Below are positions 1 through 60,779 of a stretch of 60,779 nucleotides of DNA, piece after piece. The DNA comes from Deltaproteobacteria bacterium (GTDB taxonomy: Bacteria; Myxococcota_A; Polyangia; JAAYKL01), in the NCBI GenBank assembly GCA_016937015.1, contig JAFGWT010000106.1, positions 1-60,779 of the forward strand, in the 5' to 3' direction. The position numbers were made by a program, and so were the translations under genes. The notes under the pieces were generated by a model. That model was given only the letters and a program-made list of their open reading frames with translations. It searched no databases and was not told the DNA's origin. Every line of letters starts with the position of its first letter. The first letter of the stretch is position 1.

Positions 1-160
1 AAACCGAAATAGGCCACCTTTACAGCGCTGCATTTTCATGCGACGCTACCCATAAATATATTTGAATGGCACTTTCTTAATATAAATGTCGTAACAATCC
101 CAGTAGTTGGCATTTCATCAACTGCCTGGATTATAAAAACAATAAAAAGGAAGGGCGAAA

Positions 161-1354
161 ATGTCAGGTTTAAGAACGAAACTCATTCTATTCACATGGG
201 TGTTTATGGCAGTTATGGTGTCCGCATCCTGTACCTCTCAGTCAAATGACGACAGCGCCAATTCGGACACGGACACGGACTCAGACACTGACTCTGATTC
301 TGACTCTGATACCGACACGGACTCCGATACCGACACGGATTCCGATACTGACACGGACTCTGATACTGACACGGACTCCGACTCTGACACGGACTCCGAT
401 TCTGACACGGACTCCGATTCTGACACGGACTCCGATTCTGACACGGACTCTGATACCGACACGGACTCCGATTCTGACACGGACACGGACTCCGACACAG
501 ACTCTGACTCCGACACAGACTCCGATACCGACACGGACTCCGATACCGATTCAGATTCTGACTCTGATACAGACACGAATTCCGATACAGAAAACACCTT
601 CTCTGTGGGATGCGGCACGCCCATTTCCGTTCCAGACTGGAAAACTCAGCAAACCATGGAACACGAAGGCGCTACCCGATACTACCTGCTTCACGTGCCG
701 AAAAATGCAGACAATCAAACGCCGCTGATGCTCATCTTCGGATTGCACGGATACGATATGAACAACGTGTCAGTGGCTGGCCTGTACAATTTCACTGATC
801 GATCCAACGGTCAGGCCATTACCGTTCTGCCTCAGGGGGAAGGTCCGCCCCCAGGTGATGTGTCCCACTGGGGGGATAATGTCCTGAAATCAACCTGGAA
901 TGCCGGCGACACCAACTACGGTTTTATTCGGGCACTGATTACCAGCATTAGCGAAAAGTATTGCATCGACACCAGCCGCATCTTTATTGCCGGATTCAGT
1001 ATGGGCGCATTCTTCACCAACTCAATCGCCTGTGCACACAGCGAATGGTTCCGTGGCTTTGCGCCTATTGCGGGCGGTGGCCCACAGAGATGCGACGGCG
1101 ACGTGAAATCCGCCATTATGATTCAACATGGTACCCAGGACGACATCGTGGAAATGAACAGCGGCTTGGGCAGCCGCGACTTCTGGGTGGGACAAAACGG
1201 CTGCAGTCAACAGTCCGCCCCGTCGTTCTCCGGATGCGAGAGTTATACCGACTGTCCCGAAGACGCGCCGGTTCACTGGTGCACAGGCAACTACAACCAC
1301 TACATTGATGGCACCGCAGTCGCCAATATTTGGGAATTCTTCAGCGGTCTTTGA
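161..1354 (+). CDS. Ser-Asp-stalk lipoprotein with CE1/feruloyl-esterase-like hydrolase domain
   Basis: A probable secreted, lipid-anchored esterase of 397 residues. The first 24 residues are a signal peptide ending at Cys24, although the lipobox (VSASC) is not ideal. Residues 35-143 are an almost pure Ser/Asp/Thr-Asp repeat that would act as an extended acidic stalk. Residues about 150-397 form an alpha/beta hydrolase resembling LpqC/feruloyl esterase (CE1, polyhydroxybutyrate depolymerase-like) proteins. The nucleophile motif GFSMG has Ser280, the acid is Asp327 or Asp328 in HGTQDD, and the base is His380 in GNYNH. Family members release feruloyl or acetyl groups from plant polysaccharides; the substrate here is unknown. 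The start follows a GGAAGGG ribosome site. It is the first of several stalked lipoproteins in the window. Confidence 0.85.
263..589 (+). repeat. Ser-Asp/Thr-Asp coding repeat, esterase gene
   Basis: Tandem GA(C/T)-TC/AC codon pairs in 6-base units with longer 12-18 base periods encode the acidic stalk. The units are near-identical, so copy number could change by replication slippage. All three forward frames and one reverse frame stay open here, which creates false overlapping reading frames. Confidence 0.9.
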
Positions 1355-1507
1355 ACATCCCAAACGGCTCCAATCTGTCGACCGAATTCGACGATGTTTA
1401 GAAAACGTTTTTCCCTGTTTGACCGGCGAATGGTAATTAGACTCATTTTTAAAGCACGCTTGAGGGCATAAAATCGCCGATGTCACTTTTTCTCGGGGCT
1501 ACTTCCA

Positions 1508-1781
1508 TTGGTGGGTGCAGAGAGTGACAACGTGCGCGTTTCGGCGCGAACCTATACTGAAACCATCCGGTTAAGGGTTAGCATCGCACTGATTTGCCCT
1601 TGTCCCGATGACACCATCCTCGACGGACAGGGGCAAGCTGTCAAAGTCGTGGATGTTTCGCAGGCCTATGCGGCAACGGGATTACGGTTGACGCCAACCG
1701 CAATCTGGTCACTCCGGGTGAAGAAAACAATGACACAATTTCAATTATTGCATCACGGGCAAAACACGATAGCGTAGTCTT
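1508..1781 (+). pseudogene. Decayed beta-helix (pectin-lyase-like) gene fragment
   Basis: No intact gene is visible, but two frames together read like part of a right-handed beta-helix protein. The first frame gives a TYTET strand and the phrase TILDGQGQAVKVVDVSQ, typical of surface beta-helix proteins. Near position 1680 the similarity moves to another frame (ITVDANRNLVTPGEENND and beyond), which implies a frameshift. There is no signal peptide and no ribosome site. The 3' end runs into the convergent thaumatin-like gene. It is probably the residue of a lipoprotein related in kind to the intact beta-helix protein at 20261-21850. The call rests on motif reading only. Confidence 0.45.
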
Positions 1782-2493
1782 CGCCGGCGCAGGCGGCCAT
1801 GGAGTCGGCATCGTCACCGGACCATGAGTAGGCTTCGGTACAACCTTCATCGAAATATCTGGCAACAACGCTGTCCGGATTATTGCGATCGGGACTCACA
1901 CAGGAGACCAGGTTGCCATCAATGAGAAATTGTCCTATCTCGGGACAATCGGGCAGGAGATCGTCAGGACAGGACTTCGTGGGACAATCCGACATCTCCA
2001 GTGGCACAATGGCCATGGGCAGGTTAAAAGCGTCCACATGACTGATGTTGTACCAGTCAAAATCGTAAAAATCCGTATTGAGGGTCATCTCCGCAAGGGT
2101 ATGATGCTCCCCACCGGGATCGGGACCAATATATCCCCAGAATCGAATCGACGATATGGGCGCCACCTCTGATCCCAGATGGCGGCAATCGCTTTGTCCT
2201 GGCGGCAGCATTCCGGATTCAATATCGCTGCCTTTAAACGTCAGCACATCACCGCATTGATTGACAAACTGCAGCGACGAAAGCCCATCGCCATGGACCG
2301 CACACTCACCATCAGTAGCGCCACCAGTATCTTCGTGGTCATCGGTAGCGGTGACATTCAGCATTGTGGCTGTATCAGTGGCTGTATCAGTGTTAGGGTC
2401 ATGGTGGGAATCATCGTCGGTCAAGGTGCCGTCATCGGCACAACCAAACCACACTATTCCCACTAAAAACATCCACATCCGTTTGGTAATCAT
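1753..2493 (-). CDS. Thaumatin-like lipoprotein
   Basis: A 246-residue lipoprotein: signal peptide with Cys18 (IVWFGC), a short Asp/Thr-rich linker (residues about 25-60), then a thaumatin-family domain to the C-terminus. Visible family marks are the opening strand LQFVNQCGDVLTF, the AEMTLN strand, the DFDWYNISHVDAFNLP block (thaumatins have YDVSLVDGFNLP), paired cysteines, a YSWSGDDADS segment and the closing YAIVFCP (family YxIxFCP). Thaumatin-like proteins bind, and sometimes cleave, beta-1,3-glucans; most known members are from plants, fungi and animals. The start overlaps the stop of the upstream TOS1-like gene (ATGA), so the two are translationally coupled. The GAGGT ribosome site lies inside that gene. 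Confidence 0.85.
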   Translation of the reverse strand: MITKRMWMFLVGIVWFGCADDGTLTDDDSHHDPNTDTATDTATMLNVTATDDHEDTGGATDGECAVHGDGLSSLQFVNQCGDVLTFKGSDIESGMLPPGQSDCRHLGSEVAPISSIRFWGYIGPDPGGEHHTLAEMTLNTDFYDFDWYNISHVDAFNLPMAIVPLEMSDCPTKSCPDDLLPDCPEIGQFLIDGNLVSCVSPDRNNPDSVVARYFDEGCTEAYSWSGDDADSMAACAGEDYAIVFCP

Positions 2494-3836
2494 GGCAACC
2501 TCATATTCGCAAGACTGTCAATTGTCGTTCTCAACACGGAAGTGGGGAATCCTGGAAACAATCCATTCAAATCACTGGGAATATTTTGCGGATGAATGAT
2601 CGCGACCTGAATCATTCGCGTCGCTTCATCGAGCAAAATCATAAAAAAGCGATCTCCTTTGGGCCGTCGGAAGACTGGACAGCCATCAGAACTGCCGCCG
2701 GATTCCACAACAGGACCGACAGCATATGCATTCCGAGAGCAGGCATCCACAACTTCCACATCATCGGCAAATTGATCCCGCACGCATCCACTGCCACATA
2801 CACTGCCCCCCACATGACCATTCTGAAATGACCGAATGCCCGTACTGATAAACTCCCGGTTGGAGTAGTCGTTGTTATCCATCACTACTTCAAACACATT
2901 TATCTCACCACAGCCATCACCAACACTATTTGTTTTCGAGTAACAATTGCATAGCCCATTCCATTTACGTGCGCCATCGCGTACCAGCTCTGCTGCAACA
3001 AAGGCCATCCATGGTCCGGGATGTCCGGCGCTGTCACCATTGCATGAGCCGACGCCATTGTCATCAAAATCCATGTTGCCAAGGAGTGCAATCATTTTGG
3101 CCCCGGACCATCCCAAGTGGTTTATCCCCGGATCGTCCGGACAATAGTAGGAGTCAAACGTGTCACAATTGATTGACGGTTGCTGCATCACATACCACAC
3201 ACAATCATCATGAGTCAGTTCGCCATCAAACACTGCGTTATCATCACCACTTTTGGTAAACGCTAAATTCTCGGTATTCGCCTCGCGCCTGTCAAAAAAA
3301 GATATACGCGCCCAATGTGATGTCGCACCGCCAGTGGGTTGGTAAACGGCAAGTTGTTTCACATTCAGCGCCTTCAATATTAAAATCATTTCCTCATTAA
3401 ACGGCGCCAATTCAACGCTATCTGTATAATGCCTTTCCATGCAACAGACACCGCCCCAGCTATCCTCACCATCCCTGTAATTACAGGCAGGATCCCCATT
3501 GGGTCTATTCAGTCGCCTTGGCCACCAGCCCGCGCCGCCAATATTAGTAAACGTAATGGTGCCCCCCAGTGTGACAGCGGATGCGTCAGCGGGGTAAGCA
3601 GCACTTCCAGTGTCGAATTCACTGCCAGTCGCGCTGTCCAAATACGTTTCACTATCCACCGCAGCCTCGGTGTCTGCATGAATTGCCGAATCGAATGACA
3701 ACTCGCCATGACCTGGCGTTTCGCTTTCTGTTCCGCTTACTGCGTCGGAATCCACATCCGCGGCCGATGTTCCACTGTGATTGGCAGCGCATCCCAGTAT
3801 GAGACCAGGGAAAAGATACCATATCCATTTTTTCAT
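2490..3836 (-). CDS. TOS1-like (DUF2403/DUF2401) putative beta-glucanase lipoprotein
   Basis: A 448-residue lipoprotein with signal peptide and Cys16 (LILGC), an Asp/Ser/Thr-rich linker to about residue 85, and a domain resembling the fungal cell-wall protein TOS1. Matching landmarks are ITFTNIGGAGWW near residue 93, APFNEE and LKQLAVYQP-like strands, WARISFFDRR, a Gly-Trp-Ser-Gly segment and, near the middle, Cys-rich text followed by GCGEINVFEVV. The last block corresponds to the TOS1 GCGEYDIFE active-site-like motif; both Glu are kept but the central Asp is Asn. TOS1-like proteins are proposed GH16-type beta-1,3-glucan-active enzymes. It is the first gene of a coupled pair with the thaumatin-like gene, which suggests a shared beta-glucan target. 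The functional statement is inference. Confidence 0.75.
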   Translation of the reverse strand: MKKWIWYLFPGLILGCAANHSGTSAADVDSDAVSGTESETPGHGELSFDSAIHADTEAAVDSETYLDSATGSEFDTGSAAYPADASAVTLGGTITFTNIGGAGWWPRRLNRPNGDPACNYRDGEDSWGGVCCMERHYTDSVELAPFNEEMILILKALNVKQLAVYQPTGGATSHWARISFFDRREANTENLAFTKSGDDNAVFDGELTHDDCVWYVMQQPSINCDTFDSYYCPDDPGINHLGWSGAKMIALLGNMDFDDNGVGSCNGDSAGHPGPWMAFVAAELVRDGARKWNGLCNCYSKTNSVGDGCGEINVFEVVMDNNDYSNREFISTGIRSFQNGHVGGSVCGSGCVRDQFADDVEVVDACSRNAYAVGPVVESGGSSDGCPVFRRPKGDRFFMILLDEATRMIQVAIIHPQNIPSDLNGLFPGFPTSVLRTTIDSLANMRLP

Positions 3837-3978
3837 ATCGATAATTCCTTCCGCGTCGGTATCTTATATTACAGTGAAACAATACCTGATGTAATCTTTA
3901 TGTAAAAATGATATATGTCTGCTATTGATAATTGAGTCCTTTTATTTTCCATACCAGTTTTGCCTAAAAGGAGACCCT

Positions 3979-4512
3979 ATGAACAGTGACAACACTACGT
4001 CATCCATTGACAACCCATACAGTATTGGAGAGTCAGCGCTTTCAGTGGGCGCATCCCCGCCAATTGATGAGGACGAAAATCAGGCACATATCGCATTTTC
4101 CAGGATGTCCGTTGCGTTACTGCTGGTGCTAAGTGTAGTGACGCTGGGCATATATATTCCACTGTGGTACATGTCGCGTCTGGAGCAACTTAACCGTATC
4201 AAATTTGTCGACAAACTGAACAGTACCCCTTTTATCATCATTCTCGTGCTTTACTCAATTTCAGCGGCTATCACCATCATCAGTATTGTGATGGACTTTA
4301 GCGTCAGTACGATGCAGGGGATTGATGGCATCGACAGAGTCATCAACATTGTCGGTGGAATCACCATACTTGTTCAGTCGTTTAAAATAAAACGGATGCT
4401 CGAACGATATACGGGCCAGCCATACTCCGGTCCCGGCACCTTCTTCTTTCAGTATCTGTACCTTCAACACAAAATGAACAGCGCCCGACCGATGGAAGAA
4501 GATATCGAATAG
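3979..4512 (+). CDS. DUF4234-like small membrane protein
   Basis: A 177-residue protein with an N-terminal soluble stretch of about 45 residues and three hydrophobic segments (about 47-67, 85-107 and 121-137). The first segment holds VVTLGIYIPLWYMS followed by an LNRIK element, the pattern of DUF4234/DUF898-type membrane proteins. The function is unknown. The start at 3979 is chosen because it follows AAAAGGAGA at ideal distance; an in-frame ATG 54 bases earlier has no such site. The gene is alone between two oppositely oriented lipoprotein genes. Confidence 0.7.
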   Translation: MNSDNTTSSIDNPYSIGESALSVGASPPIDEDENQAHIAFSRMSVALLLVLSVVTLGIYIPLWYMSRLEQLNRIKFVDKLNSTPFIIILVLYSISAAITIISIVMDFSVSTMQGIDGIDRVINIVGGITILVQSFKIKRMLERYTGQPYSGPGTFFFQYLYLQHKMNSARPMEEDIE

Positions 4513-4548
4513 CACCTTCTCACAATTCGCTCAGGCCATTTATTAAAC

Positions 4549-4941
4549 TTATTTCCAGTCATCGAACTCGTAATGATCCGTGTGCTCCGGTTCGGGCTTT
4601 TCAGGGACTCTCCGCCTCTCTTTGAGAATGTAATCCATAACCTGCTCATCAAACCAATATTCCGCCTGTATACCACAGCCTATGGCAATTAAATGATCGA
4701 GGGATTTGCTTATGACCTCAACCTGAAAATCATCACAATTCAAGTCCTCCATCGCTTTTGACCGGAAGCGCAGGTCTGCACGAATATGCATCTTTGCCGC
4801 GGAAATGACAGGCTCATGCTGGGAACTGGAATATCCAACAGGTTCTGCCGAGGGCTCTCTATAGTATCCATTACAGGCGATAAGAGTGGCAACTGACAGG
4901 GGCATGCCGATCAGTTGTATTTTGCTAAGTACCTTCTTCAA
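4549..4941 (-). CDS. Small hypothetical lipoprotein
   Basis: A 130-residue protein that I do not recognise. It begins with a basic and hydrophobic signal sequence (MKKVLSKIQ...) and a good lipobox, LIAC, so it should be a lipoprotein. The mature part is polar, with Cys residues and a charged, Pro/Glu-rich tail. The start is probably TTG at 4941, which follows GAGGG with an eight-base spacer; a TTG fifteen bases upstream has no ribosome site. No conserved domain is apparent. Confidence 0.6.
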   Translation of the reverse strand: MKKVLSKIQLIGMPLSVATLIACNGYYREPSAEPVGYSSSQHEPVISAAKMHIRADLRFRSKAMEDLNCDDFQVEVISKSLDHLIAIGCGIQAEYWFDEQVMDYILKERRRVPEKPEPEHTDHYEFDDWK

Positions 4942-5047
4942 TTGAACTGCCCTCAAAATGGACTCAAAAATCTGATGTCAATCAACATCAAATACATACC
5001 CATCAGAATTTTATCAGAAAAAAATGAAGTAGATGAAAAGAAAGGCT

Positions 5048-5076
5048 GGAAAGCCGTTTCACCGAAACAGCTTTCC
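5048..5076 (-). terminator. Intrinsic terminator after the GH12-like gene
   Basis: A near-perfect hairpin with 12 base pairs, one C/A mismatch and a three-base loop (GGAAAGC-c-GTTTC paired with GAAAC-a-GCTTTCC). On the minus strand it is followed by a T-rich tract. It lies just downstream of the stop at 5091. Confidence 0.7.
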
Positions 5077-5090
5077 GAAGGTATGAGGAT

Positions 5091-7499
5091 CTATTTCTGT
5101 ACGTCGATAGTGAACTCGTTCACTTTTGTACCTGTGGGATTGCCGCCCCAAATCTCAAAGCCGGCAAATACGTCGGTAAGGTACCAGCTGGACTCCAGTC
5201 CGTGAGTAACGGCATCATCCATCATGTCCTTGAGATCGCAACTGAAGTTCTGAACATCGCCGCCCTTGACCACGTAGGAAATAACCGGACGATTGGGTGA
5301 CAGGTCCGGATAATCAGGCGAAGCTTGACGAGGACCAACCCAGACATCCCAGTCATGACCACAGAAGCTGGCGTCGCCCTGGTCAGAACCAATTGGCTGG
5401 TAACCCGATGGATCGTGCAGCCACAACATGGCAAAACCGGATACCGCATCGCCGTACTCTTTGCCACCATAAGGCGGATTGTCGCTGGAGAACCAAATGT
5501 CGTATGTAACATTGGATTCACCCAGACCGCTACCACTCCATTTGAATGTACTCTGGGCGCTGCTAATGTCGCTAATCCGCGCCGGCAGGTTGTCGGTGCT
5601 GGTTGTGGTCAGCGCTTTGTTACCATTTTGCCCCACATAAATGGAGGGGAAGGAAACCGGAACGCCGCCGCCCTGTGAGCTACCGCTGAAATGGGTGATT
5701 TCAAAACTGTTATTGATGAAGTGAAGTGTCTGATAACCGCTGCTGGCACCCCAGTAGTTGTTTTGGATAATATAGTTTTCACCGTCTACAGATACCATTT
5801 TACGATCATAGTTATCGTCTTCGCCACCATCGCCGCCGCAATCGCCTTCAAGGTCTCCCATGTCATCAATCACAAATCCATCAGGTGCATCGCTTGCAGA
5901 ATTACCCTCGGCAAAACCCAGCACACAGAAGTTGTAGTCAGTTGCAGCGGATTCATCCCCTGGAACCAAAAATACCACCGCGGATATAGGCTGTCCGTCG
6001 TAGTACTCGCCAGTCCATTCGCTCTCGTCGAGATAACTTGCTTCCCAACAGGTGCTGTGGAATTCATCATAAGGCGCAAATACCTTAACGCCGCTGGCTG
6101 CACCGGCACCGGTTACCCCCAGGTCGTAACACCAACGCTCGCTGGCATCTGTGCCGCCATTCTCGGTCTGAATCTGAATGCGGATGGTTGCACTGGTCAC
6201 GTTACTGGCGATATTCACCGCAATACCGTTCTCCTTGATTTCAACCGGAGGTGGCCCTTCTGCGTCTACAGAGTCTGGGTCGTAGGTACAGTCAGCAGTG
6301 GCTTTGTCCTCGTTAATATTAAAACCGAGCAGCGCAACCGCGTCATAGGATTTGCCAACAGAACCTTCGATGCAGAAGTTTTCGCTATCGCCTCTTTCAA
6401 GGAAATCCTGAGGTTCAGCCGTTGTGTTAACGCCTTCTTTATCTATACCTGTCCATGCGCATCCGTGCCAGTCGCCGGTTGTCACATAGCCATTGCCAGT
6501 GTCGCCATCAGAATCCGTGTCACTGTCACTGTCGCTGTCAGAATCGCTGTCAGAATCGCTGTCAGTATCGCTATCGGTGTCGCTGTCAGAATCGCTGTCG
6601 GTGTCAGAATCCGAATCAGAATTAACAACTACCTCTTTACCGCCAGTGGCTATCATTTCTTCAAGACAGAAATCGTAAGGAATATCATCTTCATTATGAC
6701 CAGGAACGAGGAGCATAACTGATTCGATTGGATCAGAGCCATTGTAGGATGGGTTTCCGGATTCCCAGCATGCTTCGGTGAGGTCGTCCCATTTTACGGA
6801 GTTTGAACCGTCTTTAATTGTGGTACAGTATTCGCCGCCGCTGTCGGTCTTCACCTGCAAACGCAGTGTGAAAGAACCATTCATACTAACTGTAACATCG
6901 ATACCATCATTATCGCTGGTGGGCTCCCATGAGCCGACACTGTTCGAACCTTCGGCCTGCGAGGCGTTCATACCCAGAATACCGACAGAACTCCAGTCAG
7001 GGTCGGCAACTGTTTTACCGGTTACGCAAAGTTCACTTTCACCACCGGCTGCATCTGCAAAGTCCTCAGGATCAATCTCAGCGCCGTCAACTTCGCCTGG
7101 GCTAGTCCATGCATAACCATGCATGGCGCCTGCACATACAAATCCGCCTGTTTTAATTTCGAAGGAAACGTTGTCGCAGGAGGCATCGCCGTCGCTGTCG
7201 CTGTCCGAATCGCTATCGCTATCGCTATCCGAATCGCTGTCCGAATCGCTATCGCTGTCAGAGTCGCTATCAGAATCGCTGTCACTATCAGTGTCGCTGT
7301 CGCTGTCCGAATCACCATCGGTGTCCGAATCACTGTCATTGTCACTGTCCGAATCACTGTCGTTATCAGAGTCACTGTCGGAATCGTTATCACTATCGGA
7401 ATCACTGTCTGAATACTCAGGAAACTGGTTTTGATCGGTGCCGCTGGAACCACAGGCAGCTAACCAAAGCACTAAAAATAGTAGTAATAATCGTTTCAT
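5091..7499 (-). CDS. Ser-Asp-stalk lipoprotein with two beta-sandwich modules and a GH12-like domain
   Basis: An 802-residue lipoprotein with lipobox Cys16 (LAAC). Order: Ser-Asp stalk (about 30-106), first carbohydrate-binding-like beta-sandwich with paired Cys (about 108-290), second Ser-Asp linker (about 295-335), second related module (about 336-532), and a C-terminal domain (about 565-802) resembling glycoside hydrolase family 12. GH12 marks are [25 protein letters not shown]...QPIGS and the late AGFEIWGG. The late Glu (codon 5154-5156), the expected acid/base, is present. The nucleophile, which precedes MIWL as E-x-M-I-W in known GH12 enzymes, is Phe here (codon 5433-5435). The protein may therefore bind beta-glucan rather than cut it. 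Its paralogue is at 50500-52923. The start follows GGGAGGAC. Confidence 0.8.
6497..6622 (-). repeat. Ser-Asp coding repeat, inter-module linker
   Basis: Short tandem Ser-Asp/Thr-Asp codon repeats encode the linker between the two beta-sandwich modules of the GH12-like lipoprotein. Confidence 0.85.
7179..7412 (-). repeat. Ser-Asp coding repeat, N-terminal stalk
   Basis: About 230 bases of tandem Ser-Asp codons (GA(C/T) with TC(N) or AG(C/T)) encode the stalk that follows the lipid anchor. Some Asn-Asp and Gly-Asp variants interrupt it. The opposite strand is also open. Confidence 0.9.
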
Positions 7500-8030
7500 T
7501 GTCTTTTTGTCCTCCCAAAACTTAAGAAGATATTGTTAAGTCACACCCTTAATGGCGTGACGCGGTTGCTTTTTATCTCATTTTATCCCGGTTGTACATA
7601 CGAGACTATCGGGAATTTTTTTAACCGATAGCATAATAACACAACCAAATCGCTTTGGTGGGGATTAATTTCAGCCTGTTCAAAATTTTTGCCGGGTTCA
7701 TTGTTTCAATCACTTTGCGTCGATAATCGATAAACGCGCCTCCTGGAATTCATCGGTAAACCGTCATCATATTATCCGATGCAAACTTAATGGGCCATTC
7801 ATTTGATTTTCACCCCGCATTACCAGCTTCCCACCAAGCCGATTCAATTCAATGTCTATGTGTCTGCAGCATGTTTAAAGAGGTCAACGATTTGCGGGGA
7901 AATCTTTCAGGAAACCGGTGACATTCTCCGTATCACCAGAATCGATGAGCAAAAATCACCGCTTTTTTTATAAACCATTATTTTTTTTAGTTTTTTTGTG
8001 ACAACGCCATTATGGCAGCGCACGGCGGAT
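7500..8030. other. Intergenic stretch, no gene recognised
   Basis: About 530 bases without a convincing gene. The left end must hold the promoter and leader of the minus-strand GH12-like gene. Around 7960-8000 there are A/T runs. Reading frames at about 7998-8273 on the plus strand only mirror the end of the Notch-repeat gene. No tRNA or clear hairpin was seen. Confidence 0.5.
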
Positions 8031-8948
8031 TTAATTTATGGACTGGAAGGAATTGCAAAATTCGCCAAAATCTGTTTGGCAGCTTTTTGGGCAAGCAACA
8101 CAATAAACGCAAAATTGCATCATTTCGAAATCCTGAACACCGTTCGGAAACGACTGAAAGCAATTATCCACACAGTTGTCTTTCGCAGTTGGAAGGACCC
8201 TGTCCTCACAATCGACACTGATACAGTCCTGAAGAAAAATGCATTGTGGATTGTTGTTGCAAATATTTACTGATTCCTGACATTGCTGGACCCTTGCGCA
8301 AGGCACGCAATCGTACTGACAGGTCGAACCAGCCCCGTCGCAACCTGGATTGGTCTGATTGACACAGTCACCGTTATCCATAAAACATGACTCATTGTTA
8401 CATATTTCGTCACACTTGCCATCTCCAAGCAGCACATTCTGGCATCCGGGTGAACATTCAGGAACATCGTCACAATCGCCGCCATCGTTCCCGCAGTTGT
8501 GGCCCAGACATTGATAATTGCATATGCCGTTGCCACTCATTGAGGGCACGCATCCAGGCTGACAGGCCATATCGCCGCCGCAGTCGCCGCCGTCAAAATC
8601 GCACATTTCGACATTACATGGCTCATTACACACACCATCGCCTATATCGCCAACAAGACAACCGTCCACGCAATACTTATTGTCACAATCGCCATCGTCA
8701 AACCCGCAGAACTGATTATTGCAGACATCTTCACAGTTGCCATTACCGATCATACCGTCATCGCAACCTACCGCACAGTTCTTTGGAACTTCATCTGTCT
8801 CCGGGTTGCCACCACCGCTGTCGTCCGTTCCACCATCGATAATATTGTCAGCTTTGCTGTAGTCTGACAAACCGGATATCTGGGTGCACCCGGCCGCAAA
8901 AAGGCAGGCGCCAACGAGAAATTTTAATCGAATGAGATAATCGTTCAT
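8031..8948 (-). CDS. Lipoprotein with four Lin-12/Notch-type (LNR) repeats
   Basis: A 305-residue lipoprotein starting MNDYLIRLKF with lipobox FAAGC. After a Gly/Asp-rich linker there are four tandem Cys-rich units of about 35 residues, each of the form C-x3-C-x5-7-G-(D/N)-G-x-C-x3-C-x4-C-x3-D-x-G-D-C. This is the Ca-binding Lin-12/Notch repeat pattern known from Notch receptors and some bacterial surface proteins. The C-terminal third is also Cys-rich but of another kind. The start at 8948 is chosen for its AAAGG ribosome site and signal sequence; a longer frame would overlap the upstream gene. It lies 16 bases after the TPR-PEGA gene and should be co-transcribed with it. Confidence 0.8.
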   Translation of the reverse strand: MNDYLIRLKFLVGACLFAAGCTQISGLSDYSKADNIIDGGTDDSGGGNPETDEVPKNCAVGCDDGMIGNGNCEDVCNNQFCGFDDGDCDNKYCVDGCLVGDIGDGVCNEPCNVEMCDFDGGDCGGDMACQPGCVPSMSGNGICNYQCLGHNCGNDGGDCDDVPECSPGCQNVLLGDGKCDEICNNESCFMDNGDCVNQTNPGCDGAGSTCQYDCVPCARVQQCQESVNICNNNPQCIFLQDCISVDCEDRVLPTAKDNCVDNCFQSFPNGVQDFEMMQFCVYCVACPKSCQTDFGEFCNSFQSIN

Positions 8949-8964
8949 TCTGCCGCCTTTCCGT

Positions 8965-10047
8965 CTAGAACCTGCCGGCAACCAGCACTGCACCACCTTC
9001 ATATGCGCCAACCGGCATGATATGAAGCGAAGTAATTTTTTCGCGTTTACTGCGCCCAATCAGATACATAACAAGTCCCGTACCCGCCACTGCCACACCA
9101 GCGGGAATCAGAATATTTGCCATCCTGCCGTATCCCATTGCTTCATCATACGCTTCCGCCCCATCTATCGTGTTGCACTCGTTGGCCGAATTGTCACATA
9201 AGTCTTTCACATTCTGCGTTCTCGCCATGGAAAGCCCCCCCATCACGCCACCGAAAACGGAAACCACACTGCCAACCCCCAACAAAACTGCAGCAGCAGT
9301 GCGCAATTTCTTTCCTTCATCTTTGGAGAGTTGAATGTCCGCAGTTTTTACAATTGCTGGTTCAGGGCGCTCCGCTATCGGCTCGGTCGTCTTTTCAACA
9401 TGTTCAGGTTTGGGATTTGCCGGTGAGGTGTCCGCCTGCGTATCAATGGCAACAGTCTCCACCGATTCCGAGGGAACATCTTTGTTCACCACTTCGAGAG
9501 TTGTCTCGTCCCCCCCACTCAAACGTATTGTTCGATTCAGCAGCACCTCTCCATCCAGTACAACTTTTATTTCGTGCCGCTTCCCGGCGGTGATTTTTAT
9601 CAACCCTTCAAGTGGAATTGAGCCGCGCCAGATTCCATCCACATACACCTCCGCACTGGGCGGCCCTTCCACATCAACCGATGCCACCATTTCTCGAAGT
9701 CGACGAATTTCTGCCAGGACTTCATCCTTTCTGGTGACCGTTATCTCGTCCCCGCCTTCAGCGAGAAACAGTTCAAACGCCTGAAGTGCAAGGCCATAGC
9801 GCTTTGCTGCGGACTCTGCCTGAGCAATATTGTACTGAATTTTCCATGATGGTTTTTGCCTGTTTGCTTCCCTGAATGATTCAGCGGCAGCAGAATACTG
9901 TTCAGCTGCGAACAGTTCGGTACCCTGCTGATATGCAACCCTGGCCCTGGAATCCGCGTCATCATTTGTGCTGCTGTCGTCTGCAAAAACATGGCACGAA
10001 AGCCAGAAGACCGCACAAAAAACGTTGATATAAAGCATTACTCTCAT
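8965..10047 (-). CDS. TPR-PEGA periplasmic/membrane protein
   Basis: A 360-residue protein with a signal peptide (cleavage near residue 23), TPR-like helices (about 35-110: AYQQGTELFAAEQYSAAAESF and PSWKIQYNIAQAE), and a PEGA-type beta domain (about 120-190: SAEVYVDGIWRGSIPLEG). A Pro/Glu linker follows, then two hydrophobic segments near 250-272 and 305-327 with a short C-terminal tail. Such proteins are common in Myxococcota, usually with unknown role. The paralogue at 46843-47790 has the same order of parts, and both are followed by a lipoprotein gene. The ATG at 10047 is preferred over a GTG one codon earlier. Confidence 0.75.
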   Translation of the reverse strand: MRVMLYINVFCAVFWLSCHVFADDSSTNDDADSRARVAYQQGTELFAAEQYSAAAESFREANRQKPSWKIQYNIAQAESAAKRYGLALQAFELFLAEGGDEITVTRKDEVLAEIRRLREMVASVDVEGPPSAEVYVDGIWRGSIPLEGLIKITAGKRHEIKVVLDGEVLLNRTIRLSGGDETTLEVVNKDVPSESVETVAIDTQADTSPANPKPEHVEKTTEPIAERPEPAIVKTADIQLSKDEGKKLRTAAAVLLGVGSVVSVFGGVMGGLSMARTQNVKDLCDNSANECNTIDGAEAYDEAMGYGRMANILIPAGVAVAGTGLVMYLIGRSKREKITSLHIMPVGAYEGGAVLVAGRF

Positions 10048-10163
10048 CACTGGTCCACTTCTGTTGGAATATGCATTGTTCTAATGTTAAATCTGGATCA
10101 GAAAATGCACCTGTCCAACTATGAAGAGTCAGTGAAATGTTTTTAGCTTGCCGATTTAATTAA

Positions 10164-10601
10164 TTACAGAGTCGTTACTGATACTGGATTCGCGTCGTTC
10201 TCAGCGGTTGCTTCCCAAAACCTTAATGTTTGTGTCGCACTCGCACTGCCAGCGGCATTATGGTTCTGTTCCCTACTTCGAACAAATTCTTTCAATTTTG
10301 CAAGCTGTGCCTCATTTCCATGAAGAAACTGAAGCCCCAACCCGCTGTTTGAATCCCAAACATCATAACCGGGTAAAAAAGATCTCGCCACTTTCGAAAT
10401 GAACACACAGGGCTTAGCCATATTCGGCAACCATGTTTTGCACATTAGCACCTCCCCGACATCAAACTTCAAAGAAGTACGAATAAACATCCCGCCTGTG
10501 CTGATATTTTCCATTCTCATCCTCAACGGCGGATAGAATGGCGCAGTGTAGATCTCCACCGGAAGTGAAGCAGCAACGCGTGCCGGCCGATACTGGTGCA
10601 T
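10164..10601 (-). CDS. PilZ-domain protein
   Basis: A 145-residue soluble protein. Residues about 4-110 read as a PilZ domain: an RPARV basic element near the N-terminus, NISTGGMFI (the N/DxSxxG motif), a VGEVL strand and a late GLGLQFL strand. PilZ domains bind cyclic di-GMP, and the two motifs that contact the ligand are present. The C-terminal 35 residues look unstructured. A strong GGAGG precedes the ATG. It is a stand-alone gene, so the regulated process cannot be read from context. Confidence 0.75.
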   Translation of the reverse strand: MHQYRPARVAASLPVEIYTAPFYPPLRMRMENISTGGMFIRTSLKFDVGEVLMCKTWLPNMAKPCVFISKVARSFLPGYDVWDSNSGLGLQFLHGNEAQLAKLKEFVRSREQNHNAAGSASATQTLRFWEATAENDANPVSVTTL

Positions 10602-10715
10602 GTCGACCTCCTTCGCCTGCTGCCAATGTAATTACTCAAAAAATGACCCGCAAGTGTGTCAATTAACACTTTTACAGGGGTCAATCAAACCCACCGATCA
10701 GATTGCCGTCAATAT

Positions 10716-10937
10716 TTAGTGAGAGGAAGCTGTTTCCCTGAGCCGTTCGATAACAACGAATGCCAGGGCAGCCCGTTCGTTTCTCGAAAGGGTTTTTTCC
10801 AACCGATCAATTTCGCCCAGTATGCGAGGTGAAGACTCCGGATGTTCGTTTGCCAGGTGGAAGGCGCTCTCCAGTTGTCCCTTCGAAATGCAATATGCAG
10901 ATGGTCCTCCCATCAAACTTTTCGCAGCGTTCTCCAT
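10716..10937 (-). CDS. Small hypothetical protein downstream of the A-type Fe-S carrier
   Basis: A 73-residue, probably helical protein that I do not recognise. It starts three bases after the stop of the Fe-S carrier gene and has a G-rich ribosome site inside that gene, so it is probably the second gene of a two-gene operon. There is no signal peptide and no Cys cluster (one Cys). A role with the Fe-S carrier is only suggested by position. Confidence 0.5.
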   Translation of the reverse strand: MENAAKSLMGGPSAYCISKGQLESAFHLANEHPESSPRILGEIDRLEKTLSRNERAALAFVVIERLRETASSH

Positions 10938-10940
10938 CTC

Positions 10941-11267
10941 TTACCCCCCGCAGCCGAAGCTGGAACCACAACCGCAGGAGTGTTGCGCATTGGGGTTGTG
11001 AAGCCTAAACCCTGACTCAACCAAATCATCGGAGTAATCGATATTAAGCCCATCCAAATACTGGGCCGATTCGGGATCCGTCACCACTTTCAGGTCGTTT
11101 TCATTATAAATAATCTGATCGCCTTCCCGCATGGTATCGTCAAGCAGCATGCTATAAGTCATTCCTGCGCATCCGCCAGGAGTTACAGCCAGTCTCAGAT
11201 ATGAATCGCTGCCCACCCCTCCCGCGAATAGCTCCTGTTTCGCTTTTTCAGTAATGTTCAATTGCAT
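10941..11267 (-). CDS. A-type iron-sulfur cluster carrier (IscA/ErpA/HesB family)
   Basis: A 108-residue protein of the family that carries Fe-S clusters to apo-proteins. The three conserved cysteines are visible: one in TPGGCAGM near residue 33 and a CGCG pair near the C-terminus (HSCGCGSSF). Length and layout (LTITEKA-like start, LRLAVTPGGCAG, SGFRLHNPNA) match the family. I cannot separate IscA from ErpA by eye. The tail has extra Gly and Cys. AGGAG precedes the ATG at good spacing. Confidence 0.9.
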   Translation of the reverse strand: MQLNITEKAKQELFAGGVGSDSYLRLAVTPGGCAGMTYSMLLDDTMREGDQIIYNENDLKVVTDPESAQYLDGLNIDYSDDLVESGFRLHNPNAQHSCGCGSSFGCGG

Positions 11268-11286
11268 TATTCTGTCTCCTTAGTAC

Positions 11287-11307
11287 AAAAAATCCCTGTT
11301 ACCGGGG
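11287..11307 (-). terminator. Weak possible terminator after the B3/B4-domain gene
   Basis: On the minus strand a short hairpin (CCCCG / CAGGG, one mismatch) is followed directly by a run of T. It lies between the B3/B4-domain gene and the Fe-S carrier gene. The stem is short, so this is tentative. Confidence 0.35.
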
Positions 11308-11399
11308 CAAAAATAACGTCGTATTATGTCTAGTCAAGAGGTTGGAGTGAAAAAGTGGTATTTTGATACCAGTTTAATAACAGCAAATTTTTCAGAAAG

Positions 11400-12074
11400 T
11401 TAAATTATTTGTTGTTGGACGACGGCACCATTCAGGTGCTCAAAAATGAGCGTTCGAGTTAGAGTCAGAGACTGCTCAAGCGTCTCGTGATCATCATCCG
11501 CGTTCTGGTACAACAGGACGAGCCCCTCTGATACATCACCCTCAATTGATGTTCGCAGCGAATCCGAAGTCGGTGAACCAAAAGGGCCGAGAGAATCGCA
11601 CACACACAGCCGCCCCGCCACATTCACGCGGGATTTACGGATGCCATCAAACCCCCACCCCGGTTCGCCAATCTGGATACGCACATTTGGGCCCTTGATT
11701 CTGGAAACATCGTACAACCCAACCGGTATCAACTGGCGCAAACTTACAAAATTCAGCATATCCACTAACGGGTGAACGCGATACACGCCTTTTCCTTTGA
11801 TGCTTCGACGCAGAAGCGCTTCGGAAGATGGACGGGTTTTGGTCGGGTCCAGGCCCACCGCGCGATACAGCCGTCTTGCCCCCTGAACGCCGTGCACATC
11901 AGACACGCTGCCGCCGGCGTACTGCAGACAAAGATTGTCACTCAACGTGCTGAACATTTGCCAGATTTCTTCGCCGTTGTCCGCCGGCTGCTGCATCCCA
12001 CTCAGATGCAGGACCCCTACTCGAAGGATTGTATTTAATTGCTTTTCGACTGAAATATTAATATTGGTTGGCAT
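11400..12074 (-). CDS. B3/B4 tRNA-binding-domain protein
   Basis: A 224-residue protein resembling the B3/B4 domain family (COG3382), which is related to the editing module of phenylalanyl-tRNA synthetase beta subunits. Visible marks are RPSSEALLRR, VDMLNFVSLRQLIPVGLYD, and a late SLGPFGSPTSDS segment. Free-standing members are thought to act on mischarged tRNA or amino-acid adducts, but few have been tested. The frame could begin 51 bases earlier, but the chosen ATG gives a natural N-terminus and a weak GGA ribosome site. Confidence 0.7.
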   Translation of the reverse strand: MPTNINISVEKQLNTILRVGVLHLSGMQQPADNGEEIWQMFSTLSDNLCLQYAGGSVSDVHGVQGARRLYRAVGLDPTKTRPSSEALLRRSIKGKGVYRVHPLVDMLNFVSLRQLIPVGLYDVSRIKGPNVRIQIGEPGWGFDGIRKSRVNVAGRLCVCDSLGPFGSPTSDSLRTSIEGDVSEGLVLLYQNADDDHETLEQSLTLTRTLIFEHLNGAVVQQQII

Positions 12075-12158
12075 CTCAATAATTCCATACACTGTACGCC
12101 GAACAGACAAGCGAAAAAGTGACAAAAAATATTCGCATCATCGCCACGCATATGTCGA

Positions 12159-13052
12159 CTATAAAACGAGCATTACCACACCGGCAAGTACCCCAACCAA
12201 AGGTACAAGCTTTTTCCGTTTATTCAGTTCGCCAAAAAGTATGCCGCCCACAATAAAAGATACGACGACGCTGCTGCGCCTTACTATGGACAAAACTGCA
12301 ATTTGTGCATCACCGTGACTTAACGCCTTGAAATATAAAAAGTCCGCTATAATTAAAAACACCCCAATCAGCAAAATGGAGTGCCGCCAATGCAGTGTTG
12401 ACCGTTCGGCCGTGACAACAGTGTGCCCTAAAAAAATCATCCCATTTACCACGACCAGATAAAACGAAAACCACACCTGCAGCGATATACGGTCCATTTG
12501 AATGTTCTGCAGCAGATATTTGTCGAAAAGCGCACTCAACGCACCTGTGACTGTTGCAATGGCAACAAGCGCCATCCAGCGATTTCGGGTGAACGAAATG
12601 CCTTCAAGTTTTCCAACAACAGAAAACATGTAATAGGAAACAAACGTGATGCAAATTGCAGCCCAATGCATCGGCCTAAACGTCTCGCCAAACAACAGAA
12701 TGGCCCCAAGGAGCGTCCACAACGGGGCTGATGCGCGAATCGGAGACACAATGGATATGGGCAAATGCTTCAGTGCAAAAAAAGCTGAAATCCATGACGA
12801 AGAAACAAGCAGGGCTTTGGCAAGTACATAGCCGTGTTCCCGGAGTGTGAGATGGCCGGCGCAAAGTCCCAGCCGAGACATCTGTTCCGGCCAGAGAAGC
12901 GATGCAATAAACGTTGGAAGTGTCAACATAAGTGCTGCACAGTTTGAAAGAAACAGAACCCCGAGCACATCGTTGCCCCTCAGCGACCACTTTTTACAAA
13001 CGTCGTAGATTCCTAAAAACAGCGCAGACAAAACTCCTGTTAGAATCCACAT
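12159..13052 (-). CDS. EamA/DMT-family transporter
   Basis: A 297-residue integral membrane protein with about ten hydrophobic segments in two similar halves, the usual form of the drug/metabolite transporter superfamily. The N-terminal half ends with the SPIRASAPLWTLLGAILLFGE motif and the C-terminal half with SIVRRSSVVVSFIVGGILFGE, the two EamA repeat signatures. The substrate cannot be predicted. It lies 40 bases downstream of the cpoB-like gene and may be read through from it. Confidence 0.85.
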   Translation of the reverse strand: MWILTGVLSALFLGIYDVCKKWSLRGNDVLGVLFLSNCAALMLTLPTFIASLLWPEQMSRLGLCAGHLTLREHGYVLAKALLVSSSWISAFFALKHLPISIVSPIRASAPLWTLLGAILLFGETFRPMHWAAICITFVSYYMFSVVGKLEGISFTRNRWMALVAIATVTGALSALFDKYLLQNIQMDRISLQVWFSFYLVVVNGMIFLGHTVVTAERSTLHWRHSILLIGVFLIIADFLYFKALSHGDAQIAVLSIVRRSSVVVSFIVGGILFGELNKRKKLVPLVGVLAGVVMLVL

Positions 13053-13092
13053 ATAAAGTTCGCGCGTATAACTCGGGAAGGCCGTTTTTCTG

Positions 13093-13938
13093 TCAGGAGG
13101 TACATTTCGAACGGGATGCGTCTATCGTTGCTTTCAGCTGCTTGACTTTCTCTACAAAAGGGCTCGACTTATATCGTTTGGTAATCGTGTCCATCAGGAT
13201 GCGAGCGTCCGTGCAATCACCAAGCATAAAAAACGCGTTTGCCATTTCGTATAACGCTTCCGGCATATGGTCGCTTTTTGGATAATTATCCGCCAGACGG
13301 CGAAATGCCCCAAGTGCTTTGGCATATCGTTTTTGCGCAACGTACGACTTACCCACTATCAACTGCAGTTCATCGATATTCCCGGCGCGGGGATAGCGCT
13401 GCTCGTATACCTTTGCCAAAGCACGGACTTCACCGTAGCGTTCTTCTGCCATTGAGCTGTTGATCATTTTAAAATGATCAACAGCCTGTGCAGGAACCAG
13501 TGACTCGTCAATGGGAATATCCAGGCCCGCGGCCAAGGCAAACTCGTTCACCTTTTTGTCGGTATTCTCGATGCTTTTTTGTATTTGTTGCAGTTCATGA
13601 GTAATCTCCGCAGCTGTCCCTTTCGACTCTGCAATATCGTTCCGCAGCACTTCCATTTCGGCACCAAAATCGGCAGAATTGCGCGCCAAAACCCGAGTGG
13701 CCTTGCTGAGGGTCTCGTCAAGACTCTCCACCTGTTCCTGCGCACGGGCAATCATTGCTTCCAGCTCCGCTCTGTTGGCGCCTGTTTCCTCTTCAATTTT
13801 AACAAGACGATCCTGCAAATGCTGCACTTCCTGCTTGAGGCGCTCTCCGTCATCTCGTGAAGTGAAGAAGAAGCAACCACTCAGCAGGAACGATGCGCAC
13901 AACATCGTTCCCGGCAAAGCAATCGCACGAAGATTCAC
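13093..13938 (-). CDS. cpoB: CpoB/YbgF-like TPR lipoprotein
   Basis: A 281-residue lipoprotein with lipobox LSGC (Cys22), a long coiled coil (about 32-130), and C-terminal TPR repeats (about 155-275). This is the layout of CpoB/YbgF, the periplasmic partner of the Tol-Pal system that coordinates outer-membrane constriction with peptidoglycan synthesis. It begins with GTG overlapping the TGA stop of the upstream pal gene (GTGA), so the two are translationally coupled. The pairing with pal supports the assignment. Confidence 0.8.
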   Translation of the reverse strand: MNLRAIALPGTMLCASFLLSGCFFFTSRDDGERLKQEVQHLQDRLVKIEEETGANRAELEAMIARAQEQVESLDETLSKATRVLARNSADFGAEMEVLRNDIAESKGTAAEITHELQQIQKSIENTDKKVNEFALAAGLDIPIDESLVPAQAVDHFKMINSSMAEERYGEVRALAKVYEQRYPRAGNIDELQLIVGKSYVAQKRYAKALGAFRRLADNYPKSDHMPEALYEMANAFFMLGDCTDARILMDTITKRYKSSPFVEKVKQLKATIDASRSKCTS

Positions 13939-14675
13939 TTGAAGTCTACCCTTCTGTCCTGGGCTACATTCCCGCCAGTGGATTCTTCTTCGCCTTTGGA
14001 AACAACTCGCATATCCTTACCGTCAACTCCCATTGCTTTCATCAGCTTATGTACCATTCTGGCGCGACGCTCCCCAAGGGCCATATTGTATTCAGTTGTA
14101 CCTGCAGCGTCACAATGTCCCTCAAGTGTAATCTGACCACCGCCACGTTCCTGAAGACAGGCAAAATTACCATCAAGAACAGCTCGTCCGGCAGAATCAA
14201 CCTCTGAAGAATCGAACTCAAAATATACTGACTCTAAAGTGCATTCAGGTGCTGGCGCGGGGCCAGCTTCTTCTGTGACGACACATTTGTAGTTCACGCA
14301 CGACAAACCAGCGGGGCACTGTGAATCATTCTGGCACTCTGCAGCGATACAGGCGCCATCTGCACAGATTTGGCCATCGCCACATTCATCATTTGAAATA
14401 CAGGGACCACAACTATTATCCCGGCAAACCTGACCGGCGGCACAGTCGGCACTGGTGCTGCAGTAATTCGGAATGGCGCGACAGCCACCACCTGAGCACT
14501 CCTGACCCACCGGGCAATCCTGGTCGTTTCGACACTGCTGACAGAGATTGTTCACACAGAACTCACCTTCGTGGCAGTGTTCGTCTGTCTTGCAGTTTGG
14601 ATAATCAGGTTTACACCCGACCACCAGTAAAGCGCCAAAAATAACAGATACAATTATTCCCATTCTCTTGTTCAT
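13935..14675 (-). CDS. pal: Pal-like OmpA-domain lipoprotein with five Cys-rich repeats
   Basis: A 246-residue lipoprotein (lipobox VVGC). Residues about 25-130 hold five tandem repeats of the type C-x2-(D/S)-x2-C-x2-G-x2-C-x4-C, as found in many Myxococcota surface proteins. The C-terminal 105 residues are an OmpA/Pal peptidoglycan-binding domain: VYFEFDSSEVD, LEGHCDAAGTTEYNMALGERRA, and an RRVDF ending. Pal tethers the outer membrane to peptidoglycan. The added Cys-rich array is not part of classical Pal. The ATG at 14675 is chosen because GGAGGT lies eight bases before it. It is coupled to cpoB. Confidence 0.85.
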   Translation of the reverse strand: MNKRMGIIVSVIFGALLVVGCKPDYPNCKTDEHCHEGEFCVNNLCQQCRNDQDCPVGQECSGGGCRAIPNYCSTSADCAAGQVCRDNSCGPCISNDECGDGQICADGACIAAECQNDSQCPAGLSCVNYKCVVTEEAGPAPAPECTLESVYFEFDSSEVDSAGRAVLDGNFACLQERGGGQITLEGHCDAAGTTEYNMALGERRARMVHKLMKAMGVDGKDMRVVSKGEEESTGGNVAQDRRVDFK

Positions 14676-14974
14676 TACTCTTACCTCCAAACAGCTCCAT
14701 GGGTAGGCATGGTTTTCTTTAAAATGTCAATATTCGGAACGATTAACAACAAATCATGAAACAGTACAGCAAATTCCTAACAACAATTTCGCTTCGTTAT
14801 TTCACGCTCTGAAAAAAAAAACAACAGTCGTGACACCAACAATGCGTAAACTCCCTCCTGTTTGATAAGGAAGTGACAGTATGAAACAAAAATTGCAATC
14901 TCATGGAACGTTGTTAAGCTAATAAAGATAAAACCAAGCATAACGGGACAGAATAAAAGGAAGAGAGGGAAATA

Positions 14975-15343
14975 ATGGCAACCAGGGAAGTAAATTCTCA
15001 GAATCTTGAATCATTGATTAACGACAGCAATATGTTGTTTATAGACTTTTGGGCACAGTGGTGCGGCCCATGCCGGATGTTTGGCCCCACATTTGAGGCT
15101 GCTTCTGAAAAGAACACCGATATCGTTTTTGCCAAATGCGATACGGAAGCGCAGCAGGAAGTGGCCGCTCAATTCGGCATCCGTTCTATTCCCACACTCG
15201 CGGTTTTCAAAGAGGGTGTCATGATTTTTCAGCAACCTGGTGCCCTCCCTCCGGCTGCGCTCGATGAATTGATTGAAAAAGTGAAGGAATTGGATATGGA
15301 CGAGGTTCGTAAGGAAATGGAAAAGCAAAGCGCGGCGAAGTAG
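14975..15343 (+). CDS. trxA: Thioredoxin
   Basis: A 122-residue thioredoxin, the small cytoplasmic disulfide reductant. The active site WCGPC is at about residue 28-32 in the usual context (IDFWAQWCGPCRMFGP), with the cis-Pro loop SIPTLAVF near residue 75. The C-terminus is about 15 residues longer than in Escherichia coli and highly charged. AGAGAGGG precedes the ATG. It is divergent from pal and convergent with the MATE gene. Confidence 0.92.
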   Translation: MATREVNSQNLESLINDSNMLFIDFWAQWCGPCRMFGPTFEAASEKNTDIVFAKCDTEAQQEVAAQFGIRSIPTLAVFKEGVMIFQQPGALPPAALDELIEKVKELDMDEVRKEMEKQSAAK

Positions 15344-15359
15344 CCGTTTGAAGCACTTC

Positions 15360-16745
15360 TCAGTCCACCAGAGACAACGCTCTGGAACGCCACCCGCCCA
15401 TGTAATATCGCGCGACGTACACCACTGCCAGCGCGCAAATGGTAACAATAACGCAAATCCAGGTCGTCACAGGCCCTAATTCCAGTATGTGGAAACAGGT
15501 GAAGGTTACCCCAACAAGTACCCAGTGAATAGCAACAGATAAAACCATGGTCCAAAACGTATCGCCAGCGCCGCGCAGCGCGCCGCTGAATACAATTGTC
15601 ACTGCATCGGCCAAGAGATAAATACTGATCAGTTGAACCATTCTTTCAGCCAGGGGTTCAATCATCTGCCACTGTGTGCCAACATTATCCGGCTTAAACA
15701 GCGACACCAACGGTCCAGGGAACGCCCCAAAAACAATCATCAGTCCCAGCATGTAGCCGACGGCAAGTAATAATCCCGACTTCATGGATTTATGCGCAGT
15801 GCCTAAATCCTTTTTTCCCACATATCGCCCAACCAGAGTTGTGACGCCAACATTGATTCCCAGAAGTGGGATAAACGCCACCATATCCCAATTGAATGTG
15901 ATGGTCACCGCGGCGGCAACCACCAGCCCCTGTCCGTGAAAAATGGTTATAAGCAGAGTAAAGGCCAGCAAATTTAAAAACAGCTCCACTCCGGATGGCG
16001 CCCCCAGACGCCACAGCTCGCGCATCAAACCGCGGTCAAAACGCAATCCACCCAATACATCAAATTCGTGCTGATTCGCTTTTCTGAAGTACGACAGTGC
16101 CAACACAAGTACCCCAACGCCTCCAGCTGCGATAGTACCGTACGCCGCCCCGTCTATCCCAAGCGCTGGCAAACCAAACTTCCCAAATATCAATATGTAG
16201 TTAAGCCCCACGTTTACCAGCATACTCGCCACTGCCGCCAGCATCACTAGCCTCGTTCGACCAATGCCGCTGAAAAAATTAGCCAAACTGCTTCGAAGCA
16301 ACGGTATCATGGAACCCAGCATGAGAATCTGAAAATATCCTGTCTGCAATGTGAGTTCTTTAGCGTCGATGCCGGAAAGGGTGAAGAGCTGCCGCCCCAT
16401 GGGAATCATTGCCAGCATCACCGGGTACGCCCCCAATGCGACAATACCCCCCTGAGTCGCAATAGATGCGCACATATGCGTCTTCCCTGCACCGAGTCGT
16501 TGTGCAACCATCGCCGTGGTATAACCGATTAAGCCTACAAAAAAAGTCGAAAACATAAAAGCCGTTAAGCCACCCGTCATGGCCGCGCTCATATGCGCAC
16601 TGCTCAAACGGGACAAAAACAGCCGATCAGTAAAAAGCATGATTGTGTCGCATGCATATGAAACAATCAGCGGTGCAGCAATCTTCAGCAGTTCAACGGG
16701 ACCACCCTCGCCCATCCGCTTCGCTTCTTCAGTTCGATTTTCCAT
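15360..16745 (-). CDS. MATE-family efflux transporter
   Basis: A 461-residue membrane protein with about twelve hydrophobic segments and two MatE halves: LLKIAAPLIVSY and TDRLFLSRL at the start, a conserved SGIGRTRLVM loop, and LRGAGDTFWTMV late. Members export drugs or metabolites by Na+ or H+ antiport. The substrate is unknown. An in-frame extension of 29 codons lies upstream, but the ATG at 16745 gives the usual MATE N-terminus. Its ribosome site is weak. Confidence 0.88.
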   Translation of the reverse strand: MENRTEEAKRMGEGGPVELLKIAAPLIVSYACDTIMLFTDRLFLSRLSSAHMSAAMTGGLTAFMFSTFFVGLIGYTTAMVAQRLGAGKTHMCASIATQGGIVALGAYPVMLAMIPMGRQLFTLSGIDAKELTLQTGYFQILMLGSMIPLLRSSLANFFSGIGRTRLVMLAAVASMLVNVGLNYILIFGKFGLPALGIDGAAYGTIAAGGVGVLVLALSYFRKANQHEFDVLGGLRFDRGLMRELWRLGAPSGVELFLNLLAFTLLITIFHGQGLVVAAAVTITFNWDMVAFIPLLGINVGVTTLVGRYVGKKDLGTAHKSMKSGLLLAVGYMLGLMIVFGAFPGPLVSLFKPDNVGTQWQMIEPLAERMVQLISIYLLADAVTIVFSGALRGAGDTFWTMVLSVAIHWVLVGVTFTCFHILELGPVTTWICVIVTICALAVVYVARYYMGGWRSRALSLVD

Positions 16746-16894
16746 TGGATACCAATTTATTGCCGTACCATTCTTGGCAGCTCCCTCGCGCAGGAAGCCT
16801 GTTCCAGAGTTCGTCCCGACCCTATGGCACAAAGCGGTTGCGTCTGCAAATGATTCTTTTCAATATCGTCTACCTGTGATACCTAGCGTCGACT

Positions 16895-17806
16895 ATGAGA
16901 ACGATTGCCGCACTCTTCAGACTTGCCAGACCGGGACAGTGGGTGAAAAACATTTTTGTTTTCACTGCGCTGATTTTCTCAGGTCTCGTACTGGATCCCA
17001 ATTCGCTTCTCGATGCAGTTATAGCATTTGGCACATTCTCCATGGTTTCCAGCTCTGTTTACTTTCTTAATGATTTTATGGATATAAACGAGGATAGACT
17101 GCACGAAACAAAAAAATATAGGCCGCTTGCAGCAGAAGATCTGCCACGATTTGCAGGAAGTGTCGGGTTCGTCGTCCTTGCAGTCAGCGCTCTCATGATC
17201 ACCTATCTCACCCTCGGAACCATTTCGACCATTATCATAACTTTTTACCTGCTGATAAACCTTGGATATTCACTTGGCTTAAAAAACATCGCAATTCTCG
17301 ATGTTTTGATTATCTCAGCAGGGTTTGTGCTAAGGATTCTAATTGGCGCCGCCGCCATCTCCCGCATGCCATCCACGTGGCTTGTACTTTGTGGCGTGAC
17401 GATTTCTCTGTTTCTTGGATTCACAAAACGCAAGGCTGAAATCGTCTATCTTGGGGCGAGCGCCATACGGCACCGAAAAGTGCTCGGACAATACAACGAA
17501 TCTTTTCTGGACCAGGCGATTTCCATCGTCACCGCAGCCACTGTAATCTGTTATATCCTATATACAGTGGATCCACTCACCGTCGCGATGGTTGGCAGCC
17601 GAATGCTGCTTTTCAGCGTGCCACCGGTGCTATACGGTATTTTCAGATACTTATATCTTGTTTATCACGACAAATCGGGCGACGACCCTACGCGCACGGT
17701 GTTTACAGACATTCCACTTTTACTGACCGGAGGCGCATGGGCAATCCTTTGCACAGCGGCAATTCTGTTTGGCACTGACATTTCCGGTTTTTTTGCAGAG
17801 AGATAA
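16895..17806 (+). CDS. UbiA-family prenyltransferase, decaprenyl-phosphate phosphoribosyltransferase-like
   Basis: A 303-residue membrane protein with eight or nine hydrophobic segments. The start RLARPGQWVKNIFVF and the Asp-rich motif NDFMDINEDRLHETKKYRPLA match the bacterial group that includes mycobacterial DPPR synthase (Rv3806c). That enzyme transfers phosphoribose to a polyprenyl phosphate in the route to lipid-linked arabinose. A second conserved loop reads LGFTKRKAEIVYLG. It heads an operon with a small SMR-type membrane protein one base downstream, which could flip the lipid product. Substrate identity is inferred from similarity only. Confidence 0.8.
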   Translation: MRTIAALFRLARPGQWVKNIFVFTALIFSGLVLDPNSLLDAVIAFGTFSMVSSSVYFLNDFMDINEDRLHETKKYRPLAAEDLPRFAGSVGFVVLAVSALMITYLTLGTISTIIITFYLLINLGYSLGLKNIAILDVLIISAGFVLRILIGAAAISRMPSTWLVLCGVTISLFLGFTKRKAEIVYLGASAIRHRKVLGQYNESFLDQAISIVTAATVICYILYTVDPLTVAMVGSRMLLFSVPPVLYGIFRYLYLVYHDKSGDDPTRTVFTDIPLLLTGGAWAILCTAAILFGTDISGFFAER

Positions 17807-17807
17807 T

Positions 17808-18164
17808 ATGGCAAGAGGATTCATACTTTTAGCTATCGCGGTGATTTTTAATGGTGTGGCCAATGTTCTCATGAAAAAGGGTATGACCGGCACCGAATCT
17901 CACACAGGTGTCAGCGAAGCGATTCGACACTATCTGACATCATGGCCGATTCTGGTGGGTCTGGCGCTGTTTGGACTGAACGTCATCGCATACACGCAGT
18001 CCCTCAGCAGAATCCCACTCTCCGTGGCATATCCCATCATGGTATCGCTGACGGGACTCATCGTCATCGGCGGCTCGCTTGTCCTGTTCAAAGAAACCAT
18101 CAACAATTACCAATGGATTGGATTCGCCCTGATAATCGGCGGGGTTATACTGGTGGCAAAATGA
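17808..18164 (+). CDS. SMR/EamA-type small membrane transporter
   Basis: A 118-residue protein with four hydrophobic segments, typical of small multidrug resistance or ArnE/ArnF-type lipid flippase subunits. Marks are ANVLMKKGM in the first helix, the third-helix SRIPLSVAYPIMVSLTGL block and a C-terminal WIGFALIIGGVILV. It starts two bases after the UbiA-like stop and ends in an ATGA overlap with the next gene. The context suggests movement of a polyprenyl-linked sugar across the inner membrane rather than drug export, but this is inference. Confidence 0.8.
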   Translation: MARGFILLAIAVIFNGVANVLMKKGMTGTESHTGVSEAIRHYLTSWPILVGLALFGLNVIAYTQSLSRIPLSVAYPIMVSLTGLIVIGGSLVLFKETINNYQWIGFALIIGGVILVAK

Positions 18165-19120
18165 AAACAAAGTCCCTAAATTTTTGCGATGTTTTATTAT
18201 GTGTCTTTTTCATATCAATCGCAGGATGTTATCAGCCGGAAGACGTCGCCGATACACCGCCGGATCTCATTGCAAGGCAACAAAATTTCGAAGTCGTCGC
18301 TGCAAGCCTTCGAGAAATTGGAACCGCCGACGAAAAAGCCGCGGTTTCCAATCTATCTTCCAACGACAAGCGCATCCGCCGTGCAGCAGCGTTACGAATG
18401 ATGACACTGGGAAATATAACGCCTTCCGCTGTAAACACCCTCGTATCGATATTGCAAAATGACCCTGAAGCAAGGGTACGCAGCGCGGCTGTCAGAGCTC
18501 TGGGAGAGGTGTCAGGTAACCCCACAGGCGTTTCAGCCATTGTGCGTGCGATGTGTGACGAAAACCCAAATGTTCGACTGTATGCAACCAAATCGCTACT
18601 TCACCTCGATACAAAGGCCAATGCAGCGATACTGGACTTCATGGCAGCCAGCAACGACACAGGTAAGCATTGCCCCTCCCAAGCAGATCCGAGCCATACG
18701 CTGCAAAAGGAGCTGTTGTATCAACTTGGTGTGCAGGGCGCCCGATTCCTGTCACTCTACGTGGAAGGCCTGTCGCACCCACAAACCGATGTGGTCCGTC
18801 TTTGCCTGTCCCAGATTCGCAAAAGCGGCCGAAGCGCGTCATCGGCATTGCCCGCGATGGTGGACCTTATGCACAGCCCAGATGATCAAATTCGTTTTGA
18901 CACGATTCAAACATTTGCCCTGGTTGGAGACCAGTACCCATTGGTAATGCCCGTCCTTTTTCAAGCGGCTGAATCTGATCCTGCCCCAAAAGTTCGCAAT
19001 GCGGCGGCAAACGCCATCAAGCAAATCCAGGAGCAGCATGCAAAAGCCAACACAGCCACAACAAAATCCCCCGAGGTAAAGCGTTCCCGTAAAGCGCCAC
19101 CTCAACCACGCCAGAAGTAG
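18161..19120 (+). CDS. HEAT-repeat lipoprotein
   Basis: A 319-residue lipoprotein with lipobox SIAGC (Cys23). Residues about 60-290 contain several HEAT/armadillo-like helical repeats, for example DPEARVRSAAVRALGEVSG, ENPNVRLYATKSLLHL and DPAPKVRNAAANAIKQI. These build a protein-binding scaffold. The C-terminus is basic and Pro-rich. It overlaps the upstream SMR gene by four bases (ATGA), so it is the third gene of the prenyltransferase operon. Its role there is unknown. Confidence 0.75.
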   Translation: MKTKSLNFCDVLLCVFFISIAGCYQPEDVADTPPDLIARQQNFEVVAASLREIGTADEKAAVSNLSSNDKRIRRAAALRMMTLGNITPSAVNTLVSILQNDPEARVRSAAVRALGEVSGNPTGVSAIVRAMCDENPNVRLYATKSLLHLDTKANAAILDFMAASNDTGKHCPSQADPSHTLQKELLYQLGVQGARFLSLYVEGLSHPQTDVVRLCLSQIRKSGRSASSALPAMVDLMHSPDDQIRFDTIQTFALVGDQYPLVMPVLFQAAESDPAPKVRNAAANAIKQIQEQHAKANTATTKSPEVKRSRKAPPQPRQK

Positions 19121-19282
19121 CCCCTCCTTCTTTTTACATTCCAGATAAATTATTTCACTCAGCGAGATTCATTTTTGCTGGCGCCTACTCAAAACCGTGA
19201 TACATTTTTGTCACCGAAAAACATCGAAATGCCGTCAGGACAATAAAGTCTGAAAATTTAACGGCAACAGTGGAGGACCAAC

Positions 19283-20101
19283 ATGGAAAGACGTTTCTCA
19301 TTTTCCGGCACCGGTGGTGGGTTGCTGGGCAAATTTCTGGTAGGAATGATTCTCACAGGGATTACGCTGGGCATATACGCCCCATGGTTCATCGTGAATC
19401 TGCAAAAATATATTTGTGAGAATCTGACGCTGAAAACAGAGGCAGGTGATGTAAAGTTCTCGTTTAATGGAACAGGTGGCAAGTTGTTTGGCACATACCT
19501 TCTGGGAGTAATACTGACTGGTGTTACCTTTGGTATCTATGGTGCGTGGTTTATGGTGAATATCACCAGATTTTTCGCCGAGAACACGCAGGGGAAAACG
19601 CCAGATGGAAACGCGTATACAATTCAATTTCGCGGCAACGGTGCCTCCTTGTTTGGAACCATGTTCGTCGGCGTCCTTCTCTCCATGATCACATTTGGTA
19701 TTTACTCCCCATGGTTCCTTGTTAAGCTTGCCAAATTCTTCAACGACAATATGGATGTGCTTGAGAACGGCAGCAAAGTGGGTGCATTTGCCTTCAAGGG
19801 CGAAGGCGGCGAACTGTTTGGCATCTACATTCTTGGTGCTATCCTCTCCACTGTCACACTGGGGATTTACTCATTCTGGTTTGCCGTGAATGTAATGAAA
19901 TATTTCAACAATCACACCGAAGTTCAGCTAAATGGAAAAACCTACTCTGGCGATTTCACTGGAACCGGCGGAAAGTACTTTGTAATTAATTTCGTTGGTT
20001 ATCTGCTTACTATGCTCACCATCGGCATTTATGGGGCATGGTACATGTGTAACCTGTTGAAGTTCCAGTATGAAAGCGTCCGCTTCATCGACAAGGCGTA
20101 G
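19283..20101 (+). CDS. DUF898-type membrane protein with five internal repeats
   Basis: A 272-residue protein built entirely of five tandem units of about 54 residues. Each unit has a polar strand with F-x-G-x-G-G, then a hydrophobic segment of the form LG-x-(I/L)-L-(T/S)-x-(I/V)-T-x-G-I-Y-x-x-W, then an amphipathic stretch ending near an Asn/Asp-rich turn. The third unit has lost one Gly. The units match the DUF898 (YjgN) theme, usually present in fewer copies. The function is unknown. The gene stands alone with a GGAGGACC-like ribosome site. Confidence 0.75.
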   Translation: MERRFSFSGTGGGLLGKFLVGMILTGITLGIYAPWFIVNLQKYICENLTLKTEAGDVKFSFNGTGGKLFGTYLLGVILTGVTFGIYGAWFMVNITRFFAENTQGKTPDGNAYTIQFRGNGASLFGTMFVGVLLSMITFGIYSPWFLVKLAKFFNDNMDVLENGSKVGAFAFKGEGGELFGIYILGAILSTVTLGIYSFWFAVNVMKYFNNHTEVQLNGKTYSGDFTGTGGKYFVINFVGYLLTMLTIGIYGAWYMCNLLKFQYESVRFIDKA

Positions 20102-20260
20102 CGCGGCCCAGCCCCTGCCCCCCATGGCGCCCCTTTATCTCTGCTGTAACTCAAAAAGATGGTTGATTGGCACCTGAAAATGACCCGCCCTGAACACTTT
20201 TAATGTGGCCAAATCCGTATGTAAATTAGGAAAAAAAGAAACAACCAAGGGAGTGCCGGG

Positions 20261-21850
20261 ATGAAACTGCCAGCAATTTTTGAATCCATCAACCAACGGG
20301 TAATTTTTCTCGCTACAATTGCAGTCACTATTGGTTGCGCCCCATCCGAAAGCAATCAGGATGCCAGTGCGAATGATTCCAGCACAGTTCCGGAAAGCAC
20401 CACCACCGAGAATGCTGACACAGCCGCCGATGGGGATATTGGTTCCGACTCAGATATACCCACATATTCCGTGTGTGATGAGCCAGCGCCATGGCCCACA
20501 CCGAATACATCCCACGAGGTAGGCGACGGTACCTCTGAAAGTTGCACAGAATCGGCTTTGCGCGCTGCGGTGAAGGCGGGCGGCCATGTCACGTTTAATT
20601 GCGGTAACGCCCCCGTGACTATCGCAATTTCATCAGAAATCATTGCGGCGGATGGGGCTGTTATCGATGGCGGCGCAAGCGACATATCTCTCGATGGACA
20701 GGGATTGACGCGAATATTCTCCGCACCAAGTGGCGATAGGCTGTCTGTGCGCAAGCTGCGTTTCATCAACGGCGCGGCACCCATGAGTAATGAGGCCGAT
20801 GGCATCGGTGGCGCGGTGGCTGGCAATTGGCGAAGCGCAGTGGAGGTTCGAGACTGCGTGTTTGAAAACAATACGGCCGGGAGAGGCGGCGGAGCGGTAT
20901 CTGTGTGGACAGGAAGCGCGCTGACCGTGGTGGGAAGCCGATTCACCGGCAACAGTTCATACTACGGTGGCGCCATCTATTCGTTGCTGTCTTCTCTCGA
21001 CGTGTTTAATTCGATATTTGTTGACAATGTCACAATTGACAATGGCGGGGGTGAAGGTGGCGCCATCGGCACGGACGGCGCGTCGGAATATCCGGATGAT
21101 AACATCAGTGGTGCCATTGAAATTTGCGGCTCCATTTTTCGAAACAACCGCGGCCTGAGAAGTGGTGGAGGGGTTTATATCTGGGTATATCCACCCGATA
21201 CTGTGAGAGTGGACCGTACTACGTTGGAATCCAACAGAATTGGCGCAGCTGGTCTGGGAGGTGGTATGCGCATCAGTAACGGAGAAATTGCAGTCACCAA
21301 AACCAGTTTCATCTCAAACGTCAGCGAAAATCATGGCGGAGCGCTATACCTGGATTGCTCGCCCCGTTGCGACATTGTGAACACCACCTTCTTTAATAAT
21401 CAGGCTGATTCCTACGGTGGCGCCATAAGCAGTGGCAGCAACGTGTACATTAACAATGTCACGTTCGCAAACAATTATGCCGGGGGTCACGGTGGCGCGC
21501 TGTTTGGCGGAGACGGATTTGAGATACATAACAGTATTTTTCGGGACAACCATGCCGGAAATCCATGGAATCAGGCAAACAATTGTGGCAGCACTTTCTC
21601 TGGAAAAAACGTGCTGCAATGGAACAATGCCAATAGCGATGGTGGTGGCGATTCCTGCATTGAATCCGTTCTTATTGCAGACCCGGCATTATCTCCAGAG
21701 CCTTCAGACCACGGTGGTCCTACCCATACCATGTTACCGGGCAACGATAGCCCGGTGCTCAATCAGGGGTCAGACTGCGCTCAGTCTGATCAGCGAGGTA
21801 ACACTCGAGACGAACACATCTGCGATCTCGGCGCAGTGGAAGTGCCATAA
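20261..21850 (+). CDS. Beta-helix lipoprotein (choice-of-anchor Q type)
   Basis: A 529-residue lipoprotein with lipobox TIGC (Cys27) and an Asp/Thr-rich linker to about residue 65. It then forms a long right-handed beta-helix with many GGA and NN turns (GGAIYS, NNTAGRGGGAVSV, NNVTFANNYAGGHGGALF), like polymorphic outer-membrane and pectin-lyase-fold proteins. The C-terminus DHGGPTHTMLPGNDSPV through DLGAVEV is the choice-of-anchor Q ending common in surface proteins. Catalysis is not evident. A ribosome site AGGGAG lies before the ATG. Confidence 0.8.
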   Translation: MKLPAIFESINQRVIFLATIAVTIGCAPSESNQDASANDSSTVPESTTTENADTAADGDIGSDSDIPTYSVCDEPAPWPTPNTSHEVGDGTSESCTESALRAAVKAGGHVTFNCGNAPVTIAISSEIIAADGAVIDGGASDISLDGQGLTRIFSAPSGDRLSVRKLRFINGAAPMSNEADGIGGAVAGNWRSAVEVRDCVFENNTAGRGGGAVSVWTGSALTVVGSRFTGNSSYYGGAIYSLLSSLDVFNSIFVDNVTIDNGGGEGGAIGTDGASEYPDDNISGAIEICGSIFRNNRGLRSGGGVYIWVYPPDTVRVDRTTLESNRIGAAGLGGGMRISNGEIAVTKTSFISNVSENHGGALYLDCSPRCDIVNTTFFNNQADSYGGAISSGSNVYINNVTFANNYAGGHGGALFGGDGFEIHNSIFRDNHAGNPWNQANNCGSTFSGKNVLQWNNANSDGGGDSCIESVLIADPALSPEPSDHGGPTHTMLPGNDSPVLNQGSDCAQSDQRGNTRDEHICDLGAVEVP

Positions 21851-21964
21851 GCGCAATTCAACACTGCCGGTTTGCCAGCAGAGTACAGCCCAACGTCAGA
21901 ATTCGAAATGACGACAGTTGAAGCGCTGAATGAAATTTACACCACGCAATATTCGTGTGAGCCA

Positions 21965-23035
21965 TCAGTTCTGCTTTTCGAACTCTTTTTTCACCTGAGC
22001 GAGGTGACGGGCTGCATCTCTGTCTCCGTACTGGGTGCTGGCGGTTTCCAGATTTATCAAGGCATCCTCTATATACCCGGAGTTAATCTGCAGTTTTGAA
22101 AGCTGAATATGCAAAAATGCCATAAGTCGGCGATTGTCAGCGAAGCGCTCTCTGGCCTTTACAAAAATCTGCCCCAGCTCCTGCAAACCACCGGTGTCTT
22201 CGTCACGCACCGAAAAATACTGAACCAGTGCGCCAATAATGAGCATCACGTGATCTTCTTCAACATGGTCAACATCAAACAGAATTTCACCCGCAATTGA
22301 TTTGAGGTAATTGAATCCGGTAAACGACCCTGCCATCACAGGCAACACTGCAAGTGCCAGGAAACTGTCCACACCAAACCGATGACGTGATTTGCGCACA
22401 AAATCCACTGCTGCTTCAAGTTGCCCGGCAGCAATCATTTTATGAACAGCCTCCGGCCCCATTAGCTGGAGTTCCAACGCATCCCATTCTTCGCTGTTCG
22501 CCACATCCGGCACCTTCACGGAGGATGCATCGAGGCGATCCAGCTTGCTTTCAATCCGATCAATCGCCCGGGCCAAAGTGGACAGAGTAGCCCCTGACGA
22601 CGGCGCCGCATAGTCATGTACCTCGAGCTGGCGAATGGACTCTTCAATTGCCACAGAGACAGTCTGTACCCCGCGAGGTGTCGACAAATCGAACGGAATG
22701 GCGGTGACGCCAGTCAACAGCAATGGGCTGCCTACACCGGCAGCATTCAGATGAATTGCCGGCTTTCCTGTTTCGTGGCGTCGTCCGCAATGATAAAAAA
22801 CAGCAGGGTCACTGCCAGTCAGGTCAAATAAGCAAAGCTCCGCGCTCTGGACATGTTCGACGATATCCGGTGAAATTGCGGAAAGCTGGTTGAAACTCTC
22901 CGCTCGCAACACTTGAAAATCAAACTTTTCCAGTCCCCTCGCAATCGCGAGCTCGAAAAGATCATCGCTTCGGTTTTGAATGTCGGATCCTTTATCCCCC
23001 TCGGGAAGAATCACCATACAAACTCTTTTGGCCAT
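21965..23035 (-). CDS. Deoxyribosyltransferase/TIR-like N-terminal domain fused to helical repeats
   Basis: A 356-residue cytoplasmic protein. The first 120 residues resemble nucleoside 2-deoxyribosyltransferase-like domains: VCMVILPEGDKGS, AELCLFDLTGSDPAVFYHCG and GKPAIHL follow the family order (D-x-T-x-x-N-P-N-V-x-Y-E-L-G). The catalytic Glu of the YELG motif is His here (YHCG), so nucleoside chemistry is doubtful. A predicted coiled segment (about 150-175) and TPR-like helices fill the rest. Such domains occur in bacterial effector and defence-associated proteins, but no partner is visible. The start is set at 23035 by AGGAGA. Confidence 0.6.
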   Translation of the reverse strand: MAKRVCMVILPEGDKGSDIQNRSDDLFELAIARGLEKFDFQVLRAESFNQLSAISPDIVEHVQSAELCLFDLTGSDPAVFYHCGRRHETGKPAIHLNAAGVGSPLLLTGVTAIPFDLSTPRGVQTVSVAIEESIRQLEVHDYAAPSSGATLSTLARAIDRIESKLDRLDASSVKVPDVANSEEWDALELQLMGPEAVHKMIAAGQLEAAVDFVRKSRHRFGVDSFLALAVLPVMAGSFTGFNYLKSIAGEILFDVDHVEEDHVMLIIGALVQYFSVRDEDTGGLQELGQIFVKARERFADNRRLMAFLHIQLSKLQINSGYIEDALINLETASTQYGDRDAARHLAQVKKEFEKQN

Positions 23036-23271
23036 CGCGTCTCCTGGCACCATCAAGGTGCAGAGTCTATTGCATAAAAATTAATGTCACTCGGTCAGCA
23101 AATGTCCGGCCCATTGGCACCATTGTTCCATAACCAGCGCAATTACGCGTATTTCACTTATTCAATATAACTTGAAAACCGAAACTCAAAAGGTCGAACT
23201 GCTTTTTCTTTTTACTACGCCGCTCTGATTGAGTTGACAGGAAACATGGCAGCTATTAATTTTCCAAAGTT

Positions 23272-24186
23272 ATGAATCATTTTTTTTCAAAAATTACGGC
23301 CAAAGTGGCACTGTTCGCCAGTGCTGTCGCTGCACTGAGTGGGTGTATTCCAAATGGTGCGACGGAAACCAAACGTCCTGACCTGAATACGTCGCCGTGG
23401 GCGGAAAAAACGGTCCAGAACAAACAATCCGGCAACTGGTACGAATACATGTATTTGCGCGGGCCCAGCGACGATGCCCCGGTGGCCATTCTGCTGCATG
23501 GGGGGATTTTTGACAATCGCATCTGGTTGAATTTTGATCGTCTGGCCCAGAAGTACACGGTATATGCGCCACTCTATCCTGACACCAGCCCTCTTTATAA
23601 CCGTCGGGTTGAAGACTGGGGTAGAGTGGTTGCCGATTTCGTGGAATCAGTGGATGTCTCCCCCAATCTTCTGGTTGGTGTTTCCAATGGCGCATATGGT
23701 GCGATTGAATACCTGCTGCAAAATAAAACCAGCGCAGAAGGCCTGGTTCTAATTTCCACGGTTATTCTGAGTTCGAGTGAAAAGGAAATAAAGAAGCGAA
23801 CGCGAATGGGCCGATTTGCGATGCGTCTGTCACCGGACAGGTTGCAGGGACTGGTGGAATCCCGCGCAACCGGAACGGAGTATTCCCCAGCGCCGGGAAA
23901 AATTACTCAAAAAGATATCTTCTATGTTCGGTCCTATCCCTATTATTACCAGTTATTCAGCGTTCCAGTGACCCAGGGAAGCAGAAAGCAGAACACCCAC
24001 CGCATTGACTTGCCGGTACTGGTGATGCATGGTACCGACGACGACATCATGCCGCTGTGGGCTGCGAAGGATACGGTTAAAGCCTTCGACACTGCCACAC
24101 TGAAAGAATTCGACGGTCAGGGACATGATATGACTTTCAGCATCGGCCCCACATTATGCGATGAGATACTCGCATTTTTTAAATAA
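23272..24186 (+). CDS. Alpha/beta-hydrolase lipoprotein
   Basis: A 304-residue lipoprotein (lipobox LSGC, Cys25) with an alpha/beta hydrolase domain. The oxyanion strand LLHGGIFDN is near residue 76, the nucleophile elbow GVSNGA near 146, the acid in HGTDDDIM near 259, and the base in GQGHD near 287. The substrate is unknown. Its last stop base overlaps the start of the radical SAM gene, so the two may be co-expressed. There is no strong ribosome site. Confidence 0.8.
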   Translation: MNHFFSKITAKVALFASAVAALSGCIPNGATETKRPDLNTSPWAEKTVQNKQSGNWYEYMYLRGPSDDAPVAILLHGGIFDNRIWLNFDRLAQKYTVYAPLYPDTSPLYNRRVEDWGRVVADFVESVDVSPNLLVGVSNGAYGAIEYLLQNKTSAEGLVLISTVILSSSEKEIKKRTRMGRFAMRLSPDRLQGLVESRATGTEYSPAPGKITQKDIFYVRSYPYYYQLFSVPVTQGSRKQNTHRIDLPVLVMHGTDDDIMPLWAAKDTVKAFDTATLKEFDGQGHDMTFSIGPTLCDEILAFFK

Positions 24187-25970
24187 TGTCGCATCCTCCC
24201 TTTTTACCAATGACCAGGGAGGAGCTTGATGCCCTGGGCTGGGATACCATTGATGTGCTGCTTATCAGTGGTGATGATTACTTCGACAGTCCGACCCATG
24301 GCATTGCCGTCATCGGTCGCGTCCTTGCAGGGGCCGGATTCAGGGTGGCCATTATTGCACGACCGGACTGGACTCAACCAGACAGCTTAACCGTATTGGG
24401 CCGGCCTCGTCTGTTTGTGGGAATTGGCGCGGGAGCAGTGGATTCCACCCTCAATAACTATACGGCCGATCTGGCGCCCAGAAAAACCGACGTATATGCA
24501 CACGTCAGTTCTTTCCGACGTCCTAATTTTGCGACCGCTGTGTATTGTGGTGCGGCGAAGGCCGCATTCCCCGGTATTCCGATTGTATTGGGCGGAGTGG
24601 AGGCCAGTACACGGCGATTCGCTTACTATGACTATCTCAAAAAGACTGTTCGCCGTTCGGTACTGGTGGATACGAGGGCTGATATTCTCGTATTTGGCGG
24701 CGGCGAACGCACTGTATTGGATATTGCCCACCGGCTGAGCCGGAACGAATCCATAATGAACATCGATGGAACTGCTGTACTCGCCCGCGAGACGCCCCCA
24801 AATGCCATCCCGCTGCCGGCCTACGTCGACATTCTGAAAAGAAACGAATTGCTCGTGCGCCAGACCCATCTCCTCGAAATCGGTCTGGGCCCCTACAAAA
24901 GAGAAACGTTTTACCAGCAATATGAAGAAGGTGTTGTGCTATGCCATCCGCCACGACAAACGACACCTGAGGACCTTGATTTTGTTCATAGTCTGCCGTT
25001 TCAACGCACCACCCACCCCTCATACCTGAAAAAGAGTAACGATGAAATTCCCGCAAGCATTCCAGTGCGATGGTCGATTGTCACTCAGCGGGGATGCCCC
25101 GGTGGTTGCAGTTTCTGTGCGCTCGCCTATCATCAGGGCCGGGAAGTATTCAGCCGCAGTGAAGCATCCATAACGGGCGAAATTATTCGGCTTGGACAGC
25201 AAGTCGACTTTGTCGGCACCATAACTGATGTCGGTGGGCCAACCGCCAATGCGTATGGCCTGACGTATGGCGATAAGGGAAAATGTCAACAATGCGAGCG
25301 CGTCTCCTGCTTTTATCCGCGCATCTGCAGCAATCTGAATACATCTCAGCAGCGGTTTATCGATCTCCTCAAAACAATCAGACGTTTGCCAGGAATAAAA
25401 CACGTATACATTGCCAGCGGCATTCGTCACGATCTCGCGCTAAGGAACCGTGCATTTATATCACTTCTCGCCCAATCGTTCACAGGCGGTCACCTGAAGG
25501 CAGCGCCGGAGCATACTGACGAAGCTGTGTTAAAGCTAATGCGCAAGCCACCAATCACGACTTTCGAAGAATTTGAAAAATGCTTTCTCGAGGAAAGTAA
25601 GAAATGGGGGCTTACGCAATACGTGGTGCCGTATTTTATTTCGGGATTTCCTGGTTGCACCCAGGATGCAGCCAATAACAGCGGTGCATGGCTGAAACGG
25701 CGGAACCAAAGGCTCCAGCAAGTACAGAATTTTATCCCGCTGCCGGGTACAATGGCGGCGGCAATGTATGCAGCTGGGAAGAATGAAAGCGGACAACCGC
25801 TCTATATTCCCGACGCAACAGAACGAAGACGACAAAAATCGCTGCTTGTTGGCAAATTAAAAGACATTCGTGTAAGAAAAAAGCGATCCAACCGCAGGAC
25901 AGAAGCAGAAGCACTCGGGAAACGCCCTGCCCGGTCCGACAGCAGAAGCCCCGTTGCGAGGAAAAGATAA
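24186..25970 (+). CDS. ygiQ: YgiQ-family radical SAM protein
   Basis: A 594-residue protein of the YgiQ/UPF0313 group. The N-terminal half holds the family opening (FLPMTREELDALGWD, DVLLISGDDYFDSPTHG). The radical SAM cluster motif CPGGCSFC sits near residue 304-311, and a Cys-rich loop (CQQCERVSC) follows about 60 residues later. The basic C-terminal tail is typical. The reaction of this family is not known. The start overlaps the previous stop (TAATG), and the tadA gene begins three bases downstream. Confidence 0.9.
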   Translation: MSHPPFLPMTREELDALGWDTIDVLLISGDDYFDSPTHGIAVIGRVLAGAGFRVAIIARPDWTQPDSLTVLGRPRLFVGIGAGAVDSTLNNYTADLAPRKTDVYAHVSSFRRPNFATAVYCGAAKAAFPGIPIVLGGVEASTRRFAYYDYLKKTVRRSVLVDTRADILVFGGGERTVLDIAHRLSRNESIMNIDGTAVLARETPPNAIPLPAYVDILKRNELLVRQTHLLEIGLGPYKRETFYQQYEEGVVLCHPPRQTTPEDLDFVHSLPFQRTTHPSYLKKSNDEIPASIPVRWSIVTQRGCPGGCSFCALAYHQGREVFSRSEASITGEIIRLGQQVDFVGTITDVGGPTANAYGLTYGDKGKCQQCERVSCFYPRICSNLNTSQQRFIDLLKTIRRLPGIKHVYIASGIRHDLALRNRAFISLLAQSFTGGHLKAAPEHTDEAVLKLMRKPPITTFEEFEKCFLEESKKWGLTQYVVPYFISGFPGCTQDAANNSGAWLKRRNQRLQQVQNFIPLPGTMAAAMYAAGKNESGQPLYIPDATERRRQKSLLVGKLKDIRVRKKRSNRRTEAEALGKRPARSDSRSPVARKR

Positions 25971-25973
25971 CAT

Positions 25974-26447
25974 ATGGATTCATCTTCTTACACCATGTAC
26001 ATGAACATCGCCCTGGACCTGGCACGCGACGCTGCCGCTGAAGGGGAAGTGCCAGTGGGCGCACTGGTTGTCGACTGCGAAGGACAAATCATCGGAACCG
26101 GGGCCAATAGACGGGAAGCAGATCAGGATCCCATTGCTCACGCTGAGATACTTGCCATCGCCCAGGCGGCAAACAGAACCGGCTTCTGGCGTCTTGAAGA
26201 TACGACCCTTTTTGTAACGCTGGAGCCATGTCCGATGTGCGCCGGTGCAATTCTGAATGCAAGAATCCCGAGGGTTGTTTTTGGCGCCACCGATCCCAAA
26301 GCCGGGGCTGTCACCTCGCTGTTTCGGTTACTGGAAGACGATCGTCTGAACCATCGATGCACCGTTGCAGGAGGCATTCTTGCCGACGAGTCCGCGAAAT
26401 TACTCAGTTCTTTCTTTCGTTCATTGCGTCTTCAGGGAAAAAAATAA
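25974..26447 (+). CDS. tadA: tRNA-specific adenosine deaminase
   Basis: A 157-residue zinc deaminase that converts A34 to inosine in tRNA-Arg(ACG). The zinc ligands and catalytic Glu are in HAE (His56, Glu58) and PCPMC (Cys86, Cys89). The length and order (ALDLARDAAAEGEVPVGA at the start, FFRSLR near the end) match TadA. It begins directly after the radical SAM gene and is the last gene of that run. Confidence 0.93.
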   Translation: MDSSSYTMYMNIALDLARDAAAEGEVPVGALVVDCEGQIIGTGANRREADQDPIAHAEILAIAQAANRTGFWRLEDTTLFVTLEPCPMCAGAILNARIPRVVFGATDPKAGAVTSLFRLLEDDRLNHRCTVAGGILADESAKLLSSFFRSLRLQGKK

Positions 26448-26464
26448 AATAAACTGTAATTATA

Positions 26465-26501
26465 TCTGGAAATAATTTACCAGAACCAGTCGTTTTTTTT
26501 T
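26465..26501 (+). terminator. Weak possible terminator after tadA
   Basis: A five-base stem (TCTGG / CCAGA) and, eight bases later, a run of nine T. Spacing from stem to T run is longer than usual, so this is only a candidate. Confidence 0.3.
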
Positions 26502-26510
26502 AAAAGAAGC

Positions 26511-26539
26511 TTGACATAAAACGCATCGGAACCAAAGTA
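26511..26539 (+). promoter_or_regulatory. Possible sigma-70-type promoter of the HU gene
   Basis: A perfect TTGACA at 26511-26516 lies about 85 bases before the HU start. The element 17 bases downstream (AAAGTA) is a poor -10 match, so only the -35 half is convincing. Confidence 0.35.
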
Positions 26540-26600
26540 ACAGCACTCTTTTTAACACCCAAACGCAATGGTATTGATAACACTATTGAGAGGTATTCAA

Positions 26601-26888
26601 ATGACAAAATCAGAACTCATTGATGCAGTAGTCGCATCCTCAAAAACACCGGAAAACATCACCAAAAAAGCAGTCGCCGACATCTTTGACGCCATAGTTG
26701 AAGAAATCAAAAACTCAGTCAAGAAAGATGGCAAATTCACCGTTCCCGCATTTGGCACATTCACTAAAAAAGAACGTGCTGCCCGTGAAGGTCGCAACCC
26801 ACAGACTGGTGAGACTTTAAAGATTGCTGCCTCCACAACCATGACTTTCAAAGCTGCAAAAGACATTAAGGGTTTCCTGAACGACTAG
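26601..26888 (+). CDS. HU-family DNA-binding protein
   Basis: A 95-residue nucleoid protein of the HU/IHF family. It has the dimerisation helices (MTKSELIDAVVASSK, VADIFDAIVEEI), FGTFTKKERAAREGRNPQTGE for the beta-arm, and a C-terminal helix, all at usual spacing. HU bends and compacts DNA. The ATG at 26601 follows GAGAGGT; an earlier in-frame ATG has no ribosome site. A Xer recombinase gene follows 64 bases downstream. Confidence 0.92.
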   Translation: MTKSELIDAVVASSKTPENITKKAVADIFDAIVEEIKNSVKKDGKFTVPAFGTFTKKERAAREGRNPQTGETLKIAASTTMTFKAAKDIKGFLND

Positions 26889-26952
26889 CCCCAGTCCCTA
26901 TAAGTGTTTAATCTCCTCTTATTTCGCTTCTTCGATTCAATTTGTTAATATT

Positions 26953-27849
26953 ATGCCCATGTCAGACTTGGATTACGCAGTTGACAGCTTCATCACTCAC
27001 CTGAAAATCGAACGTGGACTTGCGCCTAAAACCATCGAAGCATATTCACGTGATTTACGATGTCTATGTGACTTTCTTGCTGAATCCAATCATCCGCCGC
27101 ATCTGATTTCAGAAAATCACATAACTGGATTCATTGCAGAAATTTCGCACAAGCATCTCAATGCAAGGTCCCAGTCCCGGATGCTGTCGGCCGTTAGAGG
27201 TTTTTTTCGATATTTGTTGAGTGAAAAGCAAATTCGCAGCAATCCGATGGAGGAGATTGAGTCACCGAAATTCGGCACCCGATTGCCGGTTGTACTCACT
27301 TTTGACGAAGTGCAACGACTCCTGGCCGCACCAGACTGCGCCACACCTCGCGGCTTCAGAGATGCAACTATGCTTCACATACTGTATGCGGCAGGATTAA
27401 GGGTTTCCGAACTCGTGCAGATGAAATTGAGTGACGCGGACACAGAAGCCGGTTTTTTGGCAATCACAGGGAAAGGCCGCAAACGACGTGTGATTCCAAT
27501 CGGTGAATGGGCCACATCCATGCTCAATGAATATTTGAAAAAAACCAGGCCCATCTGGGCAAATCCTGATGAAAAATTTATTTTTTTGACCCATCATCGT
27601 GGCCCAATGACCAGACAGGGATTCTGGCTTATCATAAAAAAATATGCGCAAAAGGCGCGAATCGAAAAAACTCTCAGTCCTCACAAGCTTCGGCATTCAT
27701 TTGCCACCCATTTGCTGGAACGAGGCGCTGACCTCCGGTCCGTCCAGGCGATGCTCGGCCACCAGGACATAAGCACCACCCAGATTTACACTCATGTGAC
27801 AAAAGGAATGGCCCATCGCGAATATTTCCGGGCCCATCCAAGAGGGTAA
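26953..27849 (+). CDS. Xer tyrosine recombinase (XerC/XerD family)
   Basis: A 298-residue site-specific recombinase that resolves chromosome dimers. Catalytic residues are all visible: Arg150 in GLRVSELVQ, Lys174 in the beta-hairpin ITGKGRKRR, His244 and Arg247 in PHKLRHSF, His270 in LGHQD and Tyr279 in IYTHV. The N-terminal SAM-like domain (residues 5-90) is complete. The match is closer to XerD by its opening, but I cannot exclude XerC. No dif site is evident nearby. It lacks integrase-specific features, so it is taken as a core gene. Confidence 0.9.
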   Translation: MPMSDLDYAVDSFITHLKIERGLAPKTIEAYSRDLRCLCDFLAESNHPPHLISENHITGFIAEISHKHLNARSQSRMLSAVRGFFRYLLSEKQIRSNPMEEIESPKFGTRLPVVLTFDEVQRLLAAPDCATPRGFRDATMLHILYAAGLRVSELVQMKLSDADTEAGFLAITGKGRKRRVIPIGEWATSMLNEYLKKTRPIWANPDEKFIFLTHHRGPMTRQGFWLIIKKYAQKARIEKTLSPHKLRHSFATHLLERGADLRSVQAMLGHQDISTTQIYTHVTKGMAHREYFRAHPRG

Positions 27850-28137
27850 TACGATAAAAAAATCGATTACTTGCCGATAAATAAAAAAATAAATCATATG
27901 TTGTTGCTTTTTTTATGAAAATTTTTGATGAATTGTTGTGACTCTTTAATTTTGCACTTGCACGAGGAAAATATGGTGTCATATGTTGGTCTTCACAAAT
28001 CTTAAGTGAAAGTGGTTACAATATCAGACGCATACACCCGATTGAGGTTGCTCTGTGAGTCCGCAGACTGTTTACGACTCTGTTCCGGCAGTAAGATGCG
28101 CTTGCTGTGAACAGAACCGCAAATGAAAGAGGAATTG

Positions 28138-30096
28138 ATGTCAATTAAAATTCAGCGCAAAGACTGCCAGGATTTCGAACAGGCCACAAGTCGGGAGTGG
28201 CTGGAGACAAACGGTATTGGCGGATATGCATCCAGTACAATCGCCGGGTGCAACACCCGAAAGTACCATGGTCTTCTGGTTTCCCGGCTGCAACAACCGG
28301 AAGGCAAGTTCGTTCTGCTATCCAAGTTCGATGAAAGCCTTGTTGCCGGCGACATTGAAACCGGCATTACCACAACACAATACCGCGGCGCCGTTGCCCC
28401 CCAGGGGTATCGACATCTTCTTGGATTTGTGCATGACAAGATGCCAACCTTTAAGATTCAGACCCCCAGGGTCAATCTCACTAAAAGAGTGATGATGTTG
28501 CATGGTCGCAATACTGTCGTATGTGAATACCAGTGCACCAAAAACAGCGATAATTCGAAATTGGTCATTCGTCCCAAACTGGCGTATCGGGATTTTCATG
28601 GCTTGACCGCCGAAAATGTATCACTGCAGGTACGAACGTGGCCCGCTAAAAACGGATTCAAAATTCAGCCCTATGAAGGCATGCCACCCCTTTTTGTGCA
28701 GACAACGGGTCGCTTCGAATTCTTCTCCGCTCCCAACTGGTATCGAAATGTTGAATATTTGGAAGAAATGCGCCGAGGATTTCCATCAACTGAAGACCTC
28801 TTCAGCCCGGGGATGTTCGAGATCGATTTTCCCAAAGGTGAAAACGTTCTTGTCGTGGCATCCACCGAAGAATTGGACAATATCGAGGATGCAGTCGACG
28901 AGGAAATAAAACGCCGGAGTCTTTTTTACAAGCGGCTGAGGGGGACAACGATTCAGAAGCCGCTGAAGTGGTCGGCGAATCAGTTTCTCTCCACACGCCA
29001 AAGTGGACATCTCGCCGTTACAGCTGGATTTCCATGGTTTCTCGAGTGGGGACGTGACGCAATGATCGCTTTACCAGGCCTGCTCCTGCATGACAATAAG
29101 AAAAATCCGGAGTACCTTGATGTACTTACCGAATTCGGCGCCAACATAAAGGACGGAGTGATTCCCAATTTTCTCGGCACAGTCCCTGCCCACAATGCAT
29201 ATAACTCTGTTGACGCAAGCCTATGGTTTGCCTGGGCGGTACAGCAGTACCTCTACATCACCCGGGATATTAGTTCGCTGCGCGGTCACATATTCGAAAC
29301 GCTTGAACAGATATTCACCCACTATCAGACGGGCACGATGAATAAAATTCGGATGCGTGAAGATGGCTTGCTGAGCGCTGGTTCATACGAAACCCAACTG
29401 ACCTGGATGGACGCCAATAGCAACGGACAGCCCGTGACGCCCCGGAATGGATGTCCAGTCGAAGTCAATGCACTCTGGTACAATTTAGTCTGCTTCGTAG
29501 AAGAGCTGGTCGATATGGGAGAAATTCAGGGATGCAGGTCGGCCAAGGCCCTGGTTCCGAGAATCAAAGCGTCTTTCGTCGATGCCTTTTGGATTCAGGA
29601 AAAAGGATATCTCGCCGACCTGATCAACGAGGATGTGCGTGATTACCGAATTCGCCCGAATCAGATTTTTGCCATTTCTCTACCGTTTTCCCCCCTAGAT
29701 GCAACGGAGGCAGAAAGTGTGCTTAACGTGGTGACCCAGCATCTGTATACGCCTCTCGGCCTTCGAACACTTTCCCCGGAAGACGCGGACTATCATGGCA
29801 CATATAAAGGCGGACCTAATCAACGGGATTCTGCGTACCACAATGGCACTGTATGGCCATGGCTTATTGGCCACTACGGTGAGGCTCTGCTGAAATACAG
29901 TCCCCAAATAGCGACGGCAGTTTTCGAGGAAATTATCGAAGCATTCAGAGCACATCTGCAGCGGGATGGTATTGGCAGCATATCGGAAATCTTTGATGGC
30001 GATAATCCGCACACGGGCCGTGGTTGTCCAAGTCAGGCATGGAGTGTGGCAGAAGTTTTAAGACTGATTAACCTGTATGAAAAAGTTAAAAAATAG
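28138..30096 (+). CDS. Glycogen debranching enzyme (amylo-alpha-1,6-glucosidase type)
   Basis: A 652-residue protein with the N-terminal GDE domain (TSREWLETNGIGGYASSTI, NTRKYHGLL) and a C-terminal (alpha/alpha)6 glucosidase domain (GFPWFLEWGRDAMIALPGL, NGCPVEVNALWYN, YHNGTVWPWL). It should remove alpha-1,6 branch points from glycogen in the cytoplasm. The ATG at 28138 follows AGAGGA and is preferred over one 15 bases upstream. It heads a four-gene run of alpha-glucan enzymes with gaps of 26-40 bases. Confidence 0.92.
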   Translation: MSIKIQRKDCQDFEQATSREWLETNGIGGYASSTIAGCNTRKYHGLLVSRLQQPEGKFVLLSKFDESLVAGDIETGITTTQYRGAVAPQGYRHLLGFVHDKMPTFKIQTPRVNLTKRVMMLHGRNTVVCEYQCTKNSDNSKLVIRPKLAYRDFHGLTAENVSLQVRTWPAKNGFKIQPYEGMPPLFVQTTGRFEFFSAPNWYRNVEYLEEMRRGFPSTEDLFSPGMFEIDFPKGENVLVVASTEELDNIEDAVDEEIKRRSLFYKRLRGTTIQKPLKWSANQFLSTRQSGHLAVTAGFPWFLEWGRDAMIALPGLLLHDNKKNPEYLDVLTEFGANIKDGVIPNFLGTVPAHNAYNSVDASLWFAWAVQQYLYITRDISSLRGHIFETLEQIFTHYQTGTMNKIRMREDGLLSAGSYETQLTWMDANSNGQPVTPRNGCPVEVNALWYNLVCFVEELVDMGEIQGCRSAKALVPRIKASFVDAFWIQEKGYLADLINEDVRDYRIRPNQIFAISLPFSPLDATEAESVLNVVTQHLYTPLGLRTLSPEDADYHGTYKGGPNQRDSAYHNGTVWPWLIGHYGEALLKYSPQIATAVFEEIIEAFRAHLQRDGIGSISEIFDGDNPHTGRGCPSQAWSVAEVLRLINLYEKVKK

Positions 30097-30129
30097 TTCA
30101 AGTGCGTTACCAAAAAGGGAGCAATATCG

Positions 30130-31446
30130 ATGAAAGTATTAATGTATGGTTGGGAGTTTCCACCCCATATCAGCGGTGGCCTTGGGGTGGCATGCCACGG
30201 TTTAACCAAGGCGCTATCATCACATCAACATCAAATTTCGTTTGTGCTCCCCAAGCTCAAACCAATGAACGGCGAAAGCAGTCATGTCCAGTTGATCGAT
30301 GTTGGAAGATTTCCGGTATACACCTCAAATCTGAGTCCAAAGGAATTTGTGGTTCGACAGATAGAACGGATATCCAAAAATATTGATATACATGCCATCT
30401 CATCCCCGCTCTCGCCATATTTGACGGAAGAACAATATCAGGAGGAACTGTTGCGACTGGCCCGACTCGAAAGTTCAGAAGTCCCCAACGCATTTCGTGA
30501 AACCAGCCACAATATCTCGCTCACGGGTGAATATGGTCCCAATTTGATGAGTGAAGTAGTTCGATACGCCTCTGTCGCAGGCAGTATTGCCATGCGGGTC
30601 GAGCACGATGTTATTCATGTACACGACTGGCTCACGATGCTTGCAGGGGTCGAAGCCAAACGAATCAGCGGTAAACCACTGGTAATTCACGCACATGCAC
30701 TGGAGTTCGATCGAAGTGGAGACAATATTAACCAGGCTGTTTACGACATTGAACGTTTTGGATTTCATCAGGCAGATGCGATCATAGCGGTGAGTCACAT
30801 GACCAGAAACGTCATCATTCAGCGGTATGGGGTTTCGCCCGAAAAAGTTCACGTTGTTCACAACGCCGTTGCCAAAGACGCATATCCCGGCAAAAACGGA
30901 TATCAAAAAGCATCCAAAGAAAAAGTCGTTCTATTTCTTGGCAGAATCACATTTCAAAAAGGACCGGACTATTTTGTGGAGGCTGCGGCAAAGGTGCTTG
31001 CTCGAAACAGCAACGTTCGATTCGTCATGGCAGGGAGTGGAGACATGGCGCCCAAAATGATTGAGCGTATTGCAGAACTGCGTCTGGGGAGAAAATTTCA
31101 TTTTACCGGATTTCTCAAAGGCGCTGAAGTGGAGCAGATGTACAAAGAGAGTGACTTGTATGTGATGCCCAGCGTGTCTGAGCCTTTTGGAATTTCGCCA
31201 TTGGAGGCAATGCGGTATGACGTTCCCGTTATCATTTCAAAAACATCCGGAGTCGCCGAAGTGCTCGACAGTGCGTTGAAGGTTGATTTTTGGGATACGG
31301 ATGAACTGGCCGACAAAATACTGGCTGTACTTGATCATGAGCCGCTGCGAAGAGAACTTATCGACCGAGGTTCACAGGAACTCAAAAAAATTCAATGGGA
31401 AAACGCAGCAGAACACATTGGTCAGATTTATCAGGCGATCGCATAG
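30130..31446 (+). CDS. GT4-family glycosyltransferase, glucan-synthase-like
   Basis: A 438-residue GT-B glycosyltransferase. The N-terminal GWEFPPHISGGLGVACHGL nucleotide-sugar motif, HVHDWLT and the C-terminal donor-binding block PSVSEPFGISPLEAMRYDVPV (E-x7-E) identify family GT4. In the alpha-glucan operon it most likely uses ADP- or UDP-glucose to make or prime storage glucan, as GT4 glucan enzymes beside GH57 amylases are thought to do. AAAGGGAG precedes the ATG. No signal peptide, so cytoplasmic. Confidence 0.88.
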   Translation: MKVLMYGWEFPPHISGGLGVACHGLTKALSSHQHQISFVLPKLKPMNGESSHVQLIDVGRFPVYTSNLSPKEFVVRQIERISKNIDIHAISSPLSPYLTEEQYQEELLRLARLESSEVPNAFRETSHNISLTGEYGPNLMSEVVRYASVAGSIAMRVEHDVIHVHDWLTMLAGVEAKRISGKPLVIHAHALEFDRSGDNINQAVYDIERFGFHQADAIIAVSHMTRNVIIQRYGVSPEKVHVVHNAVAKDAYPGKNGYQKASKEKVVLFLGRITFQKGPDYFVEAAAKVLARNSNVRFVMAGSGDMAPKMIERIAELRLGRKFHFTGFLKGAEVEQMYKESDLYVMPSVSEPFGISPLEAMRYDVPVIISKTSGVAEVLDSALKVDFWDTDELADKILAVLDHEPLRRELIDRGSQELKKIQWENAAEHIGQIYQAIA

Positions 31447-31472
31447 CAGCGACAGTGGAATGAGGGATATTC

Positions 31473-32654
31473 ATGGTTAACCTATGTTTCTATTTTCAGG
31501 TTCATCAACCGAACAGGCTAAAAAAATATTCATATTTTCAAATTGGTCGTGACCATTTTTATGAGGACGACGAAAAAAATCGTGCGATCATGGAAAAAGT
31601 CGCACAAAAATGTTACCTCCCGACCAATAGGCTAATGCTCAGACTAATCGAACGATACCAGGGCGCATTTAAGATTTCTTATTCTATTTCAGGTGTCTGT
31701 ATCGATCAAATGAAGAAGTTCAGCCAAGAGACGCTCGACTCATTTAAGCAGCTGGCCGATACAGGATGTGTCGAATTAATCGACGAGACATACAACCATT
31801 CTCTTTCCTTTTTATACTCACCGGAAGAGTTCAAACGGCAGGTTCTGGCGCACAATGAATTGATTCAGCAGGAGTTTGGACTTACCCCAACCACTTTTCG
31901 TAACACAGAACTTATTTACAACAACGATGTGGCACTGGCTGTGGAAAAACTCGGTTACAAAACGATTCTGGCAGAAGGTGCGGATCATGTATTGGATTGG
32001 CGCAGTCCCAATTTTGTATACCAACCCCAGACATGTAACAAACTCAAACTCCTGCTTAAAAACTATAAACTATCCGATGACATCGCGTTTCGTTTTTCAA
32101 ACAAGGGTTGGGAGAGCTACCCACTGACTGCAGAAAAATTCGCTAACTGGGTGCACGCCATCAACGGCTCAGGTGAAACAATCAATCTATTTATGGACTA
32201 CGAGACGTTTGGTGAACATCAGTGGGAAGATTCAGGCATTTTTAATTTTCTGGAACACCTCCCTGAATGGATTCTAAAAAATCCAGATTTCCAATTTGCA
32301 ACTCCCGCAGAGGTATCCGCTTCCCATTCTCCGGTTGCCAAGCTCAATGTTCCTGATTTTGTTTCATGGGCGGACATTGAACGCGATCTTTCGGCATGGC
32401 GTGGCAATCATTTGCAGGACGACGCGCTGGATGCGGTATATCAGCTCGAGAACCGGGTTATGGAAACAGAAAATTGGGACCTCATTCGCACATGGCGATC
32501 CTTACAGACGTCGGACCATTTCTATTACATGTGCACAAAATGGTTTGCAGACGGTGATGTGCACAAATATTTCAATCCTTACAGCAGCCCATACGATGCA
32601 TATATTAACTACCAGAATGTTCTTGCTGATTTTGAAACTACGCTCGACCGTTAG
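31473..32654 (+). CDS. GH57 family alpha-amylase
   Basis: A 393-residue glycoside hydrolase of family 57, shorter than branching enzymes of the family. The five-motif pattern is readable: CFYFQVHQPNR at the start (His in HQ), an ELIDETYNHSLS block, the nucleophile Glu146 in FRNTELIYNN and the acid Asp242 in MDYETFGEHQ. Members cleave alpha-1,4 (or 4-glucan transfer) bonds in starch-like glucans. A GAGGG ribosome site precedes the ATG. It lies between the GT4 gene and the synthase-phosphorylase fusion, so glycogen is the likely substrate. Confidence 0.9.
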   Translation: MVNLCFYFQVHQPNRLKKYSYFQIGRDHFYEDDEKNRAIMEKVAQKCYLPTNRLMLRLIERYQGAFKISYSISGVCIDQMKKFSQETLDSFKQLADTGCVELIDETYNHSLSFLYSPEEFKRQVLAHNELIQQEFGLTPTTFRNTELIYNNDVALAVEKLGYKTILAEGADHVLDWRSPNFVYQPQTCNKLKLLLKNYKLSDDIAFRFSNKGWESYPLTAEKFANWVHAINGSGETINLFMDYETFGEHQWEDSGIFNFLEHLPEWILKNPDFQFATPAEVSASHSPVAKLNVPDFVSWADIERDLSAWRGNHLQDDALDAVYQLENRVMETENWDLIRTWRSLQTSDHFYYMCTKWFADGDVHKYFNPYSSPYDAYINYQNVLADFETTLDR

Positions 32655-32694
32655 GCAGTGCGGCAGTGACAACAATTCGTGAAGGAGTATCCAA

Positions 32695-35600
32695 ATGAAA
32701 TACCTGTTTGAAGTGAGTTGGGAAGTCTGCAATATGGTGGGAGGCATCCACACTGTTCTTCGTTCCAAAGCGTCACAGGCCATCAACGACTATGGCGACA
32801 AATATTTTCTGCTTGGTCCGCTGCTCGATAAAACTATGGATTTCGAAGAAACAGACGATGACACCTTTAGTGCTATTCGTCCCGTTCTCGAAGAAAAGGG
32901 TCTAAAGTTCAGGCTGGGACGATGGAAGACAGAGGGAAATCCCCGCGTCATTCTGGTTGATTATAAGGACAGGTATGATTCCGGCAAGCTCCTCTATCAG
33001 TACTGGCAGCGGTTCGGTGTAAATTCGATGGGGAGTAGTTGGGAATATATTGAACCAGTCGTTTTTTCAACGGCATGCGGTGAGATCATAGAAACAATTC
33101 ATTCTGCCATCATAACCCCAGAAGATACTGCAACCGCACATTTTCACGAGTGGATGAGTGGCGGTGGATTGCTGCATCTGAAAAAAACAACGCCTGAAAT
33201 CGGAACCGTATTCACAACCCATGCCACCGTGCTTGGCCGTTCAATGTGTGGCGCTGGTGTTGATATTTATGCAGATAATGTACACGTTGATCCGGTGAAG
33301 GATGCGGCGGCTTACGGCGTCTCAGCCAAGGCATCTCTCGAGGCTACCTGCGCCCGCGAAGCAGATATTTTTACGACTGTCAGCAATGTTACAGCCGAAG
33401 AATCCGCAAAAATGCTCGGTATCCGCCCTCATTACCTCGTCTACAACGGTATGAACACTGATGCGCTGGACACTTTGCAGAATATTCGAAAAAAAGCACC
33501 GAAAATACGCGATAGAATTTTTTCTATGACCAAGGCATTTTTAGGTTACGAGCTGCCCGAAAACACCCGCTTCTGGGCAACCGCGGGACGATATGAATAT
33601 CGCAACAAAGGTTACGATGTACTGATTGAAAGTCTCTCCCGTCTTGACAGCGAGCTCAGGGAAACGTCAGATGCCCCTCCTGTTGTTGTCTGGCTGCTTA
33701 TTGCCAGCGGCAACGAGGGTATAAAGGAGGGGGTGAAAGCCCGCTTTGATGGCACCTGGGAAGGGCCGATTGAGGAACCGGGCATCCTCACCCATGCACT
33801 GCGAAATGAAAACTACGACAACATCGTCCAGGCGTGCCACAGACTTGGCCTCAATAACCGACCGGCCAACAAAGTAAAAATTATCTTTTCGCCCATATAT
33901 GTCAACGAGAGCGATGGCATCTTCAATACCAACTATTATGAATTGCTATCATCATTTGATCTCGGTGTGTTCCCCTCCGCTTATGAGCCTTGGGGATATA
34001 CCCCGATGGAAAGCAGTGCGGTTGGGGTTCCCACCATTACCAGCGACTTGGGAGGATTTGGTCGGTGGGTCAGGGAGCAGAATCTGGCCGTGAATAAAGG
34101 CATTGAGGTCATCGAGCGGGCGAATAGACCGTACGAAGCCATATGTGAGTCACTTTACAGAGCGCTCACTGAATATGTATTCGTTAACGATGATGAACTT
34201 GATTCCATGAGGCATCAGGCACGCAGAATCGCCGATACAGCAGGTTGGTCGGCGTTCTATCGCAACTATCAAAAGAGCTATACCGCAGCAAGCATTATCG
34301 CAGAGAAGCGGCTGAATTCTCTCGATACCAGCTCATTCTCAGATGAACTGTTTATTTCATTTAAAGGCGCTGAAGGACCTGGCCCTCACTATCGCAGATT
34401 GACCGTTGCGCCTCAGTTACCTGAGTCTTTCAGCAAGCTGGGCAAACTGGCCAATAACCTCTGGTGGGCCTGGCACCCCGAGGGTTGTGAACTGTTTGAG
34501 CATGTGGACCCCTACTTATGGAACGAAGTCGAATCAAACCCTGTGCTATTTCTCGAAAAACTGCATCCCAGTGTGCTTGAAGACAAAGAGAAAGACCCCG
34601 TTTATGTAAAAAAATATAATCGGGTTATAGATGAATTTGAGAGCTACATGGCAGCACCTGGGCGGAAATATGATTCCGGCGGAGCGCTTAGCATGGCGCA
34701 TCCCATCGCATATTTTTCGATGGAGTTTTGTATACATGAATGTCTGCCCATATATTCCGGTGGACTTGGTGTGCTGTCCGGTGATCATATGAAATCAGCG
34801 TCAGATCTAAACCTGCCGCTCATCGGGATTGGTTTTTTCTACAAGCAAGGCTATTTCCAGCAGCAAATAGACATTAACGGTATGCAGTTGGAGCACTATC
34901 CCACCATGGATCCCTCCGGTCTGCCAATCGAAGCAGTTCGCGATAGCAATAATCAGGAAATCCGAATTACAGTTCCTCTACCAGGGCGAGATGTGACCGC
35001 AAAGGTGTGGCAGGTCCATGTCGGTCGCATTAACCTGTACTTGCTGGACACAGATGTTGAGGAAAATCACCCGGATGACCGACGCATTTCATCAAAACTC
35101 TATGGCGGCGGAAAGCGGATGCGAATAGAGCAGGAAATCATTCTAGGTATGGGTGGCGTTAAGTTTATTGAAGATAAGCTTAAAATCAAACCCCAAGTGT
35201 ATCACCTGAACGAGGGACACTGCGGATTCCTTCTTTTTGAGCGCATAGAGAGACACATGAAAGAGGGGCTCAGTTTCCAGGAAGCTCGCGAAATGGTAAA
35301 AGCATCTTCTGTCTTTACGACACATACACCCGTTCCAGCCGGTAATGAAACATTCGATGTTGACCTGATGCAAAAATATTTTTCCGACATGCCTGGACGT
35401 CTTTCCATTACCTTTGACCAGTTGATGGAGATGGGATTCTCTAAACCAGGTGAAGCCAATCGAGCGTTTTCAATGACGGTTTTGGCGCTGAAACTGTCCA
35501 GTCGCGCCAACGGTGTTTCGAAGCTCCACGGAAAAGTCTGCCGTGAAATGTGGCGAGATGTGTGGAAGGAACTCGACCCGGATGAGGTTCCCATCACATC

Positions 35601-36945
35601 GATTACAAACGGTATCCACATTACATCGTGGATAGGCGAGGATGTGAAGCGGCTGCTTGACCAGTACCTGGATATCAACTGGGATGAAAATCAGGATGAC
35701 CCGATTGTATGGATGGGTATAGACAAAGTGCCTGACGAAATCCTTTGGTACGAGCATCGCTCGCAGAAAAAAAGAATGGTCGAACAGTTGAAGGAAAAGC
35801 TATATACCGACTACAGTCGCAGAGGAGAAACGCCCACATTTATCAAGGAATCCATCGAAGCGTTAAATCCTGACGCACTCACTATCGGCTTTGCTCGGCG
35901 TTTTGCCACGTATAAACGAGGAACACTTTTACTCAAGCACAGAGATGCCCTCGCCACTTTCCTCAACAACCCAGACAAGCCAGTGCAGATTCTTTTCGCA
36001 GGGAAAGCGCATCCCGCTGATACCCAGGGCAAGGAATTGATTCAAAAGATTATCGAAGAATCTCGAACACCGGAATTTAAAGGAAAAATTTTCTACCTCG
36101 AAAATTACAACATGAAACTTGGGCGTTTGCTAACCCAAGGCGTCGACGTGTGGCTCAATACACCAGTTCGGCCCCACGAAGCAAGCGGTACCAGTGGTAT
36201 GAAGGTTGTACCCAATGGAGGGTTGAACTGTTCCATTTTAGATGGATGGTGGGATGAAGGATACGACGACGATGTCGGATTCGCCATCAATTGCACTGCA
36301 ACCCCCATCGACCGGAACCACCAGGATGAAATGGACAATAACGCGCTGTTCAATATTCTCCTGAACGATATCACTCCTACGTACTATGAGCGGGATAAAC
36401 AAAACGTACCTATCGGTTGGGTGGCAAAAATGAAATCCGCCTACAGGAAGCTCGCTCCTGTATTTTCAACAATGAGAATGGTTAATGAATACCAGGAGAG
36501 ATTGTATATACCCACTGCAATGCGGGCGATGCAGCTCAGGTCAGATAATTATAGAGATATCGCCATCCTTACTGACTGGAAAAGAAGTATCAAAGCCCGC
36601 TTCTCAACGGTTCAAATCGACCATGTCAAAATCAAAGGATTGGATGGCGACATGCTCCCTCCCAACACGCCTCTCGAAATAGAGATTAATGTCATCCCTG
36701 GCAAAATGCGCGAAGAGGAACTGAAAGCTGAACTTATCATTGGACAGGATGCGGGTGAACGTTTTGCAGATGAACCCAAAACCATTCCGCTCAAGCTTGT
36801 TGAGTCTCTGGATCCAACGGTATTCAAATTCGTCCTCTCCCACCAGCTTGATTTCAGCGGTACGTTTCGTTATGCCTTGCGCGTAGTGCCGACCCATCCA
36901 TTGCTAACCTGCACTCAGGAAACTGGACTGGTGCTTTGGACATGA
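32695..36945 (+). CDS. Glycogen synthase (GT3) fused to alpha-glucan phosphorylase (GT35)
   Basis: A 1416-residue two-enzyme protein. Residues 1 to about 550 resemble eukaryotic-type GT3 glycogen synthase: EVSWEVCNMVGGIHTVLRSK at the N-terminus, FTTHATVLGR, and the catalytic AYEPWGYTPMESSAVGVPTI (two Glu seven apart). Residues about 565-1416 are an alpha-glucan phosphorylase with the short-type N-terminal domain (NNLWWAWHPE), the GGLGVLSGDHMKSASDL block, and the pyridoxal-phosphate site EASGTSGMK (Lys1170). One chain would thus add glucose from a nucleotide sugar and release it as glucose-1-phosphate. Similar fusions are known, for example in Bacteroidota. AAGGAG precedes the ATG. It closes the operon. 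Confidence 0.9.
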   Translation: MKYLFEVSWEVCNMVGGIHTVLRSKASQAINDYGDKYFLLGPLLDKTMDFEETDDDTFSAIRPVLEEKGLKFRLGRWKTEGNPRVILVDYKDRYDSGKLLYQYWQRFGVNSMGSSWEYIEPVVFSTACGEIIETIHSAIITPEDTATAHFHEWMSGGGLLHLKKTTPEIGTVFTTHATVLGRSMCGAGVDIYADNVHVDPVKDAAAYGVSAKASLEATCAREADIFTTVSNVTAEESAKMLGIRPHYLVYNGMNTDALDTLQNIRKKAPKIRDRIFSMTKAFLGYELPENTRFWATAGRYEYRNKGYDVLIESLSRLDSELRETSDAPPVVVWLLIASGNEGIKEGVKARFDGTWEGPIEEPGILTHALRNENYDNIVQACHRLGLNNRPANKVKIIFSPIYVNESDGIFNTNYYELLSSFDLGVFPSAYEPWGYTPMESSAVGVPTITSDLGGFGRWVREQNLAVNKGIEVIERANRPYEAICESLYRALTEYVFVNDDELDSMRHQARRIADTAGWSAFYRNYQKSYTAASIIAEKRLNSLDTSSFSDELFISFKGAEGPGPHYRRLTVAPQLPESFSKLGKLANNLWWAWHPEGCELFEHVDPYLWNEVESNPVLFLEKLHPSVLEDKEKDPVYVKKYNRVIDEFESYMAAPGRKYDSGGALSMAHPIAYFSMEFCIHECLPIYSGGLGVLSGDHMKSASDLNLPLIGIGFFYKQGYFQQQIDINGMQLEHYPTMDPSGLPIEAVRDSNNQEIRITVPLPGRDVTAKVWQVHVGRINLYLLDTDVEENHPDDRRISSKLYGGGKRMRIEQEIILGMGGVKFIEDKLKIKPQVYHLNEGHCGFLLFERIERHMKEGLSFQEAREMVKASSVFTTHTPVPAGNETFDVDLMQKYFSDMPGRLSITFDQLMEMGFSKPGEANRAFSMTVLALKLSSRANGVSKLHGKVCREMWRDVWKELDPDEVPITSITNGIHITSWIGEDVKRLLDQYLDINWDENQDDPIVWMGIDKVPDEILWYEHRSQKKRMVEQLKEKLYTDYSRRGETPTFIKESIEALNPDALTIGFARRFATYKRGTLLLKHRDALATFLNNPDKPVQILFAGKAHPADTQGKELIQKIIEESRTPEFKGKIFYLENYNMKLGRLLTQGVDVWLNTPVRPHEASGTSGMKVVPNGGLNCSILDGWWDEGYDDDVGFAINCTATPIDRNHQDEMDNNALFNILLNDITPTYYERDKQNVPIGWVAKMKSAYRKLAPVFSTMRMVNEYQERLYIPTAMRAMQLRSDNYRDIAILTDWKRSIKARFSTVQIDHVKIKGLDGDMLPPNTPLEIEINVIPGKMREEELKAELIIGQDAGERFADEPKTIPLKLVESLDPTVFKFVLSHQLDFSGTFRYALRVVPTHPLLTCTQETGLVLWT

Positions 36946-37078
36946 TCAGTCTACACCTTTCAAAAGTCAGTGCAGCCATTCAACAGACGAATTATTTCGA
37001 TAAACCGTCACATAGCATGGATTTGTCAGAGTTGCGTAAATACATGCAGCTGAATGCCGGCCAATTGAGAGGACTGCA

Positions 37079-38170
37079 ATGACTGCAGCGCGATGTATTT
37101 TGTTGGTTGAAGACGATGAAACGATTCGCTCTTCTGCAGCGATGTATCTTGAAGACAACGAGTTTGAGGTACATAGCGCAGAGAACGGCCAACAGGCCAT
37201 AGACATGCTTGCAGAGATATTTCCGGATGTCCTCGTCACTGATATACGAATGCCAGTAATGGACGGATTTGAAGTCATTGAAAAACTTGGTGTGAGCCAT
37301 CCTGAACTTCCAATTATTGTAATGAGTGGCACTGGCGATCTCGCTGATGTTGTAAAAGCACTTCGATTCGGCGTATGGGATTTCATTCTCAAGCCAATCG
37401 CTGATATGAATATACTCCTTCACTCAATCAACAAAAGTATCGAAAAGGCAGCCCTTATCGAAGAAAACAAAAAGCATCGACGCAACCTCGAAATCGCCAA
37501 CGCGGAGCTGGAATCATTTAACTATTCAATCTCCCATGATTTGCGAAGTCCGTTGCATGCCATTGATGCATTCAGTGAAATGCTTGAAGAAGACTGCAGC
37601 GAAATCCTGCCATCCGAGAACCTCGATCATCTAAAGCGCATCCGCGCAGCGACCAGCAGAATGAATAGAATGATAGAAGACCTGCTCATGCTATCCAGGC
37701 TATCCAGACAGCCCCTGGAAAAGGTGACGGTAAACCTGTCATCAATAGCAGGGAGAATCTCCGATTCCCTGAGGATGGAATACCCCGCAAACAATACTTC
37801 AATTAATATACAGGATGACCTGTCGGTCTATGCGGATGCAGGATTAATGGAAAATGTCATGGAAAATCTGCTGGGTAATGCCTGGAAATACTCCAGCAAA
37901 AGCGAGAACGCCACAGTCGATGTCGGTCGCTGCCAAACAAAAAAAGGCGATGCAGTCTTCATCAGGGACAATGGTGCCGGCTTCAATATGAAGAATTACG
38001 ATAGACTGTTTGGCGTCTTCCAGCGTCTGCATCTCGAAAAGGAATTTAAAGGAACCGGCGTCGGACTTGCCACGGTCAAACGAATTATTCAGCGACACGG
38101 TGGAAACATCTGGGCGGATTCTGAAGTTGGCAAAGGAGCCACGTTCTACTTCACCTTGCCCGAAGAATAA
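37079..38170 (+). CDS. Receiver-histidine kinase hybrid
   Basis: A 363-residue cytoplasmic signalling protein. Residues 1-120 are a receiver domain (LLVEDDET acidic pocket, phosphorylated Asp in VLVTDIRMP, conserved Thr/Ser and the Lys in ILKPI). Then comes a helical linker, a HisKA domain with the phospho-His in YSISHDLRSPLHAI (near residue 156), and an HATPase domain with ENLLGNAWKYS, DNGAGF and GTGVGLATVKRI. There is no membrane segment, so the input probably comes by phosphotransfer to the receiver. GAGAGGA precedes the ATG. The last 20 bases overlap the convergent FliF/SctJ-like gene. Confidence 0.9.
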   Translation: MTAARCILLVEDDETIRSSAAMYLEDNEFEVHSAENGQQAIDMLAEIFPDVLVTDIRMPVMDGFEVIEKLGVSHPELPIIVMSGTGDLADVVKALRFGVWDFILKPIADMNILLHSINKSIEKAALIEENKKHRRNLEIANAELESFNYSISHDLRSPLHAIDAFSEMLEEDCSEILPSENLDHLKRIRAATSRMNRMIEDLLMLSRLSRQPLEKVTVNLSSIAGRISDSLRMEYPANNTSINIQDDLSVYADAGLMENVMENLLGNAWKYSSKSENATVDVGRCQTKKGDAVFIRDNGAGFNMKNYDRLFGVFQRLHLEKEFKGTGVGLATVKRIIQRHGGNIWADSEVGKGATFYFTLPEE

Positions 38171-38720
38171 TGCGTCTTACACCAGTGACGATTAACGCTA
38201 TCGCGCTGAGCATCACCAGCAAAATCAGAGCGACGATATACGGTTTCCACTTTGACAAAAATGTTTCCCCTGTTTTCGAAGCACATTTTGAGAGCATTGA
38301 TGTGGGCGATTTTGTTTTGTGCACAAAAACACCCACATTTGCCTTCTCGAGTCGAGATACCGCGCCAGCGATAATTGATCTCACTTCATCCTTCGATACT
38401 GAATCTGGATAATCTGAGAGGATAACCACCGATGCACTCGATGGACTGTATTGAGAGGCCAATCGCACTGTAGTCGGCAAAGATATGTGAACCTTTGCCG
38501 ATACGACATATGGCAACATCTCAATTGTATCCGTGAGGCTGGCAGCAAGTTCCCGCTCTCGTAGCGCCTGCTCTTCAGTCCAGGAAGGGAAAAACCGCCC
38601 AAAACTCCCCAAAGATTTTGTTTGAGCCTGAGTTTCCCCCAATGCAATACTGGAGAAAACGAAAATTCCAAAAGCGACTGAAGTAATTACAACAAAACAC
38701 CGTGGCATCATGCGCGACAA
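38151..38720 (-). CDS. Stand-alone FliF/SctJ-like ring-domain membrane protein
   Basis: A 189-residue protein with a signal-like N-terminal segment (1-28), a domain (about 50-140) resembling the ring-building motif of FliF/SctJ (YscJ) proteins, and a C-terminal membrane helix (about 160-182) ending in Arg residues. The marks are RERELAASLTDTIEMLPYV, SAKVHISLP, SSASVVILSDYP and VRSIIAGAVSRL. In flagella and type III secretion this domain builds the inner-membrane ring, but no other such genes are present here. It begins 12 bases after the pseudokinase gene and should be co-transcribed with it. Confidence 0.6.
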   Translation of the reverse strand: MSRMMPRCFVVITSVAFGIFVFSSIALGETQAQTKSLGSFGRFFPSWTEEQALRERELAASLTDTIEMLPYVVSAKVHISLPTTVRLASQYSPSSASVVILSDYPDSVSKDEVRSIIAGAVSRLEKANVGVFVHKTKSPTSMLSKCASKTGETFLSKWKPYIVALILLVMLSAIALIVTGVRRIILRAR

Positions 38721-38732
38721 GTCTGTGCCAAA

Positions 38733-40586
38733 TCAGTACAATTCAAAGTACCAGGAAGTTGCAGTTCTAGCCTGATTGGAAGTTGGGAATTTGATGGAAC
38801 GAACTTTTTGAGTAATGCAACTCTTCATTTTCCCGCTCCCCTGCGTCACAGAAACCCCCATGACTCGTCCGTCGCCAGCAACAGCAATATTCATATCGAC
38901 GCGTTTCACATGTTCTCCAGCAATACAGGGGATAAATTTACGAACATTGCGGCTCATGATTGCGTTGATATCCTCAGCTGTCAATTTTTTACCGCCGGAA
39001 CCGCTTAAATCGCCAAGTGAAACCCCCATATTCATGGCTTCCTCGTAGCTCATACCGTTCACAAACTCCCGCCCATCACCACCTCCTGCGCCGCCACCGC
39101 CGCCGCTGCGACGTTTGCCTTTGCCACGACGTTTACCACTGCCTTTAGATCCAGGGTTCATTGTTGAGCCCATTTTGAGTTGTATTTCGCCACTCTCCAG
39201 TGCATCTACCATCTCATCAGGCCCTAATTGCTTTTCCTTGCGCAAAGTTCGCGTCAGAAAGTATCCACCGACCACCAGACCGATCACGCCGAGAACAGAT
39301 GCAGCCATAACCAGTTTAAACAGCATCCCCCTACTCTCTGCCTTCTCTGTTTTCGCGAGTGCTTCCTGCTCGTCCTGCGCTTGCTTTTTTAGACGATATC
39401 GTTCCAGATAAACATCAAACTCCCCCCACGATCGCACGGGCTTTCGCTCACCTGTGTCCATATTGGTCAGACCGTGATTACCCAGCACCTCACCTAGCAA
39501 AATCATCTGAACAAGTTCACGATCATTAAACGGTCCGTGATCAAATTTGTCTTTCTGGACCATCCAACGCGCGGCATCATTAGAGCTCGCATTAGCCAAT
39601 ATCGCGCCCATATCGATGGTGGAAGCGCGATCGTCCTTCTTGTTTGCCATGGGAAGCGGGGGTAACCCCGGCGCATTCAGCATTCCCGAACCGCCTGTCA
39701 CTGAACTTTCATCCTCACCCAAATCCAACTCCACATCGATTGTTATTCCCAGATCATCATCCACTGCGCCCGGAGGTACAATCGACGTCTTTTCAGTTGA
39801 TGCCAGCTGTTTAATTGCCTGTTTGACTTCGGAGGCATTTTTATATCGCTGTTTTGGATCAGCAGACATACACCGGGCAACAATATTGTCCACCTCAGCT
39901 GAAAAACCGAGCTTACTGGGTGCTATCAGCGGCCGCTGTGGAGTTCGCCCTGTAATCAGGCTGTAGAATAACGCACCTAAAGAGAAAATGTCAGATCGGT
40001 AAGACGCTGAGCGCGCTTCTTTTAATGCTTCAGGGGACCAGTATGCGGCTTCTACCTTTTGTCGCCCTGGATAATCCTTCAAATTGATGCGTAAAGTGGA
40101 CAACGCCCAGTCGTGCACTTTCACGCGCCCTGCGTTGTTCACCATAATGGCACGGGGATTCAGTGCGCCGTGATAACATCCATTCTCATGCGCATAGGAA
40201 AGGGCGTTACAAACATGGCCTATGATATTGTAAGCCCCTTTAAACGAAAATCGCTTTTCTGACTCAGTCCGCTTTTTCAACAGTGTCTGCAGATTTTGTC
40301 CATCAACCCATTCGGTTGATATAAATACGTAATCATCCTTAATCCCCATTCCGAATGTTGCGCGAATATTTCGGTGAATTAGCGCGGACGACTGCTGCAT
40401 TCGAGCTTTGATATGCTCCAGCCCAGACTCGCCAAGAAGATGAACGGAAATAACGCGCACAGCCACCTGCTTTTTGGTTTTGCTGTCCAACGCCTTATAA
40501 ACCTGGCCCATATCCCCTTGATTTTCCAGACTCTCTATCACAAATCTTTCGCCCAGCACGGTGCCCTTTGAAATATTCTGTTGCAT
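38733..40586 (-). CDS. Pseudokinase with GYF and AgmX/PglI-type C-terminal domain
   Basis: A 617-residue membrane protein. Residues 8-265 have the Ser/Thr kinase fold, but the ATP-binding Lys is Arg44 (VAVRVI), the HRD motif is HGA (Ala141 for Asp) and the catalytic-loop Asn is Ala146, so it should be inactive. The DFG position reads DWA. An acidic linker leads to a GYF-2-like domain (341-398, WMVQKDKFDHGPF). A membrane helix (424-446) and a basic, Gly-rich stretch follow. The C-terminus (about 535-617, with NVRKFIPC and IAVAGDGRVMGVSV) resembles the AgmX/PglI domain of Myxococcota motility proteins. It heads an operon with the FliF/SctJ-like gene. Confidence 0.75.
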   Translation of the reverse strand: MQQNISKGTVLGERFVIESLENQGDMGQVYKALDSKTKKQVAVRVISVHLLGESGLEHIKARMQQSSALIHRNIRATFGMGIKDDYVFISTEWVDGQNLQTLLKKRTESEKRFSFKGAYNIIGHVCNALSYAHENGCYHGALNPRAIMVNNAGRVKVHDWALSTLRINLKDYPGRQKVEAAYWSPEALKEARSASYRSDIFSLGALFYSLITGRTPQRPLIAPSKLGFSAEVDNIVARCMSADPKQRYKNASEVKQAIKQLASTEKTSIVPPGAVDDDLGITIDVELDLGEDESSVTGGSGMLNAPGLPPLPMANKKDDRASTIDMGAILANASSNDAARWMVQKDKFDHGPFNDRELVQMILLGEVLGNHGLTNMDTGERKPVRSWGEFDVYLERYRLKKQAQDEQEALAKTEKAESRGMLFKLVMAASVLGVIGLVVGGYFLTRTLRKEKQLGPDEMVDALESGEIQLKMGSTMNPGSKGSGKRRGKGKRRSGGGGGAGGGDGREFVNGMSYEEAMNMGVSLGDLSGSGGKKLTAEDINAIMSRNVRKFIPCIAGEHVKRVDMNIAVAGDGRVMGVSVTQGSGKMKSCITQKVRSIKFPTSNQARTATSWYFELY

Positions 40587-40681
40587 AATTAACTCACTTC
40601 GTATGCCTTAATAGTGTATCAAAACTTCTCAATTATTAGCCGAGTAGCCGCCAAATGGCAACCAAATGAGATGACAGTATA

Positions 40682-40695
40682 TGATAACGTTATCA
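40682..40695. promoter_or_regulatory. Perfect 14-base palindrome between divergent genes
   Basis: TGATAACGTTATCA is a perfect inverted repeat 96 bases upstream of the pseudokinase start and about 190 bases upstream of the SRPBCC gene. The rest of this 300-base gap is A/T-rich and shows no gene. It could be a repressor site; nothing else supports this. Confidence 0.35.
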
Positions 40696-40886
40696 AATAA
40701 TTGAAGATTTTTTCACTACACATCACTTTTTCCCATCTGCCTGAATATGGAACGGATATTGCTTAAAAAACTGTACAGAAGAAGTGAATTTAAAAAGGTT
40801 TTTTTCACTTTCTTAGAAATTTTTCAGGGAGAGTAAAGTCTACTCCAACAAGGGATGCGAAGATAAATATCCAGGAGCTACAAAAA

Positions 40887-41537
40887 ATGAAATACGTCCA
40901 ATCAAAAAAAATATTTTCAATATTATTCATTCTTACTGCCTTTTCCCTGGTAAGCCTGAATGCGGCAGCTGTTGATTTTACGACAGCGGAAAAAGAAAAG
41001 CTCAAGGCAGGAAAAACCATTAAGAAACGTCTGGCTACTTCAGGCCAAAAAGGATTTTTTGGTGGTTCCGGATACACGTTGATTGATGCACCGGCTGACG
41101 TGGTATGGCAGGCAATCAAAGATTGGGGCGCTTACGACAAAATGTTCTCTGCCACATCCAGTGTGAAGGAAGTTGCACAAAAGGGAAACACATCACTTAT
41201 ACATTATGAAATGGGCTACAAAATGATTAGCCTCGAGTACTACATGGAAGCTAAATTCGACAAAGCCAATTACACAATGACTTTCACTCTGGTTGAGAGT
41301 AAACCTCACGACATCGATATGGCCAAAGGGTACTGGAAACTTTTCCCGCAGCCAGGAAATCGCACCTTGGTTGCCTATGTTGTTTCCGCAAAAGTGCCCA
41401 TGGGCGTGGTCAACCTTCTTAACGACGATATGAACCAAATGGTGGAACGAAATCTGATTGGTGCACCTAATGATGTAAAAAAATGGCTGGCGTCTGCTGC
41501 TGGCAGAAAATACTTCACCAGGACGGCAAGAAAGTAG
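40887..41537 (+). CDS. Secreted SRPBCC/START-like protein
   Basis: A 216-residue exported protein with a signal peptide (cleavage near the LNAAA site, residue 28). The mature part reads as an SRPBCC/polyketide-cyclase-like fold, which forms a pocket for hydrophobic ligands: TLIDAPADVVWQAIKDWGAYDKMF near residue 65, a GYWKLFPQPGNRTLVAYVVSA strand block, and a long C-terminal helix (NLLNDDMNQMVERNL). The ligand is unknown. AGGAGC precedes the ATG. A strong terminator follows. Confidence 0.75.
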   Translation: MKYVQSKKIFSILFILTAFSLVSLNAAAVDFTTAEKEKLKAGKTIKKRLATSGQKGFFGGSGYTLIDAPADVVWQAIKDWGAYDKMFSATSSVKEVAQKGNTSLIHYEMGYKMISLEYYMEAKFDKANYTMTFTLVESKPHDIDMAKGYWKLFPQPGNRTLVAYVVSAKVPMGVVNLLNDDMNQMVERNLIGAPNDVKKWLASAAGRKYFTRTARK

Positions 41538-41575
41538 CTCTTCCTGACGTTCCTTTTCGCATCTCCCTTGCTTTA

Positions 41576-41607
41576 GGCGGGCTCAGAAATGGGCCCGCCA
41601 TTTTTTT
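41576..41607. terminator. Rho-independent terminator between convergent genes
   Basis: A perfect seven-base GC-rich stem (GGCGGGC / GCCCGCC) with a ten-base loop followed by seven T. It is placed for the SRPBCC gene. The nitrilase gene ends 20 bases further on the other strand, so it may serve both. Confidence 0.9.
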
Positions 41608-41626
41608 GTCTCAGTATTTTTTCAAA

Positions 41627-42391
41627 TCACCTTATATCCCGCAAAAAAGGATACTGTGTTCTAAGCTGGTGCACTTCATCGGTAGAAACGCAGGCGGACA
41701 CCAATCCTTCGGAGTGATAGAGTGAATCCACGACCTCACCTGACGGCAAAATTATTGCCGTACCGCCTTTAAACTCAAGACCGTCGCCAGTCCCCACACG
41801 GTTGATTCCAACAACATATGCCTGGTTTTCCACCGCGCGGGCCCGCAACAGAATATCCCAATGAGCCTGCCTTGAACCAGGCCATGACGCAGGAATGATG
41901 AACGCATCCACGTTAGACGCAGCCGGTCGAAAAAGCTCAGGAAAACGAATATCGTAGCAGATACCAATTGCGATACGAACGCCTTCCAGCGTAAATGGCG
42001 CCATGCCGTTGCCGGCAACAAAGTGATGGTCTTCATGCATCAGTGAAAACATATAGGTCTTTCTATATTCGTAAATCACGGCACCTGTGCGATCGACCAC
42101 CATGGCCACATTGGCAAAATCATTTCCCGACAACCGTCTTGCGTAACCTGCGATAATATTTATGTTATTATTTTTTGCACAATCGCAGATACACAAACGG
42201 GTACTCTCAGACTGCGCCGCGACCAGTTCGGTGTTCATCGAAAACCCGGTGGAAAACATCTCGGGTGTGATTAATACATCGGCGCCATGGTTGACGGCGG
42301 TGCGCGAAGCTGCTACCAGCCGCTGACAGTTCGCGTCGGGATCCTCAAATTCAATATCCATCTGAAACGCAGCTATTTTCAGTTGGGTCAT
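41627..42391 (-). CDS. Carbon-nitrogen hydrolase (nitrilase superfamily)
   Basis: A 254-residue amidase of the nitrilase superfamily. The catalytic triad is visible: Glu in LITPEMFSTGF, Lys in EYRKTYMF and Cys in GICYDIRFPELFR. The sequence is closest to omega-amidase/YafV-type branches, which hydrolyse small amides such as alpha-ketoglutaramate. It starts two bases after the RND gene stop and is the last gene of a three-gene operon. Confidence 0.9.
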   Translation of the reverse strand: MTQLKIAAFQMDIEFEDPDANCQRLVAASRTAVNHGADVLITPEMFSTGFSMNTELVAAQSESTRLCICDCAKNNNINIIAGYARRLSGNDFANVAMVVDRTGAVIYEYRKTYMFSLMHEDHHFVAGNGMAPFTLEGVRIAIGICYDIRFPELFRPAASNVDAFIIPASWPGSRQAHWDILLRARAVENQAYVVGINRVGTGDGLEFKGGTAIILPSGEVVDSLYHSEGLVSACVSTDEVHQLRTQYPFLRDIR

Positions 42392-42393
42392 TT

Positions 42394-45111
42394 TTATTGT
42401 CGCCTCCTGCGTTCAATAAGCATGAGCAACATTGGCACAACGGTCATGGCGGTAACCAATGCAGAAAAAATACCGGCCACCAGCAGTATCCCCAGACTTC
42501 TGACGCCCCAGTGATTTCCCGCCAGCAGGCTCCCAAAGCCAATCAGCGTGGTTAACCCTGACAGCAAAATTGCTTTGCCGGTAGTGTGCAGAGCCCCATT
42601 TATGGAACCGTCCTGTTTTACCCGGTGCGCCAAATGAACCCCATAATCCACTGCAGTCCCTATCAGGATTGGAATCCCCATCAGATTGGCGTAATTGAAC
42701 TGTAAGCCAATGGCATACATCAGCAATGCCGTCCATCCAGCCGATAAAACAACTGGCCCCAATGCGATTATTAAACTGGCGGGGTGTCTCAAATCGAGCA
42801 ATACCAAAATGATCACTGCGAGCGCAGATAAAACAACCGCCTGGATAAACCCATTTTGTATCATTTCTGTAAATGCACGATGAGTCACCGCATGTCCGGT
42901 CATGGATGGATCAACACTCAGTAGTTCATCCACATGCCTGTAAAAAAACGCTTTCTGGCCAATATCACCGGACGGATAGGCAATCACGGCATACAGTTTT
43001 CCATCTTCGCTGACGTATCGTCTGCGAATCGTCTCAGGCAAATCCGAGTCGGTTATCTGATTTGTCTCCAGACCATTTTCAACAACTCGTGACAGGCGTG
43101 CCAAAAGTCCCCAAATGTACGTCTCAAATGCTGCCGCCCGTGTATCGCTGCTTTTTAAGATTACCGCTTTTACCCGTTTCGTGGCATTGGCAAGCCTTTG
43201 CAACATTCCGGCCTCCGAACGCCGGGCGCGTTTGGCGTCAAATGCCAAATCAGAAAAAGTGAACTGCAGTTCTTCAAACGCAGAAGCCAACCGTGCGCCA
43301 GATCCTTTTATCATCGCGCCGCCAGCAGATTTTGAGGATATGTTCTGCAAATGTTGAGCAACGCGTTTCAATTCGTCCCGTCGCAGCGATGCAAGCGTGT
43401 TAAACGCAGATGCTTTTTGAGCCTGATCATTGGGAACAAACATCGCGGCGGATTCCACTCTCGACACGGTGGGTAACCTGCGCAGCTTTTCTGAAACAGC
43501 CGCGGCCTTTTTCAACGAATCGGTGGTGGTGATGGAAAACGTTGATGAAAACGCGGTGCGCCCATTCAGGATATGAATGCCGCGAACCGCATCCGATGAT
43601 GATGGCAGCATGCTTTCCACTGCGTAATTAAAACGCACTTTCGGCGCCACCACTATCCCGGCCGCGAAAAGCGCAATCCCCATTAGTACCACCACCGCAC
43701 GCGGCCGGGTAAATGCGTCAACGAATTTACCGGACGAGGGCCGACGAACAGCAACGACCCCAGGATGCCAGTGCAGCAACGCCGCTGGCAACAGGGAGAG
43801 ATTGGCAACTAAAATCAGTAAAATGCCAGCCCCTGAGATGACGCCCATCTCTGCGAATCCCTGGAATTCCGAAAATACAATTGCCAAAAATGCGAAGGCC
43901 GTGGTCATGCCTCCCGCAATCACACCTGGCCCTGCGCCAGTCAGCGCGGTGACCAATGCGGACTCTTTGGACTCACCAGCCAGCAACGCCTCGTGAAAAC
44001 GACCAACTATGTGAATGGTAAAAGCGACGCCGAGCCCAAACAGCACCGCCGCAAAGTATGCGGTAATCATGGTCAGGTGAGCGTAAACGAGCGCCGTAAA
44101 TCCGGCTGACCAAATCAATCCCGCGCCCAGTGGCAATACCAAAAACAAACTGATTCGCAGAGAACGAAAAGCCAACAGAAAAACCAGCAGCACGCCAACG
44201 CCAGCGATAATACCAGCCACCAGACAGTCTCTCGACACAAGCCGCAACTCATCCGTCGCCAGAGAAGGCATTCCGGTTACAATGACGTCGACGTGCATCT
44301 CGTCAGCGACCTGTGCTGCCGTCGCGCGAATAATATCGGTCAGCGGCGCGACAACTTCCATGGCTTGAGATGGGTTTGCAGGCTGAATGAACCCAACTGC
44401 AAGGTACGGCGCCTTTCCGTCATTCGCGGTAAAAAAGCCATCGTTATCTGTAGCCTGCGGGAAAGACAATTTCTTTGCGAGCGACTTTTCCCAATCTGTT
44501 ACTGGTTCGAGCTGTACCACATTCTCGTCCTCGAACCATGTTTCGGTGGCCTGCAGCAGCGCTTCGATGGCATCGATTGCAGTGGCCAAATCATTCTTCC
44601 GATTTGAATTGGATACATCAGGTTGATTTTTAATCCACTCAGCCCCCGCCACTATCAGATCATCGATGGAACTGCTCGCTTCAAGGACTTGCAAGTCGAG
44701 TTGCGGTGCATTCAAGGCGGCCACAAGCGTCTTCACCGAGGACATTGGCGCAAACTGGAGCGCATGATTTTCGAAAAACGTTGTGTCGGCCCGATAAAAC
44801 ACGTCTCGTACGTGACGCGGTTTCTGTTTTAGTCTGGCGGCAAGCCGAGTGATCGCTTCATTTGCTTTTTGCTGTGTATCAGCCTGCACTATTGCAACGG
44901 ATACCAGTGTCGTACCGAATATCCGGTTGACTTCATCCCGGCGCTCAAATGCCGGATTGTTTTTGCCCGCAAGCAGATTGCGGTCCGTTGAAACATGCAA
45001 CCTTGGCAAATACAACGACAGAATAATGGTGAGCAGCAGGGATAACCACAAAATCGCCCGGGAGTGCAGAATCGGCACCTGGGCAAAGTACCTCATTAAA
45101 CTTGTGATCAT
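42394..45111 (-). CDS. RND superfamily (MMPL/HpnN-like) transporter
   Basis: A 905-residue membrane protein with the RND plan: one N-terminal helix (about 18-35), a large periplasmic loop, five helices (about 290-470), then a second helix, second loop and five more helices (about 770-900). Conserved texts are FGLGVAFTIHIVGRFHE in the first half and LIGTAVDYGVHLAHRVK in the second, as in MMPL and HpnN lipid exporters. Periplasmic loops are long and helical. It likely moves lipids or hydrophobic molecules by proton motive force. It is the middle gene between the TerB-like and nitrilase genes. Confidence 0.9.
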   Translation of the reverse strand: MITSLMRYFAQVPILHSRAILWLSLLLTIILSLYLPRLHVSTDRNLLAGKNNPAFERRDEVNRIFGTTLVSVAIVQADTQQKANEAITRLAARLKQKPRHVRDVFYRADTTFFENHALQFAPMSSVKTLVAALNAPQLDLQVLEASSSIDDLIVAGAEWIKNQPDVSNSNRKNDLATAIDAIEALLQATETWFEDENVVQLEPVTDWEKSLAKKLSFPQATDNDGFFTANDGKAPYLAVGFIQPANPSQAMEVVAPLTDIIRATAAQVADEMHVDVIVTGMPSLATDELRLVSRDCLVAGIIAGVGVLLVFLLAFRSLRISLFLVLPLGAGLIWSAGFTALVYAHLTMITAYFAAVLFGLGVAFTIHIVGRFHEALLAGESKESALVTALTGAGPGVIAGGMTTAFAFLAIVFSEFQGFAEMGVISGAGILLILVANLSLLPAALLHWHPGVVAVRRPSSGKFVDAFTRPRAVVVLMGIALFAAGIVVAPKVRFNYAVESMLPSSSDAVRGIHILNGRTAFSSTFSITTTDSLKKAAAVSEKLRRLPTVSRVESAAMFVPNDQAQKASAFNTLASLRRDELKRVAQHLQNISSKSAGGAMIKGSGARLASAFEELQFTFSDLAFDAKRARRSEAGMLQRLANATKRVKAVILKSSDTRAAAFETYIWGLLARLSRVVENGLETNQITDSDLPETIRRRYVSEDGKLYAVIAYPSGDIGQKAFFYRHVDELLSVDPSMTGHAVTHRAFTEMIQNGFIQAVVLSALAVIILVLLDLRHPASLIIALGPVVLSAGWTALLMYAIGLQFNYANLMGIPILIGTAVDYGVHLAHRVKQDGSINGALHTTGKAILLSGLTTLIGFGSLLAGNHWGVRSLGILLVAGIFSALVTAMTVVPMLLMLIERRRRQ

Positions 45112-45120
45112 TGATAAGTA

Positions 45121-45513
45121 CTACGACGCCAGTTCTGAAAGCAGTGATTTCGAGAACGCAGTGGCGGATTCAAGAATCGGCTGCGCTTCATCACGCGACA
45201 ATCCAATCCGATCTATAAATGTATAAAGCAATTCAATCTCATCGGCTGTTTGCTCGCCGTCAACGAAAGTAAGAAGCACAGCGTATTGCAACACCAGGTC
45301 AATGTCAGTTCGTGACAAATGTGAAATATCGACTTCATCCAATGTCCGTCGTTGACTTGCCCAATCCATCATTTCCGTCGTCTCATCATCCGACGCCTGA
45401 AACGCCTCCGTCAACGCCAGAACAATTTCGCGCTCGCTCTCGTCCACACGACCATCCGCCCAGGCCAACGCCACCAGAAGTTGTAAAATACTCTTTTTCT
45501 CATCAGTCAACAT
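45121..45513 (-). CDS. TerB-like protein
   Basis: A 130-residue, acidic, all-helical protein of the TerB/DjlA N-terminal type: LLVALAWADGRVDESEREIV and the paired late AVLLTFVDGEQTADEIELL repeat the A-x-x-D-G-x-(V/Q)-x-x-x-E theme, which binds metal in TerB. The function of the stand-alone group is unsettled. The ATG at 45513 follows GGAGGA. The RND gene begins nine bases after its stop, so it heads this operon. Confidence 0.8.
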   Translation of the reverse strand: MLTDEKKSILQLLVALAWADGRVDESEREIVLALTEAFQASDDETTEMMDWASQRRTLDEVDISHLSRTDIDLVLQYAVLLTFVDGEQTADEIELLYTFIDRIGLSRDEAQPILESATAFSKSLLSELAS

Positions 45514-45595
45514 ACTGTCCTCCGTTAGGCACACGTTAGCAGGGAGAAGGAAAACTTGTCAATGTGACCGGGACAAAAAGCATGCTGAGGCAAAA

Positions 45596-46663
45596 TCAGA
45601 TGCCAACTTTTTTAAGTACATCCGGGCAATCGATTACTTTGTAGCGAAACGCCGGGTTGTCCGCCACGTTCATCCAGTCCACGTACCACAGACAGCCCGC
45701 CAGTAAATCTTCGAGTCCCGATTTTGAAAACACGCCGGTGCACATGTCCCGCACGCACGACTTGAATGTATCGTGAGGCTGGTCATATCCAAGTTTTTCA
45801 TAACACGCCTGCAAAAAGCCACCATACGTCGCGCCCAGTTGCGAATTATCCACCCCCCATTGCGCTGAACAGCCATTAAAAGCGCCTACACCACCACCGG
45901 GAATCATGATGTCAAACTGATACGCACCGTTGATCTGGGTCACATCGTAACCAATGTTGGTCGCCTGAACGATCATTGTTTTGCCTTTAAGACCGGCCGA
46001 ACCGTCATCAATCGCCGAAGGACCGTTCTGCAATGTTTGTTTGCTCTCGCCGTTGAACTCAAGCTGAAAGCACTGCCCGCATGAAAACTCGCCGCCGGCG
46101 TGAGTGGCCACAAAGCCATATGACAGCGAATCACTGACCGCAATGGGCGCCTGGTTCCAACATGTGAAAACGGCGTTGGGATCATTGGGGGCATCACATC
46201 CACTGGGCTTGCCCTGTTCCCAGCCGTCCTGAGGAATGGTGGGGGTTGTCAACTGGTTGTCAATTGTGCATACCGGTGCCATCTGCCCATTGGAAACGTT
46301 CTCCGGCCATGCGCAGTGCGGTTTACAGCAATCCCAGTATTTCGTTGAGAATCCCAACTGCCCACCATCGCCAATGGGCGGATATTCGGTATCGCCCTCG
46401 ACCGGTCCGGTATCCGCGTCGCTGTCTGAATCACTGTCGGTGTCGCTGTCCGCATCCGTATCGCTGTCACTGTCGGAATCGCTATCGCTATCGCTATCGC
46501 TGTCGCTGTCGGCATCGCCATCAGTGTCGGAATCCGCATCGCTGTCACTATCCGAATCTGCATCACTGCTGTTGCCCCCGGTTCGACGATCGCCGTCAGT
46601 GCACCCGCCCCAAAGCAATGTATTTAAAATCAGCAAAGAAATGAATAACCACACGTATTTCAT
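45596..46663 (-). CDS. Ser-Asp-stalk lipoprotein with GH45 endoglucanase domain
   Basis: A 355-residue lipoprotein: lipobox LWGGC (Cys21), Ser-Asp stalk (34-84), then a GH45 domain. GH45 marks are [15 protein letters not shown] (catalytic base Asp111), [34 protein letters not shown] with Asp251, and [17 protein letters not shown]. The Humicola enzyme has its catalytic acid Asp where this protein has Asn263 (FNGC against FDGC); I believe Asn occurs there in some family members but cannot check. GH45 cleaves beta-1,4-glucans and is mostly known from fungi, protists, nematodes and insects. The ATG at 46663 follows GGAGG. It is not co-oriented with the next lipoprotein pair. Confidence 0.9.
46409..46564 (-). 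repeat. Ser-Asp coding repeat, GH45 lipoprotein
   Basis: About 155 bases of Ser-Asp/Ala-Asp/Thr-Asp codon repeats encode the stalk between the lipid anchor and the GH45 domain. Confidence 0.88.
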
Positions 46664-46842
46664 AAGAACCTCCATAAAATAAAAGCGTAAAGCCTTAAAC
46701 GATCAAAATATAGCAGATTTCTCCAGTATTACCAAAATGGAACGACCATGCCGCCTATTTGTCACTCTTGACACCTTTGAAAAAATACTGAAATACTAGG
46801 CCAAAAACACAAAAAAGTGCGACGCAGTAAGGACACATCTGA

Positions 46843-47790
46843 ATGCGAAAATTACATCTGATTATTATTGCTTCCACCTGGCTGGCGACACCTGCACTGG
46901 CCAATTCGACAGATGCCCGGAAAGTGTTTATGGATGGCACAGCGTTATTTGAGCAAAACGATTACATTAAAGCCGCCGAAAAATTCCGCCATGCATACGA
47001 ATTGGAGCCCTCCTGGAAAATATTTTACAATATTGCCCAATGCGAAGCGGCCGCCAAACAATATGGGCGAGCGATGGAATCATTCGAAAAATTTCTGGCA
47101 CTTGGCGGCGACGAAATTACAAACGAACGACAAGAGGAAGTTGAAGCCGAACTGGATCGACTGCGCAGGCTGGTCGGATTCGTTGAAATTCTCGCGCCGA
47201 AAGGTTCAACGGTTTTCATCGATAACCAGGCACGTGGAACGACACCACTGCCCGGAAAGTTGATGGTTGCCGCAAGTGTGGTTCACCAGCTGAGAATCGA
47301 GCAGGATGGCAGGGAATTGCTGAGTCGAAAACTGGAAGTCAGTGGCACGCAAGCAATCACCGTCGACGTGAATAACACCCAGTCAGTGCGCTCAGAACCG
47401 GACCACAATACTCTTGAAACTGAAACACAGCCAAAATCCGCCAGTAGGCACCCCCTCAAAACAGCGGGTATCATTACATCCGGAATCGGTGGCGCATTGC
47501 TGGTGGTAAGTGCAATAACCGGCGGATTGGCCATCCGAAAGAGCAACGATCTTGCCGGCAGCTGCCCGGAAAAGGTCAATTGCGAAGAAAATGATCAGCG
47601 TCTGAAAACAAGCGGCGAAACGCTGCAGACCGTCACCAATGTCCTGTTGATTACCGGTGCAATGCTGACTACAGGCGGCGTCACAATGGCCATACTGGGG
47701 CATAAAAAAAGCCGCAGAGAATCCAATGTCGCCGTCGCGCCGATACTGGGTCGTGAACTGGCTGGCATTTCTGTCCAGGGAAAATTTTAG
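46843..47790 (+). CDS. TPR-PEGA periplasmic/membrane protein, second copy
   Basis: A 315-residue protein with a signal peptide (PALA cleavage site), TPR-like helices (about 25-95, EPSWKIFYNIAQCEAAAKQYG), a PEGA-like strand region (about 108-175, STVFIDNQARGTTPLPG), a polar linker and two hydrophobic segments (about 207-228 and 260-285). The order and many residues match the gene at 8965-10047 (for example PSWKI-x-YNIAQ, FEKFLALGGDEIT against FELFLAEGGDEIT), so they are paralogues. AAGGACA precedes the ATG. A lipoprotein gene follows 13 bases later, as for the other copy. Confidence 0.75.
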   Translation: MRKLHLIIIASTWLATPALANSTDARKVFMDGTALFEQNDYIKAAEKFRHAYELEPSWKIFYNIAQCEAAAKQYGRAMESFEKFLALGGDEITNERQEEVEAELDRLRRLVGFVEILAPKGSTVFIDNQARGTTPLPGKLMVAASVVHQLRIEQDGRELLSRKLEVSGTQAITVDVNNTQSVRSEPDHNTLETETQPKSASRHPLKTAGIITSGIGGALLVVSAITGGLAIRKSNDLAGSCPEKVNCEENDQRLKTSGETLQTVTNVLLITGAMLTTGGVTMAILGHKKSRRESNVAVAPILGRELAGISVQGKF

Positions 47791-47803
47791 AAGGATGTCT
47801 ATT

Positions 47804-49360
47804 ATGTATATCAAAAACGTTTTAATTATCATCTTAGTGATATCAATAACAGGCTGTCAGGCGTTCACTGATTTCGATGGCTACTCATTCTCCTCAACAG
47901 ATTCCGTACCGGATACCGCCAAAGACAGCAGCGATACCCTTAAGGACAGCAATGCAAACACTTCCTCTGATATTGCCACCGATAGCCAAACAGACACCAA
48001 CACTCACGCAGATACATCAACACCGGCCGATACGGGTTTCAGCCCTGATACCGCAACACTTTTTGACACAGATTCAGCAAATATCGTCGATACCGCAACG
48101 GTGAGCTATGACACTGCCACAGACGATGACACCAACAACCGCGTCGATAGCGAAACCACCTCTGGCAGCGATTTTGCCACAGACAGCGATGATTCCGCAA
48201 CCAACACGCTGGACAGTGAAACGACTGAGGTCACGACCGATTCGGATTGGGATACCGGCGACTCAAACGACCGTCCCACCGATGACGGAGAAGATAGCGA
48301 TTCGGTTTATGACGACACAACATCCACCGAAATTATCGACACAGAAACCTGTGCCACAGGGGTGGAATTCTCCCGGAGCTGCACTGCAGACGGCAAGGTG
48401 CAGGTTATTGATGAATGTGGTGAGCAGATTTCAGTTTATGAATGCCTGCCGAATTCCAGCACATGCCTCGATGGAAAATGCGTTTGCGAAAATGGATGTG
48501 ATACAGACTCCCCCATTATCACCAGTTCGTCGCCATCTGATGGTGCAGTAGGCATTCGTGCTGACACCACCATTCAAATTTCATTCAGCGAACCAATGAA
48601 TCAGTCTTCTGTGGAAAACGCAGTCAGCATTTCAAGCCTGTTGCACGGTGGTTTTGACTTTTCATGGAACGATGCTGGCTCAACACTTACAATCACTCCG
48701 GGTACGTCCCTCGTCTACGCTACCGGAACAGATCCAGAAACAGTGACAGCACGGGGGTATACTGTCACTCTGGAAACTACCGCCATGGATCTCACAGGAA
48801 ACACAATCGAAACCCCGTACAGTGCGACTTTTCATACACTCAGGCAAATCACGCAAGAGTTGACCCCCACGGCAAGTGCATACTATTACACTTACCAGAT
48901 CGCGACGGGAGGCAATGTTACAAGTTGCACGGACGACTCTCCCTTCAAAATCGGTACATGGACGACAGCACAATCCTCAGGAACATGTCATGGTCTGGTA
49001 ACATTTGAAACAGAGCTCTCCAGCACCATCACCCAAATTGGGAGTGCAACCCTTCAGGCAACCCAGGATACACCTGATGGCGACTTCTATGACATCGGTG
49101 TTGTGGCGCTTGAACAGCTCGAATTTCAGGATCTGGATGCATCAATAACGGATGCAGCACAAAAAATTAATTTAGGCACATTCGCCGATTCGGCCATCCG
49201 CTATCCAAGTATGGATATCACCAGCGTGTTCGCCGCGGATTTTGCCGATGGACATACTGATTTTTTATTCCGCTTCAATGGCAGTGGTGGTCAAACCAAC
49301 ACATTGGCTATGTTTCGATGCCAATTATACACCCTGACCGTTCAGTATTTTCTCCCGTGA
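47804..49360 (+). CDS. Asp/Thr/Ser-rich lipoprotein with Big_5-type Ig domain
   Basis: A 518-residue lipoprotein (lipobox SITGC). Residues about 30-185 are a low-complexity Asp/Thr/Ser-rich stalk, less regular than the Ser-Asp stalks. Then come a Cys-rich piece (about 190-235), a Big_5-type Ig-like domain (about 236-345, SSPSDGAVGIRADTTIQISF and FSEPMN), and a C-terminal beta-rich domain of about 170 residues that I do not recognise. The ATG at 47804 fits the AGAAGG ribosome site better than one nine bases earlier. It pairs with the TPR-PEGA gene. An IS66 remnant starts just after its stop. Confidence 0.75.
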   Translation: MYIKNVLIIILVISITGCQAFTDFDGYSFSSTDSVPDTAKDSSDTLKDSNANTSSDIATDSQTDTNTHADTSTPADTGFSPDTATLFDTDSANIVDTATVSYDTATDDDTNNRVDSETTSGSDFATDSDDSATNTLDSETTEVTTDSDWDTGDSNDRPTDDGEDSDSVYDDTTSTEIIDTETCATGVEFSRSCTADGKVQVIDECGEQISVYECLPNSSTCLDGKCVCENGCDTDSPIITSSSPSDGAVGIRADTTIQISFSEPMNQSSVENAVSISSLLHGGFDFSWNDAGSTLTITPGTSLVYATGTDPETVTARGYTVTLETTAMDLTGNTIETPYSATFHTLRQITQELTPTASAYYYTYQIATGGNVTSCTDDSPFKIGTWTTAQSSGTCHGLVTFETELSSTITQIGSATLQATQDTPDGDFYDIGVVALEQLEFQDLDASITDAAQKINLGTFADSAIRYPSMDITSVFAADFADGHTDFLFRFNGSGGQTNTLAMFRCQLYTLTVQYFLP

Positions 49361-50336
49361 TCAACAACAGCCCCGCCTGTTCGCGTCAGCGAATGCATAA
49401 AATATTGCCCAACATTCCATGCGCTCATGGCTGTTTCCAAGTGTGCTGATTCGATTCCGCTCCACCGGCAGGCCAGGCTATTGATAGGAACAGGCATTCC
49501 CACATACACCAGCACACTGTGCGACATTTTTCACCGTGATGCTTCTTTGCTGAACCCAATCGCAAAACGCATTCTGCAGAAAATCAAGGAATCAGAATAC
49601 ATCAATGCAAACGAAACGAGAATTGGTGTGCAGGATGGCACAACGGCCTATGTATGGAATTTTTCAACCGATAAATATGTCGGCCACTTTTTTAATCAAA
49701 CTCGAAGCGAGGAAACACCCAAAGCCATTTTGGGCGACAGCATCGGTTTTCTGCAGGTGGACCAGTACAGCGAATACAATCAGGTGACCACGCTGGTCAA
49801 GCGAAATCGCGTGGGATGCCTTGCACATATGCGTCGCAAATTATTTGAAGCAAAAGATGTCGCGCCCAAAGACTGCAAATGGATGCTTGAGCAAATCCGT
49901 GAACTGTACATCGTTGAATACGATGCCGCTGAGGCGAACGTGCTTCGCGGCGAACAGCATCTCGCCTTGCGTAAAGGACGCAGCCAATCAACAGTGAACG
50001 ATATAAAAAAGTGGCTCGAGCAAAACGAAAATCGATGGGGACCCAAAAACAAAATGGGCCGAGCAGTGAGATAATCTCTGAATAACTGGGACACGCTGGT
50101 GAAGTTTCTCGACAATCCGAAACTGCGCATCGACAACAACCTGGCCGAACGGGCGCTGCGAATATTGCCCTTGGAAGAAAGAATTTTCTTTTTGTGGGTA
50201 ATTGCGAAGCGGGGCAGAATCTGGCAACGCCTCAGACACATGTATGTATTTGAAAAACAATCCCCTCGAATACCTGACTTATGTCCTCATTAAAAACCAG
50301 CTCGATCAGGCATCCGAAATTGACCTTTTGCAGTAA
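49361..50336 (+). mobile_element. Degenerate IS66-family transposase remnant
   Basis: An open stretch from 49361 reads as the middle and C-terminal part of an IS66 transposase (DSIPLHRQARLL, LQVDQYSEYN, RVGCLAHMRRKLFEA). An in-frame TAA at 50072 interrupts it, after which the frame continues with LRIDNNLAERALRI. A later frameshift moves the ending (NNPLEYLTYVLIKNQ) to another frame, stopping at 50334-50336. The N-terminal part and the first catalytic Asp (DET, here NET) are missing. No terminal inverted repeats were found. The element is dead. Confidence 0.85.
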
Positions 50337-50499
50337 CGATGGCAACCCCTTGATGGATCTTCTGGAGAAATCACATAATCACGTGGAGCCTCGGACAGTT
50401 ACGGAAAGATAGATTGTTTTCCTCTGATATAAATGCAGCTGCGCAGAAGACGACCCCAAACTCATGTAAAGAAAGGAAAAGAGGCGGGAGCAGGGTCAA

Positions 50500-52923
50500 C
50501 TACTCAAGATAGAAATTGGATACTTTCAAACCACTTCCACCATTGAGGATTTCAAACCCGGCCTGAACACTCCAAAGACTCATGCTTTCAGTGAGCCCCA
50601 GATTGTTTTCCGCAGCGTGCTTGATCACCTGAGCAAGATCGATGTCAATTTCATTCCGGAAATTGCGCAACGCATATGTGATCACTTTTTTGCCGTTGTG
50701 TTGCACACCGGAAATTACTGAAAACGTAGAACCATCAATCTTCACATTGCTGAGCCCATCGACTGGACATGCTGTAATACCGACGGGGGCATCAGCTTCA
50801 CAGGTATTGTCACCATCATCCCCGTTGGGTGTCTTGTTGTTCGTGGGATTCATATCCCCGTTCTTGTACAACCAAATCATCAGAAAAACGTCCGGTTCTC
50901 CACTTTGGCTACCACTGGCTCCATTAGAGAAGTAAATATCATACGTAGCGGCATACTCACCACTGGTAGTCATCGCATTTGTGTGGAAACCAGTGCAGAG
51001 ATTGCCACCACTAATGATATCGCCTACGGTTTTGGGAAGTCCTGAGCCGCTCGTCCATTGCCCCCCTTCCTGACTGCCACCACGATAGACAGACGGGAAC
51101 ATCTGTACGTCTGTACCTGAAGAATTCACTGTTACATTTGAAATGGAGAACATATTACCGCCACCAACAGTAACCGTTGCCGCCCCGGAACCACTGCCCC
51201 AGAAATTGGTGGCCACTTTATATGCATTGCCATTATTCTGAACATCCATCCAAGCGTATTGTTCGGAAGAACTGCCAGAACCGGAAATACTGCCACCACC
51301 ACTGCATACGGACGGCTCAGAATCGCCATCAGACACTTCTACAAAATCAACACAGAATTCGAAATCAATTTCCTCATCTTCAAGCGCAATTGGTTGAATG
51401 ATGATATCAGTAATTTTTGGAGACCCCGCATCAGTATAGCTGGTGCCGTCTCCCCCTGACCAGCATTCCGTATTGAATGTGCTCCACGGAATGAACTCCT
51501 CGCCATCCCCGGAAAGATTCGCGCACCAACGTTCATCAGCATTGGTGGCGCCATTTTTAGTCTGAATTTGAATTCTTAATCCCTCTGATTTTTCTTTATC
51601 TGTCACCTTCACGCGGAGACCTTCACCAGTAGGTGTAATTTCGTCTTTCTCCTCGTTGTCGATGTCCATGGTACAATCCTGAGCAGTGGGGAAACCAATA
51701 CCCGCGCTGGAGTAGTTCATTCCAACTGTACCAGATACACACATTGAGTCACCAGCTTCGATGTCGTCAAAATCCTGAGGACTGATGGTGCTGGATTTTT
51801 CAAGAGTTTCGCCATCGACCTCAACCATCTCTGGTGGATCCTGATCATACGTATACACAAAACCATGCAGCGGTCCGGACTGATAAAAACCCTGATCATA
51901 GATTGCCCAGGAAATTCCAGGATTGATATCCGGACAAATATGCTCTCCTGTATCACTGTCTGTGTCAGAATCGCTGTCGCTGTCAGTATCGCTATCACTG
52001 TCGCTGTCTGTGTCGCTGTCTGTATCCGAATCGGAATCGGTGTTGACAACCACTTCCTCACCGCCGGTGGCGATCAGCTCTTCGAGACAGAAATCGTACG
52101 GGATGTCATCTTCGTTGTGACCGGGCACCAGGAGCATAACAGCCTCAATTGGATCGGATCCGTTGTAGGACGGATTTCCGGATTCCCAGCATTCTTCGGT
52201 CAGGTCATCCCATTTAACTGAGTTTGAACCATCCTTGATTGTGGTGCAGTATTCGTCCCCGCTGTCGGTCTTGATTTGCAGACGAAGAGTGAAGCTGCCG
52301 TTCATATTGACTGTTACGTCAATACCGTCGCTGTCTTTGGTTGGCTCCCATGCGCCCGTGGCGGAACTGCCATTTTCCTGTCCCGCGTTCAGACCCAGAA
52401 TACCAACAGAGGCCCATGACTCGTCGCCAACCGTTTTCCCGGTCACGCACAGTTCGGTTTCGCCTTCTGATACGGCTTCAAAGTTCTCAGGGTCAATCTC
52501 GGCACCGGCGATTTCGCCTGGAGATGCCCAAGCGTAGCCGTGCATGGCGCCAGCACAAACGTAACCGCCCTGATGGATAGAGAAAGACACGTTGTCGCAA
52601 GGGCCTGTGTCGCCATCAGAATCGCTATCGCTGTCTGAGTCGCTGTCTGAATCACTATCGCTATCTGAGTCAGAATCAGAGTCACTATCGGAATCGCTGT
52701 CACTGTCAGAATCACTGTCAGAGTCACTGTCAGAGTCGCTATCCGAATCTGAATCGCTGTCCGAATCAGAATCGCCATCCGAATCAGAATCGCTATCAGA
52801 ATCAGAATCGCTATCAGAGTCCGCGTCAGTATCACTCGAGTTGGTGTAATATGGCTGTTGGGTTGACGAATTACCGCAGCCGACAACCAAAAGGGTTAAA
52901 AACAACATTAATAGATACTTCAT
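50500..52923 (-). CDS. Ser-Asp-stalk lipoprotein with two beta-sandwich modules and a GH12-like domain, second copy
   Basis: An 807-residue lipoprotein (lipobox VVGC), paralogous to the one at 5091-7499 and with the same order: Ser-Asp stalk, beta-sandwich module, Ser-Asp linker, second module, GH12-like domain. In the last 95 residues of the first module only about seven positions differ between the copies, while the GH12-like domains are much more divergent. GH12 marks here are [34 protein letters not shown] and AGFEILNGG. The late Glu is kept (codon 50551-50553). The nucleophile position before LMIWL is Phe (codon 50884-50886), as in the other copy. GGGAGG precedes the ATG. Confidence 0.8.
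51949..52043 (-). repeat. Ser-Asp coding repeat, inter-module linker, second copy
   Basis: Short tandem Ser-Asp/Thr-Asp codons encode the linker between the two beta-sandwich modules. Confidence 0.85.
52612..52838 (-). repeat. Ser-Asp coding repeat, N-terminal stalk, second copy
   Basis: About 225 bases of tandem Ser-Asp codons encode the stalk after the lipid anchor, equivalent in place to 7179-7412. The opposite strand stays open through it. Confidence 0.9.
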
Positions 52924-53264
52924 TTTCGAAACCTCCCAATTAAGGATAATCAAAACGGTCCATTCTGTTATTGATGGACACTATTGAGTAAATTATTTCC
53001 GCCAACACACCGTTTTCCGTCTCACTGTCCGGAAAAATCCGGCCCATCATACCATATTCTCCACGCTCGTTGAGAATAAAATAGTAAGAGATGCAAATTC
53101 ATCGTGATTCGCAACCATTCTGAACAAAATCGTCAAACGCCCAGGTGAGACACTTATAATCTAACGCGGCACCCATGTCCTGAAGCGATTATCAAATGTT
53201 CGCATGTACTAACGTATAAAGTCGTCATTGCCGGACAAAAAGTGTCATAAAAACCGGGATGCGG
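52924..53264. other. Intergenic stretch, no gene recognised
   Basis: About 340 bases between two minus-strand genes. The left part is the leader of the GH12-like gene. No tRNA, long hairpin or small gene with a ribosome site was seen. Confidence 0.5.
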
Positions 53265-54158
53265 CTAAAAAAGTGACTGTAGCCAGCGAAATCCACCCTT
53301 TTGTAGGTTGGATACAATATCCATGCTCAACGCAACGCTGACATGCAGAAAAAATCCAGCCCATATGGAACGGGTCTTTAGCGCCAGAGTCCCCAATACC
53401 GTTCCGGCAAGCACCGCAGCGAAACACTCTTCGATGGGCTTACCAAAATGAATCATGACGTATGGCACCATCATCGCAACAATCGCAGTAGACCCCATGG
53501 ACCGCCGCGTGGGCTGAAGCATAAACCCGCGAAAGAAAAATTCGAGCGCAAAAAACTGTGCAATATACATGGCTTCCCATGCCCAGAAATCAAATGGTGA
53601 CCGCATGGACAGTGAGTAAAAGGGATAGTATGTCGAAAACGATTCCGAAAAAGACACAGCAACGACTGCCAGCAAAACAGGGATAAAAAGCACGGCATAA
53701 ACCAGCAGATGCGACCCCAAACCATCTGTTCGCAGCCCCACATTCTTAAACGACAGTCTGGGATGCACTGCGATGGCAATCGATGGAATGAGCAGATATG
53801 CGATGAGCTTAACCGCTGTCCAGTATCCCAGCTGAAACAGTTCGTACCAGCGGGAAAGGTAGTACGGTGTGGCTGGTTTCAACCATCCGAAAATGGACCA
53901 CAGCAACGGATGCTGTTCAGGGGTTGCCGGGTCATCAAAAAAAAGCGTGAATGAAACGAAAGCCCCCTGTCCGCCCAGGTAGTTAATGTCTGAAAGTGTG
54001 AGACAAATAGCCGCAACTATAAACACATATGCCGCGGTCGAAGCATCGGATTTCCCAGCATGATCGTTTCTGAAAGCGATCACATCGTCGTCAATGGAAC
54101 GCCAGGTCTCCAGAAAAAATCGTCGGGGATGAAGATCTGTCAGATGGAGGGTGCTCAC
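53265..54158 (-). CDS. CPBP-family (CAAX-like) intramembrane metalloprotease
   Basis: A 297-residue protein with about seven hydrophobic segments. The CPBP/Abi motifs are readable: ALEFFFRGFML (the family EExxxR motif, with one Glu here), a His in MIHFGKPIEE and a last His in FFLHVSVAL. Such proteases cut proteins within membranes; in bacteria targets are mostly unknown. It starts two bases after the gltX stop, so it is read from the same transcript. The single Glu in the first motif makes activity less certain. Confidence 0.8.
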   Translation of the reverse strand: MSTLHLTDLHPRRFFLETWRSIDDDVIAFRNDHAGKSDASTAAYVFIVAAICLTLSDINYLGGQGAFVSFTLFFDDPATPEQHPLLWSIFGWLKPATPYYLSRWYELFQLGYWTAVKLIAYLLIPSIAIAVHPRLSFKNVGLRTDGLGSHLLVYAVLFIPVLLAVVAVSFSESFSTYYPFYSLSMRSPFDFWAWEAMYIAQFFALEFFFRGFMLQPTRRSMGSTAIVAMMVPYVMIHFGKPIEECFAAVLAGTVLGTLALKTRSIWAGFFLHVSVALSMDIVSNLQKGGFRWLQSLF

Positions 54159-54160
54159 AG

Positions 54161-55543
54161 CTACTCAGTTCGAGCCGTGGCTAACCGCTGGATGGACGAC
54201 GCCTTGCCGAGCACGACCATGGTTTCCCAAAGTCCAGGTCCCGCAGCTCGTCCCACCAAAGCCACTCGCGCGGGTTGAGCCACATCTTTTAATTTTAAGT
54301 TATGTCCGGCAATGTATGCGTTGACGCACTCTGCAATTGCTTCTTCGGTCCAGTCGGTCACGGTCTCGAGCGCAGCAGCCATGCCCTTCAGTTTCGCAAT
54401 GGCGTCATCGGTGAAAAACTTCTTTCGAGCCATCTCATCGTATTCGAGGGCGTCATCTGCCACAAAATAGAATTTTAGATTCTGTGCCAGTTCCACCATC
54501 GTCTTGGCCCGTGCCCGCATTGTCTCCACTGCGGCGGCCAATTTCGATGAGTCCCCGTCGATATCAATACCTTCTTTTTTCAGAAACGGAACCACTTCAC
54601 GGGTAAGCAAAGCACCATCTGAATTCTGAATATGTTGCTGATTGACCCACTCCATTTTCTGCAAATCAAGTGAGCCTTCAGACCGATTAACATTCTTTAA
54701 CTCAAACTTTTCAATAATTTCGTCGAAGGTGAAAATCTCCTGATCGCCATATGACCATCCCAGGCGGGAGATGTAATTATTCAATCCGCTGGCCAGGTAT
54801 CCCTGATCCCGGTAGCTCTCAACCCCCGCAGACCGAAGTCGCTTTGATAGTCCAAGAATCAGCGGCAGATGTGCAAATTGAGGAACTGGTAATCCCAGTG
54901 CCTTATAAATCTGAATCTGTTTGGGTGTATTGGTAAGATGGTCCTTGCCTCTGATGACATGCGTTACCCGCTGAAAGGCGTCATCCACCACCACTACGAA
55001 ATTATAAAGCGGCGAACCATCCTGTCTGGCCACTACCAAGTCCTCAATTTCGCGATTGGCGGTGGCAATGGTTCCCTGTACAATATCGTCGAAAACAGTT
55101 TCACCTTCCTGTGGCATTCGAAACCGCCAAACGTATGGAAGGGATTTTTCTGTATCAGCGTCCCGACAGTCACATCGGTGAATATATGATCCGCCTTCGG
55201 ATTCGGCTTTTTCCCTGGCGGCGTTTCGCTCCTCTGGGGTGCAGTAGCATTTGTATACAGACTTTTGGGAGATCAGTTTATCCAGCGCAGCCTGATGCGC
55301 GTCAATCCGTTTTGACTGATATACGATTTCCTCGTCATGATGCAAACCCATCCATGCCATCGCATCGATAATAGCCTTTGTGGACTCGTCGGTGGAACGC
55401 TCCCGGTCAGTATCTTCGATACGAAGCAAAAATTTGCCTCCTTCGTGACGGGCAAACAGATAGTTAAACAATGCCGTTCTTGCGCCCCCCAGATGCAACA
55501 CTCCGGTCGGCGACGGTGCAAATCTCACTCTTACTTCAGACAT
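54161..55543 (-). CDS. gltX: Glutamyl-tRNA synthetase with an atypical KMSKS loop
   Basis: A 460-residue class I synthetase that charges tRNA-Glu. The HIGH-equivalent FAPSPTGVLHLGGART is at the N-terminus, followed by the zinc-like Cys region (CYCTPEER, CDC), the RGKDHLTNTPKQI block and the anticodon-binding C-terminus. The KMSKS loop is unusual: the text is LILGLSKRLRSAGVESY, several residues shorter than LILG-x4-KLSKRHGATSVxxY of other enzymes. Read one base over, the same DNA (54830-54855) gives KATSV. The ATG at 55543 follows AAAAGGA; an in-frame extension of 35 codons is rejected. The CPBP gene follows two bases later. Confidence 0.88.
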   Translation of the reverse strand: MSEVRVRFAPSPTGVLHLGGARTALFNYLFARHEGGKFLLRIEDTDRERSTDESTKAIIDAMAWMGLHHDEEIVYQSKRIDAHQAALDKLISQKSVYKCYCTPEERNAAREKAESEGGSYIHRCDCRDADTEKSLPYVWRFRMPQEGETVFDDIVQGTIATANREIEDLVVARQDGSPLYNFVVVVDDAFQRVTHVIRGKDHLTNTPKQIQIYKALGLPVPQFAHLPLILGLSKRLRSAGVESYRDQGYLASGLNNYISRLGWSYGDQEIFTFDEIIEKFELKNVNRSEGSLDLQKMEWVNQQHIQNSDGALLTREVVPFLKKEGIDIDGDSSKLAAAVETMRARAKTMVELAQNLKFYFVADDALEYDEMARKKFFTDDAIAKLKGMAAALETVTDWTEEAIAECVNAYIAGHNLKLKDVAQPARVALVGRAAGPGLWETMVVLGKASSIQRLATARTE

Positions 55544-55694
55544 GATAATCCTTTTCTCCCCCCTTATATTGGTCCAGTTCAGATATCCGTCGCGCCCGTC
55601 ATTGCAATGCGTCGTAACAATCAATGATTTTAATCGATATCGACTCAATCGCCTGCAACCTGAAAAGGCCCAGTGTCCGGATGATTAGCAATGA

Positions 55695-55776
55695 ATTGTC
55701 CGACTGTCCATTTAAAAAACGACGGTTCAACCTGCTGTATCGCTAAACTTCGTTCCGGATTCGGACAGTTGACAAT
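55695..55776. other. Imperfect inverted repeat upstream of gltX
   Basis: ATTGTCCGACTGTCC at 55695 and TTCGGACAGTTGACAAT at 55760 form an imperfect inverted repeat with about 50 bases between. It lies between the OmpA-family gene stop and the gltX start, both on the minus strand. No known leader element was recognised, and the match may be chance. Confidence 0.25.
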
Positions 55777-55815
55777 AGTCGCCCAAATTCACCATGAATG
55801 CGAATTCGAGGTGTG

Positions 55816-58233
55816 CTATTCAGCAGTGGTGATATGGAACTCGACGCGACGATTCTTGGCGCGGCCGGTATTAATAACGTTAGGTGCAAGCGGACGCGCG
55901 GGCCCATAACCAACCGCTTCCAGTCGGTCACCGGCAACCCCGGCATTTATCAGGTAGAGTCGGACCGACTCGGCGCGCTTCTGACTCAACTCAATGTTGT
56001 GTTCACGGTTGCCACGGTCATCGGTGTGACCCTGAATTTCAACTTTCTGAATCTGCGGATTCTTAAGCAGAATATCTGCCACTTCATCAAGCAACTCGAA
56101 AGAGTTTTCGTTGATTACATCGGAATTGGTCTGAAAATGAATTTTCCGACGAATTCGAATGCGATCCTTTTTCACTTCTGCCAAAGCGGTCTTACCCTTG
56201 GCTTTCAGCTCCATTGTAGCCTTTTCGTGAGCATCGGGCTTCACTTCAACGGTCAACTGTTTATGCATGAATTTTTCATCATTAACCACAAATGTCACTG
56301 CGCCTGAATCTGTTTCCAGCATGACCATCCCATCGGCGTCACTGGTAAAAGTGCCAGTCGTCATGCCAGTCACCTCGACAGGCATATCCGCAACCGGTTC
56401 CCCTTTGGCATTAACGATCTGAACAGTCACCACACCCTTCATCGGCTTGCGTATCAGAGGGAAAAACTGCTCGATAAATCCGGTTTCCGGGAGTGTCAGG
56501 GAAAACTGCTGTTCTTCATATCCAGGTGCGCTGACAACCAGTGCAACATCTCCGGCCGGCAATTCGTAGGAGTTAAATCGTCCCGCCGCACTGGTGACCT
56601 GCGGGTTCAGCTCCAATCCCTGATATATGACAACTGCATCCGCCACAGGCATATCCGTTGATTCAGAATCATGTACCATCCCCACGATTTGTGCGCCGCG
56701 GGGGGCATCAGCAGCCGCTACCGGCGCCTCCACGATTTTTTCGACCGGTTCACATTTTTCAGGCTCCTCAAATGGATTTAACTGATAGCTCAATCCAAAC
56801 TTCACCATATATGGTTCCTGCGCCGCCAGCTCATGCACAGAAGGCGCATAGCCGGCCACCCCGATTTCCAACCCGAAATCGATAGCAAGGCCTTTGACAG
56901 GTGGCAGCCCACGAACACCAATATTCAGCCACTGACGCATCGCTTTCCCCCCCTCATCGGCCATACAGGAATCGTAGCTACCGGGGATCTGTGGGCAGGT
57001 GAAATTCTGTCGATTGACCGGAATATCAATATGATATTCCAATATGGGCGAGACATACGGTAATGCAGCGTCAGCTCCCAGACCAATATGAAACTGGTCG
57101 TTTCTGTCAATTCCAAGGGCCGTTCGTTCAATGGGACTTAGACACCCGGTATATTCCACCTCACCATCACCGTCGAAGTCGGTGCCGCAGCCCCCACCGG
57201 CATTTTCAACGTCCTCAATAATGTGGTACGCATTGTCAAATAAATACCCAAGCATGACATGCATACGAAGCGGTACACGCTCATTGATGGCTGCAAAATC
57301 AAAAGTGCCAAGAGCATCTATGCCTACGCTGGTTCCGGACCAGTCCATTCCCACGTCCCCCACCGCGTTCATGAAATTAAAATTCAGGTCAAGCCCTGCC
57401 GTAATCATGTCATTAAAGCTGTAAAAGCCCTTGGCACCCAACTGCAAATCCCCTATGGTCTGAAACAATGCTGGATATTCATTGCTATTGTGATTCGCAT
57501 AGGTGCGTATTGCACTGTGCAATTCCAGATACTGCCAGACAGTGGCCCTAAGATTCAGCGTACCGGCCATGGCTTTATTCTCGTCGCCTTTTTCGAGATA
57601 GTCACTGTACTTAAAAAAGCCGGCAAATATTCCCATCGCCAGAGTACCCGTCGCATTGGAACCCGCTTCTTTAATGTCCATTAAACCTGCAGTGGATGAC
57701 CAGCCGGTGTGGTGCCGCACTGCCCCAAAGGCCCAATCTGGCTTATCTGTTCGACTCAGATTTTTGTCGTCCCTACCGTTGACGGCAGCAGTCGATTTAG
57801 TCGGCAATGCCTCGTCGTCAACAACCTGTGCAGCCGCAGTGGCCTCACCTTCCTCAACAGCCATACCAGTTGCTGCGTCCACGACACCCGTGGCTGTCAT
57901 TCCCCCATTTCCAGCATTAAAATCTGCCACTCCGCCAAAATCGGCTGAACTGGCCGCGTCTCCTCCTGCTGCGGCACTCATTGCGCCGTCTGCAGCTCCA
58001 CTGTCATTTACCGCTGGAGCGGGGGCGATCGCGGCATCCGGCACAACTGCGTCAGAAGACGAATCTGCCGGCAATGATGCGTCTCCAGCCGCCTCGCTGT
58101 CACTGTAGTCAATGATTCCCGCCGACTCAGCATCGTATCCGGCAAAATCCTGCTGTGCAACTGCAGAAACGGACATCAAATTAATTGAAAATATTAAACA
58201 CGATGCGATCAAACAGTGAGAGAGGCGAACCAT
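55816..58233 (-). CDS. OmpA-family outer-membrane protein with carboxypeptidase-regulatory-like domain
   Basis: An 805-residue exported protein. A signal peptide (cleavage near residue 26, VSAVA) is followed by an Asp/Ala-rich low-complexity region (about 30-150) and then a beta-strand-rich part (about 155-505) with alternating residues like an outer-membrane barrel. One or two carboxypeptidase-regulatory-like domains follow (about 520-680, GRFNSYELPAGDVALVVSAPGYEE). The C-terminal 110 residues are an OmpA peptidoglycan-binding domain (IHFQTNSDVINENSFELL, GHTDDRGNREHNIELSQKRA, KNRRVEF). It probably links the outer membrane to the wall. The ATG at 58233 has AAGGAG at nine bases; a GTG nine bases upstream is too close. 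Confidence 0.8.
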   Translation of the reverse strand: MVRLSHCLIASCLIFSINLMSVSAVAQQDFAGYDAESAGIIDYSDSEAAGDASLPADSSSDAVVPDAAIAPAPAVNDSGAADGAMSAAAGGDAASSADFGGVADFNAGNGGMTATGVVDAATGMAVEEGEATAAAQVVDDEALPTKSTAAVNGRDDKNLSRTDKPDWAFGAVRHHTGWSSTAGLMDIKEAGSNATGTLAMGIFAGFFKYSDYLEKGDENKAMAGTLNLRATVWQYLELHSAIRTYANHNSNEYPALFQTIGDLQLGAKGFYSFNDMITAGLDLNFNFMNAVGDVGMDWSGTSVGIDALGTFDFAAINERVPLRMHVMLGYLFDNAYHIIEDVENAGGGCGTDFDGDGEVEYTGCLSPIERTALGIDRNDQFHIGLGADAALPYVSPILEYHIDIPVNRQNFTCPQIPGSYDSCMADEGGKAMRQWLNIGVRGLPPVKGLAIDFGLEIGVAGYAPSVHELAAQEPYMVKFGLSYQLNPFEEPEKCEPVEKIVEAPVAAADAPRGAQIVGMVHDSESTDMPVADAVVIYQGLELNPQVTSAAGRFNSYELPAGDVALVVSAPGYEEQQFSLTLPETGFIEQFFPLIRKPMKGVVTVQIVNAKGEPVADMPVEVTGMTTGTFTSDADGMVMLETDSGAVTFVVNDEKFMHKQLTVEVKPDAHEKATMELKAKGKTALAEVKKDRIRIRRKIHFQTNSDVINENSFELLDEVADILLKNPQIQKVEIQGHTDDRGNREHNIELSQKRAESVRLYLINAGVAGDRLEAVGYGPARPLAPNVINTGRAKNRRVEFHITTAE

Positions 58234-58433
58234 CGAATACACTCCTTGGGTTAAGCTATGCTGAAGTCAGTCAACGTATGAGATAACATGTCCGGGAAAT
58301 TGTTTCCATATTGTATCGAATGAAATACGATTTTTGTCAACGTCCAGAAATCTTTTAGAAATTGTTCATAAAACTATCGGTTGGACATCGTCGGAAAGAA
58401 AAATCCCGTAGTAGAGGATGGGAGAAGGCGAAT

Positions 58434-58727
58434 TTACATTTCAGCATCACCGGCATCTGCGTCAGATGCGTCATCTTCCGCGGAGGCGGCATCCATATCC
58501 CCGCTTCCTTCAGAACCCACGTCATCCGAAGCGGCAGCATCGTCCATGCTCGCATCGTCTGCACTTCCAGCACCATCAAGGCCAGCGGCCTGATCCCCTG
58601 CGTTTGCGTCGGGCACCACAGTTGCGGATTCCTCAACCGTGGTCGTGTCCGTTGTTGGCTGAGCACCACCGCAACCGATTACAAGTGCAAACAATGAAAC
58701 CAATACCAATGCGAATACCTTTTTCAT
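58434..58727 (-). CDS. Small acidic Asp/Ala-rich lipoprotein
   Basis: A 97-residue lipoprotein (MKKVFALVLV start, lipobox VIGC, Cys19). The mature 78 residues are almost only Asp, Ala, Gly, Ser, Glu and Thr, without a fold that I recognise. A very strong ribosome site AAGGAGGAAAAG precedes the ATG, which suggests high expression. The low-complexity tail resembles the N-terminal part of the adjacent OmpA-family protein, so the two may act together at the cell surface; this is inference. Confidence 0.7.
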   Translation of the reverse strand: MKKVFALVLVSLFALVIGCGGAQPTTDTTTVEESATVVPDANAGDQAAGLDGAGSADDASMDDAAASDDVGSEGSGDMDAASAEDDASDADAGDAEM

Positions 58728-58931
58728 CTTCTTTTCCTCCTTGCAGAACTTATTGTTCTTTCGGGTTAAACACATCGAGACTTTCGCAACGTATTGCGAC
58801 GACGGGTGGTAAAATCCCATTTCGAACAGCTGCCAAAAGTAACGAGTAAGGGAAGTGAAGCACAAATTTGGAAAAAGAACAGAAAAAACCGAAAAAAATA
58901 CAAAAAATACATTTAACAGATTCGGTGGCAA

Positions 58932-60311
58932 TTATTGAATACCGGCAGCACTGGTCTCTGAACTTTTCTTTAATTTCCGCCAATTTAATGCCACGTCCGC
59001 ACTTGGACAAACAAGAGATTTCCGAGCACCCGGTAATTTTTCAATGAATAATTCCTTCCTGGCTTTCAAGTAACGTTTCCTGTTCAACACAACCACGCTT
59101 TTTCCATCCACCGTTCGCATTCGCGACACAAGAGGCGTCCGCAGCACAAGACCGTGAAACCCACCGCGTAAGTGCTTCAGAGTCACCGCCATCTCAAGAA
59201 TGGTTGCCACGTCGGCATCGGTCTTAACGAACCGTAACAGTTGTGAGACGAGACGCGGCAGCTGCAGAAATTCTTTGTCAGAGAGCAACTGATTGCGCAA
59301 GGCAAACAGCACCATCTGTTGTCGTCGCGAACGATCCATATCCGTGCGTCCGTGTCTGGAACGCATAAACAGCAACGCCTGATGTCCCGACAAAATTTGC
59401 CGTCCCGCCGGTACGTTCAGGGATTCGTAGCCTCCGGGGGAATTGGGACTGACAAAGTTGTCCTGGATAGGACACTGAACATCCACCTCGACACCACCTA
59501 TCGCATCAATGACCTGTCGAACCCCCTCGTAGTCAATTGCGACAGTGTAGTCCACTTTTAAATCCAGCTCTTCTCTCAGCACTTTTTTAAGTGCCCAATA
59601 TCCCATTCCTTTACCAAAATAGCGGTTCCCAAGACGGAAAACCGTATTAATGCGATTGAATTCCCGCAAGTCACTCAACGAGTCCGAATCCACCGCAGCA
59701 TCGGTCGAATCCGCATTGCGCGGGAAGACGGCATCAGTGTCCGATGTCATTGTTGAATCCGTCAACATGCGGCGGTCAGCCAATACATCGTTTGCAGACG
59801 CCCTGGCCAGGTCGTTTCCTTTGGCGTGCAACTCCGTCCCGTTTACCTCCAGAACATCGGGAACAGGTACCCACAAATCTCTGGGGACACTTAAAATGCC
59901 GACACCTTTTTTCGGATCCATCTCCACAACCATAATCACATCAGTCCGACCGGCATGTGCGCCCGAATTCTCATCAAATCCTAAAATCAGTACACGTACG
60001 TTGCGGTCCATGCTTTGAGCTCCGTGAAACCAACCGAGAGCCAGATGCTTGATCCCATATGGCGCACGATCAGTCTCAACCTCGTTGTCCGCTGTTAATG
60101 CCATCGACAGCGATGACGGCTCATGCGCCATTGTCAGCACCGGTAAAAGGTACCAAAGCAGCAACAACGCCAATGAGACAAAAAAGATCAGAAAAGTCGT
60201 GACAGCCCGCCGCAGCCACTTTCCAGTCCGCCGATGCCGGCGACAACGCGACAGCAACTTGCCGGTGGTGTTATTGATCACATTTGGTTGTGTTTGCATC
60301 TTTGTATTCAT
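58932..60311 (-). CDS. LytR-CpsA-Psr (LCP) family protein
   Basis: A 459-residue membrane-anchored protein with a basic N-terminus, one membrane helix (about 38-60), and an extracytoplasmic LCP domain: AGRTDVIMVVEMDP, ILSVPRDLWVPVP, FNRINTVFRLG, YEGVRQVIDAIGGVEVDV and LLFMRSRHGRTDMDRSRRQQ. LCP proteins transfer polyprenyl-linked glycans to peptidoglycan or other acceptors. Between PVPDVLEVNG and the INTVF block there is an extra Ser/Asp/Thr-rich insert of about 55 residues. The start could be 60314, 60311 or 60299. This family is less usual in Gram-negatives, which fits the prenyl-sugar genes at 16895. Confidence 0.85.
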   Translation of the reverse strand: MNTKMQTQPNVINNTTGKLLSRCRRHRRTGKWLRRAVTTFLIFFVSLALLLLWYLLPVLTMAHEPSSLSMALTADNEVETDRAPYGIKHLALGWFHGAQSMDRNVRVLILGFDENSGAHAGRTDVIMVVEMDPKKGVGILSVPRDLWVPVPDVLEVNGTELHAKGNDLARASANDVLADRRMLTDSTMTSDTDAVFPRNADSTDAAVDSDSLSDLREFNRINTVFRLGNRYFGKGMGYWALKKVLREELDLKVDYTVAIDYEGVRQVIDAIGGVEVDVQCPIQDNFVSPNSPGGYESLNVPAGRQILSGHQALLFMRSRHGRTDMDRSRRQQMVLFALRNQLLSDKEFLQLPRLVSQLLRFVKTDADVATILEMAVTLKHLRGGFHGLVLRTPLVSRMRTVDGKSVVVLNRKRYLKARKELFIEKLPGARKSLVCPSADVALNWRKLKKSSETSAAGIQ

Positions 60312-60596
60312 CATGACCTGAAGCCACAGCAATTGCGATGCCATAATTGTCAGGTCGCCACAGCCAGCGGTATAACGCTCAATATGCCTGTTTAATTAAA
60401 AAAAAATGGTTTGCGAATATATATCCGAATTAAGCATGCCAGTGAAAATAATCCGATACGCAGCAAAATTCTACGATTGGTAGAATAATATCCTGTAAAT
60501 CAAACTGCTTCGCAGTGTCGCCACTCAGAGCAAGGCAATTGGGTCTAAAGGGACCACCGGATTGACCGATTTATTAATGAGATGAGGAAATAAGCA

Positions 60597-60779
60597 ATGG
60601 CAGTAACATATAAACAGGTGGGAGAAGGGTGTACATATACCATACAACCTCTGCATTCCGGTGCTGGAGAGGTCTTAACCATCGCCGCTTCCAAAAAGCG
60701 GGAACCTGTTAAGTCCGGACTGATGCTGTATTGGAACGAGGTTTTTCCGATTGGTACCCTTGTGCAGCTTGACATTAAA
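60597..60779 (+). CDS. Partial gene at right edge, hypothetical
   Basis: Reading from ATG at 60597, which follows GAGGAA, an open frame of 61 codons continues past the window end. The protein starts MAVTYKQVGEG and contains FPIGTLVQLDIK, a strand pattern reminiscent of PilZ domains, but the sequence is too short to assign. The opposite-strand frame at 60545-60775 is taken as its shadow. Confidence 0.5.
   Translation, partial: MAVTYKQVGEGCTYTIQPLHSGAGEVLTIAASKKREPVKSGLMLYWNEVFPIGTLVQLDIK

Follow-up and report, generated by a model that had tools for sequence, protein, structure and literature searches.

A GH12-derived domain clade without the nucleophile glutamate and its probable role in beta-glucan binding at the cell surface

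The DNA analysed here (the window, a stretch of 60,779 nucleotides in all) carries at 5091-7499, on the minus strand, a gene whose product ends in a GH12-like domain with phenylalanine at the place of the catalytic nucleophile. According to the sequence trees, the nucleophile Glu was lost once, in an ancestor represented in the bacterial class of the window, and the nucleophile-less form was then kept, duplicated and spread through many plant-polysaccharide degraders. The gene product is probably a lipid-anchored polysaccharide-binding protein of the cell surface, and its C-terminal domain, derived from a GH12 endoglucanase, would hold a plant glucan rather than cut it. The features are as follows.

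5091..7499, minus strand: whole gene (open reading frame), 802 amino acids, with signal, Ser-Asp linkers, two N-domains and the GH12-like domain
7452..7499, minus strand: lipoprotein signal peptide (16 protein letters, not shown) with the lipid-carrying Cys16, predicted from the lipobox pattern and the sequence
7185..7412, minus strand: Ser-Asp repeat linker 1, residues 30-105
6630..7151, minus strand: N-domain copy A, residues 117-290, without a Pfam family
6489..6620, minus strand: Ser-Asp linker 2, residues 294-337
5883..6497, minus strand: N-domain copy B, residues 335-539; its AF2 model resembles CIA30 and CBM11 beta-sandwiches
5100..5777, minus strand: GH12-like domain, residues 575-800, C-terminal
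5499..5501, minus strand: Asp667, conserved in GH12
5433..5435, minus strand: Phe689 at the place of the catalytic nucleophile Glu, from phmmer and profile alignments
5421..5429, minus strand: active-site residues Met691 (5427-5429) and Trp693 (5421-5423), with their role taken from PMC12265866
5154..5156, minus strand: Glu782, the acid/base Glu
50500..52953, minus strand: second gene with the same architecture; its probable start is at 52923
50503-51246, minus strand: GH12-like domain of the second gene
50884-50886, minus strand: Phe690 of the second gene, at the nucleophile position; its Glu801 lies at 50551-50553

Family membership was determined with the PF01670 profile, which scored 78.9 bits against a cut-off of 27 (E 7.7e-22) and covered positions 2-206 of 207. 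The nearest PDB relative was the GH12 endoglucanase 1oa4 (E 1.3e-33 with phmmer, 3e-55 with a profile of 16 sequences). The first-pass annotation had placed a GH12-like domain at 5091-7499; the domain is real, but it occupies the last third of that interval only. In the phmmer alignment to 1oa4, the F of F-A-M-L-W-L was set on the E of E-I-M-I-W-F with no gap in the motif. Alignment with GH12 structures had been proposed as a check of the substitution, and the same gapless placement of the Phe on the nucleophile Glu was obtained when 16 homologues were aligned as a profile with 1oa4, 7mkr and 2bw8. The earlier reading of the E-x-M-I-W-L strand as F-A-M-L-W-L is thus borne out: the nucleophile Glu of the E-x-M-x-W strand is absent, with Phe689 (codon TTT) in its stead. 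The acid/base segment AGFEIWGG is intact, as had been stated, and contains Glu782. The gene had also been called a first copy, and the other copy in the window likewise has Phe. An alternative alignment with another Glu at the nucleophile position, for example that of GKEYGD, was rejected, as the profile alignments to the PDB sequences are gapless within the motif and the upstream Glu is not conserved. In a fold search bearing on the GH12 beta-jelly-roll, the top Foldseek matches were also GH12 (1oa4, E 9.7e-11). They were obtained from a poor AF2 model (pLDDT 52.6, five input sequences), so that no distances were measured and the geometry of the site is not derivable from it.

GH12 domains were gathered from the class of the window, in which 47 of 318 genomes had GH12. 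The tree set comprised 142 domains, 139 from the class and three PDB references. In the nucleophile column, 58 domains carried Glu and one Asp; the remaining 83 had Phe (43), Tyr (33), Trp (2), Leu (2), Ser (2) or His (1). Two quick trees were calculated, both with SH-aLRT support only. In the first tree, the non-Glu domains and one long-branch Glu domain (L082) formed one group (SH-aLRT 96). For the second tree, five long or unsure rows were removed and the motif columns were excluded; a single branch (SH-aLRT 98) then separated the non-Glu domains from all others, and one state change was counted, compared with a mean of about 43 after shuffling of the labels. Several independent losses were therefore rejected, since the mixing with L082 vanishes without these rows and columns and one change suffices. 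Phe and Tyr are interspersed in the tree; what has been maintained is thus aromatic character together with the absence of a carboxylate, rather than one given residue. Besides Glu-bearing GH12s, the genome of the window encodes additional paralogues in which Phe, Tyr or Ser occupies this position. In a sample of the phylum (379 genomes), one genome outside the class had GH12, and this domain bears Glu. Viral contigs yielded one distant GH12, with Glu, and plasmids three distant GH12 matches.

A decaying pseudogene, or an error of sequencing or assembly, can practically be discounted. The genome assembly is fragmented (564 contigs), which would favour such an explanation, but the frame is open over 802 codons and the same Phe is found in three relatives (70-76% identical) from two other genomes of the same genus. 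The state is moreover conserved throughout the clade of 83 domains, which refutes this explanation, and the clade is under purifying selection: dN/dS ranged from 0.05 to 0.18 in clade pairs (synonymous sites unsaturated) and from 0.04 to 0.28 in Glu-type pairs. Chance, or a sequencing error at the codon itself, was rejected because of the same Phe in the three relatives and the 83 GH12 domains without Glu. The two genomes of the relatives are MAGs named "Deltaproteobacteria bacterium", isolates Zod_Metabat.76 and ZodW_Metabat.4, names that presumably refer to Zodletone spring; the class is probably a myxobacterial one.

Conservation in the clade is concentrated in the remainder of the active site. 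Glu782 was kept in 80 of 82 rows, Asp667 in 81/83, Met691 in 81/83 and Trp693 in all 83. All four columns rank within the eleven most conserved of 220, the nucleophile column 61st. The four residues occur together in 79 of 82 clade rows, and two of the three exceptions have lost more than one of them. At the nucleophile position, L160 carries Trp, and its Asp is replaced by Val, its Met by Glu and its acid/base Glu by Gln. L002 and L138 both carry Ser there; in L002, Lys replaces the Asp and Glu the Met, and in L138, Gln replaces the acid/base Glu. In L002, which is from the genome of the window (contig C365, motif SVEIW), and L160 (genome G274, motif WVEIW), a Glu thus stands in the Met position, two residues past the lost nucleophile. 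With the conserved Asp gone, this is possibly a relocated carboxylate. The alignment of the 83 domains was searched for a compensating carboxylate, and no new conserved acidic column was found in the clade.

In a characterised archaeal GH12, activity is abolished by exchange to Ala of either catalytic Glu or of the Met that follows the first Glu at a distance of two residues, and exchange of the Trp two residues past that Met leaves 1.5% (PMC12265866). From their spacing, we take this Met and Trp to be the equivalents of Met691 and Trp693. Since the four residues are kept, dN/dS is low, and Met and Trp are needed in GH12, the cleft is being maintained by selection, even though the family's reaction should be impossible. 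The first-pass annotation held that the domain is derived from an enzyme and is no longer a retaining glucanase. This is well supported by the effect of the Ala exchanges, by a substitution that is old, of single origin and fixed, and by the lack of a conserved replacement carboxylate in the clade. The case was understated there, as the clade-wide state with its interchange of Phe and Tyr went unseen.

Binding of beta-glucan is the most likely role of the GH12-like domain, judged from the conserved cleft and the genomic setting. The domain has kept both its cleft and the general-acid side of its active site, so it would still accommodate the chain of a beta-glucan, be it cellulose, mixed-linkage glucan or xyloglucan. 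At the place of the nucleophile, the aromatic ring may pack as a floor beneath the -1 sugar, and formation of a glycosyl-enzyme would be impossible. The retained acid/base Glu and Asp are what the binding reading explains least well. Retention of the acid/base Glu in 80 of 82 rows is not required of a module that only binds, and binding by itself therefore accounts for the conservation only in part. Glu782 and Asp667 may contribute no more than hydrogen bonds to the chain, or they may have an active role.

Two active roles were weighed. First, Glu782 and the cleft might disrupt contacts between glucan chains without hydrolysis, in the manner of expansins. The near-constant retention of the acid/base Glu and Asp667 after the loss of the nucleophile points in this direction, and there is a precedent in expansins, loosenins and swollenins, which keep the acid Asp of GH45 without the base (PMC10909974). 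GH12 enzymes, however, are retaining and differently folded, and a lipoprotein tethered by Ser-Asp linkers suits capture better than diffusion; we regard this role as unlikely. Second, the domain might still be an enzyme, in which Glu782 and Asp667 cleave by an inverting or an anhydro-forming (lytic-transglycosylase-like) reaction, or which has a substrate that can be processed without the nucleophile. The conservation of these two residues is compatible with such chemistry, and members of GH45 subfamily C hydrolyse without the usual base (PMC10909974). It is nevertheless quite improbable: loss of the nucleophile kills the characterised GH12 (PMC12265866), no new carboxylate has become conserved in the clade, and Phe and Tyr interchange freely at the nucleophile position, so that the residue there is not itself chemical. 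We put forward tentatively, as a rather doubtful proposal, that the clade with its retained acid half and aromatic floor comprises expansin-like non-hydrolytic disruptors of beta-glucan or catalyses a single-carboxylate (inverting or anhydro-forming) reaction.

Glycosidase-derived proteins with the acid kept and the second catalytic residue missing are known from the GH45 family: expansins and loosenins retain the acid, lack the base and are non-hydrolytic, whereas subfamily C lacks the usual base and hydrolyses (PMC10909974). These are double-psi barrels of inverting ancestry, unlike the present domain, which by sequence is GH12 and not a GH45-like double-psi beta-barrel, and which has an aromatic replacement; the analogy is functional alone. 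Compared with the GH12 endoglucanases of Streptomyces (1oa4, 1nlr), Acidothermus (GuxA, 7mkr) and Rhodothermus (Cel12A, 2bw8), the domain matches over its full length and shares the acid/base Glu, the conserved Asp and the Met and Trp of the active-site strand. It differs from them in the clade-wide Phe or Tyr for the nucleophile Glu, and its protein in the two N-domains of unknown type, the Ser-Asp linkers and the lipoprotein signal.

A GH12-derived protein that has lost a catalytic residue is also known from Phytophthora sojae, where PsXLP1 is an inactive decoy (PMC8960721). The protein of the window might by analogy bind an inhibitor or another protein and shield Glu-bearing GH12s, as PsXLP1 does for PsXEG1. 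Among the domains fetched, Glu- or Asp-type GH12s were present in 25 of the 37 genomes of the clade, which favours such a role, but they were missing in the other twelve, and the conservation is centred on the catalytic cleft, which a decoy does not need. A decoy or partner-binding function is accordingly very improbable. In PsXLP1, it is the other catalytic Glu (E222) that is missing, through truncation of the C-terminus; its partner is an inhibitor from the plant, and it is a single paralogue, whereas the nucleophile-less GH12s form a large clade.

The architecture of the protein fits the preferred role, glucan binding at the surface. A lipobox, LAAC, ends at Cys16, and the protein is probably surface-anchored. 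With a simple pattern, a lipoprotein-like signal was detected in about half of the nucleophile-less reading frames of the clade. The N-domain (5883-6497 and 6630-7151 in the window; also in L005 and L038) is undescribed, widespread and present on some Glu-bearing GH12s. It lies ahead of the GH12 domain in 47 of 88 non-Glu rows and in eight of the Glu type, and behind it in two of the Glu type, many of the loci being incomplete. Pfam searches gave no match beyond chance for the N-domains, including to profiles of known CBMs, and a PDB sequence search returned nothing useful. The AF2 model of the N-domain (pLDDT 73) resembles a chain of a complex I assembly intermediate (7zkq, E 1.5e-4), which we read as the factor CIA30/NDUFAF1, and CBM11 (1v0a, TM 0.48/0.56). 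This likeness of the model is weakly suggestive of a beta-sandwich binding module.

The CBM-like N-domains on their long Ser-Asp linkers and the GH12-like cleft would together hold plant polysaccharide at the cell surface, to be cut there by the cell's own GH5, GH9, GH45 and Glu-bearing GH12 enzymes. In the genome of the window, the GH5 Cellulase family was matched 15 times and GH9 12 times. GH9 was present in 35 of 37 genomes with nucleophile-less GH12, compared with 56 of 281 others; these counts ignore the relatedness of the genomes. The surface glycan-binding proteins of Bacteroidetes utilisation loci are lipoproteins with several glycan-binding domains in polysaccharide degraders. The present protein resembles them as a predicted lipoprotein with several putative glycan-binding domains, and is unrelated to them in sequence.

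In the literature searched, from which most subscription journals were out of reach, no paper on bacterial nucleophile-less GH12 groups was found. In a survey of the carbohydrate-active enzymes of myxobacteria, GH12 is entered among the cellulases, and neither "inactive" nor "catalytic residue" occurs as a term (PMC12093494). More than half of the GH12 domains sampled in the class lack the nucleophile, and cellulase counts based on GH12, such as those of this survey, would therefore overstate the cellulase content. The clade constitutes a natural experiment, in which one catalytic residue was lost once and the other was kept in nearly every descendant. The role of the acid/base Glu of a glycosidase once its nucleophile has gone is thereby made testable.

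Several other genes were observed. A bacterial GH45 is encoded at 45596-46675 (minus strand) of the window and aligns to solved GH45 endoglucanases over the catalytic segments. Neighbouring genes at 1753-3836 (minus strand) encode a thaumatin-like protein and a protein weakly like the fungal cell-wall protein Tos1/YJL171C (E 1e-5, just under the Pfam cut-off); both families are associated with beta-glucan elsewhere. At 161-1354 (plus strand) lies the gene for an esterase-like lipoprotein of the alpha/beta-hydrolase type, in which a similar Ser-Asp linker recurs. An IS66 transposase fragment (49427-50074, plus strand) adjoins the second GH12-like gene. One relative has three tandem genes of the GH12-like design (L038, 4780-10900), the third of which ends with the locus before the nucleophile position. 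The reading frame at 32695-36945 (plus strand, 1416 amino acids) has glycogen synthase first, followed by phosphorylase-type domains (DUF3417, Phosphorylase), and is apparently a fusion. At 8031-9059 (minus strand), a protein with four Notch-type LNR repeats is encoded in this bacterium.

Follow-up and report, generated by a model that had tools for sequence, protein, structure and literature searches.

A conserved myxobacterial pseudokinase-GYF protein family, often encoded beside a type III secretion ring gene, probably acts as a scaffold

We analysed a 60,779-nucleotide stretch of DNA, here called the window, from a myxobacterial genome (G000 in our set). On its (-) strand, at 38733..40586, lies an open reading frame with an ATG start for a protein of 617 residues, whose full-length relatives were found down to about 24-28% identity. 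The protein comprises a pseudokinase domain (residues 8-268; 39783..40565), a GYF-like domain (residues 336-400; 39387..39581), a membrane helix (residues 425-444; 39255..39314) and a TonB/TolA-like C-terminal tail (38736..39002), all on the (-) strand. The kinase domain matches Pfam PF00069 with an E-value of 6.8e-29 (101.5 bits against a cut-off of 31.7), and its best Foldseek match is PknB (6i2p), with a TM-score of 0.76 on the target. In the alignment with PknB, R44 occupies the position of the VAIK lysine, HGA (residues 139-141) that of the HRD motif and A146 that of the catalytic asparagine, and the DFG aspartate, D159, is retained. The translation and this alignment bear out the substitutions listed in a preliminary description of the locus, and the Pfam and structural matches bear out its statement that the kinase fold is otherwise well formed. 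The AlphaFold model of the full protein has a mean pLDDT of 80.7 and a pTM of 0.52, with long linkers of low confidence.

The remaining domains were assigned from hydropathy, relatives and fold. A single strongly hydrophobic segment, at about residues 421-444, agrees with the membrane helix described previously and ends a continuous modelled helix spanning residues 391-445. For the GYF-like domain, the window protein alone gave no Pfam match at E<=1; PF14237 (GYF_2) matches 11 of the 36 members of the family alignment, with a best E-value of 0.0011. The top Foldseek row for a model of the GYF domain and tail was the GYF domain of M. xanthus GltJ (7z3c), a weak match at an E-value of 0.042, and none of the 360 matches reached 0.001. 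VIA-align superposed the same model on 7z3c over 64 residues (Z 6.4, rmsd 2.5) and placed GYF domains among its first rows, at Z 6.4-7.3, with no row at Z >= 8. Since the assignment in the window protein is weak by itself, it rests on the PF14237 matches of the relatives together with the fold, and by that route the GYF domain of the preliminary description is upheld. The tail, presumably periplasmic, contains two cysteines, C554 and C590, that are invariant in the family alignments. Its fold matches in both Foldseek and VIA-align are C-terminal domains of TonB and TolA; against the NCBIfam AgmX/PglI C-terminal domain (myxo_SS_tail) it scored 22.4 bits, under the cut-off of 40. The GltJ equivalog model, whose cut-off is 450 bits, gave the window protein 11.7. 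The predicted topology is a cytosolic half made of the pseudokinase and GYF domains, one crossing of the inner membrane and a periplasmic tail.

Directly downstream, beginning 12 bp past the pseudokinase stop codon and on the same strand, is a gene for a 189-residue protein resembling the inner-ring component SctJ/YscJ of type III secretion systems (38151..38720, (-) strand). It starts with TTG, and two ATG codons follow a few codons further on. The protein matches PF01514 (YscJ/FliF) with an E-value of 5.7e-12 and 46.3 bits, above the cut-off of 24.4; on the SctJ model TIGR02544 it reaches 36.6 bits, below the cut-off of 161.95, and on the FliF model 22.8 bits, also below cut-off. Because the strict SctJ model is not reached, we call the gene SctJ-like. 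The matched, ring-building part covers positions 77-170 of the 179-position profile (38325..38597, (-) strand), and hydropathy places a hydrophobic segment near the C-terminus (38175..38243, (-) strand). When aligned with fuller relatives, the window copy is reduced: it keeps the second of the ring-building parts along with the C-terminal helix, and it lacks the first ring domain and the lipobox cysteine, both of which many relatives have. Related partners of pseudokinase genes keep a lipobox-like cysteine, both ring domains and the C-terminal helix. The full-length partners at loci L160 and L161 scored 120 and 157.5 bits on the SctJ model versus 21.2 and 45.7 on FliF, the L161 protein stopping just short of the TIGR02544 cut-off.

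The pair is flanked by genes on the opposite strand. A convergent gene for a hybrid kinase with response regulator, HisKA and HATPase domains (37079..38170, (+) strand) shares 20 bp with the 3' end of the SctJ-like gene, and histidine kinases related to it occur near the pair in several relatives. Upstream, a divergent SRPBCC-like gene lies at 40887..41537 on the (+) strand; a relative of it is found upstream of the pseudokinase gene in eight loci of the family. A 1416-residue open reading frame further along (32695-36945, (+) strand) resembles, by eye, a glycogen synthase-phosphorylase fusion. None of the eight proteins scanned in the regions flanking the pseudokinase gene within the window is an active Ser/Thr kinase.

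Loss of catalytic residues is a trait of the whole pseudokinase family. A family profile drew 79 loci from named contigs, whose titles are Myxococcota, Myxococcales or deltaproteobacterial apart from a few vague ones and a single Micrococcales label; pooling these with loci from other genomes gave 107 distinct GYF loci, 103 of which include the kinase segment. The HRD aspartate is kept in none of the 102 kinase-GYF loci alignable at that column, the VAIK lysine in 5 of 86 alignable there, and the catalytic-loop asparagine in 5/102; lysine and HRD aspartate never occur together (0/103). The HRD histidine persists in 87/103, followed by glycine in 85, and the DFG aspartate in 67 of 87 alignable rows. 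As a control, 25 other kinase matches from the same loci were taken, two of which were set aside as family members cut by a contig end, and all remaining 23 have the HRD aspartate. In comparison with its two nearest relatives, the kinase part of the window gene gave a pN of about 0.12 and a pS of 0.73-0.79. With dS at or close to saturation, only the direction, purifying selection, is safe. These residue patterns predict that the domain is inactive as an enzyme. They also bear on whether the window protein is a single decayed kinase copy without function, as its own missing catalytic residues might suggest and as relatives with an intact HRD and lysine would have indicated. No such relative was seen, and the family-wide loss, the open frames and the purifying selection contradict that reading, to which we assign a negligible probability. 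With conservation across a large myxobacterial group and the frequent position beside a type III secretion ring gene, the protein is probably a scaffold and not a decayed enzyme.

How often the two genes occur together was examined at several levels. In the family of the window genome, 12 of 14 genomes encode the pseudokinase-GYF protein, and in 11 of these 12 the SctJ-like gene lies directly downstream; in the twelfth, G008, the contig stops about 360 bp past the pseudokinase gene. Across a set of 59 genomes, a GYF-tail gene sits directly upstream of 18 of 41 short SctJ-like loci, a count that leaves out a 123-bit fragment in G011, probably a piece of FliF; in a few of the 18 the kinase part is absent or lies beyond the contig end. 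The other 23 loci have different neighbours. In other families of the class, the SctJ-like genes at L080-L082, L087-L091, L093, L094 and L103 have no GYF-tail gene upstream and varied surroundings. Genes for a rhomboid protein and a V-type ATPase next to SctJ were dropped as candidates, having been seen in one family and not elsewhere. Class-wide, the SctJ profile matches 239 of 317 genomes, a figure that may include FliF matches. Of 40 stretches taken around matches to this profile, mostly the best-scoring ones and hence biased towards pairs, 34 carry a kinase-GYF gene upstream, 1 a GYF-tail gene only and 5 neither; at L231 and L232 the distance between the pseudokinase and SctJ genes is larger. 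Two genomes that are complete or close to it, G314 and G315, carry the pair, and within the class it occurs in about a dozen families.

A tree of 81 rows, built by a quick method with SH-aLRT support only and with several long branches flagged, divides the family in two. The branch of the window protein holds 49 rows, of which 27 are SctJ-adjacent, 13 are not and 9 were left unassigned; among the 32 rows of the second branch, 24 are not adjacent, 8 were left unassigned and none was seen adjacent. SctJ adjacency requires 3 changes on this tree, versus a mean of about 21 after shuffling, and 0 of 500 shuffles was as low. One reading is a single gain followed by two losses, the counts themselves giving no direction. 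Pseudokinase genes of the second branch stand beside HEAT-repeat and 7TM-HD-like genes, named by eye, and seven of these loci (L171, L175, L189, L190, L192, L194 and L197) have a same-strand upstream kinase with lysine and HRD intact, which suggests kinase-pseudokinase pairs.

The components of the arrangement are separable. In L083 (genome G049) and L215 (G160), a GYF-tail gene without a kinase domain is paired with SctJ, and the pseudokinase is therefore dispensable for pairing. Locus L083 shares its flanks with L044 of G033, namely Lon, GpsA, sensor kinases, the scaffold slot, c47 and PyrF onward, with names given partly by eye. The slot holds the GYF-tail gene and SctJ in G049; in G033 it holds the full scaffold and no SctJ, in place of which are two opposite-strand genes, one with a T2SSE ATPase domain.

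Type III export genes occur in the same genomes, dispersed. Most of the 59 genomes carry divergent extra copies of SctV and SctR, and in part of SctU, beside the flagellar ones; SctS, SctT, SctQ and the ATPase C-terminal domain were searched in 16 chosen genomes. Four flagellum-less relatives (G003, G005, G012 and G013) lack a full FliF, and each has a single set of the genes R, S, T, U, V, N and Q. Three of them, G003, G005 and G012, have an SctJ-like gene, each time beside the scaffold gene; in G013 both genes are missing. The G012 export genes lie on different contigs, save S and T, and its U gene is a 233-residue frame that stops ahead of the usual cytoplasmic domain. Similar SctU/FlhB-like frames of about 226-248 residues, without the C-terminal part of the profile, were seen in G003, G004, G005, G007, G010, G012 and G013; the autocleavage site of an ordinary SctU sits in that C-terminal part. 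In the window genome, V, R, N and Q each occur in a second copy, on different contigs, alongside the SctJ-like gene, and profile searches found no second S, T or U in it. For the additional R, N and Q proteins, NCBIfam models of type III secretion outscore the flagellar ones, mostly under the equivalog cut-offs; for V and U the two scores tie. A secretion cluster around the dispersed genes was considered and rejected for the loci examined, since the neighbours of the second SctV, SctR, SctN and SctQ, where searched, gave no other T3SS part. The dispersed genes may form one machine. Eight T3SS families were searched without a match in three genomes that keep the scaffold, G008, G033 and G041; G033 and G041 have a completeness rating of 100%.

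In the model that we favour, at about even odds, the protein is a non-catalytic scaffold, co-encoded with the SctJ ring part of a needleless-type T3SS that it would recruit or gate. The pseudokinase and GYF domains of the cytosolic half would dock partner proteins, the single helix would span the inner membrane and the TonB/TolA-like tail would extend into the periplasm. In the branch of the window protein, the scaffold would probably be joined physically to the co-encoded SctJ-like protein. The latter would be the small ring subunit, in the inner membrane, of a non-flagellar type III apparatus that has dispersed genes and is related to the needleless T3SS of myxobacteria. At the SctJ ring, the scaffold could recruit or license SctQ/SctN or a signalling kinase. 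It could also tie the ring to the envelope, and both tasks would parallel those proposed for GltJ in the gliding machine. The recruiting role and the binding to SctJ are our proposals; the residue loss, the architecture, the operon-like pair with its conservation and the presence, in these genomes, of scattered export genes are observed. We speculate further, and consider it rather unlikely, that a dispersed, stripped-down non-flagellar T3SS of this Polyangia-like class was rebuilt around the pseudokinase-GYF-TolA-like protein, which would replace SctD, secretin and needle as the link between the envelope and the SctJ ring with its sorting platform; the dead kinase would be its on-off switch.

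Several other readings share part of this evidence. The protein could serve the envelope more generally as a scaffold, its principal task being something other than type III secretion, and SctJ would then be one of several clients or an accident of operon history. Its retention in the three genomes without T3SS genes favours this, as do the matching flanks of G033 and G049, where SctJ occupies only the G049 slot, and the HEAT-repeat and 7TM-HD-like neighbours of the second branch. The coherence of SctJ adjacency on the tree within the window's branch, far below the shuffled expectation, and the recurrence of the pair across families argue against it, and we hold it to be possible, if somewhat unlikely. 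The three genomes do contradict an exclusive service of the secretion machine, and together with the kinase-less pairs and the G033/G049 slots they imply that SctJ is not the sole possible partner and that the kinase fold is not indispensable. The earlier suggestion is partly supported: a scaffold without catalysis that is tied to an envelope machine agrees with these findings, and its sensing and recruiting roles are proposals.

The intact kinases upstream in the second branch, with the widely retained DFG aspartate, would also suit a pseudokinase that works with an active Ser/Thr kinase, either as its allosteric partner or as the subunit presenting its substrates, and passes signals to the membrane machine. 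We judge this improbable, as the flanks scanned in the window offer a hybrid histidine kinase instead of an active Ser/Thr kinase. Least probable among the functional readings is a component of the gliding motility machinery (Glt/Agl), of which we think the chance very slim: the GltJ GYF domain is the closest in the Foldseek list and the tail resembles the AgmX/PglI domain below cut-off, but the GltJ model is missed by a wide margin and the co-directional neighbour in the window is SctJ-like, not a Glt gene. With no positive evidence beyond the GltJ-like architecture of GYF domain and tail, we rejected it as a candidate. Of the motility or secretion role raised at the outset, secretion thus gains from the adjacent, conserved SctJ-like gene, and motility keeps only that architecture.

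The family matters for two reasons. These bacterial Ser/Thr pseudokinases occur throughout a class and have a consistent partner in the genome, so that their function can be asked directly. They also offer a way to study how a needleless type III apparatus could be anchored and controlled when it has no obvious outer part. Surveys based on gene clusters did not report such a system in this group, perhaps because its genes are scattered.

Each part of the proposed arrangement has a known counterpart. Like GltJ/AgmX of M. xanthus gliding, the window protein has a cytosolic part, a GYF domain, a membrane helix and a TonB/TolA-like C-terminal part; unlike it, it begins with a pseudokinase, is paired with an SctJ-like gene and falls short of the GltJ model. 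The N-terminus of GltJ is a zinc finger. With PknB-type kinases it shares the kinase fold and its best sequence and structure matches, but it lacks their lysine, aspartate and asparagine, and the GYF domain, membrane helix and tail replace the extracellular sensor repeats. The downstream protein resembles the SctJ/YscJ/EscJ lipoproteins in its PF01514 match and through its fuller relatives, and differs in having neither first ring domain nor lipobox cysteine and in missing the TIGR02544 cut-off.

For the export apparatus, the nearest counterparts are the needleless T3SS* (mxan_2434-2464) and the Myxo NF-T3SS, which likewise combine a non-flagellar Myxococcota ring, export gate and ATPase (PMC12075869, PMC3459982). 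The reports describe the M. xanthus T3SS* as recruited to prey contact sites and required for prey lysis (PMC12075869), and the secretin-less Myxo systems as conserved loci in Cystobacterineae (Abby and Rocha 2012; PMC3459982). Both are gene clusters of Cystobacterineae as there presented, whereas here the genes lie on separate contigs in another class and SctJ is tied to the scaffold. Copies of sctV and sctR have been reported in Polyangia (PMC11509652), and the accessible part of that article makes no mention of a pseudokinase-SctJ pair; nor did we find a report of one in the literature covered, which mostly excludes subscription papers. Taken together, the window protein is a probable GltJ-like scaffold headed by a pseudokinase, and in its own branch it is linked to an SctJ-like ring gene.
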